From positions 248,001 to 312,000 of the forward strand of contig NZ_JARZHF010000004.1 in the NCBI RefSeq assembly GCF_029891575.1: a stretch of DNA of 64,000 nt. Reading direction: 5' to 3'. The position numbers and the translations under genes were made by a program. Under the pieces are notes generated by a model. The model was not told where the DNA came from, searched no databases, and saw nothing but the letters and a program-made list of their open reading frames with translations. The stretch is from Salipaludibacillus daqingensis (GTDB lineage Bacteria; Bacillota; Bacilli; Bacillales; Salisediminibacteriaceae). Below are positions 1 to 64,000 of the stretch, one piece after another; position 1 is the stretch's first letter, and the number at the start of each line of letters is the position of its first letter.

Positions 1-1892
1 ATATTTATTTATTTCATCAAGGTACACACCACCACAGCTACGAGCTTTTAGGTTGTCACCAGATGGAATGGAACGAACAAAAAGGTTTCCGCTTCCTTGT
101 ATGGGCTCCACATGCTCACCAAGTTTTTCTAGCCGGCGATTTTAATGACTGGAATGGTGAGTCTTATCCACTCGAGCGAGTAAATGAAGAAGGGTTATGG
201 ATTGGCTTCTTCACAAATATCCCCTCTGGCTCGCCTTATAAGTATTCCATTGTCCACCCTAGTGGACAACGTCTGCTTAAAGCAGATCCCTTTGCCAAAC
301 AATCAGAGCTTCGCCCAGCTACGGCTTCGGTTACCCCTACAGAAACATATTATGAATGGGCAGACGAAGATTGGCAACATATCAAGAAAAAATACAACCC
401 ATATCAATCACCGATTAATATTTATGAGGTCCACCTTGGCACTTGGAAAAAGAAAGGGGATGAGGTTCTTTACACGTATCGAGAATTAGCAAAAGATTTA
501 ATTCCTTATGTAAAGAAACTCGGGTACACACACATAGAATTGATGCCAATTTCAGAACACCCCTTTGACCTTTCATGGGGCTATCAAATCACAGGGTATT
601 TCTCGATTACGAGTCGTTATGGCTCGCCAGATGATTTCAAATACTTTGTTGACCAGTGCCACCAACACGGAATCGGGGTCATTATGGATTGGGTTCCGGG
701 ACATTTTTGTAAAGACGAACATGGGCTCAGGCAATTTGATGGGGAACCATTATTCGAGTATTTAGATGATCGAAAAGCTGAAAAAACTTCTTGGGGAACG
801 CTAACCTTTGATTTTGGTCGTCCTGAAGTACAAAGTTTTCTCTTATCCAATGCTATCTACTGGTTAAAAGAATATCACATTGACGGTATTAGAGTAGATG
901 CCGTAGCTAGCATGATCTATTTAAACTTCGATAAAAACGATGGGGAAGAGAAAGTTTATAACTCATACGGTGGCGACGAACACCTCGAAGCTATCGCTTT
1001 CTTAAAAAAGCTTAACCAAGTCGTATTCGAGTATTTCCCTACTACATTAATGATGGCTGAGGATAGTTCTGATGTGCCGTTAGTTACTGCCCCGATACAT
1101 GATGGTGGCTTAGGATTTAACTTCAAATGGAACATGGGTTGGATGAATGATGTTCTTGAGTATATGGAACACGATCCTCTTTATCGAAAGTGGAATCATA
1201 ACTTATTAACGTTCTCTTTTATGTATACTCATACTGAAAATTTTGTGTTACCACTATCCCATGATGAAGTCGTGCACGGAAAGAAGTCCTTATTAAATAA
1301 AATGCCTGGCGACCAATGGCAGCAGTTTGCCAACCTACGGTTATTATACGGCTACATGATGGTACACCCAGGGAAAAAATTATTATTCATGGGTGGCGAA
1401 TTTGGTCAATATGCCGAATGGAAAGATAAAGAACAATTAGATTGGCATCTATTAGACTACCCTTTGCATCATAGCATGTTTGACTATGTAAAAACATTAA
1501 ACCATTTCTATAAATCTGAACCTAGTCTCTATGAATTAGACCATGATCATAATGGATTTGAATGGATTGATCCACATAACATCGATCAAAGCATCGTCGC
1601 CTTTATTCGCAAAGGGAAAGAGAAAAAAGACGAAAGAATTATCGTATGTAATTTCACACCTAATGTGAATTATGACTATAAAATCGGTGTGTCTGAACCT
1701 GGAGAATACGTTGAGATTTTCAATTCAGACAAAAAATCGTTCGGCGGATCCGATCAATTGAACAACGAGAAACACTTTAGTTTTGCTGAGAAATGGCATA
1801 ATTTTGAACAACATATCAAAATTATGGTTCCCCCGTTAGCTATTGCTATATTCAAAAAAATAGATCAAGACACAACAGAGGAGGACAACTAA
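1..1892 (+). CDS. glgB: 1,4-alpha-glucan branching enzyme GlgB (5' end cut by window edge)
   Basis: Introduces alpha-1,6 branches into growing glycogen in the cytoplasm. An ATG lies at 63, but the reading frame is open to the window edge, and the residues before it (LFHQGTHHHSYELLG, from about 12) match the conserved N-terminus of GlgB, so the true start is a few codons outside the window. An N-terminal CBM48/isoamylase-N domain (FLAGDFNDWNG) is followed by a GH13 barrel. Catalytic motifs are visible: GIRVDAVAS (nucleophile Asp, near nt 885-910), MMAEDSS (acid/base Glu) and LSHDEVVHG. The C-terminal beta domain is complete. It is the first gene of glgBCDAP; the stop codon directly abuts the glgC start, so the two are translationally linked. 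Confidence 0.96.
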   Translation, partial: IYLFHQGTHHHSYELLGCHQMEWNEQKGFRFLVWAPHAHQVFLAGDFNDWNGESYPLERVNEEGLWIGFFTNIPSGSPYKYSIVHPSGQRLLKADPFAKQSELRPATASVTPTETYYEWADEDWQHIKKKYNPYQSPINIYEVHLGTWKKKGDEVLYTYRELAKDLIPYVKKLGYTHIELMPISEHPFDLSWGYQITGYFSITSRYGSPDDFKYFVDQCHQHGIGVIMDWVPGHFCKDEHGLRQFDGEPLFEYLDDRKAEKTSWGTLTFDFGRPEVQSFLLSNAIYWLKEYHIDGIRVDAVASMIYLNFDKNDGEEKVYNSYGGDEHLEAIAFLKKLNQVVFEYFPTTLMMAEDSSDVPLVTAPIHDGGLGFNFKWNMGWMNDVLEYMEHDPLYRKWNHNLLTFSFMYTHTENFVLPLSHDEVVHGKKSLLNKMPGDQWQQFANLRLLYGYMMVHPGKKLLFMGGEFGQYAEWKDKEQLDWHLLDYPLHHSMFDYVKTLNHFYKSEPSLYELDHDHNGFEWIDPHNIDQSIVAFIRKGKEKKDERIIVCNFTPNVNYDYKIGVSEPGEYVEIFNSDKKSFGGSDQLNNEKHFSFAEKWHNFEQHIKIMVPPLAIAIFKKIDQDTTEEDN

Positions 1893-3032
1893 ATGAAAAA
1901 AGAATGTGTTGGAATGCTGCTTGCCGGTGGCGAAGGGAAACGATTAGGATTACTGACGAAAAACTTAGCTAAACCTGCCGTCCACTTTGGTGGGAAATAC
2001 CGAATCATTGATTTCACTCTAAGTAATTGTTCCAATTCAAGGATACACACGGTTGGTGTTTTAACCCAATATTCTCCGATGGTACTTAATAAACATATCG
2101 GAATTGGTAAACCTTGGGATTTAGATCGTCAAGAAGATGGAGTCGCGATTTTATCACCTTATACAGCTAAAAAAGGGGGAAGTTGGTATAAAGGTACCGC
2201 TGACGCCATTTCACAAAACATCCATTATATTGATCAATATGACCCTGAATTTGTTCTCGTTATTTCTGGGGATCATATTTACCAAATGAACTATGACAAA
2301 CTCATTGAGCATCATCGAGAAAAACAGTCAGAAGCAACGATTTCCGTTATTGAAGTTCCTTGGAAAGAAGCTTCTCGATTTGGCATTTTAAATACGAAAA
2401 GTAATTTAGAAATCTATGAATTTGACGAGAAACCTGAAAACCCTAAAAATAACTTGGCATCCATGGGTATTTATGTTTTTAATTGGAAAACACTACGAAA
2501 ATATCTCATAGAAGATTCTAAACTCAAAAACTCTTCTCATGATTTCGGGAAAGATGTAATCCCAGCTATGTTAAATGATGAGTTACCTTTATTTGCTTAT
2601 CGTTTTGAAGGATACTGGAAAGATGTTGGAACGATCCAAAGCTATTGGGAAGCAAACATGGATCTCTTGGAAGAAGATTTATCTTTATCATTAAATAACA
2701 AAGAGTGGAGGACTTATTCACACGATACTAACTATCCTCCCCACTTTATAGATAAAAACGCGGTCATAGACAATTCCTTAATTAATTCAGGCTGTTGGAT
2801 TTCTGGTAAAGTAACGAATTCTGTCTTGTTTGAACGAGTGGATGTAGGCGATGAATCTTCTATAAACGAATCTATCCTTCATCCTGCTGTAAGAATCGGA
2901 AAAAACTGTGTTGTTAATCGTGCAATCATTATGGAGAATGTCTCTATTCCTGATGGCGTAACAATTGATGGCTCCGAATTCGATGAACCCGTCGTCATAA
3001 ACGATGAAAACATTTATGATTTCACGAACTAA
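1893..3032 (+). CDS. glgC: Glucose-1-phosphate adenylyltransferase catalytic subunit GlgC
   Basis: Makes ADP-glucose from glucose-1-phosphate and ATP, the committed step of glycogen synthesis. The nucleotidyltransferase signature [12 protein letters not shown] lies near residue 11, followed by the [15 protein letters not shown] region, the metal/sugar-phosphate loop [12 protein letters not shown] (about 125) and a C-terminal left-handed beta-helix. At 379 residues it has the usual Bacillus GlgC length. The ATG follows the glgB stop with no gap and has a GAGGAGG ribosome site at about 1878. It probably pairs with GlgD, encoded next. Confidence 0.96.
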
Positions 3033-3138
3033 ATACAACGATTAATTTATGATACTGTTCTTTTCTTAAAAGAGTAATTGAAAGAGACTTTTATTAAGTA
3101 AACAAACGAATGCCAAAATAAAAACTGAGGGTGATAAA

Positions 3139-4245
3139 ATGAATTCATTAATGGGTTTGATCAACTTAGAACATGAATACGATTTTTTAGAAGAACTAAC
3201 CTATTTCCGCTGTGGAGCTGCTGCTCCTTTCGGAGGAAGATACCGTCTCATAGACTTCACTCTGTCTAACATGGTGAACTCAGGAGTAGAAGAAGTCGCT
3301 GTTTTCACAAACCATAAATACCGTGCGTTAATGGACCATATTGGAACAGGGGCAGACTGGGAGTTAGCAAGACGACACGGAGGACTTTTTATATTACCTC
3401 CAGACTGGAATGATCCAACCGATATTTCTCGCGGGGACCTTCGTCACTTTCACAACAATCGAGACTATTTTAAACGTTCAAAAGCAGACCATGTGATTAT
3501 TAGTGGTAGTCAGTTTATTTCTAATAGCAACTATAAAAAAGCGTTCGAATACCATCTCGAACGTGATGCTGATGTCACGTGTGTTTCTACACATGTCGAA
3601 GAATTCAAACCTGAACATGTCTCTCAACTACGTATTGAAAATAATGACGAAGATTGGGTAACGAATTTTACAAATGACCAACAAAATCCTCACCTGTTTA
3701 CAGGTGTTTATATTATTAAAAAAGAGATATTAATGAAACTTGTGGATGAATGTATTGCTTATCATAAAGATCATTTCTTTTTTGATGGGATTAAAGCCAA
3801 CTTAGATAAATTAAAAGTTCAGTTTTACTCTTACGAAGGTTACTCGGCATTTATTAACTCCGTTGAGAGTTTTTATCGACATAATTTAAATCTTTTAAAC
3901 CCTGAAAACTATAAATCATTATTTTTCAAAAATCAGTTTGTCCTAACAAAAATTAGTAATGAACCACCTGCAAAATATCGAAAAGGGGCAAATGTATCAG
4001 GGTCTATGTTCGCAAATGGATGTGTCATAGATGGAGAAGTCTCTAACAGTGTTATCTTTCGAGGCGTAAAAATTAATCAAAGTGCAAATGTTAAAAACTC
4101 TGTAATTATGCAACGTTGTACGATTGAAAAAGATGTATATTTAGAGAACGTTATTCTTGATAAAGACGTTCACGTAACTGCCGGACAAACGTTTATTGGC
4201 TCAAAAGAGAAACCTTTTGTTGTTGCTAAACGAAAAACTATTTAA
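3139..4245 (+). CDS. glgD: GlgD, non-catalytic subunit of ADP-glucose pyrophosphorylase
   Basis: A GlgC homologue of 368 residues. The GGRYRLIDFTLSN segment is retained, but the N-terminal nucleotide-binding glycine-rich loop found in GlgC is absent and the protein opens with MNSLMGLINLEHEYD. The GDH metal motif of GlgC is also replaced (ISGSQFISN). This is the known pattern of GlgD, which forms a heteromer with GlgC and stimulates or stabilises it. The C-terminal beta-helix repeats are present. The start has a GAGGGTG site. A 106-bp gap separates it from glgC and a 119-bp gap with a hairpin element separates it from glgA. Confidence 0.93.
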   Translation: MNSLMGLINLEHEYDFLEELTYFRCGAAAPFGGRYRLIDFTLSNMVNSGVEEVAVFTNHKYRALMDHIGTGADWELARRHGGLFILPPDWNDPTDISRGDLRHFHNNRDYFKRSKADHVIISGSQFISNSNYKKAFEYHLERDADVTCVSTHVEEFKPEHVSQLRIENNDEDWVTNFTNDQQNPHLFTGVYIIKKEILMKLVDECIAYHKDHFFFDGIKANLDKLKVQFYSYEGYSAFINSVESFYRHNLNLLNPENYKSLFFKNQFVLTKISNEPPAKYRKGANVSGSMFANGCVIDGEVSNSVIFRGVKINQSANVKNSVIMQRCTIEKDVYLENVILDKDVHVTAGQTFIGSKEKPFVVAKRKTI

Positions 4246-4276
4246 AAATGTAATATGAGGTAAATACTAAATAGAT

Positions 4277-4336
4277 GGCTCTGTTGTTGGTGAATACTAT
4301 CCATTTTAGATCGAAGGTAGTTCACCAACCAGAGCC
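4277..4336. repeat. 60-bp imperfect inverted repeat between glgD and glgA (mini-element or mRNA hairpin)
   Basis: Left arm 4277-4294 (GGCTCTGTTGTTGGTGAA) pairs with right arm 4321-4336 (TTCACCAACCAGAGCC) with a two-base bulge, and weaker pairing continues inward (CTATCC / GGTAG). No T-run follows on either strand, so it is not a classical terminator. The outer ends are terminal-inverted-repeat-like, and the flanks are near-identical 8-mers (AAATAGAT at 4269-4276, AAATAAAT at 4337-4344), as after a miniature transposon insertion. In the transcript it would be a long hairpin just upstream of glgA. Confidence 0.6.
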
Positions 4337-4364
4337 AAATAAATAAAGGAGAAGAGATTCTATT

Positions 4365-5798
4365 ATGAAAAAAATATTATTTACAGCTTCAGAATGTACC
4401 CCTTTTGTGAAAACAGGAGGTCTTGCCGATGTCATTGGGTCTCTTCCCCAAGCATTGATAGAAGCTAAATTAGCTGAGGTACGAGTCATTTTACCTTTAT
4501 ACGATGAAATACCAGCTCAGTGGAAAGAAAAAATGGAGAAAGTAGCTACTTTTGATGTAAAAGTCGGCTGGCGAGACCAACAAGCAACGCTTTACACGCT
4601 GAAACACGAAGGAATCGTTTTCTATTTTCTAGCCAATACTTTATATTTCACTAGAAAAGGAATTTACGGTTACTATGACGATGGTGAACGTTTTGTCTTT
4701 TTCAGTCAAGCCATTATCGATGCATTTCCTTATTTAGATTACACGCCTGATGTTCTCCATGCACATGATTGGCAAACTGGCTTAGCTGTGGCATTCGCAA
4801 AAGTCGCACCCCCAACCCCAAATTTGCGTACAGTTTTTACGATTCACAACATCAAGTATCAAGGGATGATGCCACATCAAGCCTTTGACGATCTATTTCA
4901 ATTACCCCTTGAGCACTTTGCAGGTTTCGAGTGGAACGGGATGATTAACTGCATGAAGGCAGGTCTTTTCCATGCAGATAAAATTACGACAGTAAGCCCT
5001 AGTTACGCAGAAGAAATTAAAGATCCTTATTATAGTGAAGGACTACACACGATTCTTCACCAACGAGCAAACGATTTATCAGGGGTTATAAATGGGATTA
5101 ACACTAACGACTATCACCCATCTAAGGACCCTCATATCGCCGTAAATTACAGCCATTCTCGTGTGAAGAAAAAAGATAACAAAGAAGTCCTTCAAAAAGA
5201 GTTTGGTCTTCCCGTGAACAGAGATGTGCCAATGTATGTTGCAATATCAAGACTTGTAGAACAAAAAGGATTTCATTTACTAGAACGAATTTTAGATGAA
5301 TTTTTACAAGAAGACGTTCAAGCTATCGTTTTAGGCACTGGGGAGCATGAGTTTGAACAGTCTTTCTCTCACTTAGCTCATAGGCATAGCGATAAAATGG
5401 TTACGTTATTAAAATTTGATGAAGGGCTAGCTAGACAATTATATGCTAGCGCTGACTTTTTTATCATGCCTTCGATGTTTGAGCCTTGCGGATTATCGCA
5501 ACTCATTGCTTTGCAATACAAAACGGTTCCAATTGTTCGTGAAACGGGTGGATTAAAAGATACGGTTAAACCATTTAACGAAATCACTGGTGAAGGAAAT
5601 GGGTTTAGTTTTTCCAACTATAATGCTCATGACTTGCTATCTGTCATGAAATATTCGTTAAATGTTTATCATAACTCCGATGCATGGCCTCGTTTATTGA
5701 AAAATGTGAATAAAAGTCAATTTGGCTGGAAAGAATCAGCAAAAGCTTACGCCGATATCTACGACTCATTTGTAGATGCAGGAAATAATGAGGAGTGA
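4365..5798 (+). CDS. glgA: Glycogen synthase GlgA
   Basis: Transfers glucose from ADP-glucose to the non-reducing ends of glycogen; GT5 family, 477 residues, full length. The N-terminal ADP-glucose-binding motif KTGGLADVIGSLP starts near residue 17. The C-terminal Rossmann half carries ISRLVEQKGFHLLE and the catalytic/nucleotide-binding segment MFEPCGLSQL followed by RETGGLKDTV. The purine-rich ribosome site AAGGAGAAGAGA sits just downstream of the hairpin element. The stop overlaps the glgP ribosome site, so the two genes are coupled. Confidence 0.96.
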   Translation: MKKILFTASECTPFVKTGGLADVIGSLPQALIEAKLAEVRVILPLYDEIPAQWKEKMEKVATFDVKVGWRDQQATLYTLKHEGIVFYFLANTLYFTRKGIYGYYDDGERFVFFSQAIIDAFPYLDYTPDVLHAHDWQTGLAVAFAKVAPPTPNLRTVFTIHNIKYQGMMPHQAFDDLFQLPLEHFAGFEWNGMINCMKAGLFHADKITTVSPSYAEEIKDPYYSEGLHTILHQRANDLSGVINGINTNDYHPSKDPHIAVNYSHSRVKKKDNKEVLQKEFGLPVNRDVPMYVAISRLVEQKGFHLLERILDEFLQEDVQAIVLGTGEHEFEQSFSHLAHRHSDKMVTLLKFDEGLARQLYASADFFIMPSMFEPCGLSQLIALQYKTVPIVRETGGLKDTVKPFNEITGEGNGFSFSNYNAHDLLSVMKYSLNVYHNSDAWPRLLKNVNKSQFGWKESAKAYADIYDSFVDAGNNEE

Positions 5799-5805
5799 AC
5801 GCAGA

Positions 5806-8226
5806 ATGAACAAATACACCAAGGAAGCTTTTGTTAACCTTCTGGAAGATAAATTGACCAGAAAAAGAAGAATACACATGGAAGATGCTTCAGACAAAGA
5901 TTTATACTACGTTATTGCATCGATTGTGAAAGATGAGCTAACCCCTAAATGGTTAGATACGCAAGAAAAATATAAAAGTAATGAAACAAGACAAGTCTAT
6001 TACTTATCCATGGAATTTCTCATCGGAAGACTTCTAGAGAGTAATTTACTTAATTGTGGATTATTAGATGTTTGTAACGAGGCTCTAAGAGAAATAGGTC
6101 GTGACCCTGAAGAAATTTATAAAAATGAACATGACGCAGGACTTGGGAACGGTGGCCTAGGTCGACTCGCTGCTTGTTTTCTTGATTCCATTGCTTCATT
6201 AAATTTACCAGGACATGGATCAGGAATTCGTTATCGATACGGTTTATTTGAACAACGAATCATTCACGGTAATCAAATTGAATTGCCGGATTATTGGCTA
6301 AAGGAAGAATATCCTTGGGAAACGAGAAAAACAGACGAAGCGATAGAAGTTCATTTTGGTGGATCTGTTCATATGCATAAAAAAAGCGACGGAACGTTAG
6401 AATTCTCTTATCATAACACAGATAAAGTAATGGCAGTCCCATATGACGTTCCCGTAGTCGGATATCAAAACAATGTCGTAAATACTTTAAGACTTTGGAG
6501 TGCGGAACTTCCTCAGGATGAATCAGATTTTTTATCTGAACCATCGAGTCAATATTATCATCACTTAGATCACACTCATTCCGTTGAACAAATATCAGGC
6601 TTTTTATACCCAGACGATTCTAGTTTTGAAGGAAAAGAGTTACGTTTGAAACAACAATATTTTCTCGTTTCTGCAACAATTAAAGGAATTATTAATAAGT
6701 TTAAAGACGAACATAATCTTCCCTTAACATCTTTGCAAGAAAAAGTCGTTATTCAAATTAATGATACTCATCCAAGTTTAGCTGTCCCAGAACTAATGCG
6801 TATTCTGATGGACGAAGAAGGATTAAACTGGAAACAAGCATGGAATGTGACTACGAAAGTGATTGCTTATACGAATCATACAACGTTAAGTGAAGCTCTC
6901 GAAAAATGGCCAGTATCTATGATTCAAAACCTTCTTCCGCGAATTTTCATGATTATTAATGAAATAAACGAAAGATTTTGCCAAGGAATTTGGTTTGATC
7001 ATCCTGAATTAAGAGACAGTATTCCTGAGCTAGCAATTATAGCTGATGATCAAGTTCATATGGCACATCTAGCTATCGTTGGTAGTTTTAGTGTGAATGG
7101 CGTTGCTCGCCTCCACACGGAAATATTGAAAACGAAGGAAATGAAAAACTTCTATACGTTATATCCGAGACGATTTAATAACAAAACGAATGGCATTACC
7201 CATCGTCGCTGGCTTTTACAAGTAAACCCTTGTTTATCAAAGGCGATTACCGAAGCGATTGGACCGCAGTGGGTCAAACAGCCTAACAAATTAATAAGTT
7301 TACTTAGATACTCTAACGATAGGCCTTTCTTAGAAAAAATCGATCAAGTAAAGCGAGAAAACAAGCAGGTGCTTGCTAATCTCATTCATAAACAAACGGG
7401 AGTAACAGTTGACGAAGAATCTATCTTTGATGTTCAAATCAAGCGTCTCCACGAATATAAACGTCAATTATTAAACATCTTTCACGTCATATATCTCTAC
7501 AATGAGTTAAAAGAAAATCCATCATTGGACTTAACTCCTAGAACGTTTATTTTTGCAGCAAAAGCAGCACCTAGCTATCATTTAGCTAAAGAGGTCATTA
7601 AGTTGATTCACCATGTTGCGTCTATTGTGAACTTCGATAAAACTGTTAACGGAAAGTTAAAAGTTATTTTCCTTGAAAATTACAATGTTAGCTTGGCAGA
7701 AAAGATCATCCCTGCTGCCGATATAAGTGAACAAATTTCAACAGCTAGTAAAGAGGCTTCTGGAACAGGAAATATGAAAATGATGATGAACGGTGCACTC
7801 ACAGTTGGTACACTAGATGGCGCCAATATTGAAATTAAAGACCTTGTAGGCGATGACAATATATTTATATTTGGCTTAAAAGCCGATGAAGTGTTGAACT
7901 ATTATAAAAACGGCGGCTATGTTGCAAAAGATATTTATAATACCGATGAACGTGTAAGAAAAATTCTTGATCAATTAAATTACGGCGAATTTGGTGCTCA
8001 TGAGATTGAATTTAAAGATATTTTCTATAATATCCTTTATCATAATGACCCTTACTTCGTTTTAAAAGATTTCGATCCTTATATCGAATCTCACGAGCTC
8101 ATTGAGCGAGCATATCGACATAAAAAGTCATGGCAAAAAATGAGTGTTACAAATATCGCTTATTCTGGTAAGTTTTCTAGTGATAGAACGATTAAAGAAT
8201 ATGCTTCTGAAATTTGGAAAATCTAG
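5806..8226 (+). CDS. glgP: Glycogen phosphorylase GlgP
   Basis: Releases glucose-1-phosphate from glycogen chain ends using PLP. The PLP-site region GTGNMKMMMNGALTVGTLDG is clear, with the cofactor lysine in NMKMMMNG. The frame is open upstream to an ATG at 5776, but the ATG at 5806 is preferred: AGGAG at 5791-5795 lies 10 nt before it, and the resulting 806-residue protein starts MNKYTKEAF, near the usual family length. It is the last gene of the operon and is followed by a strong terminator. Confidence 0.95.
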   Translation: MNKYTKEAFVNLLEDKLTRKRRIHMEDASDKDLYYVIASIVKDELTPKWLDTQEKYKSNETRQVYYLSMEFLIGRLLESNLLNCGLLDVCNEALREIGRDPEEIYKNEHDAGLGNGGLGRLAACFLDSIASLNLPGHGSGIRYRYGLFEQRIIHGNQIELPDYWLKEEYPWETRKTDEAIEVHFGGSVHMHKKSDGTLEFSYHNTDKVMAVPYDVPVVGYQNNVVNTLRLWSAELPQDESDFLSEPSSQYYHHLDHTHSVEQISGFLYPDDSSFEGKELRLKQQYFLVSATIKGIINKFKDEHNLPLTSLQEKVVIQINDTHPSLAVPELMRILMDEEGLNWKQAWNVTTKVIAYTNHTTLSEALEKWPVSMIQNLLPRIFMIINEINERFCQGIWFDHPELRDSIPELAIIADDQVHMAHLAIVGSFSVNGVARLHTEILKTKEMKNFYTLYPRRFNNKTNGITHRRWLLQVNPCLSKAITEAIGPQWVKQPNKLISLLRYSNDRPFLEKIDQVKRENKQVLANLIHKQTGVTVDEESIFDVQIKRLHEYKRQLLNIFHVIYLYNELKENPSLDLTPRTFIFAAKAAPSYHLAKEVIKLIHHVASIVNFDKTVNGKLKVIFLENYNVSLAEKIIPAADISEQISTASKEASGTGNMKMMMNGALTVGTLDGANIEIKDLVGDDNIFIFGLKADEVLNYYKNGGYVAKDIYNTDERVRKILDQLNYGEFGAHEIEFKDIFYNILYHNDPYFVLKDFDPYIESHELIERAYRHKKSWQKMSVTNIAYSGKFSSDRTIKEYASEIWKI

Positions 8227-8261
8227 GTGCGTTAGTCAACGAATTGTATACAATTCAATAG

Positions 8262-8306
8262 GAAAAAGCACTGATTGACGAGTTTTTTCGTCTTCAGTGC
8301 TTTTTC
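8262..8306. terminator. Bidirectional terminator after glgP
   Basis: A perfect 13-bp stem, GAAAAAGCACTGA at 8262-8274 and its complement at 8294-8306, has A/T tracts on both sides, so it can stop glgP (+) and the converging ytlPQ-orf101 transcript (-). A separate perfect 16-bp palindrome, GAATTGTATACAATTC, lies upstream at 8241-8256; its role is unknown. Confidence 0.85.
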
Positions 8307-8383
8307 ACTTGGAAATATACGCCGTTCATTCCCTCATTATTTTTTTTTTTCTACCTCATATGTACTTAAAGCAGAGCTTTTGA

Positions 8384-8689
8384 TTACGATATTTCAGATT
8401 CCCAATTTTTAAGGATGTAATCTAGTTCCTCTTTTTCTTCGAGAGTCATTGCAGGCTGAATTTCAAAGAACTTTTCACTCCGGTTAAATGCAACGAGTTT
8501 CTCTCTCTCCCAGTGATTAATACCTGATTCCATCATGTCTTTCAATGCCGTTTTAAAAGAATGTGCAAATACGGTTACTTTCTCATTTTCCATAGAAAGC
8601 TCGACTCCCTTTCTTCCTGTCCAGTCAAAAGTAGCTCGCACGTAAATTATGTTTTGGAGTAGCTTGCCTGATTCTTCGTGTTGATTCAT
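8384..8689 (-). CDS. Uncharacterised 101-residue protein
   Basis: I do not recognise this family. It is a soluble, charged protein with no signal peptide or membrane segment. The C-terminal third (PAMTLEEKEELDYILKNWE) looks helical. The start is supported by GAGGG 8 nt upstream on the minus strand. It follows ytlQ on the same strand with a 65-bp gap and ends before the shared terminator at 8262-8306, so it is probably the last gene of a ytlP-ytlQ-orf transcript. The good ribosome site and codon pattern make it a likely real gene. Confidence 0.7.
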   Translation of the reverse strand: MNQHEESGKLLQNIIYVRATFDWTGRKGVELSMENEKVTVFAHSFKTALKDMMESGINHWEREKLVAFNRSEKFFEIQPAMTLEEKEELDYILKNWESEIS

Positions 8690-8754
8690 TAAATCGATCC
8701 CTCATTTTATAATAATATACGGTGTCACACACTTTTACTATCTTATAGGATCAA

Positions 8755-9705
8755 TCAATCATTATCAATAGAAGAGTCTTCCGTTTCCTCATAAGGGGAA
8801 CGATTATCTTGTGAACGATTTTGTGAAACCGTTAGACTATGTGAAAGGAGAAGATCAGCTATTTTCAATTGAATATTTTTTATCGGCGACTGATTTTTTA
8901 ATAATTGTTCATGAAAAGATGTGAAACTTCTTTTATCAACGAATTGAACCCGCTTACTTTTAGGCGGGATATCAATGAAACTATCTTTTGCTAATACAAC
9001 ATGTTTAATAGGTAAAGTGATATCTTTTTGTTGTAAAATGGAATCAACAACCAACCTCATTCGATTCAATGTGATATAAGGATGAAGAAATCGTTCTTCG
9101 CTTTTATTTTCTTTCCTCTTCCAAAATCTATCTGTCTCCATCTCAAAAATTGTTTGATCTGTTCCAAGAAGTGGAGTAATTAAATAAATATCATTTGGCG
9201 TTAAAATGATAACATCCATATCAACCGGAGCCCTTTTCATAAGAAATACAGGCTGATAGAAAATAAAATACGTATCTGGAAGATTCTTCACTAAAAAACC
9301 CAAAAGGGAATCGTAATAATAACTGCGCTTCACATTAGAAACCTCTGAAACAGTGGAACTAGCCCAGTTCAATTGAAATTCAAACAATTCTTCACGAAAC
9401 GATTTCTTTAACTGATCGATAGAGTGAACTGATAATTGTCGGTTTGTAGGTAAATTCATTTCATCTCTTGGTTGTTCGTGTTTTTTTCCTCGGAGTTTAT
9501 TCCAAGACCTTTTTAACATCGTTTCATTCTCTTCTTCGTAAACATTCAAATTTGGCAAATGAGAAAATCCTTTTTTCCTCACTTCCCAATCTTGTTTTAA
9601 TCTTTGCCAGCGCTCTTTTTTCAAGCGAACGTATCTGCTTGGGTACCGATAAATATCGATCTCATAACGTGACACATAGTCGGATAATTTTACGAGTTGC
9701 GCCAT
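8755..9705 (-). CDS. ytlQ: YtlQ-like protein with NERD-like core
   Basis: About 316 residues. The N-terminal 110 residues are basic and charged. The central region (YYYDSLLGFLVKNLPDTYFI, then LMKRAPVDMDVIILTPNDIY) resembles the beta-strand core of NERD/nuclease-related proteins, in which an acidic residue before a hydrophobic strand is conserved. Nuclease activity is not established here. The GTG at 9714 overlaps its own ribosome site, so the ATG at 9705 (GAGAGGG 8 nt upstream) is preferred. The name rests on gene order (ytlQ-ytlP-ytkP in B. subtilis) and length. Confidence 0.65.
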   Translation of the reverse strand: MAQLVKLSDYVSRYEIDIYRYPSRYVRLKKERWQRLKQDWEVRKKGFSHLPNLNVYEEENETMLKRSWNKLRGKKHEQPRDEMNLPTNRQLSVHSIDQLKKSFREELFEFQLNWASSTVSEVSNVKRSYYYDSLLGFLVKNLPDTYFIFYQPVFLMKRAPVDMDVIILTPNDIYLITPLLGTDQTIFEMETDRFWKRKENKSEERFLHPYITLNRMRLVVDSILQQKDITLPIKHVVLAKDSFIDIPPKSKRVQFVDKRSFTSFHEQLLKNQSPIKNIQLKIADLLLSHSLTVSQNRSQDNRSPYEETEDSSIDND

Positions 9706-9784
9706 GCTTTTCACCCTCTCATCATGCTTATTACAATTGCTCTGTAAAAAAACTTTCGTTTAATATTAAAACTAAACAGGTCCT

Positions 9785-10342
9785 TTAGAGTAAATGAATC
9801 GTCGATATTTTTTCATACATCGGCTCTTGGGACGGGTGGATCTGATACAAACAGATACGGTCAACCAATTGCTCTCTCTTTGTTATGGAAGATGGAAATA
9901 TCCAGCTTTCAGGTTTATTTTCAGCCAAGTTGCGCCATTTTTTTGCTAATGTCATGTGAGGATTGTAATCACGCTGACTTTTTGGAAAGCCAAGTAGTTC
10001 AGCTTCCTTTTGAATTGATGACTGAAGTTGAATAAGTTTATCTTGTTTTTCCATGCTGATATAAAAAACCCTAGGAGTTTTTTGATTGCCAAAAATATTC
10101 AGGTGTGAAAATGTTATTGGAAAAGCTTGAACCTTTGATAAAGTCGATTCAAGTTCTTTCCATAACTGTACCCTTTTTTCAGGCTCCCAACTACCTAAAA
10201 ATAATAACGTTACATGAAAGTCCTCTTTGTTGACTATTTTTTTGTAATATTTGGGTAAATGAAACCCCTTCTGGATCGTTTCATATTCTATTTTATCTCG
10301 ATTTGAGATAGGAATACCAATAAATGTATGGGGTTGATTCAC
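9785..10342 (-). CDS. ytlP: RNA 2',3'-cyclic phosphodiesterase (ThpR/LigT family, YtlP)
   Basis: A member of the 2H phosphoesterase family, which opens 2',3'-cyclic phosphates on RNA. Two H-x-T-L motifs are visible, FHVTLLFLG near residue 43 and PHMTLAKKW near 128, matching the twin catalytic histidines. The frame has two GTG codons. The one at 10351 overlaps the GAGGAG ribosome site itself, whereas the one at 10342 lies 8 nt downstream and gives 185 residues, so I chose 10342. It is divergent from ytkP. Confidence 0.88.
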   Translation of the reverse strand: MNQPHTFIGIPISNRDKIEYETIQKGFHLPKYYKKIVNKEDFHVTLLFLGSWEPEKRVQLWKELESTLSKVQAFPITFSHLNIFGNQKTPRVFYISMEKQDKLIQLQSSIQKEAELLGFPKSQRDYNPHMTLAKKWRNLAENKPESWIFPSSITKREQLVDRICLYQIHPSQEPMYEKISTIHLL

Positions 10343-10507
10343 TTGATTCACTCCTCTTTTTCCTCACTAGTAAGCTGTGATACAATATATATTAATCAGA
10401 TCTACTTAATAGTCTTTATAAGAATATGTCAATATGCCACTCAGTCTTATAAACAAAAATGCAAAATGATTAAACCTACACAACCATCAGAAAGGATGAC
10501 GAATTTC

Positions 10508-11437
10508 ATGAAAGTTGTTAACAATATGTCCGAACTAATTGGTGATACTCCCCTCGTGAAGCTACAAAAATTACCTGATAAAAAAGGTGCACAAGTATAT
10601 TTAAAACTTGAATTCATGAACCCGAGTGGCAGTGTAAAAGATCGCGCTGCTTTCAATATGATTGATCAAGCTGAAAAGAAAGGTCTAATTAATAAAGATT
10701 CAGTCATTATCGAACCGACATCAGGAAATACTGGCATTGGTTTAGCAATGACTGCTGCTGCAAAAGGGTACAAATCGATCCTAGTTATGCCAGACACGAT
10801 GTCGAATGAAAGAATTAATTTACTAAAGGCATATGGAGCAAAAGTTGAACTGACACCAGGAGATAAAAAAATGCCAGGTGCCATTGAAAAAGCACATGAA
10901 CTAGTAAAAGAAATCCCTAATAGCTATATGCCAATGCAGTTTGAAAACGAAGCAAACCCTGACGCACACCGATTCACAACGGCAGCAGAAATCATTGATG
11001 GCATGGATCAAATAGGGAAAAAGCTTTCAGCATTTGTTGCCGCTTCAGGTACAGGTGGGACGATTACTGGTACTGGTGAAGAACTAAAAAAACATTATCC
11101 CGATGCGACCATTCACGTCGTTGAGCCAAAAGGATCTCCTGTTTTATCAGGAGGAAAACCTGGTCCACATAAGTTAGTTGGAACGAGTCCAGGATTTATC
11201 CCACCTATTTTAAATCAAGACGTTTATGAAGAAATATTCAAGATATCAGATGGCGATGCTTATGAAATCACCCATCGTTTATCGAATGAAGAAGGGATTT
11301 TAGTCGGACCTTCTTCAGGTGCTGCATGTTTTGCCGCCTTGGAAGTAGCAAAACGATTATCTCCTGATGACGTCGTTGTTGCGATCGCTTGTGATACTGG
11401 TGAACGCTATCTTTCCACAGATTTATTTGAGGTTTAA
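10508..11437 (+). CDS. ytkP: Cysteine synthase-like PLP enzyme (CysK family, YtkP)
   Basis: Fold-type II PLP enzyme, expected to make cysteine from O-acetylserine and sulfide or to act as a close paralogue. The cofactor lysine sits in NPSGSVKDRAAF (about residue 44) and the phosphate/carboxylate loop is PTSGNTGIGLAM (about 73). The glycine-rich PLP-phosphate loop SGTGGTITGTGEELK is present. The frame is open back to 10328, but family length (309 residues) and the AGAAAGG site support a start at 10508 (10496 is possible). CysK activity is likely, but the paralogue subtype is not provable from sequence alone. Confidence 0.88.
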   Translation: MKVVNNMSELIGDTPLVKLQKLPDKKGAQVYLKLEFMNPSGSVKDRAAFNMIDQAEKKGLINKDSVIIEPTSGNTGIGLAMTAAAKGYKSILVMPDTMSNERINLLKAYGAKVELTPGDKKMPGAIEKAHELVKEIPNSYMPMQFENEANPDAHRFTTAAEIIDGMDQIGKKLSAFVAASGTGGTITGTGEELKKHYPDATIHVVEPKGSPVLSGGKPGPHKLVGTSPGFIPPILNQDVYEEIFKISDGDAYEITHRLSNEEGILVGPSSGAACFAALEVAKRLSPDDVVVAIACDTGERYLSTDLFEV

Positions 11438-11448
11438 TACTACCTATA

Positions 11449-11482
11449 ATGGCGCCTATGTTACCGTAGGTGCCATTTTTTT
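11449..11482 (+). terminator. ytkP terminator overlapping the end of the convergent MFS gene
   Basis: A 12-bp stem (11449-11460 with 11465-11476, two G-U pairs) has a TTAC loop and is followed by a T-run to 11482. Read on the minus strand, the right arm and loop encode the last residues (MAPTVT-stop) of the MFS transporter, so the terminator lies inside that coding region. Confidence 0.85.
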
Positions 11483-12625
11483 ACTTTTAATCATCCATAG
11501 TGTGAGAAACGCTCCTACTAATGAAAGGACACCATAAAACAAATAAACAGATAAGATTGAATACCACTCCATAATAACTCCCGCACTAATACTAAAAAAC
11601 CAAGCCCCCAGTCCATTACCGACTGCAGAATAAATCGCTACTGCTGTTGCCTTCACTTCTTTTGGTGCTAACTCCGTAACATACTGCAAAGCTGCTGGAA
11701 CAAATAAACCTATACTGAACCCTTGAATGACTGTTGTCATGTAAATAAATTCAGGCGTTGGTCCAGTAAAGTAAAATAACCAACGAATACCTGATGCTAG
11801 AGCAGCGACAAATAAAATCACTAAGATTCCTCGTTTTCTAATCCAATCTCCAGCCCACCTCATGAAGGGGACTTCACTACCTGCCGCTAACAAGAAGGCA
11901 AATCCCACACCAGCCAATGAACCGCCACTAAATTGAATCAATAAACCAAAATAAAAATTATTTGCCATGATTGGTCCAAAGACTAAAAAGGTCACAAGAA
12001 GAAATACTAAAAAACCAGGAACTTTCACTAATTTTTTCATACCACCTCTAATATCTACTTTTTCCATTACGGATTCCTTAGGCATTCCTGCAGAGAAAAT
12101 GGCACTTAAAAATAAGACAAACGCAAATGCATAAAAAATGACAGTAAGTCCCATCCAATCAGATAACATCCCCATAAACCAAACGGCCAATGCAAATCCT
12201 ACTGCACCCCAAAGACGAATATTTCCATAGTCTCCGCCATTTTTAAAAACATAATTCATCGCCATACTATCAGACAACGGAATAATTGCACTTTGGAATA
12301 CAGCTAACCCTGCTGCAATACTCACCAATACAAAGTATTCTTCTGCAAACAAATATGTAAAACCCATGCTTCCTGCTCCTATTACAGAAAACGTTAAAAG
12401 CATTCTAGGTCTTTTAGTATAATCACTTAAGATCCCCCAAACGGGTTGTGTTAGCAACATCACGATTGGTCCAATCGATGTAATCATCCCGATTTGCGAA
12501 CCAGATAGTTGTATATCATTTTGTAAATAAACCGTTAATAGAGGAAACAAACCTCCAAATCCAAAATATGCAAGAAAATAAAAAACTTTCATATTAAAAA
12601 ATGTACGTTGTTGTTCATTTATCAT
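11456..12625 (-). CDS. MFS transporter (PPP/nucleoside-symporter-like)
   Basis: 389 residues with about 12 hydrophobic segments. The conserved loop 2-3 motif appears as GILSDYTKRPRM. The N-terminus (FYFLAYFGFGGLFPLLTVYL) and NIRLWGAVGFALA in the fourth to fifth segment are typical of the MFS_1-like group that includes HcaT/YwbF-type carriers. The substrate cannot be read from sequence. Its 3' end overlaps the convergent ytkP terminator. A 41-bp gap separates it from the upstream dipeptidase gene, which reads the same way. Confidence 0.85.
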   Translation of the reverse strand: MINEQQRTFFNMKVFYFLAYFGFGGLFPLLTVYLQNDIQLSGSQIGMITSIGPIVMLLTQPVWGILSDYTKRPRMLLTFSVIGAGSMGFTYLFAEEYFVLVSIAAGLAVFQSAIIPLSDSMAMNYVFKNGGDYGNIRLWGAVGFALAVWFMGMLSDWMGLTVIFYAFAFVLFLSAIFSAGMPKESVMEKVDIRGGMKKLVKVPGFLVFLLVTFLVFGPIMANNFYFGLLIQFSGGSLAGVGFAFLLAAGSEVPFMRWAGDWIRKRGILVILFVAALASGIRWLFYFTGPTPEFIYMTTVIQGFSIGLFVPAALQYVTELAPKEVKATAVAIYSAVGNGLGAWFFSISAGVIMEWYSILSVYLFYGVLSLVGAFLTLWMIKSKKMAPTVT

Positions 12626-12666
12626 CGTCTATCCCTGACTTCCTTTTTTCTCTTCATTTATTAGTA

Positions 12667-14064
12667 TTACTTGGCTAGTTCATATATTGCTTTTGTATAG
12701 ATCGTTGTAATCATTAAAAGGTGGTCAATAGCTATATGTTCATCTGCTTGGTGAGCAAGATCTTTCTGTCCTGGAAACAACGGACCAAAAGCAACTCCTG
12801 CATCAAGTGACCTTGCATATGTTCCACCACCAATTGCCAGAAGTTTTGCTTCTTCCCCTGTGCTCTCTTTATACACGTTTGATAAAGTTCGAACTAACGG
12901 GTGTTTTTTATCAACCATATGGGGCTCACCATGAGAACCAATTTCCCCTGTAAATCCGTATTGACCCATTCCTGTATCAAGGTTCACCTTTATTTCTTCA
13001 AACGCTGCGTCCTTAGGATAACGCACATTCAAACCAATCGTTGCATGAGATCCTAGCTCATAATTCATCTTACCTAAATTAACGGTTACATTCCCCAGCT
13101 CTTCATTAGAATAAGAAAACCCTAACTTCTCCCCTCTAGAGTCGCCTAAAAAGAAGTTTACTAATGGTTGAAAGAATGCAAGTTCATCTTCATTTAATGA
13201 TAAATCTAATAAAAATGTTGCTAATAAAAGCCCCGCATTTACCCCATCATTAGGTTCCATCCCATGAGCAGAAACTCCATGAACAGTTAATTTCAATAAT
13301 CCATTTAGTGTTTCTGCACTGCCTTTACAATCCTTTTTCAAAAGGAACTGTTCAAAAGACTTTTTCAACTCTTCTTCATGAGCTTCTATATTATGAAGAA
13401 ATGCGTTAGCTCTATCTGGAACCATATTTAATCTTTGTCCCGATTGAAAAGACTGAATAAATCCATTTTTATTTGAAAGCTTTTTAGTATAATGAAAATC
13501 ACAAATCCCTTTTTCTGCATAGATAATCGGAAAATCTGCGTCTGGAGCAAAACCAAAGGTAGGCATAGTTTCATGTTTAAAATAATGGTCTACACATCGC
13601 CACTGACTTTCTTCATCCGTACCAACAATTAAACGGATTCTTTTTCCTAATGAAACGCCACTGTCTTTCAGAATTTTCATAGCATAATAACATGCCATTG
13701 TAGGACCTTTATCATCGATGGCTCCCCTAGCATAAATCTTCTCATCACGGATCTGTGCACTAAAAGCCGGTGATGTCCAGTCATCTCCTCCAGGAACAAC
13801 ATCAATATGACAAAGAATACCGACAACTTCTTCTCCACTTCCCCACTCAATGTGTGCAGCATAACCATCATATTCTTTCACTTGAAATCCGTCTGTTCTT
13901 GCTTTATGTAATAACCAATCATAGGCTTCTCGAATACCATCACCAAATGGCGCTAATCCCTTAGCCGTTGTTTCATCCAACACACTTTCTATTTGTAAAA
14001 ATTGTTGGGTATCTTTAATTATTTCGTCTTGCTCGTTTTTTACATATGTATCCCACTTTTTCAA
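12667..14064 (-). CDS. ytjP: M20 family dipeptidase (PepV-like, YtjP)
   Basis: Zinc dipeptidase of about 465 residues. Metal ligands are visible: CHIDVVPGGDDW (His/Asp), GAIDDKGP (bridging Asp) and GTDEESQWRC (catalytic Glu plus ligand). The dimerisation/lid insertion carries TVHGVSAHGMEPNDG, and the last metal His is in KDLAHQADE. The frame reaches 14094, but a TTG at 14064 lies 9 nt after AAAGGGG and gives the family's usual length, so I chose it. Cytosolic peptide turnover is its likely role. Confidence 0.92.
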   Translation of the reverse strand: MKKWDTYVKNEQDEIIKDTQQFLQIESVLDETTAKGLAPFGDGIREAYDWLLHKARTDGFQVKEYDGYAAHIEWGSGEEVVGILCHIDVVPGGDDWTSPAFSAQIRDEKIYARGAIDDKGPTMACYYAMKILKDSGVSLGKRIRLIVGTDEESQWRCVDHYFKHETMPTFGFAPDADFPIIYAEKGICDFHYTKKLSNKNGFIQSFQSGQRLNMVPDRANAFLHNIEAHEEELKKSFEQFLLKKDCKGSAETLNGLLKLTVHGVSAHGMEPNDGVNAGLLLATFLLDLSLNEDELAFFQPLVNFFLGDSRGEKLGFSYSNEELGNVTVNLGKMNYELGSHATIGLNVRYPKDAAFEEIKVNLDTGMGQYGFTGEIGSHGEPHMVDKKHPLVRTLSNVYKESTGEEAKLLAIGGGTYARSLDAGVAFGPLFPGQKDLAHQADEHIAIDHLLMITTIYTKAIYELAK

Positions 14065-14305
14065 TTCAATCGACCCCTTTATATACACTTCCACATAGTA
14101 GTATACGCCTTTCTTATTGCTCTGGAAAGAGAACTTTCAACCATGGTTCCTAGCTCCCTTTATCCCCTTAAATGATAGCTTACAAATTGAATGCTTTACT
14201 CAAAGCCCTTTTTTACGGTAAAATGTAAATAACACTTGTCAGCTACTCTAATAACCGTTATTAAGAAAAGAATCAGGTAACGTTCATTTAAAGGAGGGAA
14301 ACGCA

Positions 14306-14509
14306 TTGAACTTAAGCTCCATGATGGGTGCACAAGCTCAGCAAATGCATCAAACACTTAACAGTAGTTTATTAAAAAGCGCGTTATCCACTCAAGCTGC
14401 TACAAGTATTCAAATGCTTGAAAAAATGAATGAAGCACAAGAAAATCTCACTAATACTCGTCAAGCACCACACCCATCTTTAGGAAAGAACATTGATCTG
14501 AAGCTTTAG
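14306..14509 (+). CDS. YjfB-family putative motility protein
   Basis: 67 residues. The start is TTG at 14306 with AAGGAGGG at 14291-14298. The amphipathic helical body (SLLKSALSTQAATSIQMLEK) and the C-terminal signature HPSLGKNIDLKL match the YjfB family, which is called putative motility protein on the basis of genomic context and expression. No function is established. I found no sigma-D-type promoter upstream. It stands alone ahead of ytzE and divergent from the dipeptidase gene. Confidence 0.75.
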   Translation: MNLSSMMGAQAQQMHQTLNSSLLKSALSTQAATSIQMLEKMNEAQENLTNTRQAPHPSLGKNIDLKL

Positions 14510-14591
14510 TCATTTGTTTATTTCAAAATTTCGCCCTGTTTTTTCCAACTTTGAACTTACCACAAAGGGTGAATTGATAAGGAGTGGTTTT

Positions 14592-14810
14592 TTGAAACCT
14601 TCAACTGACCGGATGTTGACTAGGATTAAATCCATCTACCTCTACATTAGAAAAAAAGGTAGCGTCTCGACTAGAGAATTAGTTGAGGAATTCGGCATCA
14701 CCGAACGAACTGTACAAAGAGACTTAAATGTACTTGAATATAACAACCTTGTCGTCAGTCACGAAAGAGGTGTCTGGACAACAACCAATAAAAAAATCAA
14801 AGTTTCCTAA
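14592..14810 (+). CDS. ytzE: DeoR-type helix-turn-helix protein YtzE
   Basis: A 72-residue protein that is essentially one winged HTH domain (STRELVEEFGITERTVQRDL). The start is TTG at 14592, set by AAGGAG at 14579-14584 with 7-nt spacing; the resulting N-terminus MKPSTDRMLTRIK is what I remember for YtzE. The frame is open to 14514 but has no ribosome site there. There is no effector domain, so it is either a stand-alone DNA-binding protein or a partner of another regulator. A terminator follows. Confidence 0.85.
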   Translation: MKPSTDRMLTRIKSIYLYIRKKGSVSTRELVEEFGITERTVQRDLNVLEYNNLVVSHERGVWTTTNKKIKVS

Positions 14811-14832
14811 AACTTTGACGTATACTTATGTG

Positions 14833-14858
14833 ACCAGGATCTAGTTCCTGGTTTTTTA
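14833..14858 (+). terminator. ytzE terminator
   Basis: A 7-bp stem ACCAGGA/TCCTGGT (14833-14839, 14846-14852) with a six-base loop is followed by a T-run. Confidence 0.85.
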
Positions 14859-14862
14859 TTTC

Positions 14863-14922
14863 TTGAAAAGTGAAGCTATCGAATATGTGTCGTCGTCCCA
14901 TATTCCATAGCTTTGACCTTTT
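14863..14922. repeat. Long imperfect inverted repeat in the ytzE-ytzG gap
   Basis: The left arm starting at 14863 (TTGAAAAGTGAAGCTATC...) pairs with a right arm ending at about 14922 (...ATAGCTTTGACCTTTTTCAA). The inner 15 bp match at 14 positions (14873-14887 with 14899-14913) around an 11-nt loop; the outer part has small bulges. It lies between two ordinary terminators and belongs to neither. It could be a decayed mini-element or a structured RNA. Confidence 0.55.
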
Positions 14923-14974
14923 TCAAAAATTAAAAATTTGTCCTCATCCACTAGTTATTCATTAAACAAAATAA

Positions 14975-15006
14975 AAAAGTAGCATAAGTTTCCTTATACT
15001 ACTTTT
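14975..15006 (-). terminator. Terminator of the ftsW-rodA-ytzG operon
   Basis: A 14-bp stem (14975-14988 with 14993-15006, one mismatch) is followed by a T-tract on the minus strand. It lies 10 bp past the ytzG stop. Confidence 0.85.
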
Positions 15007-15015
15007 CAAAACTAT

Positions 15016-15735
15016 TCATTGCGAATACCCCTGTTGCAAATCAATTAATTCTTTTTCCGTTAATTCACGATAGTGTCCTTTCTCTAGTTCTAGATCAAGA
15101 TGCAGAGAACCCATCCGCTTTCGTTCTAATTTGACGACTCTTTTCCCCTGTGTTTGAAACATGCGCTTCACTTGATGATACTTTCCTTCCTGGATTGTAA
15201 TGTTTAATTTAGAAAGATCACCCTCAGTAATGATATGAATTTTCGCAGGTTTTGTCTCATATCCATCTTCAAGTGTAACTCCTCGTTCTAAAGCGAGAAT
15301 ATCTTCTTCCGACGCTGGTATATCAAGATAGACTAAATATGTTTTATCTACTTTCTTTTTTGGTGAAGTCAGCTGATGAGCAAGTTTTCCATCGTTCGTT
15401 AACAATAATAATCCCGTTGTGTCTTTATCTAATCTTCCAACTGGGAAAGGTTCATATAATTGATGTTTCGTTTCTAATAACTCAACTACAGTTTTCTCTA
15501 CCTTATCTTCTGTTGCAGAGACGTACCCAGCTGGTTTGTTCATCATCAAATATATAAATTCTTTGTAATCTACTCGTTCTCCAAATATTTCGAGGAGATC
15601 ATTTTCTGGATTTACATGAAATTTTCCGTCTTTTACCGTTTCACCATTTACAGTAAAAGCACTTTTTTTCAGAAGTTTTTTCACTTCTTTTCTGGATCCA
15701 TAGCCCATACTGGCTAAGAGCTTATCTGTCCGCAA
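15016..15735 (-). CDS. ytzG: RsuA/RluB-family rRNA pseudouridine synthase (YtzG)
   Basis: An N-terminal S4 RNA-binding domain (RTDKLLASMGYGSRKEVKKLL) precedes the catalytic domain with the essential Asp in GRLDKDTTGLLLLTND. The length of 239 residues fits the small-subunit RsuA type. The ATG at 15750 contains the ribosome site (GAGGG) within its own codons, so the TTG at 15735 with 8-nt spacing, giving MRTDKLLAS, is the better start. It lies 20 bp after rodA and is the last gene of that operon. Confidence 0.9.
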   Translation of the reverse strand: MRTDKLLASMGYGSRKEVKKLLKKSAFTVNGETVKDGKFHVNPENDLLEIFGERVDYKEFIYLMMNKPAGYVSATEDKVEKTVVELLETKHQLYEPFPVGRLDKDTTGLLLLTNDGKLAHQLTSPKKKVDKTYLVYLDIPASEEDILALERGVTLEDGYETKPAKIHIITEGDLSKLNITIQEGKYHQVKRMFQTQGKRVVKLERKRMGSLHLDLELEKGHYRELTEKELIDLQQGYSQ

Positions 15736-15755
15736 AATAACTTCCCTCATTTCTT

Positions 15756-16931
15756 CTACTCTTCTTCTCCAAACATATAATGCCTCGTCCTAATATTTAC
15801 ATTCAGAACAATGCCAACTGCAAGCATATTTGTAACGAGAGCACTTCCCCCGTAACTTATAAATGGTAAAGCTAAACCAGTAATCGGAACTAAACCAATT
15901 GTCATACCGATGTTCTGGAAAATTTGAAATACGAGTAAACCAATCACACCTGAAACTAAATAGGTACCAAATGTGTTGTTACACGTAAAGGCAATGATGA
16001 CCATTCGATAAAGTAGTAAAAAGTAGACAACAATTAGCACTGTTGCACCTACAAAACCAAATTCCTCACCAATGACAGTGAAAATAAAATCGGTATGAAG
16101 CTCTGGAATTGCCCCACTTTGTGACTTCATCCCTGCTGTTAATCCACTTCCGTATAGCTGTCCTGCACCAATTCCTTGTAGCGCATGGTATAACTGATAT
16201 CCTTCTGCCCCAATGTTGGCACTAGGATCCAACCAAGCATAAATACGGCTTAACTGGTGCGGTTTAATAACAGTCGAAAAAAGTTCAAAGAAATTGTTAT
16301 GAAGCCATACTAGTAAACCTATCCCCATCACTACTAACGTAGAAAGAAGTCCAATCATTCGAAAGGTAACCCCTGCCATCAATATCATGATAAAAATAAT
16401 TGCTCCAACAACTAATGCCGTTCCTAAATCCGGTTGAATTAAGATTAATGCGAATGGCGGAAGTCCGACAGCAAGAATTTTTCCCACGACGATACAATCT
16501 GATGTAAACGTCTTATCACGAGGGATTTTCGTTATGGTATATAGTAAATGAGCCAATGCTATGATTAAAAATATTTTCACGAATTCTGAAGGTTGAAAAC
16601 GGAAGAGACCATCTATTCCAATCCATCTTTGAGCACCGTTAATTTCAATTCCCACAAAGTGAACGGCTAATAATAGAACCATGCCTAGAATATAGAAAGG
16701 AATGGAAAAATTCTTAAACATTTCATAGTCTACAAGCATGGCCCCCAACATTAAAATCGTTCCAATAGCAAACCAAATAATCTGTCGTTGAATAAAATAT
16801 CCTGGCCCTACTGCATACTGATCCGCCGTTGCCGCACTGTATATCGCTAATAAACTAATACACATTAGAACGAATAAGAAAAATAATAATGTATAATCAA
16901 GTTGTTGAAACGCACTTTTACGTTCTTGCAT
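15756..16931 (-). CDS. rodA: SEDS peptidoglycan glycosyltransferase, RodA-like
   Basis: A polytopic membrane protein of 391 residues with about 10 segments. Family marks include RFQPSEFVKI, LIQPDLGTALVV, the extracellular loop ending PELHTDFIFTVIGEEFG, and the C-terminal LPFISYGGSALVTNM. SEDS proteins polymerise lipid II with a class B PBP partner, which is not encoded here. RodA rather than FtsW is suggested by the lack of a long C-terminal tail. The start is ATG 16931 (GGGTGG upstream); the TTG at 16946 has no proper site. Confidence 0.88.
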   Translation of the reverse strand: MQERKSAFQQLDYTLLFFLFVLMCISLLAIYSAATADQYAVGPGYFIQRQIIWFAIGTILMLGAMLVDYEMFKNFSIPFYILGMVLLLAVHFVGIEINGAQRWIGIDGLFRFQPSEFVKIFLIIALAHLLYTITKIPRDKTFTSDCIVVGKILAVGLPPFALILIQPDLGTALVVGAIIFIMILMAGVTFRMIGLLSTLVVMGIGLLVWLHNNFFELFSTVIKPHQLSRIYAWLDPSANIGAEGYQLYHALQGIGAGQLYGSGLTAGMKSQSGAIPELHTDFIFTVIGEEFGFVGATVLIVVYFLLLYRMVIIAFTCNNTFGTYLVSGVIGLLVFQIFQNIGMTIGLVPITGLALPFISYGGSALVTNMLAVGIVLNVNIRTRHYMFGEEE

Positions 16932-16958
16932 GTCGCCACCCACCAAAACTTTCCATTT

Positions 16959-18152
16959 TTATTTGCTATACGAAGCTGAAGCACTTCCAATAATTTCATT
17001 ATATTCTTCTTTTATCTCATCATCATACGATGATTCTTGCCGTTCTCGTTCGGTTTTACGGGAAATATTGGCTAATATCCCCATAGAAATAAACGTTATC
17101 ATCAATGACGATCCTCCATAGCTCAGGAATGGAAAAGGAATTCCTGTAATAGGAAGGATACCATTCACTGCACCAGCATTGAAAATCATTTGTATCGCTA
17201 ATTGGAAAACAAGTCCAAATGCAAGGAGACTACCAAATGTATCACGACATCTTGCACCAATCAATACCCCTCTTCCAATTATAAAGAACATTACAAAAAA
17301 CACAGCGGCAATCCCTAGCAACCCTAACTCCTCACTAATAATTGCTAAAATAAAGTCTGTATGAGCTTCAGGAAGATAAAACAACTTCTGAACGCTCTGA
17401 CCTAACCCTGCTCCTGAAACGCCACCGTGAGCAATTGCAATATATGATTGAACTAGCTGAAAACCATCCGTTTGTTCGAGCTCAAATGGATTCCTGTGCC
17501 CTAACAACCGGTTCAATCGGTAAGGAGCCGAGTTCGCATAATGATAGAGAGCCCACGTTGCCAATGAACCTAAAGATATAAGGTGAATCATTCTTGCCCC
17601 TGAACAAAAAGCAATCAATCCTGCTACAAGAACAATAGACGTTGCTGTTCCTAAATCTGGTTGCATCATGATTAAAAAGAAAAATACGATAACCACAATG
17701 AGTGGTGGCATAACACCTGTAAAAAATTTATTTATGTAAGCCTGTTTGCGAGAATAAACATAAGCTAAATAAATAATCGATCCTATTTTAACAAACTCTG
17801 ATGGCTGAAGCGTAAATCCCGCAATATTTATCCACCTTGTTGCTCCGTTAACTTCATATCCTACACCTGGAATTAATATTAATAAAAGGAGTAAAAAAGA
17901 CCCTCCGACAATAAACGGTGATAATTTACGATAATGACGATAAGGAAAAAACATAAAAAATATAAATAAAAAGCTAGAAATGATCAACCATTGAAGCTGT
18001 CGATCAAAGAAATGTGTAATGTTATTATAATGTTCATACCCTTGCACAAAACTTGCACTATAAATCATGACAAGACCAAACAACGCTAAAAAGGTAATGC
18101 TACCAATCAAATACCAATCTATATATAGTTTTTTTGGTTTTATTTGCTCCAA
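16959..18152 (-). CDS. ftsW: SEDS peptidoglycan glycosyltransferase, FtsW-like
   Basis: 397 residues, polytopic. SEDS motifs are TLQPSEFVKIGS, MMQPDLGTATSI, PEAHTDFILAIISEELG and FPFLSYGGSSLM. It has an acidic, Ser-rich cytoplasmic tail (DDEIKEEYNEIIG), more typical of FtsW-type proteins. The frame is open to 18248, but GGAGGT 7 nt before the TTG at 18152 fixes the start as MEQIKPKKLYID. It is the first gene of ftsW-rodA-ytzG, with a 27-bp gap to rodA. SpoVE-like use is an alternative. Confidence 0.85.
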   Translation of the reverse strand: MEQIKPKKLYIDWYLIGSITFLALFGLVMIYSASFVQGYEHYNNITHFFDRQLQWLIISSFLFIFFMFFPYRHYRKLSPFIVGGSFLLLLLILIPGVGYEVNGATRWINIAGFTLQPSEFVKIGSIIYLAYVYSRKQAYINKFFTGVMPPLIVVIVFFFLIMMQPDLGTATSIVLVAGLIAFCSGARMIHLISLGSLATWALYHYANSAPYRLNRLLGHRNPFELEQTDGFQLVQSYIAIAHGGVSGAGLGQSVQKLFYLPEAHTDFILAIISEELGLLGIAAVFFVMFFIIGRGVLIGARCRDTFGSLLAFGLVFQLAIQMIFNAGAVNGILPITGIPFPFLSYGGSSLMITFISMGILANISRKTERERQESSYDDEIKEEYNEIIGSASASYSK

Positions 18153-18460
18153 GGCGTTCACCTCCACAATACGATGAGCTGCGCCCATACTAATTCTTAC
18201 ATTATAGCAGATGCTGACATGGTCTAAAAGAGACTTGGGAACTGACATAATATTTTACACGATTCTATTTTTTTATTTAACACATATATTCATCTTATTC
18301 ACGTTTTCGTGAATTGTTGGACTGCAACTACTCTCTTCCGGCGGAGTAACGATCCAAGAGGGATACCTCAGGACATGAGCCCAGGGAAGTCCATGGATTT
18401 CGCACGAAAGAAAGTGGGGATCTCCCGTAACTTTTTATTTTTCAGCGTAAAATAATAAAA
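18153..18460. other. Intergenic region between ftsW and wrbA
   Basis: No gene seen. It holds a small perfect hairpin TTCACG-TTTT-CGTGAA at 18298-18313 and, at about 18335-18425, a stretch noticeably richer in G+C than its surroundings (CGGCGGAGTAACGATCC, CCCAGGGAAGTCCATGG). The latter reminds me of decayed intergenic repeats common in Bacillaceae, but no second copy is evident in this window. Confidence 0.4.
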
Positions 18461-18496
18461 AAACGCCCAAACCAAAATTGGCTGAACGTTTTTAAT
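18461..18496 (-). terminator. wrbA terminator
   Basis: Minus-strand hairpin AACG...CGTT with an inner CCAA/TTGG stem, followed by a seven-T run. It lies about 20 bp past the wrbA stop. Confidence 0.7.
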
Positions 18497-18516
18497 ATAG
18501 TTATTTTCTTAATAGA

Positions 18517-19137
18517 TTATCCTCGTAGCGCTTTTGCTACAGTTGCAACTCTTTTACCGAGTCTTCTCGCCATAACAAGTTCTCTTTCATCATGTTGGTT
18601 ACTTCCATCCGGTCCTGCAACAGTAGATGCGGCATATGGAGAGCCACCAATTCCATCCGTTGTCATTTGCTCAGGATTTTCTCCATATGGAAGTCCTACG
18701 TAAATGAATCCAAAATGAAGTAGATTAATCATAGAAGTAATTGCCGTTGTTTCTTGACCACCGTGAATGGATCCTGTACTAGTAAAAATACCAGTTGCTT
18801 TTCCTTCCAATTCTCCATTCATCCACAAAGCCCCTGCTGAATCAAGATATTGTTTCATTTGTGCTGGCATAGAACCAAATCGTGTTGGAATTCCCCATAC
18901 TACGCCATCTGCCCATTTCAAGTCATCATGCGTGGCAACAGGTACTTCTTCTTGCGCTTTTTGAGCTTGTACATATGCATCTTGACCTGACATCGCTTGT
19001 TTTACGACATCAAACTCTTCCACTCGAACCATTTTCACTTCTGCACCTTCTACTTCAGCGGCGCCTTCTGCGACTGCTTTCGCCATCGTGTAAATATGTC
19101 CGTAAGTACTGTAATAAGGAACCAAAACTTTTGTCAT
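18517..19137 (-). CDS. wrbA: NAD(P)H:quinone oxidoreductase, WrbA-type flavodoxin
   Basis: A flavodoxin-fold protein of about 206 residues. The FMN phosphate loop is PYYSTYGHIYTMA at the N-terminus, and WGIPTRFGSMPAQMKQYLD and STGSIHGGQETT are WrbA signatures. It reduces quinones by two electrons, protecting against redox cycling. The start is ATG 19137 behind AAGGAG (an overlapping TTG lies one codon earlier). It is divergently transcribed from an HxlR regulator with paired operator-like repeats between them. Confidence 0.9.
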   Translation of the reverse strand: MTKVLVPYYSTYGHIYTMAKAVAEGAAEVEGAEVKMVRVEEFDVVKQAMSGQDAYVQAQKAQEEVPVATHDDLKWADGVVWGIPTRFGSMPAQMKQYLDSAGALWMNGELEGKATGIFTSTGSIHGGQETTAITSMINLLHFGFIYVGLPYGENPEQMTTDGIGGSPYAASTVAGPDGSNQHDERELVMARRLGKRVATVAKALRG

Positions 19138-19251
19138 CAACGAAACACTCCTTCTAAATTTTGTAATTTATCGTTATCCTTGAACTATTATTCCTTTTAA
19201 AGGATAAAATAAACCTATTACCTTTTTAAATAAGCGATTTATTTGTTCATT

Positions 19252-19314
19252 ACTTACCTTTAGTTAGTATCCTATCTTATCTACTTACTAAAGTCAAGTA
19301 AGTTGTGGTATAAT
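19252..19314 (+). promoter_or_regulatory. hxlR promoter with two operator-like inverted repeats
   Basis: An extended -10 (TGGTATAAT, TATAAT at 19309-19314) with a weak -35 (TTACTA, 19285-19290) precedes hxlR. A perfect 7-bp inverted repeat ACTTACT-7-AGTAAGT (19283-19303) fills the spacer, and a weaker related one, ACTTAC...GTTAGT (19252-19268), lies 33 bp upstream centre to centre. The layout suits autoregulation plus control of wrbA. Confidence 0.6.
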
Positions 19315-19349
19315 GATAAAAGATATATGATTCCAAAGGGGTGATAGTA

Positions 19350-19661
19350 ATGGTAAATATAAATATGTGCCCTAAATTTGAATCTGCTTTTCTATTACTA
19401 GGGAAACGTTGGAACGGGTTAATTCTGCGAGTCCTGCTACAAGGACCTGCAAGGTTTCGGGATATTTCGGCAAACATCCCTAGTATGAGTGATAAAATGC
19501 TTGTGGACCGGTTAAAAGAATTAGAACAAGCTGAATTAGTCAAACGCTCAGTCTTTCCAGAAACTCCTGTTCGAATTGAATATGAATTGACGGAGAAAGG
19601 AAAAGCTATTGAACCTGCTTTAGACGAAGTACAAAATTGGGCTGAAAATTGGATGAACTAA
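19350..19661 (+). CDS. HxlR-family winged-helix regulator
   Basis: 103 residues. The HxlR pattern is clear: GKRWNGLILRVLLQGPARFRD, then SDKMLVDRLKELEQAELVKR and the wing YELTEKGKAI. Members (YodB, CatR, HypR, HxlR) often sense thiol-reactive quinones or aldehydes through Cys. Here a single Cys lies near the N-terminus (NMCPKFES), the position used by YodB/CatR types. The start is ATG 19350 with AAAGGGG 8 nt away; the upstream GTG overlaps that site. Divergent wrbA is its likely target. Confidence 0.88.
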   Translation: MVNINMCPKFESAFLLLGKRWNGLILRVLLQGPARFRDISANIPSMSDKMLVDRLKELEQAELVKRSVFPETPVRIEYELTEKGKAIEPALDEVQNWAENWMN

Positions 19662-19702
19662 AAAAAGATGCGCGGAGGTTTTGAACCTCTACGCATCTTT
19701 TT
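19662..19702. terminator. Bidirectional terminator between hxlR and murJ
   Basis: A 19-bp stem AAAAAGATGCG...CGCATCTTTTT with a three-base loop has A and T tracts on both sides. It lies exactly between the convergent stops. Confidence 0.9.
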
Positions 19703-21328
19703 CTAATTATTTTCATTTTTTTTCAAAAAGTCAAATCGATGACCTAAAATTTGTCCTGCAAGTCCTGAACGAATACTAATATTCATATAAACGACCGCTC
19801 CAGATAAAATAGTAACCGCTAAAATTAAAATAGCATCAAGTCGACTATTAATCGGGATCATTTGTTGAAAACCATAATTTAAAAAAGCTACAACAGCCCC
19901 CATGATAGCTGCAAACAAACTGATGAGGAGGAATCGTTTGATCATAAAACTGTAATTGTATTCTGCATATTTCCCAATCGCCCATATGTTCACACTAATC
20001 GCTATTAAATAACCAATACCGGTAGCAAGGACCGCTCCTTGTGCTGCAAAAAATGAAATCAGTATCGCGTTAAATACCGTCTTAAACAACAACCCGGCTA
20101 TTAAAGCAATGACCGCATATTTTTGCTTGTTTATTCCTTGCAATAATGAAGAAGTCACTGCAAAGATTGAGAAGGCAACGGCGATAGGAGCGTATGACCT
20201 TAAAATATCTGAACCAATCGCTACTTCCTCCAAACCAAACAATGCCGCATATGACGGTTCCGCTAACAACATTAGTCCAATCGCTGCTGGAATCGTTAAG
20301 AAAAAGATAATTTGATACGTCTGCGTAATCGTTCGTTGAAGCCTATCTGTTTCATTATTTATAAAAGCACTTGTAACAGTTGGCAAAATCGTTAAAGACA
20401 TCGCTGTTGCTACAGCAACTGGTATAAGGATTAGTTTGTGAGAAGTTTGTGTAAAGGCTGCATAATAAGTCTCGTAGACGGATTGAGTGAATCCTGCATT
20501 CCTCATCGCTTCGTTAAAGGTCAATAAATCAACGGTTTGATATAAAGGAATTGAAAGCCCTACTAAAGAAATTGGGATCGCATACGCAAACAGTTCTTTA
20601 TACATTTTAGGCAACGGTATTTGGTGATCGACGGTACTTTGTTCGATTTGTTTCTGTAACCCAATCCACCGCTTTTTCCAATAATACAAAAGGACAGCTA
20701 ATCCACCTAAAGCACCTACAAACGCACCAAACGTTGCAAAACCAACGGCAATTCCTAATTCTCCACCCATTAATTCAATAATGATGTATGTTAATGTAAG
20801 AATAAAAATAATCCGTATAATTTGTTCTACTACTTGTGAAATCGCTGTTGGTCCCATGGATTGGTGACCTTGGAAATAACCGCGAATCAATGCCATAATT
20901 GGTACAACGATTAGTGCTACACTAACCATACGAATCGTAAAAACCGCATCAGAAATGGAATTCCCTTCCAAACTATCTGGATCAAGCACTTGGTTAGCGA
21001 TTGGTTCTGCTAAGAAAAATAAAGCTAAGAAAGCAAAAATACCTGTGATTGTCATAATGATGAGACCGGACTTTAACAAACGTTGACCAGTTCGATAATC
21101 ACCAAGAGCATTGTATTTGGAAACAAACTTCGATACTGCTAATGGAACACCAAGCGTTGCTAAACTCAACATCACTGTGTAAGGCGTATATCCATAGCTG
21201 TATAATGCAATTCCATCGTGCCCCACAATAGCAGTAAATGGAAATATATAAATAAGACCAAGCATTTTTGAAATAAAAATACTTGCGGTAAGAATCATTG
21301 TACCTCGAATCAGTTGCTGTTCAGACAT
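19703..21328 (-). CDS. murJ: Lipid II flippase MurJ (YtgP), MVF/MATE superfamily
   Basis: 541 residues with about 14 hydrophobic segments. Family landmarks include ILTASIFISKMLGLIYIFPF at the N-terminus, GVPLAVSKFVSKYNA in segment 3 and RGYFQGHQSMGPTAISQVVEQ. YtgP is the MurJ of B. subtilis, moving lipid II across the membrane for wall synthesis. ATG with TAGGAG upstream. The two SEDS genes lie about 1.5 kb downstream, so several lipid-II-handling genes cluster here. Confidence 0.9.
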   Translation of the reverse strand: MSEQQLIRGTMILTASIFISKMLGLIYIFPFTAIVGHDGIALYSYGYTPYTVMLSLATLGVPLAVSKFVSKYNALGDYRTGQRLLKSGLIIMTITGIFAFLALFFLAEPIANQVLDPDSLEGNSISDAVFTIRMVSVALIVVPIMALIRGYFQGHQSMGPTAISQVVEQIIRIIFILTLTYIIIELMGGELGIAVGFATFGAFVGALGGLAVLLYYWKKRWIGLQKQIEQSTVDHQIPLPKMYKELFAYAIPISLVGLSIPLYQTVDLLTFNEAMRNAGFTQSVYETYYAAFTQTSHKLILIPVAVATAMSLTILPTVTSAFINNETDRLQRTITQTYQIIFFLTIPAAIGLMLLAEPSYAALFGLEEVAIGSDILRSYAPIAVAFSIFAVTSSLLQGINKQKYAVIALIAGLLFKTVFNAILISFFAAQGAVLATGIGYLIAISVNIWAIGKYAEYNYSFMIKRFLLISLFAAIMGAVVAFLNYGFQQMIPINSRLDAILILAVTILSGAVVYMNISIRSGLAGQILGHRFDFLKKNENN

Positions 21329-21408
21329 AGTTTTTCTCCTAATGTTAAATTCACTTTCTTTACTGATAGCATTTTATCATATTTTGGGATAAGTTAGACA
21401 TGATCCAG

Positions 21409-21440
21409 AAAAAAAAGCGACTCAGTTTCCACTGAATCGC
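21409..21440 (-). terminator. Terminator of the proI-yjbQ transcript
   Basis: Perfect 10-bp stem GCGACTCAGT/ACTGAATCGC (21417-21426, 21431-21440; one G-U) with a run of eight T on the minus strand. Confidence 0.92.
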
Positions 21441-21448
21441 CCCATTTA

Positions 21449-21850
21449 TTAGCCTTCGATTATTTTTATAAAAACATTTCGTTGGCGAGGTCCATCAAAT
21501 TCACAAAAATATATCCCTTGCCAAGTACCTAAAACTAAAGAGGCGTTGCTAATAATTACAACTTGAGAAGCACCGACTGTACTAGCTTTTAAATGGGATG
21601 CTGTATTTCCTTCTAAGTGCCGATACTTTTCATGCTCCCAAGGATAAATTTCATCCCAGCGCATGATCATATCTTTTTTTACGTCTGGATCTGCATTTTC
21701 ATTGATTGTAATTCCTGCTGTTGTATGAGCACAGTAAATATACACAACACCATCTTTTGTGCCACTTTCGGTAACGATTTTCTGTACTTCTTGAGAAATA
21801 TCTTGCATTTCATCTCTTGATCCGGTTGAAAGAGCGAGTTTTTTTATCAT
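21449..21850 (-). CDS. YjbQ/UPF0047 family protein
   Basis: A 133-residue single-domain protein. The family signature [19 protein letters not shown] is near residue 42 and the other metal-site histidines are in [10 protein letters not shown] and the preceding YRHLEGN. UPF0047 proteins have a weak thiamine-phosphate synthase activity reported, but their physiological role is uncertain. The longer frame to 21904 overlaps proI; AAGGAGG 7-8 nt before the ATG at 21850 fixes the start. A 28-bp gap to proI indicates one transcript. Confidence 0.88.
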
Positions 21851-21878
21851 CTTTTCTCCTCCTTGAATCATAACATTC

Positions 21879-22679
21879 TCAGTTATTACTTCGAGCATGA
21901 TCATTTGTTGCTTTAACAGCGTTTTTCATGATAGCCAAAAGGTCTGCTTCTTCTAATACACGGAGCCCTTCTGCGGTTGAACCACCTGGTGAAGCCACTT
22001 GTTCCATTAACTCTTTCGGACTTGCTCCTGTTTCTAACATGGCGACGGAACCTTTAAGCATATAGGTGACAAGTTTTCTCGCTTGTTCAGGTTCTATATC
22101 ATATGACATCGCTGCTTGTTCTAAAGCATCAGCAAACGAGTAGAGAAAAGCAGGTGCACTTCCTGTAATTGCTGTCATATCATGTACTTTCTCTTCTGAA
22201 AGTTCTTCAGACTCCCCTATGGAGGATAAGACCTTTGCAAGCACGTCTCGGTGTTTCTGTTCCACATATTTACCACACGCAAACGTCGACATGGATGCAC
22301 CCACTTGTGCTCCTGTGTTCGGCATGATCCACGCAACAGCAGCCCCTTTTGGAAGTCGAGTTTCCATATACGAGGGGTCAATCCCTGCCGCAACCGTAAT
22401 AATAAATTGGTTTTTTATCTTTGTTGAAAGCTCCCGAAGTAACATATCGTGTGTGTCAGGAGGTGTTGCTAAAACAATCACATCATGTCTATCTAATTCC
22501 ATGGACCAGTTACCTGAGACATTCACATGATAACTTGACCTTAGTCGCTCTAGCTTGGCTTTGTTGTTCTCGTTTGTTACAGTGATTTTCTCGAAATCAT
22601 TTTTTTTTGAAACAAGACCAGAGAGAATAGCCTCTGCCATTCTCCCTGCTCCAATAAAAAGTATATTCGTTTTACTCAT
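21879..22679 (-). CDS. proI: Pyrroline-5-carboxylate reductase
   Basis: Final step of proline synthesis, reducing pyrroline-5-carboxylate with NAD(P)H. The N-terminal Rossmann loop is [15 protein letters not shown], and the C-terminal substrate-binding signature is [17 protein letters not shown] followed by [17 protein letters not shown]. 266 residues. The second ATG (22679) has correct spacing to AAAGGAG, so the two leading codons are not used. ProI versus ProC or ProG is not certain. It sits 72 bp after alsT on the same strand with no clear terminator between. Confidence 0.88.
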
Positions 22680-22751
22680 TGTCATCCACTCCTTTAATTA
22701 CGTTATTAACATAACATGAATCAATAGTAGTGACAAAATTAGCTCCTCTTA

Positions 22752-24161
22752 TTATTCCTTTTTCTCCCAGCATTCCGTTCCCGTTAATCCTGGGATATTC
22801 TTAGCATAAAACACAGGATTTTTACCAGCGGAACGTTGCATCTCGTAATCATCGAGAACTTTAAGAGCAACTTTACCAATTAAGAAGATTACTGCCAAGT
22901 TTATAACAGCCATCATTCCCATGAATAAGTCTGCCATGTTCCAAACTAACATGACTTCAGCCAATGCACCGAACATGACAAATCCAAGAACACCAAAACG
23001 ATAAACATAAAGCCATGCTGAGTTTTGTCTAATAAATTCAATATTTGTTTCTCCATAATAGTAGTTACCAATAATTGAACTAAAAGAGAATAACAAAATT
23101 GCAATAGCTACGAAGTAAGGAGCCCAATCTCCAACATGAACCGCAAAAGCAGACTGTGTTAGTACGATGCCTTCTGTTGACCCTGTTGTATATACATCTG
23201 TAAGTAAAATGACAAAGGCAGTAGCTGAACAAATAATAATTGTGTCAAAAAATACTCCAAGACTTTGCACGAAACCTTGTTTCGCAGGATGACTGACGTT
23301 CGCAGTAGCCGCTGCATTAGGTACACTACCCATACCTGCTTCGTTAGAAAACAGTCCACGACGTACACCATTCATAATGGCAGCACCAATACCACCACCA
23401 AGTACTTCTTGAAAACCAAAAGCGTTTGAAACAATCAACTGGAAAATAGCTGGTATCTCTGTGAAATTAGTAAAAACAATAAAAAATGCCACAATAAGGT
23501 AGATAACCGCCATGAAAGGAACGATCACTTGCGTCACTCTGGCAATTCGCTTAACTCCACCAAAGATAACTAATCCAGCAAAAAACATTAACACTAATCC
23601 GATAACAACAGGACTGACATTGAACGCATCATCAAACGATTGACTTATCGTATTCGCTTGAACTGCGTTGAAAATAAATCCAAAACAAAGAGTTAATAAA
23701 ACAGCAAAAATAATTCCTAATCCTCTCTTTTTCAATGCTTTCTCGATGTAATATGCAGGACCACCTCTAAATTGTCCTCCATCTTTCACTTTATATACTT
23801 GAGCAAGCGTACTTTCAATAAAAGAAGTGGCCATCCCAATAAGTGCAACCATCCACATCCAAAAAATTGCTCCCGGTCCCCCCAGTGATATAGCAATAGC
23901 TACACCTGTTAAGTTTCCCGTACCGACTCTTGAAGCTGTACTAATTGTAAAAGCCTGAAAAGCAGAAATGCCATCTGGACTATCTTTTTTCTCAGAAATA
24001 ACTCGAAACATTTCTCCAAATAAACGGAATTGAACAAAGCGAGTACGAACCGTAAAATACACACCTAAACCAAGCAACAATCCAATTAATATGTAAGTCC
24101 ACAATAGATCATTACCAAAATTCACTACTGCGTCAATCCATGACGTTATTGTCTCAAACAT
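22752..24161 (-). CDS. alsT: Sodium:alanine/glycine symporter (AGCS family, AlsT-like)
   Basis: 469 residues with about 11 membrane segments. AGCS signatures are FTISTASRVGTGNLTGVAIAI and GGPGAIFWMWMVALIGMATS, and later GVRRGLFSNEAGMGSVPNAAATA. Imports alanine, glycine or glutamine with Na+. The second ATG (24161) has ideal spacing to GGAGG. The upstream region holds an extended -10-like TGGTAAAAT (24285-24293, minus) and two weak hairpins. I saw no glycine riboswitch. Confidence 0.9.
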   Translation of the reverse strand: MFETITSWIDAVVNFGNDLLWTYILIGLLLGLGVYFTVRTRFVQFRLFGEMFRVISEKKDSPDGISAFQAFTISTASRVGTGNLTGVAIAISLGGPGAIFWMWMVALIGMATSFIESTLAQVYKVKDGGQFRGGPAYYIEKALKKRGLGIIFAVLLTLCFGFIFNAVQANTISQSFDDAFNVSPVVIGLVLMFFAGLVIFGGVKRIARVTQVIVPFMAVIYLIVAFFIVFTNFTEIPAIFQLIVSNAFGFQEVLGGGIGAAIMNGVRRGLFSNEAGMGSVPNAAATANVSHPAKQGFVQSLGVFFDTIIICSATAFVILLTDVYTTGSTEGIVLTQSAFAVHVGDWAPYFVAIAILLFSFSSIIGNYYYGETNIEFIRQNSAWLYVYRFGVLGFVMFGALAEVMLVWNMADLFMGMMAVINLAVIFLIGKVALKVLDDYEMQRSAGKNPVFYAKNIPGLTGTECWEKKE

Positions 24162-24535
24162 AAACATTCCTCCTACTTATTATAATTTATTAGAATAATA
24201 ACTCCCATGAGATAAAGTGAGACTACTTCATCTAATGGCAAGCAGAGATAACCCTGCTTGAAAGAATCAAGCCTGACTTTCGTTATTTTACCACTATTTC
24301 TTTTTAAAAAGATAAAAATATATAGAAATAGCTATTGTTTTACTATTCACATTTTTATAAATTTTTAATTTAAATAGACAATAAAAAAGACACTTCTGCA
24401 GTGCCTTTTAAGATTGTTATGAAATTCCATTGTTTGATAAGGTGAGATGCTTCATCGAAGCTGATGTTGCAATCTTGCTGTGGTGAAAGCGCCCAAATGT
24501 AGTTCGAACATTTCTCTAGTTTGACGAAGAGAAAA
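24162..24535 (-). other. alsT upstream region with a repeated motif and an intrinsic-terminator-like hairpin
   Basis: No gene seen. Two related 21-22-mers occur: GATAAAGTGAGACTACTTC at 24211 and GATAAGGTGAGATGCTTC at 24436, both ending in ATC. A minus-strand hairpin GGCACT...AGTGTC (24389-24405) is followed by six T (24383-24388). It would end any transcript coming from the 24.5-kb side before alsT. A likely alsT promoter lies downstream of it at 24285-24293. Confidence 0.45.
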
Positions 24536-24560
24536 GGCTATTGAGAATTTCTCAACAGCC
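24527..24560 (-). terminator. Terminator of the 230-residue gene
   Basis: Stem GGCT-TTGAGA paired with TCTCAA-AGCC (24536-24560, one mismatch), followed by TTTTCTC on the minus strand. Confidence 0.75.
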
Positions 24561-24585
24561 TGAACAGTAACTTTTCTATTTTTAA

Positions 24586-25278
24586 TTAAGATATATTTTT
24601 TAATCGTTTTTCTAGCTGCTTTAATTTAAATTCATGTTTATTTGCATTTTCATATTGTTTAAGTTTTCTTTTTAACCGACTTTTAGTCCAAGAATAATCA
24701 ACAATCTCTTTTTGATTCAGATACGAAGCAAAAAAGTCTACATTTCCGGAAGTATACTTATACTCGTCTTCTACTACTTCAAAATAAAGATCGAACGCTT
24801 GAAATAATGACGATCCATCAGGAACAAAGTCACCATAAAGATTCATACATTTACGATAATTATTCTCACGTAGTTTTGTTATGAATAACATTAAAAATTT
24901 ATCTTCATTTCCTTCAAGTTGAAACCCTCGTCGTTCAAGTAAGTTCAAGAAAATTTTCAACTCATTATGGTAAAAGGAATATGCTTTTCTCATTTCCTTT
25001 GTCATACTCATATTTATACTAACCGTACCTTCAGAGCGAGAGTACAGCATGTTCAGCAGTGCACGTGACACTTCAGGTTTTAAAAGAAAAGTCGGATGAA
25101 CCGTTCTCAGGTACTTCTCTACCTCCGTATTTAATAAAGATTGCATCTTTTCGTTCTTTTCCATTTCTAATAATGCTGTTCTTCTTTCGAAATCAGCATA
25201 TTCTGCTATTCGCTGTTGTGTTTCTTGTGTCCAAACAGCACGCTTTGCCTCAAATTTATTTTTTAAATTTTGAAACAT
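24586..25278 (-). CDS. Uncharacterised helical protein
   Basis: 230 residues. I do not recognise the family. It is strongly basic and helical, with coiled-coil-like ends (RIAEYADFERRTALLEMEKNE at the N-terminus, LKRKLKQYENANKHEFKLK at the C-terminus) and an aromatic-rich centre (FYHNELKIFLNLLERRGF, NLYGDFVPDGSSLFQAFDLY). There is no signal peptide or membrane span. The start at 25278 (second ATG) has AAGGAGG 8 nt away. Monocistronic, with its own terminator and a 300-bp gap to the divergent ytfP. Confidence 0.65.
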   Translation of the reverse strand: MFQNLKNKFEAKRAVWTQETQQRIAEYADFERRTALLEMEKNEKMQSLLNTEVEKYLRTVHPTFLLKPEVSRALLNMLYSRSEGTVSINMSMTKEMRKAYSFYHNELKIFLNLLERRGFQLEGNEDKFLMLFITKLRENNYRKCMNLYGDFVPDGSSLFQAFDLYFEVVEDEYKYTSGNVDFFASYLNQKEIVDYSWTKSRLKRKLKQYENANKHEFKLKQLEKRLKNIS

Positions 25279-25586
25279 CTGCATCTCCTCCTTTCACGAT
25301 TTGATAATTTTATCATTACTCATTTCTTATCCATATGCAGTGTATCATATTCAAAACAGAAATAAAATAGAGTTTTAATAAAAAATATGAACGATTTGTT
25401 ACCTTATTAACTCTCAGCTATTCTGAATAGGCTAAATAGCTGAAAATCACAATATATCGGGTATTTTCAGATAATTTACATTCATATTACACCCCTTAAA
25501 GGAAAAGCGACTTGAACAAACGCCATGGAAAAAGTAAAATCAAAAAAGAAACGATATGTAAGCTTATAGAAGAAAGAGGTTATTTC

Positions 25587-26861
25587 ATGAGTGATGTAAT
25601 TATTATCGGCGGCGGTCCTTCTGGACTGATGGCAGCAGCATCTGCCGCTGAACATGGAGCAAATGTTTTACTTGTAGATAAAGGCAACAAACTAGGAAGA
25701 AAACTTGCTATATCAGGTGGCGGACGTTGTAACGTGACAAACAGAGCAGAAGCTGACGAATTAATCAAACATATTCCAGGAAATGGACGTTTCATGTACA
25801 GTCCATTTGCTATTTTTAATAACGAGAATATTATTGCCTTTTTTGAGGGGTTAGGTATCAAACTTAAAGAAGAAGACCGAGGCAGAATGTTTCCAGTTAA
25901 TGATAAAGCGATTGAAGTTGTTAGGGTGTTACTGAATCGAATTCGTGCATTAAATGTTGAAATTCGCACAAAAACAGAAGTTAAAGAGGTTGTTTTTGAT
26001 CATTCTAATCAAACAGTTACGGGAGTTAAATTAGCAAGTGGAGAAGTACTTTATGCGGATAATGTTATCATCGCAGTAGGTGGGATGTCAGTTCCACACA
26101 CTGGTTCAACAGGTGATGGCTATCCATGGGCGAAAAAAGCGGGTCACACGGTAACAGAACTATACCCAACAGAAGTACCGATCACTTGCAATGATTCATT
26201 TATTCACAAGAAAGAACTTCAAGGTGTTTCATTACGAGAAGTTCGTCTTTCTGTTATCGATCCTAAAAAAGGAAAAGTAATTAAGGCACACGAAGGAGAT
26301 ATGATTTTCACACACTTTGGCATTTCTGGTCCAATTGGCCTTCGCTGCAGTCAATACGTCGTAAAAGCTAAGAAAAAACATGGGGTGAAAGTAATCCCAA
26401 TGACCATTGACTTATTCCCATCTGAAAACGAAGGAGAGCTCCAGCAAAGGTTAATGACCGTTCTGAAAGATCAACCAAAAAAAGCACTAAAAAATGCTTT
26501 ATCAGGATTTGTGCCAGAGCGTATGATTGCTACACTTCTAAAAAAAGCTGAGATTGATCCTTTACAAATTTACCATGATATTACGCAAGAGAAAATACGA
26601 ACGTTAACAAGTGTCATGAAATCTTTCTCCATAAATGCTACCGGAACATTATCAATTGAAAAAGCCTTTGTCACAGGCGGTGGCGTGAGCGTTAAAGAAA
26701 TCATTCCAAAACGTATGGAATCCAAGCTTGTGAAAGGGCTATTCTTTTGTGGAGAAGTTTTAGATCTTCACGGTTATACAGGCGGATATAATATTACCGT
26801 AGCTTTTTCAACCGGTTATACAGCAGGCAGAGCAGCCGCTTTAGGGGAAGATGCAAATTAA
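25587..26861 (+). CDS. ytfP: NAD(P)/FAD-dependent oxidoreductase YtfP (HI0933/BaiN family)
   Basis: A flavoprotein of 424 residues. The dinucleotide loop is [21 protein letters not shown], then [20 protein letters not shown], the family hallmark. The C-terminal FAD contact is [17 protein letters not shown]. The substrate is unknown. ATG 25587 follows AAAGAGG by 7 nt and gives the family length; an upstream in-frame TTG at 25512 with a weaker AAAGGA would add 25 residues. Convergent with leuS. Confidence 0.9.
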
Positions 26862-26917
26862 GTGAAGGAAATATTAGATGAGGTCCTTTAGAAACGTTGT
26901 AAGGTAATAAACAGCTG

Positions 26918-27071
26918 CTTTACTTCCATTCGTGCGGATGGGTTGCTTCTGAAAGGAACTATCCAACTCTCTTAGTGCCTTTCACCGGTGCCCCTCTCGC
27001 TCTTCGGATACTATCCTCATCCTTTACTTCCCTTCGCTCGGATGACAGCAACCGAAAGGAAATATCTAACT
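26918..27071. repeat. Imperfect direct repeat (two copies of about 50 bp, 104 bp apart)
   Basis: 26918-26968 and 27022-27071 share CTTTACTTCC, TTCG, CGGATG, GAAAGGAA, TATC and AACT in the same order with a few substitutions and a one-base length change. The segment between them is G+C-richer (TTCACCGGTGCCCCTCTCGC). It lies in the 405-bp gap between ytfP and leuS, which holds no convincing gene. Confidence 0.55.
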
Positions 27072-27159
27072 TTTTTACTTCCCCTGACTTCACTTCAATC
27101 CCATTTCCTTCATAAAATAAACAACATTCCTGCACTTATCAGCATATTTAATACGAAAA

Positions 27160-27203
27160 AAAGCCGGTTAAGTGAGAAAAACCTTTTCTCACCAACCGAC
27201 TTT
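27160..27203 (-). terminator. leuS terminator
   Basis: A stem of about 20 bp, AAAGCCGGTT...GTGAGAAAA paired with TTTTCTCACCAACCGACTTT, has a three-base loop and is followed by a long T-run on the minus strand. Confidence 0.92.
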
Positions 27204-27266
27204 CACATAAAAAACAATACTAAATTCCATATAGTTTTAATTCTAATTCAAGACGTCGAAATTTAT

Positions 27267-29684
27267 TTAATTAGCAACGATATTCACTAACTTTCCAGGA
27301 ATCACAATTACCTTCCGGATGTTTTTCCCATCAATCTCTTCTTTTATTTTTGGAATATTTAATGCTTCTTGCTCTAATTCATCTTTACTAGCATTCTTAT
27401 CAACAACAAGTTTGAAACGTAGTTTCCCATTTACTTGCACAACAACTTCCACATCATTTGTTTCTAACCAAGATTCGTTAAATACAGGCCAAGTGCTATA
27501 AGATAGCGAACTTTCATGGCCAAGTCGACTCCACAACTCTTCGCTTAAATGAGGAGCTACAGGGGCAAGTAGTTTTACAAACCCTTCCAGATGGCTAGTC
27601 GATAACTTTTCTTGTTTATATGCTTCGTTAATAAATACCATCATTTGCGAAATTCCCGTGTTGAAGCGAAGAGAGTCAAAGTCTTCGGTTACTTTCTTCA
27701 CCGTTTGATGATAAACACGAGTCATCTCGTCTGATCCTTGTGCATCAACAATCTTTGAGTTTAATTGATCTTGATCATTAATCATCAATCTCCAAACCCG
27801 GTCTAGAAAACGACGAGCTCCATCCAATCCGTTTTCACTCCATGCGATGGATGCGTCTAATGGTCCCATAAACATTTCATATAATCTCAATGTATCTGCT
27901 CCGTGAGATTCCACTATATCATCCGGATTAACAACATTCCCTTTTGATTTGCTCATTTTTTCATTGTTCTCACCCAAGATCATTCCCTGGTTATAGAGCT
28001 TCTGAAAAGGTTCCTTTGTATTGACAACACCGATATCGTATAGCACCTTATGCCAAAACCGAGCGTAAAGTAAATGCAACACAGCATGTTCAGCACCACC
28101 GATATAAATATCTACTGGTAACCATTGCTCAATTTTTTTAGGATCAGCCAGCTGCTCATCATTATCAGGGTCAATATAGCGCAAGTAATACCAGCAGCTA
28201 CCAGCCCATTGTGGCATCGTGTTTGTTTCTCTACGTCCTTTTTTACCTGTTTTAGGATCTGTTATAAATAACCATTCTTCATTGTTGGCTAACGGTGACT
28301 CCCCAGTTCCTGACGGTTTAAATTCATCCATTTCAGGTAACGTCAATGGTAATTCCTCTTCTGGGACTGGTTCCATCGTGCCATCTTCCCAATGGATCAT
28401 AGGAATTGGTTCTCCCCAATATCGTTGACGGCTAAATAACCAATCACGTAAGCGATACGTAATTTGTCTTTCACCTTTGTTATTTTCTACTAGCCAATCG
28501 CACATTTTAGCAATTGCTTCTTCATTTTCCAATCCATTAATAAAATCAGAATTGACATGAGCGCCATCTCCAGCGTAAGCTTCTTTCGATAAATCTCCAC
28601 CAGAAACAACTTCAACAATTGGTAAATCAAATGTCTTTGCAAATTCATAGTCACGCTCATCGTGACCTGGAACAGCCATGATGGCACCAGTACCATAGTT
28701 AACGAGTACGTAATCTGCAATCCATACAGGAACTTTTTCACCTGAAACAGGATGAATGGCATAGCCACCTGTAAACACACCAGTTTTTTCTTTCGCTAAT
28801 TCCGTTCGCTCTAAGTCACTTTTTGTTGCGACTTTCTTCTGATATGCTTTCACAGCTTCTTTTTGCTCATCTGTTGTCACTTCATCAACTAGCGAATGTT
28901 CAGGTGCAAAAACAAGATACGTAGCACCATATAATGTATCTGGTCGCGTCGTAAATACGGTTACTTGCTCACCCGATTTTTCAAGCTTAAAATGCACGTC
29001 CGCCCCTTCAGATCGACCAATCCAATTTCGCTGCATATCTTTAATGCTTTCAGGCCAGTCAAGTTCTTCAAGGTCATCTAGAAGACGATCTGCATAAGCT
29101 GTAATTTTCAACATCCACTGTTTCATCGGACGTCGTTCTACAGGGTGATCACCACGCTCACTTTTGCCGTCAATGACTTCTTCATTAGCCAAGACGGTTC
29201 CAAGGGCTGGACACCAGTTGACGGCCACTTCATCTACATAAGCCAATCCTTTTTTATACAATTGCAAAAAGATCCACTGTGTCCACTTATAATAGGATTT
29301 ATCTGTTGTGTTAATTTCTCGATCCCAGTCATAAGAAAAGCCTAATGCTTTGATTTGACGACGGAAGTTATTAATATTCAGTTCCGTAAACTCTCGAGGG
29401 TGTTTTCCTGTATCTAACGCATATTGTTCTGCAGGAAGACCAAATGCATCCCATCCCATTGGGTGAAGAACATTATACCCTTGCATTCTTTTCATTCGAG
29501 AAACGATATCTGTTGCTGTATACCCTTCTGGGTGACCAACGTGAAGACCCGCTCCTGATGGATAAGGAAACATATCTAACGCATAAAACTTCTTTTTCGA
29601 TGGATCCTCTGTTGTTTTAAATGTTTTATTTTCTTCCCAATAATGCTGCCATTTTTTCTCAATTTGTTGATGATTGAAAGACAA
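27267..29684 (-). CDS. leuS: Leucyl-tRNA synthetase
   Basis: Class Ia synthetase, 805 residues. The HIGH-type motif is [19 protein letters not shown] near residue 40 and KMSKS is in [13 protein letters not shown] near 576. The CP1 editing domain is present ([16 protein letters not shown]) with the editing Asp in [12 protein letters not shown]. The start is TTG with AAGGAGG 8 nt upstream. The gene is controlled by a leucine T-box and ends in a strong terminator. Confidence 0.97.
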
Positions 29685-29739
29685 TGCAACAACCTCCTTA
29701 TGTATTCTCTTTTAATTTAGCACACTAACGTCAGAAAGC

Positions 29740-30009
29740 AAAAAAATCCCGTCACTAGCTGTCACTAGGGACGAGAGTTAAAAATAACTTCCCGCGGTAC
29801 CACCCACGTTAGTGCACAATCGCACTCACTCAAAAGCCATTAACGCTGGCATGACGACAAAAGGTATCCCATTCGTTTCCCTTTTGCAACTCCAAGGTGA
29901 GTTCATAATTATCTATCGTTAACTTCCACCATCTGTTAACTCTCTGAGCATAGACAAATTATTACTAATCCTTCTCCTCATTTTTACACGTAGCTTAAAT
30001 ATATCATTA
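29740..30009 (-). promoter_or_regulatory. Leucine T-box leader of leuS
   Basis: Minus strand. The conserved T-box sequence GGGTGGTACCGCGGG is at 29791-29805. The terminator GUCCC...GGGAU followed by seven U is at 29740-29771. The likely specifier is CUC (Leu) in GAACUCACC at 29899-29901, in a large stem I whose start lies near 30000. Uncharged tRNA-Leu binding would favour the antiterminator and leuS expression. An additional 12-nt complement of the sequence just before the T-box lies downstream of the terminator at 29720-29731. Confidence 0.95.
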
Positions 30010-30015
30010 GTGCCT

Positions 30016-30044
30016 ATTGTATGCACGGAACGTGAAACTGTCAA
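30016..30044 (-). promoter_or_regulatory. leuS promoter
   Basis: Minus strand: TTGACA (30039-30044), 17-bp spacer, TACAAT (30016-30021). Transcription would start near 30009, at the head of the T-box leader. Confidence 0.85.
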
Positions 30045-30147
30045 GATTGCTTCCTATTAGAATATCCTTTCTTCTATAGATTTATACTTTCTTCGACTTT
30101 TCAATGAATCCTATTACTTCCGGAATAGCAAACAATGAAACATAAGT

Positions 30148-31356
30148 TTATGAAACGGATTTCTTCCCTTCATCTCTCGTAAATGAAAGATGTGGAATGC
30201 TTCGGTCAAATATTTTTGTCATAACAAACGGAATAAGAAACAATACAACAAGCGTGTAGAATAATGCCGACATTCCGAATGTATCTGCCATGATCCCTCC
30301 AAATAAAGGACCGATCAATCTTCCTCCTGTCGCCACACTATTAACAATTCCTTGGTAGAATCCCGCTTTTCCTTTCGGAGCTAATTTAAATGCGATCGTT
30401 GGCACTGCAGGCCAAACAAACATTTCTCCTATCGTGAGAATAACCATCGCCACCACAAAAGCGGTAAACACCTCTGCTTGCGCAAGGACGAAAAATGCAA
30501 CCATAAATATACTAACGCCAACATATATCTGAGCTTTCAAAGAATGGACCCATCTGGTTATAAAAAATTTAATGATTGGCTGACAAAAAATAATCATTCC
30601 TCCATTAATCGTCCATAACAGACTATAGTAACTTAACGGAATACCAAGATCTTGCGTATGAGCAGATATAGTTGAAGGCCACTGAGCATAAGCAATCCAA
30701 CAAACTAAAAATCCTGCGCACAATAATAATAACGCATGATACCTCTTCTTATTTTCTATTTGTTCACTCTGTTCAAATACATTTGTTGTCGTTGTTTGCG
30801 CTCCTTCCACTTGCAAATGTCGAAAAGAGAAAAAAGCCAATAGAAAGAACCCGACATACATTAATCCGTTACCGATAAAAACAAAATCAAATCGAAAACT
30901 GGCCAAAAAACCACCAATAGCTGCTCCTGTCGCTACTCCAACATTTTGCGCCACATAAATCGCATTAAATGGTCTTCTCCCTCCTTCTGGCCAAACAGCT
31001 CCTGCTAGGGCATACATGCATGGAATCATCATGCCTGCTCCAAATCCTAGTCCTATAAGTAACAAAACATATGCAGTGAAAGATTGATGAAGAGCGGCTA
31101 ACGAAAACGCACTAGTCATCGTTATACTAACACCAATCATAATCGTTCGATAACCACCGATGCGATCAAATAATTTTCCACCAATTAGATTGCCAATGAC
31201 ACCTGCCGATGCGTTAACCATCAGAACACTTCCAGCAACAGTGAGAGATTGGCCAAGCTCCTGACTCATATAGATCGTATTTAACGGCCATAAAAAAGAT
31301 GCCCCAGTAACATTAATAGCCATCCCAATGACCAGTATCCAAATAGCTTTGGGCAT
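30148..31356 (-). CDS. yttB: MFS transporter, YttB-like
   Basis: 402 residues, 12 probable membrane segments. The MFS loop motif appears as GGKLFDRIGGYRTIM, and segments 4-5 carry GLGFGAGMMIPCMYALAG. It resembles drug/H+ antiporters of the DHA1 group, and in B. subtilis yttB occupies this position next to leuS; the substrate is unknown. ATG with GAGGGGG upstream. It reads toward leuS, but leuS has its own promoter in the 463-bp gap. Confidence 0.82.
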   Translation of the reverse strand: MPKAIWILVIGMAINVTGASFLWPLNTIYMSQELGQSLTVAGSVLMVNASAGVIGNLIGGKLFDRIGGYRTIMIGVSITMTSAFSLAALHQSFTAYVLLLIGLGFGAGMMIPCMYALAGAVWPEGGRRPFNAIYVAQNVGVATGAAIGGFLASFRFDFVFIGNGLMYVGFFLLAFFSFRHLQVEGAQTTTTNVFEQSEQIENKKRYHALLLLCAGFLVCWIAYAQWPSTISAHTQDLGIPLSYYSLLWTINGGMIIFCQPIIKFFITRWVHSLKAQIYVGVSIFMVAFFVLAQAEVFTAFVVAMVILTIGEMFVWPAVPTIAFKLAPKGKAGFYQGIVNSVATGGRLIGPLFGGIMADTFGMSALFYTLVVLFLIPFVMTKIFDRSIPHLSFTRDEGKKSVS

Positions 31357-31580
31357 ATGTATCCCCCTCGATATTTCGTCTTCCTAAATAAATAGTAGTG
31401 GATCATTACGAAATAAGCAATGATTCATAGCCTATTTTTTAAAAATAGTTAGCCATGTAATGGTTCATTTTAAACTAACAAAATCTTCACAACCTTGTCC
31501 TCTTCTCTTACAAAAACTCATTTTTCCGAACGTTCGATTATGATAGGATAAAGAAAACAACGATAAAGGTGGAAAAAACA

Positions 31581-32615
31581 ATGATTGATTTAAGAAGTGA
31601 TACGATCACAAAACCTAGTCAGCTCATGCGAGACATGATGGCACAAGCTGTTGTCGGTGATGATGTCTACCGTGAGGACCCTACGATAAATGAACTTGAA
31701 CAATACGCCGCGCAAATGGTTGGAAAGGAAGCGGCACTCTTTGTAACGAGTGGAACGCAAGGAAATCAAGCAGCGATTCTGACTCACTGCCGTTCAGGTC
31801 AAGAAGCGATTATGGACGAAGACGCACACGTATTTGTATACGAAGGTGCAGCTATATCAGCTTTTGCAGGCGTACAATCAAAAACATTACATCATCATCG
31901 AGGACAAATGTCACTAGATGAGATAGAAGAAGCCATACGAGCAGACGACGTTCATTACCCTGAAACAGGTTTGATTTGGCTTGAAAATACACATAATCGA
32001 AGTGGCGGTTCTGTTTTACCAATCGATCACTTGCGAGAAGTTCACCAGTTAGCTCAAAAGCATCATATTCCTGTACATATGGATGGAGCTCGATTATTTA
32101 ACGCTTCGATTGCCAGTAATACTTCATTGCACGAGATAACTCAGTATACCGATTCTGTTCAGTTTTGCTTATCAAAAGGACTTGGTGCACCTGTCGGCTC
32201 TATTTTAGCTGGTGACCAAAACTTCATCGATAAAGCAAGAAAAAAGCGCAAAATGCTAGGTGGTGGCTTACGTCAAGCTGGTGTGTTAGCCGCTCCTGGT
32301 TTACTAGCTTTGAAATCAAATATTCAAAGACTTGCTGATGACCATCACCATGCAAAACGATTAGCAGAAGCGATCAATACGTATACTGATTTGTCAGTCA
32401 ATCATACTGTAGAAACGAACATTATCGTTGCTGATACGAATCATTCTAAATGGTCCGCTCCTCAATGGGTGAAAGAAATGGCAGATCGTGGTGTAGCAAT
32501 CATTCAATATAAACCGAAAGCTCTTCGATTCACGACTCATTTAGACGTATCAAGCGATGATATCGAAATGGTGATTGAAAAGCTTAAAGAATGTTCAAGA
32601 AAGGTTGCTGAATAA
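31581..32615 (+). CDS. Threonine aldolase (low-specificity type)
   Basis: Fold-type I PLP enzyme of 344 residues that splits threonine/allo-threonine to glycine and acetaldehyde. The N-terminus MIDLRSDTITKPS is the family signature. The PLP stacking region is TSGTQGNQAAI and HMDGARLFNA, and the Schiff-base lysine is in CLSKGLGAPVGS near residue 200. The ATG at 31581 lies 8 nt after AAAGGTGG; a GTG at 31569 overlaps the site. Only 3 bp separate it from ytqA, so they share a transcript. Confidence 0.9.
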   Translation: MIDLRSDTITKPSQLMRDMMAQAVVGDDVYREDPTINELEQYAAQMVGKEAALFVTSGTQGNQAAILTHCRSGQEAIMDEDAHVFVYEGAAISAFAGVQSKTLHHHRGQMSLDEIEEAIRADDVHYPETGLIWLENTHNRSGGSVLPIDHLREVHQLAQKHHIPVHMDGARLFNASIASNTSLHEITQYTDSVQFCLSKGLGAPVGSILAGDQNFIDKARKKRKMLGGGLRQAGVLAAPGLLALKSNIQRLADDHHHAKRLAEAINTYTDLSVNHTVETNIIVADTNHSKWSAPQWVKEMADRGVAIIQYKPKALRFTTHLDVSSDDIEMVIEKLKECSRKVAE

Positions 32616-32618
32616 ACG

Positions 32619-33584
32619 ATGTCAGAAGAAACACCACTTCTTTTTGGAGAAAAAAGATATTACACGTGGAATCACCATCTGAAGTCTCAATACGGAGAAA
32701 AAATATTTAAAGTCCCTTTAGATGGAGGTTTTAACTGCCCTAATCGCGACGGACATGTTGCTAGCGGTGGATGTACGTTTTGTAGCAAACGTGGCTCAGG
32801 CGATTATGCGGGGGATCGCAAAGACGATCTTGTTACGCAATTTCATTCCATTAAAGAGAAACTTCATCGAAAGTGGAAAAAAGGGAAATATATCGGTTAC
32901 TTTCAAGCTTATACAAATACCTACGCCCCCGTTGAAGAATTGCGCGACATGTTCGAAGTTATTTTGAAACAAGATGATGTGGTCGGTCTAGCTATTGCCA
33001 CAAGGCCTGATTGTCTTCCTGATGATGTCGTTGACTATTTAGCCGAATTAAATGAAAGAACATACCTTTGGGTCGAATTAGGCCTGCAAACAGCACATGA
33101 TAAGACGGGAGAATTAATCAATCGAGCCCATAATTTTCAGTGTTATAAAGAAGGTGTCGATAAACTTAGAAAACACGGGATTCGAATTTGTTCCCATATT
33201 ATCAATGGGCTTCCGATGGAAACTCATCAAATGATGCTCGATACGGCAAAACAAGTCGCTAAACTTGATGTACAAGGCGTAAAGATTCATCTCCTTCATC
33301 TCCTTAAACGAACAGCTATGGTGAAACAATACGAGAAAGGTTTACTTAAGCTGATGGATAAAGTCGACTACATTAACCTTGTTTGCGATCAGTTGGAAGT
33401 CCTTCCTTCTTCAGTGATCATCCATCGCTTAACAGGAGATGGGCCTGCTGATTTAATGATTGGCCCGATGTGGAGTTTGAATAAATGGGAAGTTTTAAAT
33501 GCGATTGATGCTGAATTAGCTCGTCGAAACAGCTGGCAAGGAAAGTATGCAAACGAACATGTAAAGGAGATTAAAGCTACATGA
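32619..33584 (+). CDS. mnmL: Radical SAM tRNA-modification enzyme YtqA (MnmL)
   Basis: TIGR01212-type radical SAM protein, 321 residues. The cluster ligands are in CPNRDGHVASGGCTFC (C-x12-C-x2-C), near residue 40. As I recall recent work, B. subtilis YtqA (MnmL) acts on cmnm5U34 in tRNA to give nm5U34, upstream of YtqB; this is assigned from homology. The weak ribosome site inside the preceding gene suggests translational coupling, and the end overlaps ytqB by 4 bp. Confidence 0.88.
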   Translation: MSEETPLLFGEKRYYTWNHHLKSQYGEKIFKVPLDGGFNCPNRDGHVASGGCTFCSKRGSGDYAGDRKDDLVTQFHSIKEKLHRKWKKGKYIGYFQAYTNTYAPVEELRDMFEVILKQDDVVGLAIATRPDCLPDDVVDYLAELNERTYLWVELGLQTAHDKTGELINRAHNFQCYKEGVDKLRKHGIRICSHIINGLPMETHQMMLDTAKQVAKLDVQGVKIHLLHLLKRTAMVKQYEKGLLKLMDKVDYINLVCDQLEVLPSSVIIHRLTGDGPADLMIGPMWSLNKWEVLNAIDAELARRNSWQGKYANEHVKEIKAT

Positions 33585-34153
33585 AACTCAGTGGGATCCT
33601 TCCATTTGCTAGAGAACTTCTGCAAAAATCTATCCCTGAAGGTGGTGTTGCTGTCGATGCAACCGCTGGAAAAGGGAACGACACAGCATTCTTAGCCAAA
33701 CTCGTTGGAGAAAACGGATTTGTCTATAGTTTTGACGTTCAAAAAGAAGCCATCGAAGCAACAAAAAATCGAATGAAACAAATGAACCTTGAGAATCAAG
33801 TGAAGATTATCCATGATGGCCATGAGAAGATAGAAACACACCTTTCTCCTAATCACCTTCAAAATATCGATGGCGCGATCTTTAATCTTGGCTACTTGCC
33901 AGGAAGCGACAAATCTATCGTCACTTCTGCATTCACAACGATTACAGCCTTAAACCAACTATTACACCATTTGAAAAAAGAGGGCATCGTTGTTCTCGTC
34001 ATTTATCATGGACATGAAGAAGGAAAGTTAGAAAAAGATAACTTGCTACCATTCGTAAGTTCTTTACCACAAGAAGAGTTTCACGTCATGGAGTATCGAT
34101 TTATCAATCAAAAAAATGATCCCCCTTTTATCATTGCCATTGAAAAAAGATAA
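33581..34153 (+). CDS. mnmM: SAM-dependent tRNA methyltransferase YtqB (MnmM)
   Basis: A 190-residue Rossmann methyltransferase. Motif I is VDATAGKGNDTAFLA near residue 25, with an acidic strand end in YSFDVQKEA and NLGYLPGSDKS in the catalytic-site position. In B. subtilis YtqB (MnmM) methylates nm5U34 to mnm5U34, as I recall. ATGA overlap with ytqA and a GGAG site inside ytqA mean coupled translation, matching two successive steps of one pathway. Confidence 0.9.
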   Translation: MKLSGILPFARELLQKSIPEGGVAVDATAGKGNDTAFLAKLVGENGFVYSFDVQKEAIEATKNRMKQMNLENQVKIIHDGHEKIETHLSPNHLQNIDGAIFNLGYLPGSDKSIVTSAFTTITALNQLLHHLKKEGIVVLVIYHGHEEGKLEKDNLLPFVSSLPQEEFHVMEYRFINQKNDPPFIIAIEKR

Positions 34154-34196
34154 GCAAGAGAGATAGTCGCTATCCGACTTTCTCTCTTGCTTTTTT
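34154..34196 (+). terminator. ytqAB terminator
   Basis: 16-bp stem GCAAGAGAGA...TCTCTCTTGC with one mismatch and a CTATC loop, then TTTTTT. It starts directly at the ytqB stop. Confidence 0.93.
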
Positions 34197-34228
34197 ATTC
34201 AGTATGCTGTACTTATAGATTATTTAAA

Positions 34229-35293
34229 TCACGTCTTACTTTTTCTACGATACATCCACCCATTTAAATAAAAAAATAACGTTCGTGGGCCGCCACTTCG
34301 TATTAACCTCTTCCCCTTTTTCTTTAGTTCTGGATCTTGTTTTACTTTATCGTCAGCAAGATAAATTGCAATTAAACCATTGTTAATGAGTCGGTGAAAT
34401 TTCCCATCTGGTAACGTCGCCAAAGAGCGATTCGCTTCTTTAAAGAAATGTTCCATTCTCGATAACATTTCTTCTTCGTTTTTATAGTAAAAACAAAAGT
34501 TTAAATCTCCTCCAACTCGATCTTCTTCTTGATCGATGAAATAATCCATCAGGATATGAAGTCCTTGTACCCAAGGGAAATAGCCTTCTTTAATCAATTC
34601 AGCCTCTTCCTTTGTCATATCGTGTTTTGCAGCTGAATAAGATGTCAAACAAAAAATCCCCAGAGTAGAACCTGAACTAGCAGAAAACTCATACCATGTC
34701 ATAGGATCAACGTTATTTTCATATTGTTGAAACCAGTTTCTTAGACGAACGACCCTTTCTTCTTCCTTCACATGTTTATGTACTTGCAAATCGCTATAAA
34801 GATTTGCTAAGGTGACATTTTCTTTTTGCACAGAGGAATAGGAAGGAAATGATGATATGCATTCTTGACACGTTCGTACTAAATCAGCTAAATAACCTCC
34901 ATCATTTTTTTCATCTCTATATTTATAATAATCTTTTATCTGTGCTCCAATCGTTAATGCATCAGGCATGGACTGATGTAACGAACGAAAATCTTCAGGA
35001 TTAAGTGATGTGCTTCGATCACATAGATTATCTAAATAGTCGCTAATCGTCTGATAAGCAACGATAAAGCGAACCGCTTCTCGAAACTGTTTCCCTGCTA
35101 GAATGGCATAAATTGCTCCACCTTCACAGTGAAAGGTTTTTGTATCAATACTCATTAGTGCTTGTGTTCTCAGTTCAGGATCTGGGATCGCTTCTGCTTT
35201 TTCACGCCACCCATTTAGATATTCATGAACGGTTGGCAGTACATGTTTATATACTTGGTACATTAATGCCCAAGATGTTGTTGGAATTCTCAC
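34229..35293 (-). CDS. ytpB: Tetraprenyl-beta-curcumene synthase YtpB (DUF2600)
   Basis: 354 residues. B. subtilis YtpB is the founding large-terpene synthase of this family, cyclising C35 prenyl diphosphate to sesquarterpenoid precursors. Acidic metal-binding segments are visible: DYLDNLCDRSTSLNPED and LHILMDYFIDQEEDRVGGDL. The length matches. The start is GTG behind GGAGG. It lies 25 bp after ytpA, so ytpAB form an operon. Confidence 0.88.
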   Translation of the reverse strand: MRIPTTSWALMYQVYKHVLPTVHEYLNGWREKAEAIPDPELRTQALMSIDTKTFHCEGGAIYAILAGKQFREAVRFIVAYQTISDYLDNLCDRSTSLNPEDFRSLHQSMPDALTIGAQIKDYYKYRDEKNDGGYLADLVRTCQECISSFPSYSSVQKENVTLANLYSDLQVHKHVKEEERVVRLRNWFQQYENNVDPMTWYEFSASSGSTLGIFCLTSYSAAKHDMTKEEAELIKEGYFPWVQGLHILMDYFIDQEEDRVGGDLNFCFYYKNEEEMLSRMEHFFKEANRSLATLPDGKFHRLINNGLIAIYLADDKVKQDPELKKKGKRLIRSGGPRTLFFYLNGWMYRRKSKT

Positions 35294-35318
35294 AAAAAAT
35301 CCTCCGTCATCCTTTTAG

Positions 35319-36113
35319 TTATTTGTTTACATGCATCGTTACAAATCCTAGCATATGAGCCATAACTTGACTTTTCTCTGGTTCGTTAAGAACTTCGTGA
35401 TATAACCCTTCCCATTCTTTGTAATACTTATCACTTATATCGACTCGATTAAACCACTCTTTCACACGGAACTTACTAACAATTCGATCGTCGCCTCCTT
35501 GCATCACAAGCAATGGTATTTCAGGGAAGGTGTCAACATGCTGGTGTGCAAATTTAATGGAGTTTTCCAATTCACGATACCAACGAATACTTACTTTTTT
35601 TATTAATAGATTATCTTTTTCATCTCTAGCTCGCATTTGTGGATCTCGTGTACCTGAACCAGGTTCTAGCGCTGAATTAAACCGAAGACTTGGTGTCACT
35701 TTATTCAACATCAATGAAACTGTCTTTTTGCTAAAAGGAGTTTTATTAAATAGTCCAAAGCAAGGCGAAGATAAGATGACCATATCTGGTAAATAATTCA
35801 CGTCTTCTTTCATTAAAGTTCTCGTTGATATCAACCCACCCATACTGTGCCCGAAGAGAATTGTTGGAAGGTCGTATTCTTTCGCTTCTTTTAACCATTT
35901 ATTAACTGTTTCTATGTATAAATCAAAAGTTGGTACGTGTCCACGTGGACCTGGCGTTGTTCCCTGTCCTGGGAGATCACCCATAATCACATGATAATCC
36001 ATTCTATTTAACTGTTCAATTATCCACTTATATCGGGCGTGGTATTCTCCAGCTCCATGAACGATTACAAAAACACCTTTTGCTTTAGTATGATCCACTT
36101 CCCATTTCCACAT
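35319..36113 (-). CDS. ytpA: Alpha/beta hydrolase YtpA (lysophospholipase-like)
   Basis: About 265 residues. The Ser nucleophile is in FGHSMGGLIS (near 89), the Asp in MQGGDDRIVSK (near 204) and the His in GLYHEVLNE (near 236); HGAGEYHARY supplies the oxyanion region. B. subtilis YtpA is linked to the phospholipid antibiotic bacilysocin. GGAGGG precedes two adjacent ATG codons (36116 and 36113); the second has better spacing. The 27 extra upstream residues of the open frame have no start signal. Confidence 0.87.
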   Translation of the reverse strand: MWKWEVDHTKAKGVFVIVHGAGEYHARYKWIIEQLNRMDYHVIMGDLPGQGTTPGPRGHVPTFDLYIETVNKWLKEAKEYDLPTILFGHSMGGLISTRTLMKEDVNYLPDMVILSSPCFGLFNKTPFSKKTVSLMLNKVTPSLRFNSALEPGSGTRDPQMRARDEKDNLLIKKVSIRWYRELENSIKFAHQHVDTFPEIPLLVMQGGDDRIVSKFRVKEWFNRVDISDKYYKEWEGLYHEVLNEPEKSQVMAHMLGFVTMHVNK

Positions 36114-36281
36114 CATGTATCCCTCCGCGGTAAAAATATAAAAAGGTAGTAAGTTATTTCCTATTATCTTCTCGTTGATTGAAAGGTTCGTCAAGTATTT
36201 GCATATATGAATCCTTCCAATTCATCTTCGATTTTTGGTAAACTTATCTTGAAAAGATTGAAGTGAGGAGAGTGACAGTAG

Positions 36282-36818
36282 TTGAAAATTTATCCATATA
36301 AAGGCCATATACCATCGCTTCATTCTTCTGCATTTGTTGCAGATGGAGTCATTATCACTGGTGATGTAACGGTCCATGAACATGCAAGTATTTGGTTTAA
36401 TACGGTAATTCGCGGGGATGTGTCCCCAACAATCATTGAAAAAGGTGTCAATATTCAAGACAACAGTACATTACACCAAAGTCCAGATTTACCTTTGATT
36501 TTAAAGGAAGGTGTGACGATCGGACACCAGTGCCTTTTACACAGCTGTACGGTTCAAAAAAACGCTTTAGTTGGAATGGGATCAACCATTCTTGACGGTG
36601 CCGACATTGGTGAAGAAGCTTTTATTGGAGCAGGTAGTCTTGTCCCACCTGGTAAAAAGATTCCACCAAGAACATTAGCGTTAGGGAGACCAGCAAAAGT
36701 TGTTCGAGATTTAACGGATGCAGACATCATTGATATGAATAGAATTCGTAAAAGTTATGTGGAGAAAGGTCAGTATTATAAAACGATCATTGAGGAAGAA
36801 AAAAAGAAAAATGACTAA
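36282..36818 (+). CDS. ytoA: Gamma-carbonic-anhydrase-like hexapeptide protein YtoA
   Basis: 178 residues forming a left-handed beta-helix of hexapeptide repeats. Family marks: SIWFNTVIRGDV, NIQDNSTLHQS, the zinc histidine in TIGHQCLLHSC, and MGSTILDGADIGEEAFIGAGS. Enzyme activity is unproven. The start is TTG at 36282, the first in-frame start after a stop codon at 36279-36281; GAGGAG is 11 nt upstream, slightly long. Its own terminator follows. Confidence 0.88.
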   Translation: MKIYPYKGHIPSLHSSAFVADGVIITGDVTVHEHASIWFNTVIRGDVSPTIIEKGVNIQDNSTLHQSPDLPLILKEGVTIGHQCLLHSCTVQKNALVGMGSTILDGADIGEEAFIGAGSLVPPGKKIPPRTLALGRPAKVVRDLTDADIIDMNRIRKSYVEKGQYYKTIIEEEKKKND

Positions 36819-36846
36819 TGGGAAATGATTTTTTTCTTGAAAATTG

Positions 36847-36895
36847 AGAAGGTCGCATGGTGATTGGTTTGGATCCTCACGTGACCTTCTTTTTT
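36847..36895 (+). terminator. ytoA terminator
   Basis: AGAAGGTC (36847-36854) pairs with GACCTTCT (36883-36890) around an internal GTGA/TCAC stem, followed by a T-run. Confidence 0.75.
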
Positions 36896-36920
36896 AGTTT
36901 TTATTTTATTAAGTCAGTGA

Positions 36921-37131
36921 ATGCGCTCCTCTCTTCGGACCGTCTTTCCCTTTTTTCACTCAAAGACGGTCTCATGCGCTCCTCTTTTCGGACCGTCTTT
37001 CCCACTTTTCACTCGAAGACGGTCTCATGCGCTCCTCTCTTCGGACCGTCTTTCCCACTTTTCACTCGAAGACGGTCTCATGCGCTCCTCTCTTCGGACC
37101 GTCTTTCCCTTTTTTCACTCGAAGACGGTCC
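36921..37131. repeat. Four tandem copies of a 53-bp hairpin-forming repeat
   Basis: Units start at 36921, 36974, 37027 and 37080, each opening with ATGCGCTCCTC and containing GGACCGTCTT and AAGACGGTC, a perfect 9-bp inverted repeat around a pyrimidine-rich loop. Copies differ at only a few positions (TTTTTT or ACTTTT in the loop, C/T in CTCTC, CAAAG/CGAAG). The last copy ends with the hairpin followed by CGAAAAC. 53 is not a multiple of 3 and no spacers exist, so this is neither a coding repeat nor a CRISPR array. The reading frames crossing it are by-products of the repetition. Confidence 0.93.
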
Positions 37132-37218
37132 GAAAACTCTTTTTCATGCAATCGTCCCATAATTTCAACTTCCGTTTTAAGATTCAGGCGATATTAACTA
37201 AAAAAACATATGAAACGA

Positions 37219-37248
37219 TAAAAAACGAATGGAGACATGCCCCATTCG
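37219..37248 (-). terminator. metK terminator
   Basis: Stem CGAATGG/CCATTCG (37226-37232, 37242-37248) with a T-run on the minus strand. Confidence 0.85.
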
Positions 37249-37262
37249 CTTTTATTTTCATA

Positions 37263-38474
37263 TTATTTTTTTTCCATTTGTAGTGCTTCTTGTTTCATAA
37301 TTTCTGCTTTATCTGTCGCTTCCCATGGAAGGTCGATATCGGTGCGACCAAAATGACCATAAGCAGCTGTCTGCTTGTATATAGGACGACGAAGGTCGAG
37401 CATTTTAATAATTCCAGCAGGACGAAGGTCAAAGTGTTTACGAACAACTTGAACCAATACTTCTTCACTTACTTTCCCAGTATCAAATGTATCAATCGCA
37501 ATGGATACAGGTTGAGCAACACCAATCGCATAAGCTAATTGAACTTCACAACGATCTGCCAAACCAGACGCAACAATATTTTTAGCTACATATCTAGCTG
37601 CATATGCTGCAGACCGATCCACCTTTGTAGCATCTTTTCCAGAGAAGGCTCCTCCACCATGACGAGCATATCCTCCATAAGTATCAACGATTATTTTACG
37701 ACCAGTTAACCCTGCATCTCCTTGAGGGCCACCGATAACAAATCGTCCTGTCGGATTAATGAAATACTTTGTTTCATCATCTAATAATTCTTTTGGAACA
37801 ACGGGTTTAATAACGATTTCTTTTAAATCTTCTTTAATTTGATCAAGTTCTATTTCTGGATGATGTTGTGATGAAATAACGATCGTATCCACACGCAGTG
37901 GATTCTGGTTTTCATCATATTCAACAGTAACTTGTACTTTTCCGTCTGGACGAAGATATTTAATCGATCCATCTTTTCGCACTTCACTTAAGCGGCGTGC
38001 AAGTTTGTGTGATAATGAGATCGGCAATGGCATAAGTTCTGGAGTCTGATTATCTGCATAACCAAACATTAACCCTTGATCACCCGCACCAATTGCTTCA
38101 ATTTCATCATCTGACATTTGACCTTCCCTAGCTTCTAATGCTCTGTCTACCCCTTGAGCTATATCGGCCGATTGCTCATCAATCGATGTAAGAACAGCAC
38201 AAGTTTCATAATCAAATCCATATTTTGCACGAGTATATCCGATTCCTTTTATTGTTTCTCGTACAATTTTAGGAATATCCACATAAGTAGATGTTGATAT
38301 TTCTCCTGCTACAAGAACTAATCCCGTGTTTACAGATGTTTCACATGCTACCCGTGCATTTGGGTCGCTTTTCATAATTTCATCTAAAATGGAATCAGAA
38401 ATTTGGTCACAAATCTTATCAGGATGACCTTCTGTTACTGATTCTGACGTAAATAACCTAGTTTTACCTGCCAC
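37263..38474 (-). CDS. metK: S-adenosylmethionine synthetase
   Basis: Makes SAM from methionine and ATP. 403 residues. Signature motifs: [12 protein letters not shown] (near 16), [12 protein letters not shown] (near 129) and the P-loop-like [19 protein letters not shown] (near 263). The start is GTG with GGGGAGG 9 nt upstream. A SAM-I riboswitch precedes it, giving feedback control by its own product. Confidence 0.97.
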
Positions 38475-38592
38475 AAATACGTACCTCCCCTGTATTTTAC
38501 CCCATAATAATATATAAGATGAGCTTCATCATCGACGGTACTCGTTCTCCTGGCAGAATGGTCCAAATCAACGACCTTTCAAAATAAGAATA

Positions 38593-38648
38593 CGTTTCGT
38601 GTTACAAAATCGTTTCTATCTAAGCTAAACACGAAACGAAAAACTCTT
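38593..38648. repeat. Perfect 11-bp inverted repeat between the SAM-I terminator and metK
   Basis: CGTTTCGTGTT (38593-38603) and AACACGAAACG (38638-38648) are separated by 34 nt. In the read-through transcript this would form a stem downstream of the riboswitch terminator and 119 nt before the metK start. No T-run follows it. Confidence 0.6.
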
Positions 38649-38664
38649 TCTTATTTCTTAATAC

Positions 38665-38833
38665 AAAAAACCTTCTCCCCATAGAGGAAAAGGTTACGAT
38701 CCATTCGCCTTTCACCTCTTATCAACCAAGACACACACACGTGTCCTGCAGGTTAGCACCGTTCACCTTTTTAGATGTGGTGATGGTTGCTGGGCTTCGT
38801 CGGGCCTGTCCCTCCGCCTACTCAGGATAAGAG
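38665..38833 (-). promoter_or_regulatory. SAM-I (S-box) riboswitch of metK
   Basis: Minus strand. P1 halves CTCTTATCC (about 38825-38833) and GATAAGAG (about 38716-38723) enclose the conserved core GGCGGAGGGACAGGCCCGA, AGCCCAGCAACC and GGUGCUAACCUGC. The expression platform is a terminator, AACCTTTTCC...GGAGAAGGTT plus T-run, at 38665-38694. High SAM stabilises the aptamer and terminates metK transcription. Confidence 0.97.
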
Positions 38834-38848
38834 TATCCGTTCGCCAAA

Positions 38849-38877
38849 ATAATACATGATATCTCTTACTATGTCAA
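38849..38877 (-). promoter_or_regulatory. metK promoter
   Basis: Minus strand: TTGACA (38872-38877), 17-bp spacer, TATTAT (38849-38854), just upstream of the SAM-I aptamer. Confidence 0.88.
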
Positions 38878-38879
38878 GA

Positions 38880-39396
38880 TTTCCAAGCAGGAAAGTTTGC
38901 TCACTTATTCACAATTATGACAATCTGTTGACGGTTTCCAAAAACTATATCCTACTTTCAGGAAATATATTAAGATATAACTATACAAAGCACATCTACT
39001 TCACACTCCCATTTTTAAAATTTAACTTCCTTCAACATGAGCTACTTCTCCCGTCACAAAGCGCTTTTCATTCAACTGTCTAATTGTTATATCTCAGTCA
39101 AATGTTAATTTATTTCTACAATTCCTCAATTAGTATGTTCCATTCATTTCAATGTGTTATACTATTTTAAAACGAGAAAATAACAGCGCTTTCACTTCTT
39201 AATTTAGACAACTTAAATCTGTTTCCTCATTATGAATGTACCCAGTCATCTGTCTGTTTCATTTGGTCAATACTTCTTCATTGTTCATATAATTAGTTCA
39301 TTTTATAAATATATTCTCCTAGTCGTTTGTTCAAATGATGAATACGTTCATCAGTTTAAGAAATATAAATTGAATGAAAAGAAAGGGTTGATGATC
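38880..39396 (+). promoter_or_regulatory. pckA upstream region with candidate promoter and cre-like site
   Basis: About 500 bp without a gene. A -10-like TATACT lies at 39158-39163 (no strong -35). TAACAGCGCTTTCA at 39181-39194 matches 12 of 14 positions of the CcpA cre consensus TGWAARCGYTWNCW and would lie just downstream of the start point, a repressing position. A weaker AAAGCGCTTT palindrome occurs at about 39056-39065. The long open frame upstream of pckA (from 39232) has no ribosome site. Confidence 0.5.
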
Positions 39397-40980
39397 ATGA
39401 GTATGGTTCATTTCGAAGCTGAGTTAAGTCGTGTTTTGCAAGGAGAAAATATTCACAAAGATTTGTCTGTGGCTCAATTGATTGAAAAGGGATTAGAACG
39501 TGGAGAAGGAATTCTAACGTCCACTGGAGCATTCCGTGCGACGACTGGCAAATACACTGGGCGCTCACCGAATGATAAATTCATCGTAGAAGAATTATCA
39601 ACGAAAGATAAAATATGTTGGGGAACTGTAAATAAAGGCGTTACAACCGAAGTATTTGAAAATCTTTATGATAAAGTATTAACATATTTATCTGAACGGG
39701 ATGAATTATTTGTCCGCCACGGATTTGCAGGGGCCGACAAACAATACCAACTTCCTATTAGAATAGTAAATGAATATGCTTGGCATAATTTATTTGTTCG
39801 TCAACTATTTATCCGACCTAATGAAAACGAGTTAACTAGTTTATTACCAGAGTTTACGATTGTATCCGCACCAGGATTCAAAGCCAACCCTGAAGTCGAC
39901 GGAACGAATTCTGAAGCTTTCGTTATCGTTTCTTTTGACAAGAAGACGGTATTAATCGGTGGAACAGAATACGCTGGAGAAATGAAAAAGTCCATTTTCT
40001 CTATTATTAATTACCTCCTTCCAGAACAAGATATTTTAACGATGCACTGTTCTTCTAATGTGGGAGAAGAAGGCGATGTCGCTTTATTTTTCGGATTATC
40101 TGGAACAGGAAAAACCACGCTATCTGCGGACCCTTACCGCGCTCTTCTTGGAGATGATGAACATGCTTGGTCTCCTAATGGGGTCTTTAACATTGAGGGT
40201 GGTTGCTATGCGAAGTGTATTAAGTTAACGGAAGAAACCGAACCTGAAATCTACCGAGCGATTCGATTCGGATCCGTTCTCGAAAATGTAGTCGTTGATG
40301 ACACAACAAGAGAAGCTGATTACTTTGCTTCAGACTTTACAGAGAATACAAGAGTTGCTTATCCACTTACCTCTATTCCATCGTCATTAGAACCAAGTAT
40401 CGCTGGTCATCCAAACGCAATAATCTTTTTAACAGCTGATGCATCAGGAGTATTACCTCCAATTAGTAAATTGACACCTGAACAGGCGATGTATCATTTC
40501 CTTTCAGGATATACGAGTAAATTAGCTGGAACGGAGCGTGGAATCACATCACCTAAATCAGCATTTTCATCTTGTTTCGGTGAACCATTCTTACCTCTGC
40601 CGCCTGCAAGATATGCAGAAATGCTAAAAGATAAAATGTTAGAGCATAATACCGATGTTTATCTAGTGAACACAGGCTGGTCAGGTGGACCTTATGGTGT
40701 CGGAAGTAGAATGAGTCTTCCCTACACTCGAGCAATCATCCGAGCTGCTTTGAAAGGCGAACTAGATAATGTGGAAATGACAACTGACCCAATCTTTGGT
40801 CTTCACAGTCCACTTCAGTGCCCTGGTGTTCCAGATGAAGTTCTTCAACCAAAAAGCACTTGGACTGATAAAGATGCTTACGACAAAGAAGCGAGAGCAC
40901 TAGCTGAGAAATTCAAAGAAAACTTCAAAAAATTTAGAACGCTACCTCAAGATATTGCAAAAGGTGGCCCAACAATTTAA
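39397..40980 (+). CDS. pckA: ATP-dependent phosphoenolpyruvate carboxykinase
   Basis: Converts oxaloacetate to PEP, the first step of gluconeogenesis. 527 residues. The P-loop [13 protein letters not shown] is near residue 235, with [22 protein letters not shown] after it and the substrate arginine region [13 protein letters not shown] near 53. The ATG at 39397 is chosen because AAAGGG is 9 nt upstream and the length equals B. subtilis PckA; the ATG at 39391 is too close. A strong terminator follows. Confidence 0.96.
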
Positions 40981-40987
40981 TTTTTAC

Positions 40988-41015
40988 ACCCTAGGCTTTC
41001 CGGCCTAGGGTTTTT
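40988..41015 (+). terminator. pckA terminator
   Basis: 9-bp stem ACCCTAGGC/GCCTAGGGT (40988-40996, 41003-41011) with a TTTCCG loop, then TTTT. Confidence 0.92.
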
Positions 41016-41021
41016 GTTTTT

Positions 41022-41798
41022 CTAACAATTTTTCATCCAATCGCATGCATTCCTTGTATACGTTAATTGCTCTCTTACAGACAACAAGTGCCCCCTGTTT
41101 GAAATAATCCATTTATCAATTTTTACATTTTCATTATTATCTAATCGATTATAAAGCTGATAAGCATGCTCTACGCCAACGTGCTCATCTATTTCGCCGT
41201 GAATAATCAAGACAGGACACGATATTTTTTCCGCTAATGAAATAGGAGACCTAGCTAAGTATGTACCTTTCGATTGCTTTGGATCTCCTGAAAAAGATCG
41301 TCGAAGCATTTTTCGCAGGTCTGGCCTCTCTTCGTACATTAACGTACAATCGGACACCCCACCCCATGTAATCATGGATGTTGGGTTATATTCAGCTGCC
41401 ACTAGTCCTGCCATAATACCACCACGAGAAAAACCGACAACATGAACGCGCTGATTTTCAACCATTGGATGGGAGCGAAGTAATTCATAGGCTGCAAAAG
41501 CGTCCTGTCGATCCTCTCCACCAAAATCTTCTTGCCCTTCGCCACCTTCATTTCCTCTATAAAACGGTGCAAAAACAACAAGACCTTCATTTGCATATTG
41601 CATGATTCTCGCTATCCTCACCATCCCTACTTTTTTTATCCCACCTCTTAAATAAACCATGCCATCATAGACCGCTTTTTTCTTCGGTTCAATTAAATAT
41701 CCTTTTACTTTATAGTCTCCTGACCAATATGTCACAACGGAAATACGAAAGGCAGAAGATGGAGAAACGATCGATTCAGAATAGATTAAATGTTTCAA
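41022..41798 (-). CDS. ytmA: Alpha/beta hydrolase, S9 prolyl-oligopeptidase-like (YtmA)
   Basis: 258 residues. The catalytic triad is visible: Ser in VVGFSRGGIMAG (near 122), Asp in IHGEIDEHVGV and His in SNRGHLLSV. It lacks the beta-propeller of true oligopeptidases and has only a short N-terminal extension. The substrate is unknown. The start is TTG with GAGGG 6 nt upstream. It lies between pckA and the divergent ytlACD, as in B. subtilis. Confidence 0.85.
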   Translation of the reverse strand: MKHLIYSESIVSPSSAFRISVVTYWSGDYKVKGYLIEPKKKAVYDGMVYLRGGIKKVGMVRIARIMQYANEGLVVFAPFYRGNEGGEGQEDFGGEDRQDAFAAYELLRSHPMVENQRVHVVGFSRGGIMAGLVAAEYNPTSMITWGGVSDCTLMYEERPDLRKMLRRSFSGDPKQSKGTYLARSPISLAEKISCPVLIIHGEIDEHVGVEHAYQLYNRLDNNENVKIDKWIISNRGHLLSVREQLTYTRNACDWMKNC

Positions 41799-41904
41799 AT
41801 AAATCCCTCATTTTTTTATGAAAACTATCGTAGTCATGACACACATTACCTTGCCTAATCATAGTTTATCACAATCAATATTGCATTTTTTAAGGAGGAA
41901 AACA

Positions 41905-42897
41905 ATGAAAAACATACTTACAGTTATGTCGATCATGTTTTTAACATCCATTATGTTAGTTGGGTGTGGGCAAGATGATGAACAAACAGAAGTCAGAGTT
42001 GCCGAAGTGATGAGATCTATTTTTTATGCCCCTCAATATGTTGCGTTGTCGGAAGGTTTTTTTGAAGATGAAGGCTTGGATATCGATCTAACAACGACAT
42101 GGGGCGGAGATACAACGATGACGGCATTGCTTTCTGATGGCGCCGATGTTGCTCTCGTAGGTGCCGAGACATCGATGTATGTGTATGCACAAGACGCGAA
42201 CGATCCAGCCATTAATTTCGCGCAACTCACAAAAACAGACGGAACGTTTCTCGTTTCCCGTGAACCAGTAGAAGACTTTTCTTGGGATGATTTGAAAGGC
42301 ACAACTTTCCTAGGTCAACGACAAGGTGGTATGCCTCAAATGGTCGGTGAACACGTATTAAGGAAAAATGGTATTGATCCACATGAAGACTTAGAATTAA
42401 TTCAAAATATTGATTTCGGGAATATTCCTTCCGCTTTTGCGTCTGGTACAGGAGATTATGTTCAATTGTTCGAACCACAAGCAACACAATTTGAAGAAGA
42501 GGGCATTGGCCATATTATTGATTCTTTCGGCACGCAATCAGGTGAAATTCCATACACTGTATATATGTCAAAACAAAGCTTTATGGATGAAAATCCGGAA
42601 ACAATCGAGAGTTTCACTCGGGCCATTTACCGCGCACAGCAATGGATTCAAGATAAAGATACAAAGGAAGTAGCAGAAACGCTTGCACCGTATTTCGATG
42701 AAACTCCCCTGGATGTCATTGAACAAGTGTTTGTTCGCTACCGTGATCAAGGATCTTATGCCACTTCGCCTCTTTTGGATGAAGCAGCATGGTACGATTT
42801 ACAGTCCATAATGGATGAGAGCGGCGAACTCCCAATGGCTATTGATTATGACGAACTAGTTGATACGAAAGCGGCTGATAACGTAGTAAAAGAATAA
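41905..42897 (+). CDS. ytlA: ABC transporter substrate-binding lipoprotein YtlA (SsuA/NMT1-like)
   Basis: 330 residues. A signal peptide and lipobox (IMLVGCGQ) put the lipid-anchored Cys near residue 20. The mature part has the NMT1/SsuA fold pattern: FYAPQYVALSEGFFEDEGLD, then GGDTTMTALLSDGADVALVG. Relatives bind sulfonates, pyrimidine precursors or similar small molecules; the ligand cannot be fixed here. The ATG at 41905 has AAGGAGG. It is the first gene of an importer operon. Confidence 0.88.
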   Translation: MKNILTVMSIMFLTSIMLVGCGQDDEQTEVRVAEVMRSIFYAPQYVALSEGFFEDEGLDIDLTTTWGGDTTMTALLSDGADVALVGAETSMYVYAQDANDPAINFAQLTKTDGTFLVSREPVEDFSWDDLKGTTFLGQRQGGMPQMVGEHVLRKNGIDPHEDLELIQNIDFGNIPSAFASGTGDYVQLFEPQATQFEEEGIGHIIDSFGTQSGEIPYTVYMSKQSFMDENPETIESFTRAIYRAQQWIQDKDTKEVAETLAPYFDETPLDVIEQVFVRYRDQGSYATSPLLDEAAWYDLQSIMDESGELPMAIDYDELVDTKAADNVVKE

Positions 42898-42925
42898 AGT
42901 GATAGATGAAAAGGAGGGGCTCGAT

Positions 42926-43699
42926 ATGGCCTTTCTTGAACTCAACCAAGTAGAAAAAACATTTTTTTCACTTGAGACATGGACAACAGCAGTAGAAGAT
43001 ATTGAGCTTTCTATTGAAGAAGGCGAATTTATTTCGATTATTGGGCCGAGTGGTTGTGGTAAAACCACTCTTCTTTCTCTTATTTCTGGATTATTACATC
43101 CAACTAGTGGAGAAATTTTACTCGATAAAGAAATCATTGAAAGACCAACGCCAGAAACAGGTTACATGCTTCAGCAAGACTACTTATTTCCTTGGCTAAA
43201 CATTAAAGACAATATTACGTTAGGTTTAACAACAATGGGGAAAACAACGGACGTGGATAGGCAACTTGCTTTTCAATTACTTGAAACACTAGGTTTATCG
43301 GACAAAATTGATCATTTCCCTTCTCAATTGTCAGGAGGAATGCGTCAACGAGTTGCTTTAGTTCGTATGCTATCGACTGATCCGAAATTATTACTGTTAG
43401 ATGAACCTTTTTCTGCTTTAGATTATCAGACAAAATTAAAATTAGAAGACCTTGTTTTCTCAACGATTAAAGAGCATCATAAAACAGCCATTTTAGTCAC
43501 ACATGATATAGGAGAAGCGATAGCAATGAGTGACCGAATCATTCTTCTTACGGAACGACCAGGTAGAATTAATAAAGAGTTTGTCGTCCCATTACATCTA
43601 AAAGAAAAGCTCCCTTTCGATGTTCGAACTGACATCGAGTTCAATCCATTATTCCAAACGATATGGAAGGAGATGGAGCCTGATGAAGATGGATCGTAA
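42926..43699 (+). CDS. ytlC: ABC transporter ATP-binding protein YtlC
   Basis: 257 residues. Walker A is [13 protein letters not shown] (near 39), the Q-loop is [10 protein letters not shown], the signature is [13 protein letters not shown], Walker B is [12 protein letters not shown] and the switch His is in LVTHDIGEA. The ATG at 42926 has AAGGAGG 8 nt upstream; the frame is open 27 bp further without a site. SsuB/TauB-type ATPase of the YtlACD importer; its end overlaps ytlD by 17 bp. Confidence 0.92.
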
Positions 43700-44486
43700 T
43701 GAAATGCAACAGCAATATAAACGCGCTGTTCTAAAAACAACACGAAATGTTCGAATGACACAGCTATCGATCCTTCTCCTCTTTTTTGCAGGTTGGGAAC
43801 TGACAACATACCTACGATGGATCGACCCTTTATTATTCAGCTCTCCATCTAGAGTTTGGCATTTATTTGTTCTTCGTATACAAGATGGTTCTTTGTTTAT
43901 GCACACTTCCGTTACTCTATTTGAAACGATCCTAGGGTTTTTGTTAGGTACATTTATCGGAACATTTATTGCCGGCCTTTTATGGTGGTCACCATTTTTA
44001 TCACGTGTGTTAGATCCATATTTAGTCATCTTGAACTCGATGCCAAAAGTAGCCCTTGGCCCCATTCTTATTGTAGGTCTTGGTCCTGGTTTCACTTCTA
44101 TCATAGCTATGGGTGCTCTCATATCACTTGTCATCACAACGATGGTTGTTTACCATGCTTTCAAAGAGGTTGATGAGAATTATTTAAAAGTCATTAAAAG
44201 TTTTGGTGCATCAAAAAAACAAACATTTTTCCGAGTTGTTTTTCCTGCTTCCTATCCAACATTGATATCGACGTTAAAAGTGAATGTAGGCCTCGCATGG
44301 GTTGGCGTTATTGTTGGAGAGTTTTTAGTTTCCAAACAAGGTCTAGGATATATGATCATTTATGGTTTCCAAGTGTTCAACTTTACTCTTGTCATGTTAG
44401 CACTCTTAATTATCGCCGTCCTTGCTACAGTAATGTATCATCTCGTAGAAATACTTGAAAAAAAACTCATTCGTCATGAATCATGA
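43683..44486 (+). CDS. ytlD: ABC transporter permease YtlD
   Basis: 267 residues, about six membrane segments. The EAA loop contacting the ATPase is visible as [28 protein letters not shown]. SsuC/TauC-type permease. The ATG at 43683 is preferred (AAGGAG 10 nt upstream, overlap with ytlC); 43689 is possible. The terminator stem includes the last codons of this gene. Confidence 0.9.
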
Positions 44487-44500
44487 CTGAATGAGTTTTC
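44465..44500 (+). terminator. ytlACD terminator overlapping the ytlD 3' end
   Basis: ACTCATTC-GTCATGA pairs with TCATGAC-TGAATGAGT (44465-44496, one bulged A), followed by TTTT. The ytlD stop codon lies inside the stem. A-rich bases on the left may also serve the opposing ytkD transcript. Confidence 0.8.
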
Positions 44501-45002
44501 ATTTATTTAACGATTTATTTTCGTGAAAATACCGTCGTTCAATTTCTTTCATACTTAAAGTTAATACATCATCTTTCATAATAAAACTGTATCGGTGATT
44601 TGATCGAATGTCATTTGGTAGTTTAAGCATAAGCTTAGGTCCTTTTGTTTCAAAATAGTTCTTTTTTGTAATCAATTCATTAATGATCGCAAAATAAACG
44701 TTTTTTATAACGGTTTCACTTTTACCTAATACTTTGTATTGCCCAACATAATATAGGTCTTTCACGATCCCTCCTGTTTCTTCAAACACTTCCCTTATTG
44801 CCGCTTCTTTTCCCGTTTCACCTGGTTCTACTTTTCCTCCTGGAAATTCAATTCCACGTGAAGGATGTAAGGTTAAAAGCCAACTTCCTTTATACCAAGC
44901 GACAACCCATACGTGTTTAGGTTTGTCCGAATAAGGGTGATCTTGTAACGAAAAGCTCACTTCATTATGATAGTAGTCATGAAATGACTGTTCTTTTATC
45001 AT
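44499..45002 (-). CDS. ytkD: Nudix nucleoside triphosphatase YtkD
   Basis: 167 residues. The Nudix box is complete: GGKVEPGETGKEAAIREVFE followed by ETGG. B. subtilis YtkD is a MutT-like enzyme that hydrolyses damaged or canonical nucleoside triphosphates. ATG with GGAGG about 10 nt upstream. Position next to ytlACD matches B. subtilis. Confidence 0.88.
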   Translation of the reverse strand: MIKEQSFHDYYHNEVSFSLQDHPYSDKPKHVWVVAWYKGSWLLTLHPSRGIEFPGGKVEPGETGKEAAIREVFEETGGIVKDLYYVGQYKVLGKSETVIKNVYFAIINELITKKNYFETKGPKLMLKLPNDIRSNHRYSFIMKDDVLTLSMKEIERRYFHENKSLNK

Positions 45003-45130
45003 TTCTATCTAACCTCCAAACAGTAAGGACATCGCTAACTTATAAAATACTCCACCTGTATTCTAATAAAATGTCAGTCATTTGTCTAATTTTACAGACT
45101 TTTATCTAACAGTATAAAGCTTAGAAAACG

Positions 45131-45160
45131 TAAAAACCAACGCCTCGTATAGACGTTGGT
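45131..45160 (-). terminator. tatA / moe operon terminator
   Basis: ACCAACG/CGTTGGT stem (45136-45142, 45154-45160) followed by TTTTTA on the minus strand, 19 bp past the tatA stop. Confidence 0.8.
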
Positions 45161-45178
45161 AGAAAAAAATTATTCAAA

Positions 45179-45391
45179 TTATTTTAAGTCATCCGTGAAT
45201 TTTTTTGCTTCTTTTTTCACATCATCAATTGGTTCTGTTACATCACCAGTTAGTTCTTTCGTTGATTTCTTAAACTCTCTTAACGTTTGACCAGCTGCAC
45301 GCCCTATTTCTGGAAGTTTTTTCGGCCCAAAAATAATTAACGCTAATACAAGAATCAATACTAATCCTGGAATTCCAATATTAGATAACAT
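45179..45391 (-). CDS. tatA: Twin-arginine translocase subunit TatA
   Basis: 70 residues. One N-terminal membrane helix ([16 protein letters not shown]), the [20 protein letters not shown] hinge and amphipathic helix, then a charged tail. Forms the Tat pore that exports folded cofactor proteins. It follows the moeA-PBP fusion gene by 53 bp on the same strand. That context suggests export of a molybdoenzyme such as formate dehydrogenase, by inference. No tatC is in the window. Confidence 0.93.
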
Positions 45392-45444
45392 CGTAATCCC
45401 CCCTTTTCATTGCTAATTTTGTTATATATGGATACCTTTAGAAT

Positions 45445-47361
45445 TTAAATATATATTGGTGATACGTTATTATCTACAGTATAACCGCCAAGTTTATGGA
45501 CATTCTCTTTAAACGATTCACTATGCAACGTTTGTAATAACCGCTTCCCTTGCTCTCCTTGGAAAAAATCTTTTGTCATAAGCAAATCATAAGACTCTTC
45601 TTCAATCGGTATGAAATCCAATTCCATCGCTTTTGCAGCCGAGAAAATCCCCATTCCCACTGCTTTTTCATCCATTTTCACCTCAGCAGCAACACTTAAG
45701 TGAGTGAACATTTCTCTTTCATAACCCGTTATGTCACCTGGATCAATATCATTCTTTTTTAATAAATGATCAAACAGTATTCTCGTTCCTGCCCCACGCT
45801 GTCTATTCACATAATGAGCTTTTTTCTCTTTAATTTCATGAACAGACGTTAGTCCAAGTGGATTTCCAACTGGAACGATTAATCCTTGTTGTCTTTTTAG
45901 AAATGGCAACAGGACTAAATCCAATCCTTTCAAAAATCTTTCCAGATAAGGTAGATTGTACGTTCCTGTTTCCGGATCAAGCAAATGAATCCCTGCAACA
46001 TGAGATTCTCCTCTTTTAATCGCCATCAGCCCAGCCATACTGCCTGTGTGACTAGCAGTCACCTTCGACCGGAAATTTATTTTTTTCATTTCTGATGACA
46101 GAACATCAATAGACAAATCATGGCTTCCGGAAAATAGAATAGATGCTTGAATCTCAGATTTCGGTCTCATTAATTCAGCGACAACTTCTTCACCTTGCTC
46201 CACGCCTAATTGACTTGCCGGAATGGTAATAACACCATCTGATTTGACAAGAGACATGGTCACACTTGCTGAACGAGTAAGCGGATTCGCCACGTACTTC
46301 CCATTTACATAACCTATATGCACACGAATAAAATCTTCTGATCCCATATTCGATACAATTCTTCTCCCTGCATAGACAGAGAGCGTTTCTTTTTCCGGAA
46401 CGGCTATTTCAGAGAATTGATGAATAATTGGTTTGACAAACCACTCCATGACAAAGTAGGCAGAAACTGGGTATCCCGGAACCCCTATAACAATTGTTCC
46501 ATTGATCTTACCAATAATCACTGGTTTTCCTGGTCGAGTAGCAATTCCATGTGTAATCACTTCTCCGAGTTCTTGGATAATATGAGCAGTATAATCTTTT
46601 GAACCAGCGGATGAACCAGCATTAATAATAACTAAGTCCGCTTCTAAGCTACCTTTTACTAATGCGGCGCGAATTTTGTCTGGATCATCTTTCACGATAG
46701 GATGAAGTTCAGGTTCCCCTCCCCATTCTTTCACAAGTTCAGAAAAAATCGTGCCATTAAATTCAATTAATTTCCCTGGTTGCAACGGTTCATTAGGCGG
46801 AACTAACTCACTACCTGACGGGAAAATATGCACTTTCGGTTTACGCATGACGGAAACTCTTTCAATTCTTGCTGCTAAAAGAGCCCCTGCATCAATCGGC
46901 CGAATTCTATGACCTTGTGGAAGAAGCATTTCACCAAACGTAATATCCTCTCCAATAGGTCGAATCCGTTGCCATGGAACAGCGGGTGCGATGATCTCTA
47001 GAACTCCAGGTTCTACCTCATTGACGTCTTCAATCATAATGACTGCATCAAATTCATGTGGAATTAAGTTACCCGTATCCACGTAAACAAAATCTTTATA
47101 CTCAGCTAATTGTAATGGCGCACTTTCATGAGCTTCCTCTGTATCACTTGCTCTTACTGCGATCCCATCCATAGCCGAAGCATGAAAATGCGGGTTAGAC
47201 GCCTGCGCATATATCGGTTCTGACGTTATTCTTCCGACAGAATCTTGTGTCGGAACTTTTTCTATTTTATCTTTGAAATCAATAAGCTGAAAACATTGTT
47301 CTAAAGCTTCTTGTCTTGGAGTATCTTCTAAATAAATCGTTCGCTCCCGTTTTGTTTTCAT
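45445..47361 (-). CDS. Molybdopterin biosynthesis MoeA-PBP_like fusion protein
   Basis: 638 residues. Residues 1-410 are a complete MoeA molybdenum transferase (SAMDGIAV, DTGNLIPHEFDAVIMIED, INAGSSAGSKDYT, IATRPGKPVIIG, GVPGYPVSA). Residues 415-638 are a periplasmic-binding-like domain of the ModE/PBP type (ILFSGSHDLSIDVLSSEM, YVNRQRGAGTRILFDHLL). This fusion is known in several bacteria and archaea and is thought to sense or deliver molybdate or a cofactor; its role is unproven. It follows a stand-alone moeA by 12 bp. Confidence 0.92.
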   Translation of the reverse strand: MKTKRERTIYLEDTPRQEALEQCFQLIDFKDKIEKVPTQDSVGRITSEPIYAQASNPHFHASAMDGIAVRASDTEEAHESAPLQLAEYKDFVYVDTGNLIPHEFDAVIMIEDVNEVEPGVLEIIAPAVPWQRIRPIGEDITFGEMLLPQGHRIRPIDAGALLAARIERVSVMRKPKVHIFPSGSELVPPNEPLQPGKLIEFNGTIFSELVKEWGGEPELHPIVKDDPDKIRAALVKGSLEADLVIINAGSSAGSKDYTAHIIQELGEVITHGIATRPGKPVIIGKINGTIVIGVPGYPVSAYFVMEWFVKPIIHQFSEIAVPEKETLSVYAGRRIVSNMGSEDFIRVHIGYVNGKYVANPLTRSASVTMSLVKSDGVITIPASQLGVEQGEEVVAELMRPKSEIQASILFSGSHDLSIDVLSSEMKKINFRSKVTASHTGSMAGLMAIKRGESHVAGIHLLDPETGTYNLPYLERFLKGLDLVLLPFLKRQQGLIVPVGNPLGLTSVHEIKEKKAHYVNRQRGAGTRILFDHLLKKNDIDPGDITGYEREMFTHLSVAAEVKMDEKAVGMGIFSAAKAMELDFIPIEEESYDLLMTKDFFQGEQGKRLLQTLHSESFKENVHKLGGYTVDNNVSPIYI

Positions 47362-47373
47362 GGAATTCCCTCC

Positions 47374-48609
47374 CTATAGAAAATAGTGAACAGTGACTAC
47401 ATCCCCTTGCTTAACCCCTTCTTTTTTCTCTTCAATTTCAAGAAGGCCGTCACTTTTCACCAAGGTTTTGATTAACCCAGACTTTCCTAATACTGGGATT
47501 GCTTTCGGAAAGGGATTTCCTTCTTCAAGGGTAACACGAACGTAGTCGGTGCGACCGGGAGAAGAAGGAATATTTTGTGACACCACTGCCTTTGTTGAGA
47601 CTTTTTTATAAGAATTACTTCCTTGCAAACGAGAAACGATTTCTTTTCCGAATAATTGAAAGATGATCATTGCCGATGCTGGGTGACCTGGTAAGCCAAT
47701 GACTGGTTTTTTTGATGAAACGGACATAATTGTTGGTTTGCCTGGTTTGATAGACACTCCGTGAACAACGATGCCAGGGTCACCATTACCGAGAGATTGA
47801 ATCACTTCCGTTGTATAGTCTTTTTCCCCAACCGAACTTCCACCTGAAATAAATAAGGCATCACATTCTTCAAATAACTCATTTGCTTTTTGACGAAAAT
47901 CACTATAGTCATCATTCGCAATTTCACTTACTTTCACGTTTACTCCCCATTGCTCAGCCAATGCTGGAATGGTCACTCCATTAACATCACGAATTTTACC
48001 TGGCGATAGTTTTTTAGTGTCGTATGGGACAATCTCATCACCGGATGATAAATAACCGATCGTTAATTTTTTCGTTACAGGTACTTGATTGATACCTAAC
48101 GACGCAAGAGCTCCTAACTCCTGAGGCCGAAGCCTTTTGCCTTTTTCAAGCAAAACTTCTCCAACTTTTGCATCTTCCCCTTCGCGAATGACGTTTTCGT
48201 TTTTCCCAACAGACCTTGTGATATTAAGTAAATCTTGCACCTGTTCACAGTCTTCAATCATGACAACGCTATCGCTACCTTTAGGAATCATCCCACCTGT
48301 CGGGACGTAAACCGCCTCTCCTGTTTGCACTACTTCTGTCGAAACCTTGCCCATTTCTACTTCTCCAACAACAGTTAGAAAACCAGGCATCGTCTCACTT
48401 GCCCCGTATGTATCTTTTGATTGAACGGCATATCCATCCACAACGGAACGGGAAAAAGATGGAACATTTTCTTTTGCAATAATATCCTCTGAAAGAATAC
48501 TTCCTAGAGCATCTTTTAGTGAAATAATTTCATTTAAGTCTAATGGGTTGACGTACGTTTTAATTAAATCCATCATTTTAGCTACCGATTGCACTCGAAA
48601 AAAATCCAT
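47374..48609 (-). CDS. moeA: Molybdopterin molybdenumtransferase MoeA
   Basis: 411 residues. Inserts molybdate into adenylated molybdopterin. Motifs: SRSVVDGYAVQ, PTGGMIPKGSDSVVMIEDCE, FISGGSSVGEKDYT, VSIKPGKPTIMS and IGLPGHPASAMI. ATG with GAGGAG 8 nt upstream. Middle gene of fdhE-mobA-moeA-moeA-PBP-tatA. Confidence 0.95.
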   Translation of the reverse strand: MDFFRVQSVAKMMDLIKTYVNPLDLNEIISLKDALGSILSEDIIAKENVPSFSRSVVDGYAVQSKDTYGASETMPGFLTVVGEVEMGKVSTEVVQTGEAVYVPTGGMIPKGSDSVVMIEDCEQVQDLLNITRSVGKNENVIREGEDAKVGEVLLEKGKRLRPQELGALASLGINQVPVTKKLTIGYLSSGDEIVPYDTKKLSPGKIRDVNGVTIPALAEQWGVNVKVSEIANDDYSDFRQKANELFEECDALFISGGSSVGEKDYTTEVIQSLGNGDPGIVVHGVSIKPGKPTIMSVSSKKPVIGLPGHPASAMIIFQLFGKEIVSRLQGSNSYKKVSTKAVVSQNIPSSPGRTDYVRVTLEEGNPFPKAIPVLGKSGLIKTLVKSDGLLEIEEKKEGVKQGDVVTVHYFL

Positions 48610-48624
48610 CCTCTAGTCTCCTCA

Positions 48625-49239
48625 CTACTCAAAATTCTGTGAATTTGCCCATTTATAATCTTCTGGATGATTCATATTGAAAAACGCTTTTTCGATTTCT
48701 ACGTCTGTCATCTTTGCTTTTAATAAATCATCTGTTGTAATCGCTTCCACTCTCAGTTGAGATAAAACGTCTCTAATCCTTCTTTTCCCTAGGCTTAGGT
48801 TCTCTTCCACTAATCGTAACGCACTTTTATGGTAAAGGGCATACAATGGATGTTCACGACCATCAATCACAGGCACAATCGCTTGGGCTTCAGGAGCAGC
48901 TTTAGCTTTTTCTATTAATACATGCACAACTTTTTCATCAAAAAATGGAAGATCGCATGCAACAATGAGGTTCCAATCCGTTTGACTTGTCGTCAAACCT
49001 GCTTCCATTCCTGCAAGAGGTCCTTGTCCTTTTTTTATATCTTCTATCATCGGCAATTCAAGAAAAGAAAAATTCTGAGGATCATTGGTGACAAGAAGCA
49101 AAACCTTTGTTATCCGCTCTATTTTCCTTTTCAATCTAACGATATTTCTTTCTCCTTCAATGACTAAAAACGCTTTATTCGTCCCCATTCGACTTGATTT
49201 ACCACCTGCTAGTAATATGCCTGTTAACTCCATATTCAT
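48625..49239 (-). CDS. mobA: Molybdenum cofactor guanylyltransferase MobA
   Basis: 204 residues. Nucleotidyltransferase loop GILLAGGKSSRMGTNKAFL at the N-terminus, GPLAGMEAGL and the metal-binding VACDLPFF. Attaches GMP to Mo-molybdopterin, making the bis-MGD cofactor used by formate dehydrogenases, which fits the adjacent fdhE. Two ATG codons (49239, 49233) are both usable behind AAAGGAG. Confidence 0.92.
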   Translation of the reverse strand: MNMELTGILLAGGKSSRMGTNKAFLVIEGERNIVRLKRKIERITKVLLLVTNDPQNFSFLELPMIEDIKKGQGPLAGMEAGLTTSQTDWNLIVACDLPFFDEKVVHVLIEKAKAAPEAQAIVPVIDGREHPLYALYHKSALRLVEENLSLGKRRIRDVLSQLRVEAITTDDLLKAKMTDVEIEKAFFNMNHPEDYKWANSQNFE

Positions 49240-49256
49240 AATACTCCTTTATAAAC

Positions 49257-50054
49257 CTATTCAGATGGTTCATCTCCATAACCTTCTTCTTGAGCAACAA
49301 AGTCAAAATGAATTGTTTCCAAATCAAGTAATGCAGCTGATTTTTTCTCCAGTATTTTTTCCGCTTCTACGATTTTCAAATAATTACTACACGTTTCACA
49401 CACTTCAATTTTTGCCACGTCATCTTCTTTAATGTTTATATAGAATAAATGCTCTTGACGATCATCCCCACAGTGAACGCACGCCAAACGCTTTTGTTTC
49501 CATTGCGTTTCACAACGAGGACAATAAAGATATTTTTGCCCTTTTCCATCGATTTTCGCTAGTCGATGTGGCTCTCCACAACAGGGACAAGTCCCCATCA
49601 CCTCAAACTCGTCAATAAAAGATTGGCTTTCTTTTGCTAGTAATTGCATAAATGGCCTTAGTGCTTGTTCTGCTAAAAAATGGGGAAGCCATTCCGATAA
49701 CTCATTTTTTTGAGAATACGTTTGAAAATACACAGTGTTAAAAGTGATCGACTCTTTGATCCATTTCATCGTATCTTCCTCTGTTAAATTCGTCGTGATC
49801 TTTGATAATTCCTCTTTTAAACCTGGTTGAAATGGAGAAATAACGTTCGCAATCTCTTCAATAGATTCTCTATATAACTCACCTGGAACAGGAGACGTTT
49901 TCATTTGCGGTAAGATAGGAAAATCAAAATCAAATTCATCTTTTGTGATAGCAAGTTTCATTTTTCCACCGAAATACTCCCGTAACTCCTCTTGTTTGTT
50001 TATGATAGATTTCTGCAAATTCAAATACTCTTCAGACACAACGTTCGGGTTCAT
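49257..50054 (-). CDS. fdhE: Formate dehydrogenase accessory protein FdhE
   Basis: 265 residues. Four Cys pairs form two rubredoxin-like zinc/iron sites: GTCPCCGEPHRL, LYCPRCETQWKQ, ACVHCGDDRQ and EVCETCSNYL. FdhE assists maturation of respiratory formate dehydrogenase. ATG with GGAGG 7 nt upstream. It is the first gene of the Mo operon; no formate dehydrogenase structural gene or fdhD is within the window. Confidence 0.92.
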   Translation of the reverse strand: MNPNVVSEEYLNLQKSIINKQEELREYFGGKMKLAITKDEFDFDFPILPQMKTSPVPGELYRESIEEIANVISPFQPGLKEELSKITTNLTEEDTMKWIKESITFNTVYFQTYSQKNELSEWLPHFLAEQALRPFMQLLAKESQSFIDEFEVMGTCPCCGEPHRLAKIDGKGQKYLYCPRCETQWKQKRLACVHCGDDRQEHLFYINIKEDDVAKIEVCETCSNYLKIVEAEKILEKKSAALLDLETIHFDFVAQEEGYGDEPSE

Positions 50055-50294
50055 ATAAATCCCTCCATGAATTAAATCTACTGCCTATTATATCGTTGTA
50101 ATGGAAGGCCTGTCCACATGGGACAACCAATGAATGATAGCGGTATTTAGATTTATTATTTTCCTTTTCTTTCATTGTATTTATAGTAGATATTGTTACA
50201 ATTTAATTAATGTTCAAATTTTTTCTTTCTCAGTGTAAGTTGGCGTTTAAATATAAAGTTAACGACAAACATTTTTCTTAAAAGGAGTCCGATC

Positions 50295-51182
50295 ATGAAA
50301 TCTCCTAAAGTATTCATTATAACCATTCTTCTCATTACAACTGCTTTTAGCTATCTTTCTCTTAACTATTTCATGGAGACAACCGACGACAGACATTCTT
50401 CTCTAACAAATGATGTTAAAACTAGTCGAAGTACACTAGACTTCTCAGAACCTCCATCAAAAATGGTTGAAACAAAAGAGAACACTGAACAATGGCGCAG
50501 TAACTTGGCTGATGTTTCTGAATGGGGAGAATTTGTATCTGGAGTAAAATCGAAAATGGAAACAGATGAGAAAGTGATTGCTCTAACGTTCGATGCTTGC
50601 GGAGGTCCGTTTGGAAATGAATATGATGAAGAACTGATTCAATTTTTAAGAGAAGAGGAAGTCCCTGCAACTTTATTTTTCAACGCAAGATGGATCAAAG
50701 AAAATGAGAAAATATTTTTAGAGTTAGCTGATGACCCCCTTTTTTCAGTACAAAACCATGGTACGAATCATTTACCTTTATCCGTTAATGGAAAAACGGC
50801 ATGGGGAATTCAAGGAACAAGTTCTGTTGAAGAAGTCATTGATGAAGTCATGGATAATCAAATACTAATCGAGGAATTAACCGGAGAGACTCCTAAGTTT
50901 TTTCGTTCTGGCACCGCATTCTACGATGACGTTGCTGTAGAAATCGTTCAAAATCTAGGATTATCTGTTGTGAATTTTGATATTCTTGGAGATGCAGGAG
51001 CAACGTATACAGCAGAACAAGTGGAAAAAGCCCTTCTACAGTCTACTGAAGGATCGATTCCACTCTTACACATGAATCAACCTAATAGTGAAACGGCAGA
51101 AGGGGTAGCGAATGCTATTCCTATTCTGGAAGCGAAAGGATATACCTTTATCCTTTTAGACGAAAAACCATTACGGGAATAA
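50295..51182 (+). CDS. Membrane-anchored polysaccharide deacetylase (NodB domain)
   Basis: 295 residues. An N-terminal signal/anchor (VFIITILLITTAFSYLSL) precedes a polar linker and a NodB domain from about residue 95. Motif 1 is ALTFDACGG (the second metal Asp of the classical TFDDG is Ala), motif 2 is VQNHGTNH (usually HTxxH) and motif 3 is FFRSGTAFYDD (R-[PS]-P/G type). This TFDACGG variant is a recognisable subgroup. Likely acts on wall or capsule glycans outside the membrane. ATG with AAGGAG. Confidence 0.85.
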   Translation: MKSPKVFIITILLITTAFSYLSLNYFMETTDDRHSSLTNDVKTSRSTLDFSEPPSKMVETKENTEQWRSNLADVSEWGEFVSGVKSKMETDEKVIALTFDACGGPFGNEYDEELIQFLREEEVPATLFFNARWIKENEKIFLELADDPLFSVQNHGTNHLPLSVNGKTAWGIQGTSSVEEVIDEVMDNQILIEELTGETPKFFRSGTAFYDDVAVEIVQNLGLSVVNFDILGDAGATYTAEQVEKALLQSTEGSIPLLHMNQPNSETAEGVANAIPILEAKGYTFILLDEKPLRE

Positions 51183-51205
51183 AGTAACGATCAAAACTTG
51201 TCCGT

Positions 51206-51643
51206 TTACTTGATAACGAGTACATCTACAGTGGAGTAACGGACAATATTTTCTGCCGTACTTCCCATCACTAAATGATCGTAAGAGTCCATTCCATTGG
51301 AACCACAAACGACCATATCAGCCCCTACATCTTCAACAAGATCGTAAGTAATAGCAGTTTTCGGATTACCTTTTCTAATTTGAATAGAGTAGTTATTAAA
51401 GTTTTCTGCTTCTATTTTTGCTTTCATTATTCTTTTCATTTCCTCTGCATGTTCGTCTGCGAGTTCTTCCACTTTTCCTGGCTTATCTGGGAAAAGATGA
51501 GCTTCTCGCATATCAATAACATATGCGACCGTTAATTTAGCGTCATTTCGTTTGGCGATATTTACTGATTTAAACAACGCCTTTTCTGCATCCTCTGATC
51601 CGTCATAAGCGACAAGTACATGTTTGTAGTTTTCGTCTACCAT
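51206..51643 (-). CDS. Universal stress protein (UspA family)
   Basis: 145 residues. Begins VLVAYDGSEDAEKAL, and the ATP-binding loop is CGSNGMDSYDHLVMGSTAENIVRYS (G-2x-G-9x-G-S type). Small cytosolic nucleotide-binding protein of unknown specific role. ATG with GGAGGG. Convergent with the deacetylase gene, 23 bp apart. Confidence 0.9.
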   Translation of the reverse strand: MVDENYKHVLVAYDGSEDAEKALFKSVNIAKRNDAKLTVAYVIDMREAHLFPDKPGKVEELADEHAEEMKRIMKAKIEAENFNNYSIQIRKGNPKTAITYDLVEDVGADMVVCGSNGMDSYDHLVMGSTAENIVRYSTVDVLVIK

Positions 51644-51785
51644 TATTGATCCCTCCTCAGTCGTAATATATCCCTTCTCAATTATAACCTTATTCCATCT
51701 AAAAATAATGTGCTATGAAGAAAAATATAGATTTAACCACTCATATTTTTATATTTTAGTAAACCAACCTGCTCTTTTAGCTAGA

Positions 51786-51813
51786 AGGAGTAGGCTTTAA
51801 AAAGCCTACTCCT
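51786..51813 (-). terminator. Perfect terminator-like hairpin after the DUF2642 gene
   Basis: AGGAGTAGGCTTT and its exact complement (51786-51798, 51801-51813) with a two-base AA loop. It lies 24 bp past the DUF2642 stop, but the T-tract is poor (TTCTAGCT), so termination is probable rather than certain. Confidence 0.6.
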
Positions 51814-51836
51814 CAGTCCCCATTAGAAATGGAACA

Positions 51837-52079
51837 TTACGTTGGCATCACCCAAATAATTTGCTGTATGCGGATAAAAAATGATGACTCACTCGACTGT
51901 ACGACAATATGATCTGGTTTCACATCTGTTAATTGCCCACGAATATTCCCGTCACTCGTTTGCACAACAACCGTTGATCCTTGAACGGACTGCAACGTTT
52001 GCACGACAAACGGATCATAAGAAGTTACATATTTCACCGTATCCCCTTGTTGTTGTCTCGATTGATCATTATTGTACAC
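51837..52079 (-). CDS. DUF2642 protein (YuzF-like)
   Basis: 80 residues. Sm-like beta pattern: VQTLQSVQGSTVVVQTSDG, then RGQLTDVKPDHIVVQS and the C-terminal FFIRIQQIIWVMP signature. Family members in Bacillus include small spore-coat-associated proteins; the role here is inferred only from family. The start is GTG with AAGGAGG 7 nt upstream. Monocistronic. Confidence 0.8.
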   Translation of the reverse strand: MYNNDQSRQQQGDTVKYVTSYDPFVVQTLQSVQGSTVVVQTSDGNIRGQLTDVKPDHIVVQSSESSFFIRIQQIIWVMPT

Positions 52080-52167
52080 TTAAACTCCTCCTTTACTAAG
52101 ATAAATCCACTCCCATCATATGCCTATGAGACTTAATTAGTTCCTAATCTTTCATTTTCCATTATGA

Positions 52168-52197
52168 AAAGCCGTCTCCATTCTCAGAGACGGCTTT
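52168..52197 (-). terminator. Chemoreceptor gene terminator
   Basis: 11-bp stem AAAGCCGTCTC/GAGACGGCTTT with a short loop, then TTTTCATAAT on the minus strand. It lies directly after the stop. Confidence 0.88.
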
Positions 52198-52200
52198 AAG

Positions 52201-53895
52201 TTAAACTTTCGATTTGATTGTAAAGGACCGAATGACTTGTTGTAATTCTTCCGCCATTTTAGCAAGTTGATTAGCCGATGCATCAATTTCTTCCATTGAC
52301 GCATTTTGCTCTTCAGCTGAAGCAGCAACATTTTGTGTATAGCCTGCAGATTGTTCCGCAATCGTGGATGATTCTTTCACAGAAGCTTCCACAGAATGAA
52401 CACCATCATCTATTCGTTCAATCGATGATGTTACTTCTGCCATTTGAGAAGATACTTGATTTATTGCATGTGTCAACTCTTCAAAAGAGTGACCAGCATC
52501 TTCCACAGAGTTCATTCCAGACTGAACAGCTTCACGACCATTTTTAGTGAAAAGCACCGACTCTTTCACATCTGTTTGAATGTGATCAATGAGAGTTTTT
52601 ATCTCGTTTGTAGCAACTGACGTTTGTTCGGATAACTTTCTTACTTCATCGGCAACAACAGCAAATCCTTTTCCGTGTTCTCCTGCTCTTGCAGCTTCAA
52701 TGGCTGCATTTAAAGCTAACAAATTTGTCTGTTCGGCGACTCCAGTAATTAATGATACAATCGAGCCAATTTTTTCTGATCTTTCAGCTAATTTGTTCAC
52801 TGATTCATCGATTTCATCTGTAATGTCATGGATAACTTTCATTTGAGAAACCGCACTTCCAATTACTTCCGTTCCGTGATTTGCCTTTTGAGCAGAATCT
52901 TCCGTAGACCTGTTTACTTCTTTAATACTAATCGTTATACGATCAATACTTTTTGACATCCCATTAACCGTTTCTTCATTTTCACTAGCTTTTTCCACTT
53001 GTAGTTCTGCTCCTGATGCTACTTGTTGTATCGAATCAGATATTTCTTCCGCAGCACGACTAGTCTCATTGGCACTAGCAAGAAGTTGTTCTGAACTTGC
53101 AGCTACTTGGTCAGAAGTTTCTCCGATTTGTGAAATCATCCCTTGTAAACTATCTATCATTCTATTCACTGCTAGACTCATTTTACCTAATTCATCATTT
53201 GATTTCACTTCAAGTTTGTCAACAGCTAAATTCCCTTTACTTATTTCGTCTGTTGTAATCACCACGTTGTTTAAAGAAGTCGTAATTCCCCGAGCAACAA
53301 ACCAGAAAATACTTCCACCAATCAGGATAACTGAAGCTATAATAATGACGAACGTAGTAATATTAGATGAAATGATCCCTATTACGTTCTGCTCAGATGC
53401 CTCCGCTTCTGCTAATACCATATCAGAAAGTAGTAACGAATTCTCAGTAATTTCTGACCTAATATCTGCCAATTCCTCAATTCGTCTATTTTGCATCGGA
53501 CCTACATCATTCGGAATTCGATCAACTTGATCATCAAAAGACTGTACTTGGTTTTGTATTAATTGAAATAAGTCTTCCGTTTCATCTGTATACATTCTCA
53601 ATTGCAAATCTTCCATATATTCATTAAGTATAGCTGATTGCTCATCATAAAATTGGAGGCTTTCTTCTTCTCCTACTCGTATATAATCTGTAACAGCAAT
53701 ATACTTTGATCGAACGAGAGAAGCAATATCCGTTACAACAACAGCACGTTCACTTTGTTGAGAGTATGTATCCATTTCCTCACTTATTTCTCCCATTTGA
53801 AAGTATGTTATCGTAGCACCAATAATAAGTAATAGAACCATTATAAAAAAAGTTCCAAATATTTTTATTCGTACAGAAAGATTCATTTTTTTCAT
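52201..53895 (-). CDS. Methyl-accepting chemotaxis protein
   Basis: 564 residues. TM1 ([20 protein letters not shown]) near residue 12, a four-helix-type extracellular sensor of about 145 residues, TM2 ([20 protein letters not shown]) near 180, a HAMP domain, then the long signalling coiled coil with the hairpin tip [20 protein letters not shown] and [18 protein letters not shown]. The ligand is unknown. The ATG at 53895 sits after GAGGGAGAAGG; the longer TTG start contains the ribosome site. No flagellar or che genes are nearby. Confidence 0.93.
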
Positions 53896-54139
53896 AGCCC
53901 TTCTCCCTCTCAAACCTTTTTATGTTAGACTCCTTTAAAACTCCTTATTTAACACACTACATATGAACCATATTTATCATATCACAACATAACATAATGT
54001 AGGTACAAAAGACTGACTTAATTACAATTTATAATAGACAAACTGATTTTCCAGGTACTATTTTTTGATCATTATGTCTTAATTACTAGTTGAGTAGATC
54101 ATACTTTTAAAGTGAAATTTATTTATATTCATCAAACAA

Positions 54140-54266
54140 GAAGCTATAAGGCTTCTAACCGTCGGTGCGACGGGGATAGCCTAATCAAAACTTTCGTTTA
54201 CGAAGGTGTTCTTAGGAATCCCCCACTTCAAACAGTTCGCAAGAGCAGTTAAGTGGCGGGTAGTTC
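54140..54266 (+). ncRNA. Orphan omega-RNA-like right end of an IS200/IS605 (TnpB) element, without tnpB
   Basis: The sequence shows the stem-loop order I associate with omega RNAs at the 3' end of Bacillus IS605/IS1341-type TnpB elements: hairpin GAAGC...GCTTC (54140-54155); TCTAACCGTCGGTGCGACGG with a perfect 6-bp stem (54159-54173); GGGATAGCCTAATC; stem ACTTTCG/CGAAGGT (54190-54207); TTCTTAGGAATCCCCCACTT; and the closing stem CCCCCACTT/AAGTGGCGGG (54220-54260), ending GTAGTTC. In intact elements the guide follows this end; here that would begin near 54267. No tnpA or tnpB reading frame, intact or broken, lies within 200 bp upstream, so this is a remnant, a non-autonomous (PATE-like) copy, or a retained RNA gene. 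The assignment is from memory of the motif. Confidence 0.72.
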
Positions 54267-54398
54267 AAAAATAGTTATTAGAAGGAATATCTCTTTAGTT
54301 ACAATTTTTCAAAAATTCAATAAAATAAGGACTACAATACTTATTTAGTTCATTGCTTTTTTTACAAGGAATGTCTATATATTCTTTCGTTTCAATCG

Positions 54399-54407
54399 TG
54401 GTATAAT
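54399..54407 (+). promoter_or_regulatory. Extended -10 promoter candidate for the acidic membrane protein gene
   Basis: TGGTATAAT (TATAAT at 54402-54407), with no convincing -35. The untranslated leader would be about 130 nt. Confidence 0.45.
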
Positions 54408-54541
54408 GAAATCACTTTTGATTTTCTATTGAGACAATCGTTTATAAGTAGATTGATTTTTAATACGACGGAAACTACAACGAATAATAGGTGTTAATCA
54501 TCGGTGATCTTTATTCAAAAACTCTTATTTGAGGTGAATTC

Positions 54542-55342
54542 ATGCAAAGAAATAAATTAATCATATTATCTATTGGTACCGTCATTTTAACGATATTAGT
54601 AATTGTTATGATTTTTTTGGAAAGAGGCGAGACAACTTCTAACGGAGCAGGTTCCAACGCCGTTGTAACGGATACTAATAGCAGTACGAATACAGCTTCA
54701 AATGAAGATAACGCTCAGCAAGATGACGAATCACTAAATGTTCAATCAGAAAACTCTATTGAAGAAGACGAAAACATCTATGACCTAAGTGAAGAAGAGT
54801 TAAGGGAAAAAGCTAGAGAAGCAATTGATTCTTCAACAATAAATGATTCCGAAACTGAGATGACAAAAGACTCTCTTTACAACCATTCTCTTTTAAATCA
54901 AAAGTTTAGGAACTCATTAGATGAAGAAACCAACTCTACAGAGGAAGATGTCGAGCAAAATGCCGAATGGCTATCGATTGAACTCATGGGATGGTATGAC
55001 TACGCTCAAGATAAATATGATTTTAATTATTCAGAAGACCAATTCCTCTCTTTTATTGAAAATGAAAATTATATAGAAGATGAAGAAATGATGGCAATAG
55101 CTTTGTTTGAAGAATTAAAACAAATAAATGAAAATGCATATATACGCCAATTAGAAACAAACTATCTAAAAGCATTTATATGGGAAAGTATTCAAGATGA
55201 TGTAGCATCAGAGATGTCCGATGATGTCTCAGGTATGGATAATGATAATGATAATGATGAAAATGAGTACCGATTATTTTTAGCCTTTGAACAAGAGATT
55301 ATGTCAGACCTAGTTGAAAAAAATCCAAATTTAGTGGAATAA
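54542..55342 (+). CDS. Uncharacterised membrane-anchored acidic protein
   Basis: 266 residues; I do not recognise the family. One N-terminal transmembrane segment (LIILSIGTVILTILVIVMIF) is followed by a very acidic, Asn/Ser/Thr-rich, low-complexity linker (to about 85), then a helical acidic domain with LSIELMGWYDYAQDKYDFNY. DNDNDNDEN lies near the C-terminus. Topology is probably N-in, with the acidic part outside. TTTGAGGTG precedes the ATG. It lies between the orphan omega-RNA-like element and a terminator. Confidence 0.65.
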   Translation: MQRNKLIILSIGTVILTILVIVMIFLERGETTSNGAGSNAVVTDTNSSTNTASNEDNAQQDDESLNVQSENSIEEDENIYDLSEEELREKAREAIDSSTINDSETEMTKDSLYNHSLLNQKFRNSLDEETNSTEEDVEQNAEWLSIELMGWYDYAQDKYDFNYSEDQFLSFIENENYIEDEEMMAIALFEELKQINENAYIRQLETNYLKAFIWESIQDDVASEMSDDVSGMDNDNDNDENEYRLFLAFEQEIMSDLVEKNPNLVE

Positions 55343-55366
55343 TAAAAGATACCTTTTTCAGTATTC

Positions 55367-55398
55367 AAAAAACCTCGTCAGTGTGAACGAGGTTTTTT
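55367..55398 (+). terminator. Terminator of the acidic protein gene
   Basis: AACCTCGT/ACGAGGTT stem (55371-55378, 55387-55394) with flanking A and T runs; could act both ways. Confidence 0.88.
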
Positions 55399-55499
55399 TA
55401 TTATTCTAACATTATATTTCCGAGTTAGGAGTTTCAAGATCTTTCATTTTCCCTATTAGATCGTCTTGCATTTTAAGACATCGATACTTGCATTATGCA

Positions 55500-56129
55500 T
55501 TATTTAAATTCACTGAAATCAACCTTGAACTGAGTTGATACAGAGGAATTTACTTTATCTTCAGCCACTACTATTGCTGATTGTGCAAAATCAAGATCTT
55601 CCACTTCAAGATAAATTGTTTTCAGTGTACCCGAACCTGATGTCATCGTGCGAATCGGTTCCACCTCTTCCTCACCTTGCTTTAGATGGATATCATAAAC
55701 GTACCCTTTATTCTCATTAAATCGAACATGAATCGGTAAATACTGATCCATTAATTCCTGTTTAATTTCTTCTGGAATAGGCCTTCTTCCAAAATGATCA
55801 TATAATTTTCTTGATTCCTTTATCGCTGAAAAGTAAGGGGTCTCTATATAAGCAAAAACTGCTTCTGAAAGCGTGGCTTCTTCTTCCTTTTCTAGTAAAA
55901 AATCTTCTACTAACTCAATGGAAGTTGTTCCTTTTTCAATTGCTTTTCGAATCTCTTGATCAGACAAATAAAAGTAATAGTCTTCATTTTCAAATGTCTT
56001 TTCTAGTTTATTTTCTAAAGAGCCCGTTCTTCCTAAAGTGTCCCCTACGGATTCATGAAAAAAATATACTAAACTCCCGACAATAAATATTGTCATGATT
56101 ATCATGCTAATAAACATTTTTTTAAACAT
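55500..56129 (-). CDS. Uncharacterised membrane-anchored protein
   Basis: 209 residues, not recognised. N-terminal signal/anchor (MFISMIIMTIFIVGSLVYFF), a charged helical middle (IRKAIEKGTTSIELVEDFLL) and a beta-rich C-terminal part (VRFNENKGYVYDIHL, KTIYLEVEDLDFAQSAIVV). Probably faces the outside of the membrane. The ribosome site is weak (GGACGGGAT). It follows metY by 60 bp on the same strand and may be co-transcribed with it under SAM control, because no terminator is obvious between them. Confidence 0.65.
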   Translation of the reverse strand: MFKKMFISMIIMTIFIVGSLVYFFHESVGDTLGRTGSLENKLEKTFENEDYYFYLSDQEIRKAIEKGTTSIELVEDFLLEKEEEATLSEAVFAYIETPYFSAIKESRKLYDHFGRRPIPEEIKQELMDQYLPIHVRFNENKGYVYDIHLKQGEEEVEPIRTMTSGSGTLKTIYLEVEDLDFAQSAIVVAEDKVNSSVSTQFKVDFSEFK

Positions 56130-56189
56130 AGTAATCCCGTCCTCTACCGAGTAATTATACTAGAGAGAACGAGATCTGGAAATATTTAT

Positions 56190-57833
56190 TTAGACTGTGA
56201 TAACATTGATCTCATTAAGTGTTTGCAAAAGAGATTCAGCAAGCTGATCATTATTAGTGAAAATCGCGTCTGGATTGGTTTTCTCTATTGCCTCTGCAAC
56301 CTCGTCTTCTCCATTATTTGAGAGAAGAAAAATATAATCTACATTCACACTGTCATCTGAATAAGATGAAAGAAGTCGATAACCTAATCGAGCCCACGCT
56401 TTTGCTTTCTCATTTCCTTCAATCTCTCCCCCTAAAACAAGAATTGCTTTTCTTCTAGGTCCAGCATCTGTATGTTCAATGGCAGAGCTTTTGGCTTCTG
56501 TAATAATCTGCGTTTTATTATCAATCGCACTAGCATCTTCTTTCCCAGTTGCCTGCAATAATGCTTGGTTAATATCTTCATAGATATCTTTGAAATCCTC
56601 AAGTCCAACAGATAGTCTAACTAAATCTTCTGTGACTCCTGTTGTCACTAAGTCTTCTTTTGATAATTGGAGGTGAGTTGTACTAGCAGGATGGATAATT
56701 AAACTTTTTGCATCTCCTACGTTAGCGACATGTGACCATAGTTTTACGTGTTTTATCAAATCACGCCCTGCCTCTAAGCCACCTTCAATTCCAAAATTCA
56801 CAACAGCTCCAAAACCATTGTGTAAGTATTTCTTTGCTAACTCATGGGCAGAGTGCTCTTCCAAACCAGGATAACTTACCCACTTCACCGCAGGATGGGC
56901 TTGGAGTTTTTTAGCTATTTCTAAAGCATTTTCTTGATGCTTTTTCATTCTTAATGACAATGTTTCAAGACCTTGAAGAAGTTGAAATGCATTAAATGGA
57001 CTCAAACATGCACCGATATCTCTCATTAATTGAACACGCAGTTTCAGAATAAATGCAAGATCTCCTAGATCTCTCGCATAAACTAATCCTCCATAACTGT
57101 TGTCTGGTTCATGAAATTCTGGGTATTTCTCTTTGTTCCATGTAAATCGTCCCCCGTCAATCACAACGCCACCAATAGTCGTTCCATGACCGCCAATCCA
57201 TTTTGTAGCGGAGTGGATAACGATATCCGCTCCGTGCTGAAGAGGTTTACAATTGGCTGGGGAACCAAATGTATTATCGATGATGAGTGGAATGTTCGCC
57301 TCATGTGCCACATCAGAAATGGCTTCAAAATCCAAAACATGAAGACTTGGGTTTCCGATTGTTTCGGCAAATACCGCTTTTGTTTTCGATGTAATGGCTT
57401 TACGTACTTCTTCTGGATCTGTTACATCAACAAAGTGAACGTTAATTCCGTATTTCGGAAGAGTAACGGCAAATAAGTTGTACGTTCCACCATATAAATT
57501 TGATGCAGCAACAATGTCATCTCCTGCATGGGCTATGTTTAAGATGGATAACGTAATCGCTGACATCCCAGAGGCTGTTGCAAGCGCACCAACACCATCT
57601 TCTAAAATGGCCATTCGTTTTTCAAAGGCATCAACCGTAGGATTCATGATTCGACTATAGATATTCCCTGGTTCTTGTAATGAAAAAAGTCTCTCTGCAT
57701 GATCCGCATCATCAAAAACGTAAGATGTTGTCTGATAAATAGGTACAGCTCTTGAACCTGTTGTTGGATCTGGAGCCTGTCCTGCGTGTAATAACTGCGT
57801 CGTTGTCCCGAACTGATTTACTTTTTGCGTCAT
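56190..57833 (-). CDS. metY: O-acetylhomoserine sulfhydrylase (MetY) with C-terminal extension
   Basis: 547 residues; the family is normally about 430. Residues 1-429 are a complete Cys/Met-metabolism PLP enzyme: [54 protein letters not shown] and the Schiff-base lysine in [18 protein letters not shown] (near 206). It makes homocysteine from O-acetylhomoserine and sulfide. Residues 430-547 add a polar linker and a compact alpha/beta segment ([49 protein letters not shown]). The ATG has AAGGAGG. A SAM-I riboswitch precedes it. Confidence 0.93.
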
Positions 57834-57864
57834 GTAAACGCCTCCTTAAATTAGTGAATTAGAA

Positions 57865-58031
57865 AACTCCCTGTCAAAAGACAGAGAGTTGAATTCCCAT
57901 GAAAAATCATAAAAAGTCATCTCTCTCATCTACCAAAGCAAATGCTTTGCAGGAATTGGCACCTTGCTATCCTTTTGATAGCTGGTTGCCGGGTTTCATC
58001 GGGCCAGTCCCTCCGCCACTCAAGATAAGAG
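57865..58031 (-). promoter_or_regulatory. SAM-I (S-box) riboswitch of metY
   Basis: Minus strand. P1 halves CTCTTATCT (58023-58031) and AGATGAGAG (57923-57931) enclose GGCGGAGGGACTGGCCCGATG, ACCCGGCAACC and AAGGUGCCAAUUCCUGC. The terminator AACTCTCTGTC-TTTT-GACAGGGAGTT (57865-57890) is followed by TTC on the minus strand. It lies 32 bp ahead of the metY start. Confidence 0.96.
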
Positions 58032-58083
58032 CTGAGAATATTAAGGGTGATTTGGTTACATAAATGAGCTGATAATTATTTGA

Positions 58084-58112
58084 ATATTATCACTTTTCAA
58101 CTATTCCGTCAA
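58084..58112 (-). promoter_or_regulatory. metY promoter
   Basis: Minus strand: TTGACG (58107-58112), 17-bp spacer, TAATAT (58084-58089), about 50 bp upstream of the aptamer. Confidence 0.75.
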
Positions 58113-58275
58113 TGATTATATAATTCCAAAAAAGCTTTTCATTAAAAGAACAATGAAAACGATTGCTAATTTCTGAAAATATAAACTTTAAACGTTTCTC
58201 CATTTTGCCTGTTGGGTAGGGCTTGAAGCTGTGTTATACTTCGTCTGACTTAGAACATAAAGGAGGTTGAAGGGT

Positions 58276-59163
58276 ATGGCTAGACTCTTTCAAGGGATTC
58301 AATTGAAGCCTATTATTATCATCATTATTGGTACACTTATTTTTGGTTTTGGTATTATCCATTTTAACTTACAGAACGGATTAGCTCACGGTGGTTTTAC
58401 AGGTATTACATTATTACTTTATTACTTGTTTGAAATCGAACCATCCCTCTCCAATCTACTATTAAATATTCCATTGTTTTTAATTGGTTATAAGTTATTT
58501 GGAAGATTAATGCTGATTTATAGTTTGATTGGAACGGTCTTTCTCTCCATTTCACTGCGTTACTTTGAACTAAACCCTGTTACAGAAATACCACTTCAAG
58601 ATGATATGATTTTGGTAGCAATTTTTGCTGGTGTTTTTGCAGGAACAGGGTTAGGATTGATTTTCCGTGCTGGTGGTACAACTGGTGGAGTTGATATCCT
58701 TGCACGTCTCGCTAATAAATATGTTGGAATGAGTATTGGTAAATTTATGTTCTCATTTGATGTAGTGGTCATCTCGCTCTCATTGATCCATTTATCATTA
58801 ACTCAAGCGATGTATACTCTCGTCACCGTATTTGTTGCTGGTAGAGTAATAGACTTTATTATAGAAGGCGCTAGTGCAGCAAAATCAACGATGATCATCT
58901 CATCAAAAACCGATGAATTATCTAAAGCGATTATTCAGCGAATGAGTCGTGGATCCACTGTATTAACTGGTAAAGGTAGCTTCACCAGCGACGAACGCAG
59001 TGTCTTGTATTGTGTCGTCAATCGTAATGAACTGGTTCAACTAAAAAATTTAATTAAAGAAGTCGATCCATATGCCTTTTTCTCAATCAATGACGTAAAA
59101 GAAGTTTCGGGTGAAGGATTTACGTTTGATAATCAAAGGCAACCGCTTAAGCCAACAACATGA
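58276..59163 (+). CDS. YitT-family membrane protein (DUF161/DUF2179)
   Basis: 295 residues. Five to six membrane segments with the family signature NGLAHGGFTGITLLLYYLF and GLGLIFRAGGTTGGVDILAR, then a cytoplasmic DUF2179 domain (TMIISSKTDELSKAIIQRMS, RGSTVLTGKGSFTSDERSVL). Family function is uncertain; transport is suspected. The ATG at 58276 lies 9 nt after AAGGAGG; the earlier TTG overlaps that site. Divergent from the metY leader. Confidence 0.88.
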   Translation: MARLFQGIQLKPIIIIIIGTLIFGFGIIHFNLQNGLAHGGFTGITLLLYYLFEIEPSLSNLLLNIPLFLIGYKLFGRLMLIYSLIGTVFLSISLRYFELNPVTEIPLQDDMILVAIFAGVFAGTGLGLIFRAGGTTGGVDILARLANKYVGMSIGKFMFSFDVVVISLSLIHLSLTQAMYTLVTVFVAGRVIDFIIEGASAAKSTMIISSKTDELSKAIIQRMSRGSTVLTGKGSFTSDERSVLYCVVNRNELVQLKNLIKEVDPYAFFSINDVKEVSGEGFTFDNQRQPLKPTT

Positions 59164-59171
59164 TCAAATTC

Positions 59172-59206
59172 AAAAACCCTCTTAGAGATTCGTCGAGAGG
59201 GTTTTT
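59172..59206 (+). terminator. yitT-like gene terminator
   Basis: 11-bp stem AAAAACCCTCT/AGAGGGTTTTT (59172-59182, 59196-59206), with a T-run inside the right arm. Confidence 0.92.
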
Positions 59207-59318
59207 GAAAGTCGCTAAACTCGCTTACTGCCTTTTTATAAAAAAAACTGTTTACAGATTAACTAATTTTCTATACGCTATTGTCTAACTACATAATTGA
59301 AGAAATGGAGAGGCTACG

Positions 59319-60095
59319 ATGATCACCACGATATTTTTCGATTTAGACGATACGTTATTATGGGATGAAAAAAGTGTTCAAACTGCTTTCGACGCAACTT
59401 GTCAGTATGCGGCTTCCATTTACGACTTAGACCCAAACCAGTTGGAAGAAGCCGTTCGGGATCAAGCTCGTACGTTGTACGCGAGCTATGAAACCCATGC
59501 TTTTACGAAAATGATTGGAATTAACCCTTTTGAAGGACTTTGGGGAAATTTTGATGACGAAGGGGATATGTTTCAAAAAATGAAAGAGATCGTCCCTCAA
59601 TATAGACGAGACACTTGGACACAAGGGTTAGCTAAGCTTGGAATAAATGACCCTCGTTTAGGTGCTGAACTGGCTGAAAGATTCCCTGCTGAAAGGAAAA
59701 ATGCGCCGTTCTTATTTTATGATGCGCTACCTATTTTAGAACAGCTAAGCAAGGACTATTCTCTTTTGATGCTAACAAACGGTTCACCCGAACTACAAAA
59801 CGTGAAATTGACAATCACTCCTGAGCTAGCACCTCTATTTAATGAAATCATCATTTCTGGAGATTTTGGTCGAGGCAAACCTGATGTTACGATCTTCGAC
59901 TATGCATTGAAACAAGTGGATAAAAAGAAAGAGGAAGTCCTTATGGTTGGAGATAATCTCATGACCGATATTTTAGGTGCCAATCGAGCAGGAATTAAAT
60001 CCATTTGGTTAAATCGTTTTGATAAAAAGGGCAATGACGTTAAGCCACATGCCGAAATCAAAAACCTTCATGAATTATTAGATCTGTTATCTTAA
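59319..60095 (+). CDS. HAD-superfamily phosphatase (YsaA-like)
   Basis: 258 residues. HAD motif I FFDLDDTLLW, motif II MLTNGS, Lys of motif III in GRGKPDVTIF and motif IV MVGDNLMTDILGA. The helical C1 cap lies between residues 17 and 110. Likely phosphatase of small phosphorylated metabolites; the substrate is unknown. ATG with GGAGAGG upstream. Monocistronic, with its own terminator. Confidence 0.85.
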   Translation: MITTIFFDLDDTLLWDEKSVQTAFDATCQYAASIYDLDPNQLEEAVRDQARTLYASYETHAFTKMIGINPFEGLWGNFDDEGDMFQKMKEIVPQYRRDTWTQGLAKLGINDPRLGAELAERFPAERKNAPFLFYDALPILEQLSKDYSLLMLTNGSPELQNVKLTITPELAPLFNEIIISGDFGRGKPDVTIFDYALKQVDKKKEEVLMVGDNLMTDILGANRAGIKSIWLNRFDKKGNDVKPHAEIKNLHELLDLLS

Positions 60096-60155
60096 CCTGT
60101 TACATTTGAATTTGTTTAGCACGATAATAAGCTGCGCTATTTATTTAAAAATAAG

Positions 60156-60186
60156 AAAAGCGATTGAGAGAGTCTCAATCGCTTTT
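60156..60186. terminator. Bidirectional terminator between the HAD gene and fruA
   Basis: Perfect 14-bp stem AAAAGCGATTGAGA/TCTCAATCGCTTTT with a three-base loop, A/T tracts both sides. Confidence 0.93.
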
Positions 60187-60199
60187 ACTCATTCCTATA

Positions 60200-62071
60200 T
60201 TATAGTACAGGTTTTTTCCAGAATCCTATCATTAAAGCTGTTACGGCAGCACCTATCAATATTGCTAGAATATACATAAATGCACTTCCATAAACAATAG
60301 GGAAAACAAAAACCCCTCCGTGTGGTGCTGGTAAACCTATTCCAAACATCATCGTTAACGCACCCGCTACCGAGGATCCAACAATAATGGAAGGGATAAC
60401 ACGCCCAGGATCCGCAGCTGCGAACGGGATTGCTCCTTCGGTGATAAATGATGCGCCCATGATATAGTTTGTTTTTCCAGCATCAAGTTCTTGTTTCGTG
60501 AATTTATTTTTAAAGAATGAAGTAGCTAATGCAATACCTAATGGTGGCACCATACCACCTGCCATAACGGCTGCGTGTGGTCCAAAGTTCCCTGCATCAA
60601 TCATCGCAATACCAAATGTGAATGCCGCTTTATTGATTGGTCCACCCATATCAACTGCCATCATCGCTCCTAATATAATTCCTAGGAAAACGATGTTTGT
60701 CGTCCCCATTCCATCTAACCAACTAACTAAACCATTATTAAAGGCTGATAGAGGACCAATAATAACATACATAATGAGACCAGTAGACAAAATACCAAGC
60801 AAAGGATAAATCAAAATTGTTTTAATACCGTCTAACGATTTAGGTAAATTAGCAAAGAGATATTTTAGTAAAACAACAATATAACCTGCTAAGAAACCTG
60901 CGATAATTCCGCCTAAGAAACCTGCCTCCCCAGTGGAAGCCATGAAACCAGCTATCATACCTGGAGCTAAACCTGGTCGATCAGCTATACTCATTGCAAT
61001 AAAACCAGCAAGAATAGGAATCATTAGACCAAATGCATTCCCACCGCCTATCGTCATGAGTGCCTCTGCAATTGGAGAGTAAGAAGGATGGTCTGGATTT
61101 GCAGCTTCAATTCCAAACATAAAGGAAATCGCAATGAGAATACCACCCCCGACTACAAATGGTAGCATGTGTGATACACCGTTCATTAAGTGTTTATAGA
61201 AACCACTCTTCTTTTTAGTACCTTCCTCTTGACTCGATGAACCATCTCCACCATAAACTGGTGCATTACCTTTCATAGCTTTTGTAATTAATTCTTCTGG
61301 TCGACGAATGCCGTCTGTAACAGAAGCATCGAGTAACTGTTTTCCAACAAAACGTTGTTTTTCGACATTCATGTCCGCCGCAATAATAATTCCATCGGCC
61401 CGTTTAATATCATCTTCTGTTAATCTATTCTTCACACCATCTGACCCGTTCGTCTCTACTTTAATCGTTACACCAAGTTCTTTTGCTTTAGCTTTTAATG
61501 CATCAGCTGCCATGTACGTATGAGCAATCCCAGTTGGGCATCCAGTAACAGCAAGAATATATGGTTGGTTGCCTTTTGGAGAGGAAGACTGATCTTCGTC
61601 TGCTGAATCTAGCTTTTCTTTTTCTTTCTGATCAACCGCTTTTAAAATTTCTTCTTCTGAACGCGCTTGCATTAATGTTTGACGGAAATTTTCATCCATC
61701 AATAATGTGGATAATCTAGATAACGTTTGCAAATGAATGTCATTTGCTCCATCACTTGCTGCAATCATGAAAAACAAGTGACTTTTTTCTCCATCTAACG
61801 CATCGTAGTCAACTCCAGCTTTTGAACGACCGAATACAATCGTAGGTTCTGTCACTGACGCACTTTTTGCGTGTGGGATTGCAATACCATCACCGATCCC
61901 TGTTGAACTTTGTGATTCACGATGATGGATTTCTTCCATAAACGATTGTTTATTTTTCAATTTCCCTGCTTTGTCTAGCTTTGTTGCCAGTTCTTCGATG
62001 ACATCTGCTTTTGTCGTAGAGACAAGATCCAAAATCATCGTCTTCTTTGTTAATAATTCTGTAATTTTCAT
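60200..62071 (-). CDS. fruA: PTS fructose transporter FruA (EIIABC)
   Basis: 623 residues, order EIIA-EIIB-EIIC. EIIA phospho-His is in GIAIPHAKSA near residue 67. EIIB phospho-Cys is in VTGCPTGIAHTYMAA near 177. The EIIC membrane domain starts near 295 (VSHMLPFVVGGGILIAI) and includes FITEGAIPFAAADPGRV. Imports fructose as fructose-1-phosphate. ATG with AAAGGG. Last gene of fruRKA, 15 bp after fruK. Confidence 0.96.
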   Translation of the reverse strand: MKITELLTKKTMILDLVSTTKADVIEELATKLDKAGKLKNKQSFMEEIHHRESQSSTGIGDGIAIPHAKSASVTEPTIVFGRSKAGVDYDALDGEKSHLFFMIAASDGANDIHLQTLSRLSTLLMDENFRQTLMQARSEEEILKAVDQKEKEKLDSADEDQSSSPKGNQPYILAVTGCPTGIAHTYMAADALKAKAKELGVTIKVETNGSDGVKNRLTEDDIKRADGIIIAADMNVEKQRFVGKQLLDASVTDGIRRPEELITKAMKGNAPVYGGDGSSSQEEGTKKKSGFYKHLMNGVSHMLPFVVGGGILIAISFMFGIEAANPDHPSYSPIAEALMTIGGGNAFGLMIPILAGFIAMSIADRPGLAPGMIAGFMASTGEAGFLGGIIAGFLAGYIVVLLKYLFANLPKSLDGIKTILIYPLLGILSTGLIMYVIIGPLSAFNNGLVSWLDGMGTTNIVFLGIILGAMMAVDMGGPINKAAFTFGIAMIDAGNFGPHAAVMAGGMVPPLGIALATSFFKNKFTKQELDAGKTNYIMGASFITEGAIPFAAADPGRVIPSIIVGSSVAGALTMMFGIGLPAPHGGVFVFPIVYGSAFMYILAILIGAAVTALMIGFWKKPVL

Positions 62072-62086
62072 TCATCTCACCCTTTC

Positions 62087-62998
62087 TTATATCATTTCAA
62101 TTGATACTTCTTGCATCAATGATTGCACTTGATCTAAAGAACAAAATCCATCTGAAAATGCCGTTGCACTTCCTGAAGCAACACTAAAACGAAAAGCTTC
62201 CTTGATATCCATTGACTGCATGTAAGCATATAAGAAACCTGCAACCATAGAGTCACCAGCGCCAACAGAGTTTTTCACATTTCCCTTTGGAATAGTAGCT
62301 ACATACGTATCATCTTTACTTACTAAAGCTGCGCCATCGCCAGCAAATGACATAAGTACGTAATTCACGCCCTTATCCAGCGTCTTTTTTGCTAATGTCA
62401 CAGCAGAGGGAATATCAGTCACCTTCTGTTTATATAAATCTTCTAATTCCTGCTGATTTGGTTTTATTAAAAAGGGCCCCGCTTCCACTACCGCTTCTAA
62501 AGGTGCTCCACTTGTATCTACAAATGTTTTGACACCTTTTCTTTTTACACGTTCCACAATTTGTTGATAGAGATTTGTTGAAAGAATGGAAGGGACACTT
62601 CCTGAAAGGACTAATATATCCTTCGTCGTCAACAAATCTAGTTGTTGCAACAGTTCATCAATGTGCTTTTCTTGAATCTCCGGAGCCTTCCCGTTAATTT
62701 CTGTTTCTGTGTCGGTTTGTAGCTTCACATTAATTCTTGTTTGTCCCCCTGTCTCTATAAAACGATGAGCAACCGCTTCTTTCGTCAATTCTTCTTTTAT
62801 AAATGAACCGGTAAAACCAGCAGTAAATCCTAGAGACTCTGAACTAACTCCAAAACGTTGTAGAACTCTCGAAACATTAATCCCTTTTCCTCCTGGCACC
62901 ATCGCTTGTTCCGTCGCTCGATTGGTTGCTCCCCATTGAAAAGATTCAACACCAACTAAATAATCGACCGAAGGATTAAGAGTGACTGTGTAAATCAT
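62087..62998 (-). CDS. fruK: 1-phosphofructokinase FruK
   Basis: 303 residues, PfkB family. N-terminal signature VTLNPSVDYLVGV, PGGKGINVSRVL (PfkB signature 1) and the C-terminal anion hole GNVKNSVGAGDSMVAGFLYA with catalytic Asp. Converts fructose-1-phosphate to fructose-1,6-bisphosphate. The ATG lies inside the end of fruR (23-bp overlap), meaning coupled translation. Confidence 0.95.
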   Translation of the reverse strand: MIYTVTLNPSVDYLVGVESFQWGATNRATEQAMVPGGKGINVSRVLQRFGVSSESLGFTAGFTGSFIKEELTKEAVAHRFIETGGQTRINVKLQTDTETEINGKAPEIQEKHIDELLQQLDLLTTKDILVLSGSVPSILSTNLYQQIVERVKRKGVKTFVDTSGAPLEAVVEAGPFLIKPNQQELEDLYKQKVTDIPSAVTLAKKTLDKGVNYVLMSFAGDGAALVSKDDTYVATIPKGNVKNSVGAGDSMVAGFLYAYMQSMDIKEAFRFSVASGSATAFSDGFCSLDQVQSLMQEVSIEMI

Positions 62999-63752
62999 CG
63001 CTATTCACCACCTCTACTTTTGCAACGTTTGTTAGCTTTTCAAAAAACTCACGATCATCTCCTTCAGTTGTAATTAAAACCGCTTCCTCGAGATCAGCAA
63101 CTCTCGCAAAAGTTGCATCTCCAAATTTGGACGGATCAGCTAAAACAAAAGATTGTGTCGATTGTTTCATTGCAAGTTGTTTAATTTGAGCTTCTTCAGG
63201 ATCTGGAGTTGAAAAGCCAAAGTTAATATCAACTCCATTCGTACCAATAAATGCTTTATCAAAGCGAAATTGTTGAATCGAATCAACTGCTCCTTTTCCG
63301 ATAAAAGCATGCGTACCAGATTTAACATAACCACCTACAACGTACGTTCGAAACTGATGTTGAAGAGCTTCTTGTATAATATTTAAACCGTTTGTAACGA
63401 TTACGATATCTTTTGCTTGTATATAAGGAATCATTGCTTGTGTGGAAGTTCCTGCATCAATATATAGACAATCACCATCTTGTACAAAGCTAGCAGCCCT
63501 TTTCCCCATTTGTTTCTTTTCCTCTGTGAACTGCTGTTGTTTTTCCATCATAGAAGGTTCATCAACTTTGCTTTTCATTAATGAAGCTCCACCATGTATA
63601 CGCTTTAATTTTTGCTCGTTTTCAAGAATAGTTAAATCTCTTCGTATGGTAGACTCAGATGCTCCTGTTGCTTCAACTAGGTCAGCAAGCTTAGTCACTT
63701 TTTGATCTTCTAATAATTGAAGAATTTTTTCATACCGCTCAAAAGTAAGCAT
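62976..63752 (-). CDS. fruR: DeoR-family regulator FruR
   Basis: 258 residues. The N-terminal HTH starts MLTFERYEKILQLLEDQ and includes SESTIRRDLTILEN, followed by a DeoR sugar-phosphate sensor domain with DAGTSTQAMIPY and VTNGLNI. Likely senses fructose-1-phosphate and controls its own operon. AAAGGTG 8 nt before the ATG at 63752 sets the start; the longer frame is unsupported. Confidence 0.93.
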   Translation of the reverse strand: MLTFERYEKILQLLEDQKVTKLADLVEATGASESTIRRDLTILENEQKLKRIHGGASLMKSKVDEPSMMEKQQQFTEEKKQMGKRAASFVQDGDCLYIDAGTSTQAMIPYIQAKDIVIVTNGLNIIQEALQHQFRTYVVGGYVKSGTHAFIGKGAVDSIQQFRFDKAFIGTNGVDINFGFSTPDPEEAQIKQLAMKQSTQSFVLADPSKFGDATFARVADLEEAVLITTEGDDREFFEKLTNVAKVEVVNSDDLHSHS

Positions 63753-63772
63753 ATACTTCACACCTTTTCTCT

Positions 63773-63862
63773 TGTTAACGTTATTATACACAATAAATCA
63801 ATCAATATCAACTAAAAATAATCAAAAACATTTATTTATTTTCAAAATCAATCAAAAACATT
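63773..63862 (-). promoter_or_regulatory. fruRKA promoter with FruR-like direct repeats and a cre-like site
   Basis: Minus strand promoter TTGATA (63806-63811), 17-bp spacer, TATAAT (63783-63788). Two identical 13-mers AATGTTTTTGATT lie at 63820-63832 and 63850-63862, exactly 30 bp apart, upstream of the -35; a related TTGATTGATT is nearer the -35. TGTTAACGTTATTA (63773-63786) matches 12 of 14 cre positions and overlaps the -10. The pattern suggests FruR control plus CcpA repression. Confidence 0.7.
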
Positions 63863-63875
63863 CAGAAGAAGGCAT

Positions 63876-63911
63876 AAAAAAAAGAAAGCCACAAGTTAGG
63901 CTTTCTTTTTT
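63876..63911. terminator. Terminator of the gene at the right edge
   Basis: Stem AAAAAGAAAGCC/GGCTTTCTTTTT with an eight-base loop and A/T tracts on both sides. Confidence 0.88.
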
Positions 63912-63912
63912 A

Positions 63913-64000
63913 TTATCTACTTTTTACTAACATTTTAATTGCTTCTTCAATAACTTCTTCTCTTTCTTCATCAGACTCTGCTTCTTTTCGGAGGCAGGTC
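63913..64000 (-). CDS. C-terminal end of a gene cut by the right window edge
   Basis: A minus-strand frame enters from the right edge and ends at TAA 63913-63915. The visible tail is charged and helical (EREEVIEEAIKMLVKSR) and is followed at once by a terminator, as expected for a real 3' end. Family not identifiable from about 28 residues. Confidence 0.55.
   Translation of the reverse strand, partial: TCLRKEAESDEEREEVIEEAIKMLVKSR

Follow-up and report, generated by a model that had tools for sequence, protein, structure and literature searches.

An omega-RNA right end of a tnpB-only IS200/IS605 element, probably left by 5' truncation, between two chromosomal genes of Salipaludibacillus daqingensis

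Features of the locus

The window, the whole 64,000-nt stretch of DNA that was analysed, carries a remnant of 129-135 nt (approximately 130 bases) between two chromosomal genes. One of these genes encodes a protein that we take, from its sequence, to be of the methyl-accepting chemotaxis type; the other encodes a 266-aa protein found throughout the family. The features are as follows.

52201..53913, minus strand: gene for the presumed methyl-accepting chemotaxis-type protein, divergent neighbour
54128..54140, plus strand: putative truncation junction; unrelated flank ends in TTCAT (54128-54132), and homology begins at 54134 (AAA) and is firm from 54140
54134..54184, plus strand: remaining 3' part of tnpB, reading KQEAIRLLTVGATGIA in frame before the stop codon TAA, overlapping the omega-RNA (reading frame; tblastn match to TnpB residues 374-390, E 4e-5)
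54140..54268, plus strand: right end of a tnpB element, a predicted complete omega-RNA scaffold ending in GTAGTTCAA (homology, covariance model and pairing)
54269..54288, plus strand: would-be guide AAATAGTTATTAGAAGGAAT, which is flanking DNA, the first bases 3' of the conserved TTCAA
54399..54407, plus strand: TGGTATAAT, probably an extended -10 serving the 266-aa gene, in a block matched in 4/7 congeners and presumed to act as a promoter
54542..55342, plus strand: gene for the 266-aa protein, with a hydrophobic N-terminus (by eye) and no Pfam match, a neighbour only

Identity and boundaries of the right end

Positions 54134-54268 were 93-96% identical to eight other right ends of the same genome, and matched the 3' end of tnpB elements in both sequence and secondary structure. 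The conserved strings quoted in an earlier note on this DNA were present in the order it gave, and its assignment to the omega-RNA, or right end, of an IS605-type TnpB element held. Judged by sequence, 54140-54268 is the omega-RNA and right end of a tnpB-only IS200/IS605 element of about 1.4 kb, presumably to be named IS1341-type. Its sequence and structure, its overlap with the tnpB 3' terminus and its terminal TTCAA are those of the right ends of such elements; the left end and some 96% of tnpB, which complete elements have, are missing.

The sequence GTAGTTCAA terminated the element in all ten copies of the genome and the copies diverged beyond it, indicating that the right boundary is 54268 and that a guide would start with AAATAGTTATTAG at 54269, two bases later than the start AAAAATAG proposed earlier. 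When compared with seven other copies of the genome (the right-hand copy of C12 was left out), the window copy had private bases at 54137 and 54139, at the junction, and at 54197, in a loop. Because of the two mismatches at the junction, homology can be traced plausibly to 54134 but firmly only to 54140; from 54140 to 54268 the loop base was the single private change. The structured right end described earlier is therefore present, but its extent is corrected to 54134 (firmly 54140) to 54268. Since the tnpB stop codon lies inside the RNA, the window copy retains an in-frame stub of 14-16 tnpB codons that overlaps the omega-RNA.

No left end or tnpB body was detected. When the window was searched by blastn with five complete elements, only 54132/54134-54268 matched, and all else had an E of 0.26 or worse. 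In 53000-56000 only the last 17 residues of TnpB matched and the remainder had E above 2; neither PF01385 nor PF01797 matched on the window's contig. The TTTAT-flanked left end and the tnpB frame that define a complete tnpB element were both missing, in agreement with the earlier statement that no tnpB or transposase frame is present here.

Predicted RNA structure

The RNA of 54134-54268 had a predicted folding energy of -46.9 kcal/mol, whereas shuffled sequences averaged -30.9 (z -4.45; 0 of 200 shuffles as good). A pattern scan of a species-genome collection gave 38 stretches, mostly from Bacillus-like genera; together with nine loci of the own genome, and with 15 contig-edge copies and 3 duplicates left out, these yielded an alignment of 29 distinct rows, each with 40 nt upstream. 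The RNAalifold consensus of these 29 sequences had 33 pairs, 14 of them with a compensatory change. All 33 were formed in the window copy and 32 or 33 in the seven other own-genome rows, bearing out the claim that the stems can pair. The covariance search that had been proposed gave a mixed result. Rfam left the element unmatched, both for the whole window at gathering thresholds and for 53900-54560 at E up to 1, but a model built from the 29 rows scored the window right end at 149.9 bits, which is the score of a training member, the window row being among them. Elsewhere in the window, a T-box leader and two SAM riboswitches lie at 29764-29987, 38716-38833 and 57923-58031, all on the minus strand.

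Related elements in the same genome

The genome is a draft of 4.58 Mb in 27 contigs. Matches to 54130-54300 were found at ten places: the window, eight near-identical right ends (93-96%) and a partial match on C6. Five of the eight belonged to complete elements and three were cut by contig edges. The window copy was the one seen without tnpB and left end, the three edge-cut halves being visible only up to the edge. The five complete elements, which answer the earlier proposal to look for matching TnpB elements, were 1399-1404 nt long and consisted of a left end starting CRTTTTCCGACAGAAGACTCYCTC, tnpB and the right end, with TTTAT flanking the left end in 5/5. Their TnpB frames were open over 393 codons (390 aa in the C9 copy when counted from its ATG). 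The one copy scanned matched OrfB_IS605, Cas12f1-like_TNB and HTH_OrfB_IS605 in Pfam, and the protein resembled the solved TnpB of PDB 8bf8 (E 1.2e-92). In a single alignment, the motifs VDLGLK, MESL and HDRDRNA paired with their counterparts in a TnpB-like designed nuclease; we take the catalytic D, E and D to lie in these motifs.

PF01385 matched seven times across the genome, where, besides a diverged frame on C6, there were at least five intact TnpB frames of the matching type. The 5' segment of tnpB occurred at eight places (five complete elements and three contig edges), none of them at the window, and the left end likewise at eight. Right halves lay at contig edges on C12 (two) and C13 (one) and left halves on C1, C2 and C7, indicating that about three more copies are split by the assembly. 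One of the right halves had a small frame-breaking lesion near the end of tnpB. The C6 locus (L017, G000 C6:339500-346060) held a TnpB element of diverged sequence whose tnpB frame is open, and alongside it lay a divergent Y1 transposase in fragments. PF01797 matched four times: two matches were in longer Y1 proteins, presumably RAYT-like, and two came from the fragmented transposase next to the C6 tnpB. An intact IS605-type TnpA was thus not recognised, and the only one recognised in the assembly is, by its sequence, broken.

The insertion site in congeners

The 266-aa gene was present in 34/34 other family genomes and in 0/25 outside the family. A first contig scan that used its protein as query confirmed no relative. 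One congener, G004, shared an identical stretch of 3137 nt with Salipaludibacillus neizhouensis DSM 19794, showing that the GTDB genus of the window is that of S. neizhouensis. Gene order near the site was largely conserved in seven congeners, with some intervening genes gained or lost. Among four congeners in which a chemotaxis-type gene adjoins the 266-aa gene, G007 has apparently lost an internal part of this gene; in G001, G005 and G006 another gene of the type lay in between. A rearrangement breakpoint at the remnant, considered as a candidate, was unsupported because the congeners have largely kept this gene order.

The covariance model had no match in G001, G003, G005 and G007, and matched G002, G004 and G006 only elsewhere, so that 7/7 congeners lack the insertion upstream of the 266-aa gene. 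Retention at the same place in related species, as a domesticated guide RNA might show, was seen in none of the seven. A block overlapping 54397-54419 and containing TGGTATAAT had a blastn match in 4/7 congeners, one of them weak (E 0.08). The remnant lies upstream of this probable promoter of the 266-aa gene, which the insertion leaves uninterrupted. Apart from itself, the left flank had two short matches in the own genome (E 0.006 and 0.07) when a duplicate was sought.

Guide targets and transcription signals

The TAM given for the ISDra2 and ISYmu1 TnpB proteins is TTTAT (PMC12908284). In the own genome, TTYAT followed by 15 nt of guide with up to 3 mismatches occurred at eight places, one of which was the locus itself; the other seven all had 3 mismatches, and the reversed control likewise gave seven. 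In viral contigs, searched for exact matches, the 20-nt guide was absent and the TAM with 13 nt was found three times, versus 23 times for the reversed pattern. The earlier proposal of targets beside a TAM-like TTYAT therefore failed to rise above control in either set, and no TAM-flanked target was identified at these thresholds. Promoter-like sites at the remnant numbered three, with 3.2 expected from shuffles. A terminator-like site at 54156-54139 on the minus strand (1 versus 0.1 in shuffles) coincided with the first stem as read on the complement of the RNA, and was discounted.

Solo and tnpB-less right ends in relatives

The covariance model had 45 matches in 34 other family genomes at E up to 1e-5. 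TnpB similarity was present in the fetched locus for 31 (two at only 22-23% identity) and absent for 14. Two of the 14 were at contig edges; among the other 12, five scored above 54 bits and seven scored 31-47 bits. Absence of tnpB was set by tblastn with one TnpB, which biases the tnpB-less count, and the weak matches (31-47 bits) may therefore belong to other TnpB types.

Of the five above 54 bits, L138 and L151 (genomes G034 and G019) were right ends with no left end, as in the window; the conserved string CTTAGGAATCCCCC was altered in L138, a sign of decay. Neither had a TTYAT-like motif at its junction. Three others, L139 (1501-1907, minus strand), L178 (2660-3072, plus strand) and L180 (270-644, minus strand), carried a tnpB-less element of 369-405 nt in G019 and G030, which share a genus label with two Evansella genomes. 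Each had TTTAT, a left end of the same kind, a non-coding stretch and an omega-RNA ending in TTCAA, and the guide differed at each of the three sites. They resemble the window remnant in an omega-RNA right end without tnpB, but differ in having kept a TTTAT-flanked left end and non-coding DNA at three sites. Its sequence suggests a mobile element that carries a guide RNA and is moved in trans. G016 and G009 also had matches to parts of it. An intron within the tnpB-less elements was considered and rejected: the lone Rfam match among six loci, a group II intron at L178 1628-1708, lay about 1 kb outside the element.

Internally deleted tnpB genes with intact RNA occurred in Evansella vedderi (L114) and Aquibacillus saliphilus (L117). 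In Metabacillus lacus KCTC 33946, thirteen contig ends (L089, L093, L097, L099, L102, L104, L107, L110, L118, L119, L121, L122 and L124) broke at the same place in the right end, indicating that the element is probably high-copy there.

Discussion

A tnpB-only IS200/IS605 insertion that was later truncated from its 5' side to the right end, and is now inert, is in our view a very probable account of this locus. Of the options listed in the earlier note, a decayed insertion fits best, more exactly a 5'-truncated one with the left end and the tnpB body missing. We infer that, in the lineage leading to this genome, the space separating the 266-aa gene from the chemotaxis-receptor gene received an IS1341-like element. 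Its left end and almost the whole of tnpB would then have been lost by deletion, so that only the right end of 129-135 nt, which is also the omega-RNA scaffold, remained. The remnant would have been inert thereafter, because its promoter-like sites are indistinguishable from chance and it encodes no TnpB in cis. With no target above control, promoters at chance level and no intact TnpA, a truncated and probably inert remnant is the best reading.

Two observations count against truncation: the RNA is free of signs of decay, and the junction stands beside TTCAT, as an insertion site might. The undecayed RNA is compatible with a recent truncation, and selection is not thereby demonstrated. Under a simple Markov model, 15 nt of such DNA contain a TTYAT with a probability of 0.12, so TTCAT at the junction is within chance and was rejected as a sign of transposition.

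It is improbable that the solo right end acts in trans, as an orphan omega-RNA that is transcribed, loaded into resident TnpB and cuts or blocks a TTTAT-flanked target, whether as a domesticated regulator or as a stand-alone guide locus marking or defending its site against alleles that lack it. Its scaffold is complete (33/33 pairs), and at least five intact TnpB frames, besides the diverged C6 frame, are present elsewhere in the genome, as the earlier note had supposed; in the single alignment the TnpB motifs paired with those of the designed nuclease. Since TnpB can yield omega-RNA when it processes its own mRNA on the 5' side (PMC10278001), and intact frames are present, a guide supplied in trans is possible in principle. 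It is unsupported here, with target matches at or below reversed controls, promoters at chance level and no conservation among the congeners. TldR-type domesticated TnpB regulators use their guide RNA for regulation. The idea of a regulatory guide RNA is common to both cases; the resident TnpBs here keep the RuvC motifs, which we take to hold the catalytic residues. A literature search of partial coverage found no solo right ends acting in trans, and absence from print is not claimed.

Still less likely is a PATE-like minimal non-autonomous transposon, mobilised by TnpA in trans from the TTCAT site. TTCAT adjoins the junction and tnpB-less elements with omega-RNA occur in the family, but the left end is missing, no second solo copy was seen in the genome and the only recognised IS605-type TnpA is in pieces. 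Like PATEs and other ends-only IS605 derivatives, the remnant is non-coding; PATEs retain palindromic ends (PMC7290912), whereas the window remnant has one end. A contig misjoined through the repeated element is the least credible account: several contigs of the draft break inside the element, but the three left and three right edge halves balance, leaving no orphaned left half, and the window copy has bases of its own at 54137, 54139 and 54197.

As a truncated right end the remnant is ordinary. With an intact predicted scaffold, a distinct guide and five matching TnpB frames in the same cell, it is a convenient natural case in which to ask whether TnpB can take up guides that remnants supply in trans. 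If the tnpB-less elements in G019 and G030 prove to be mobile guide RNAs, they would be of greater import.
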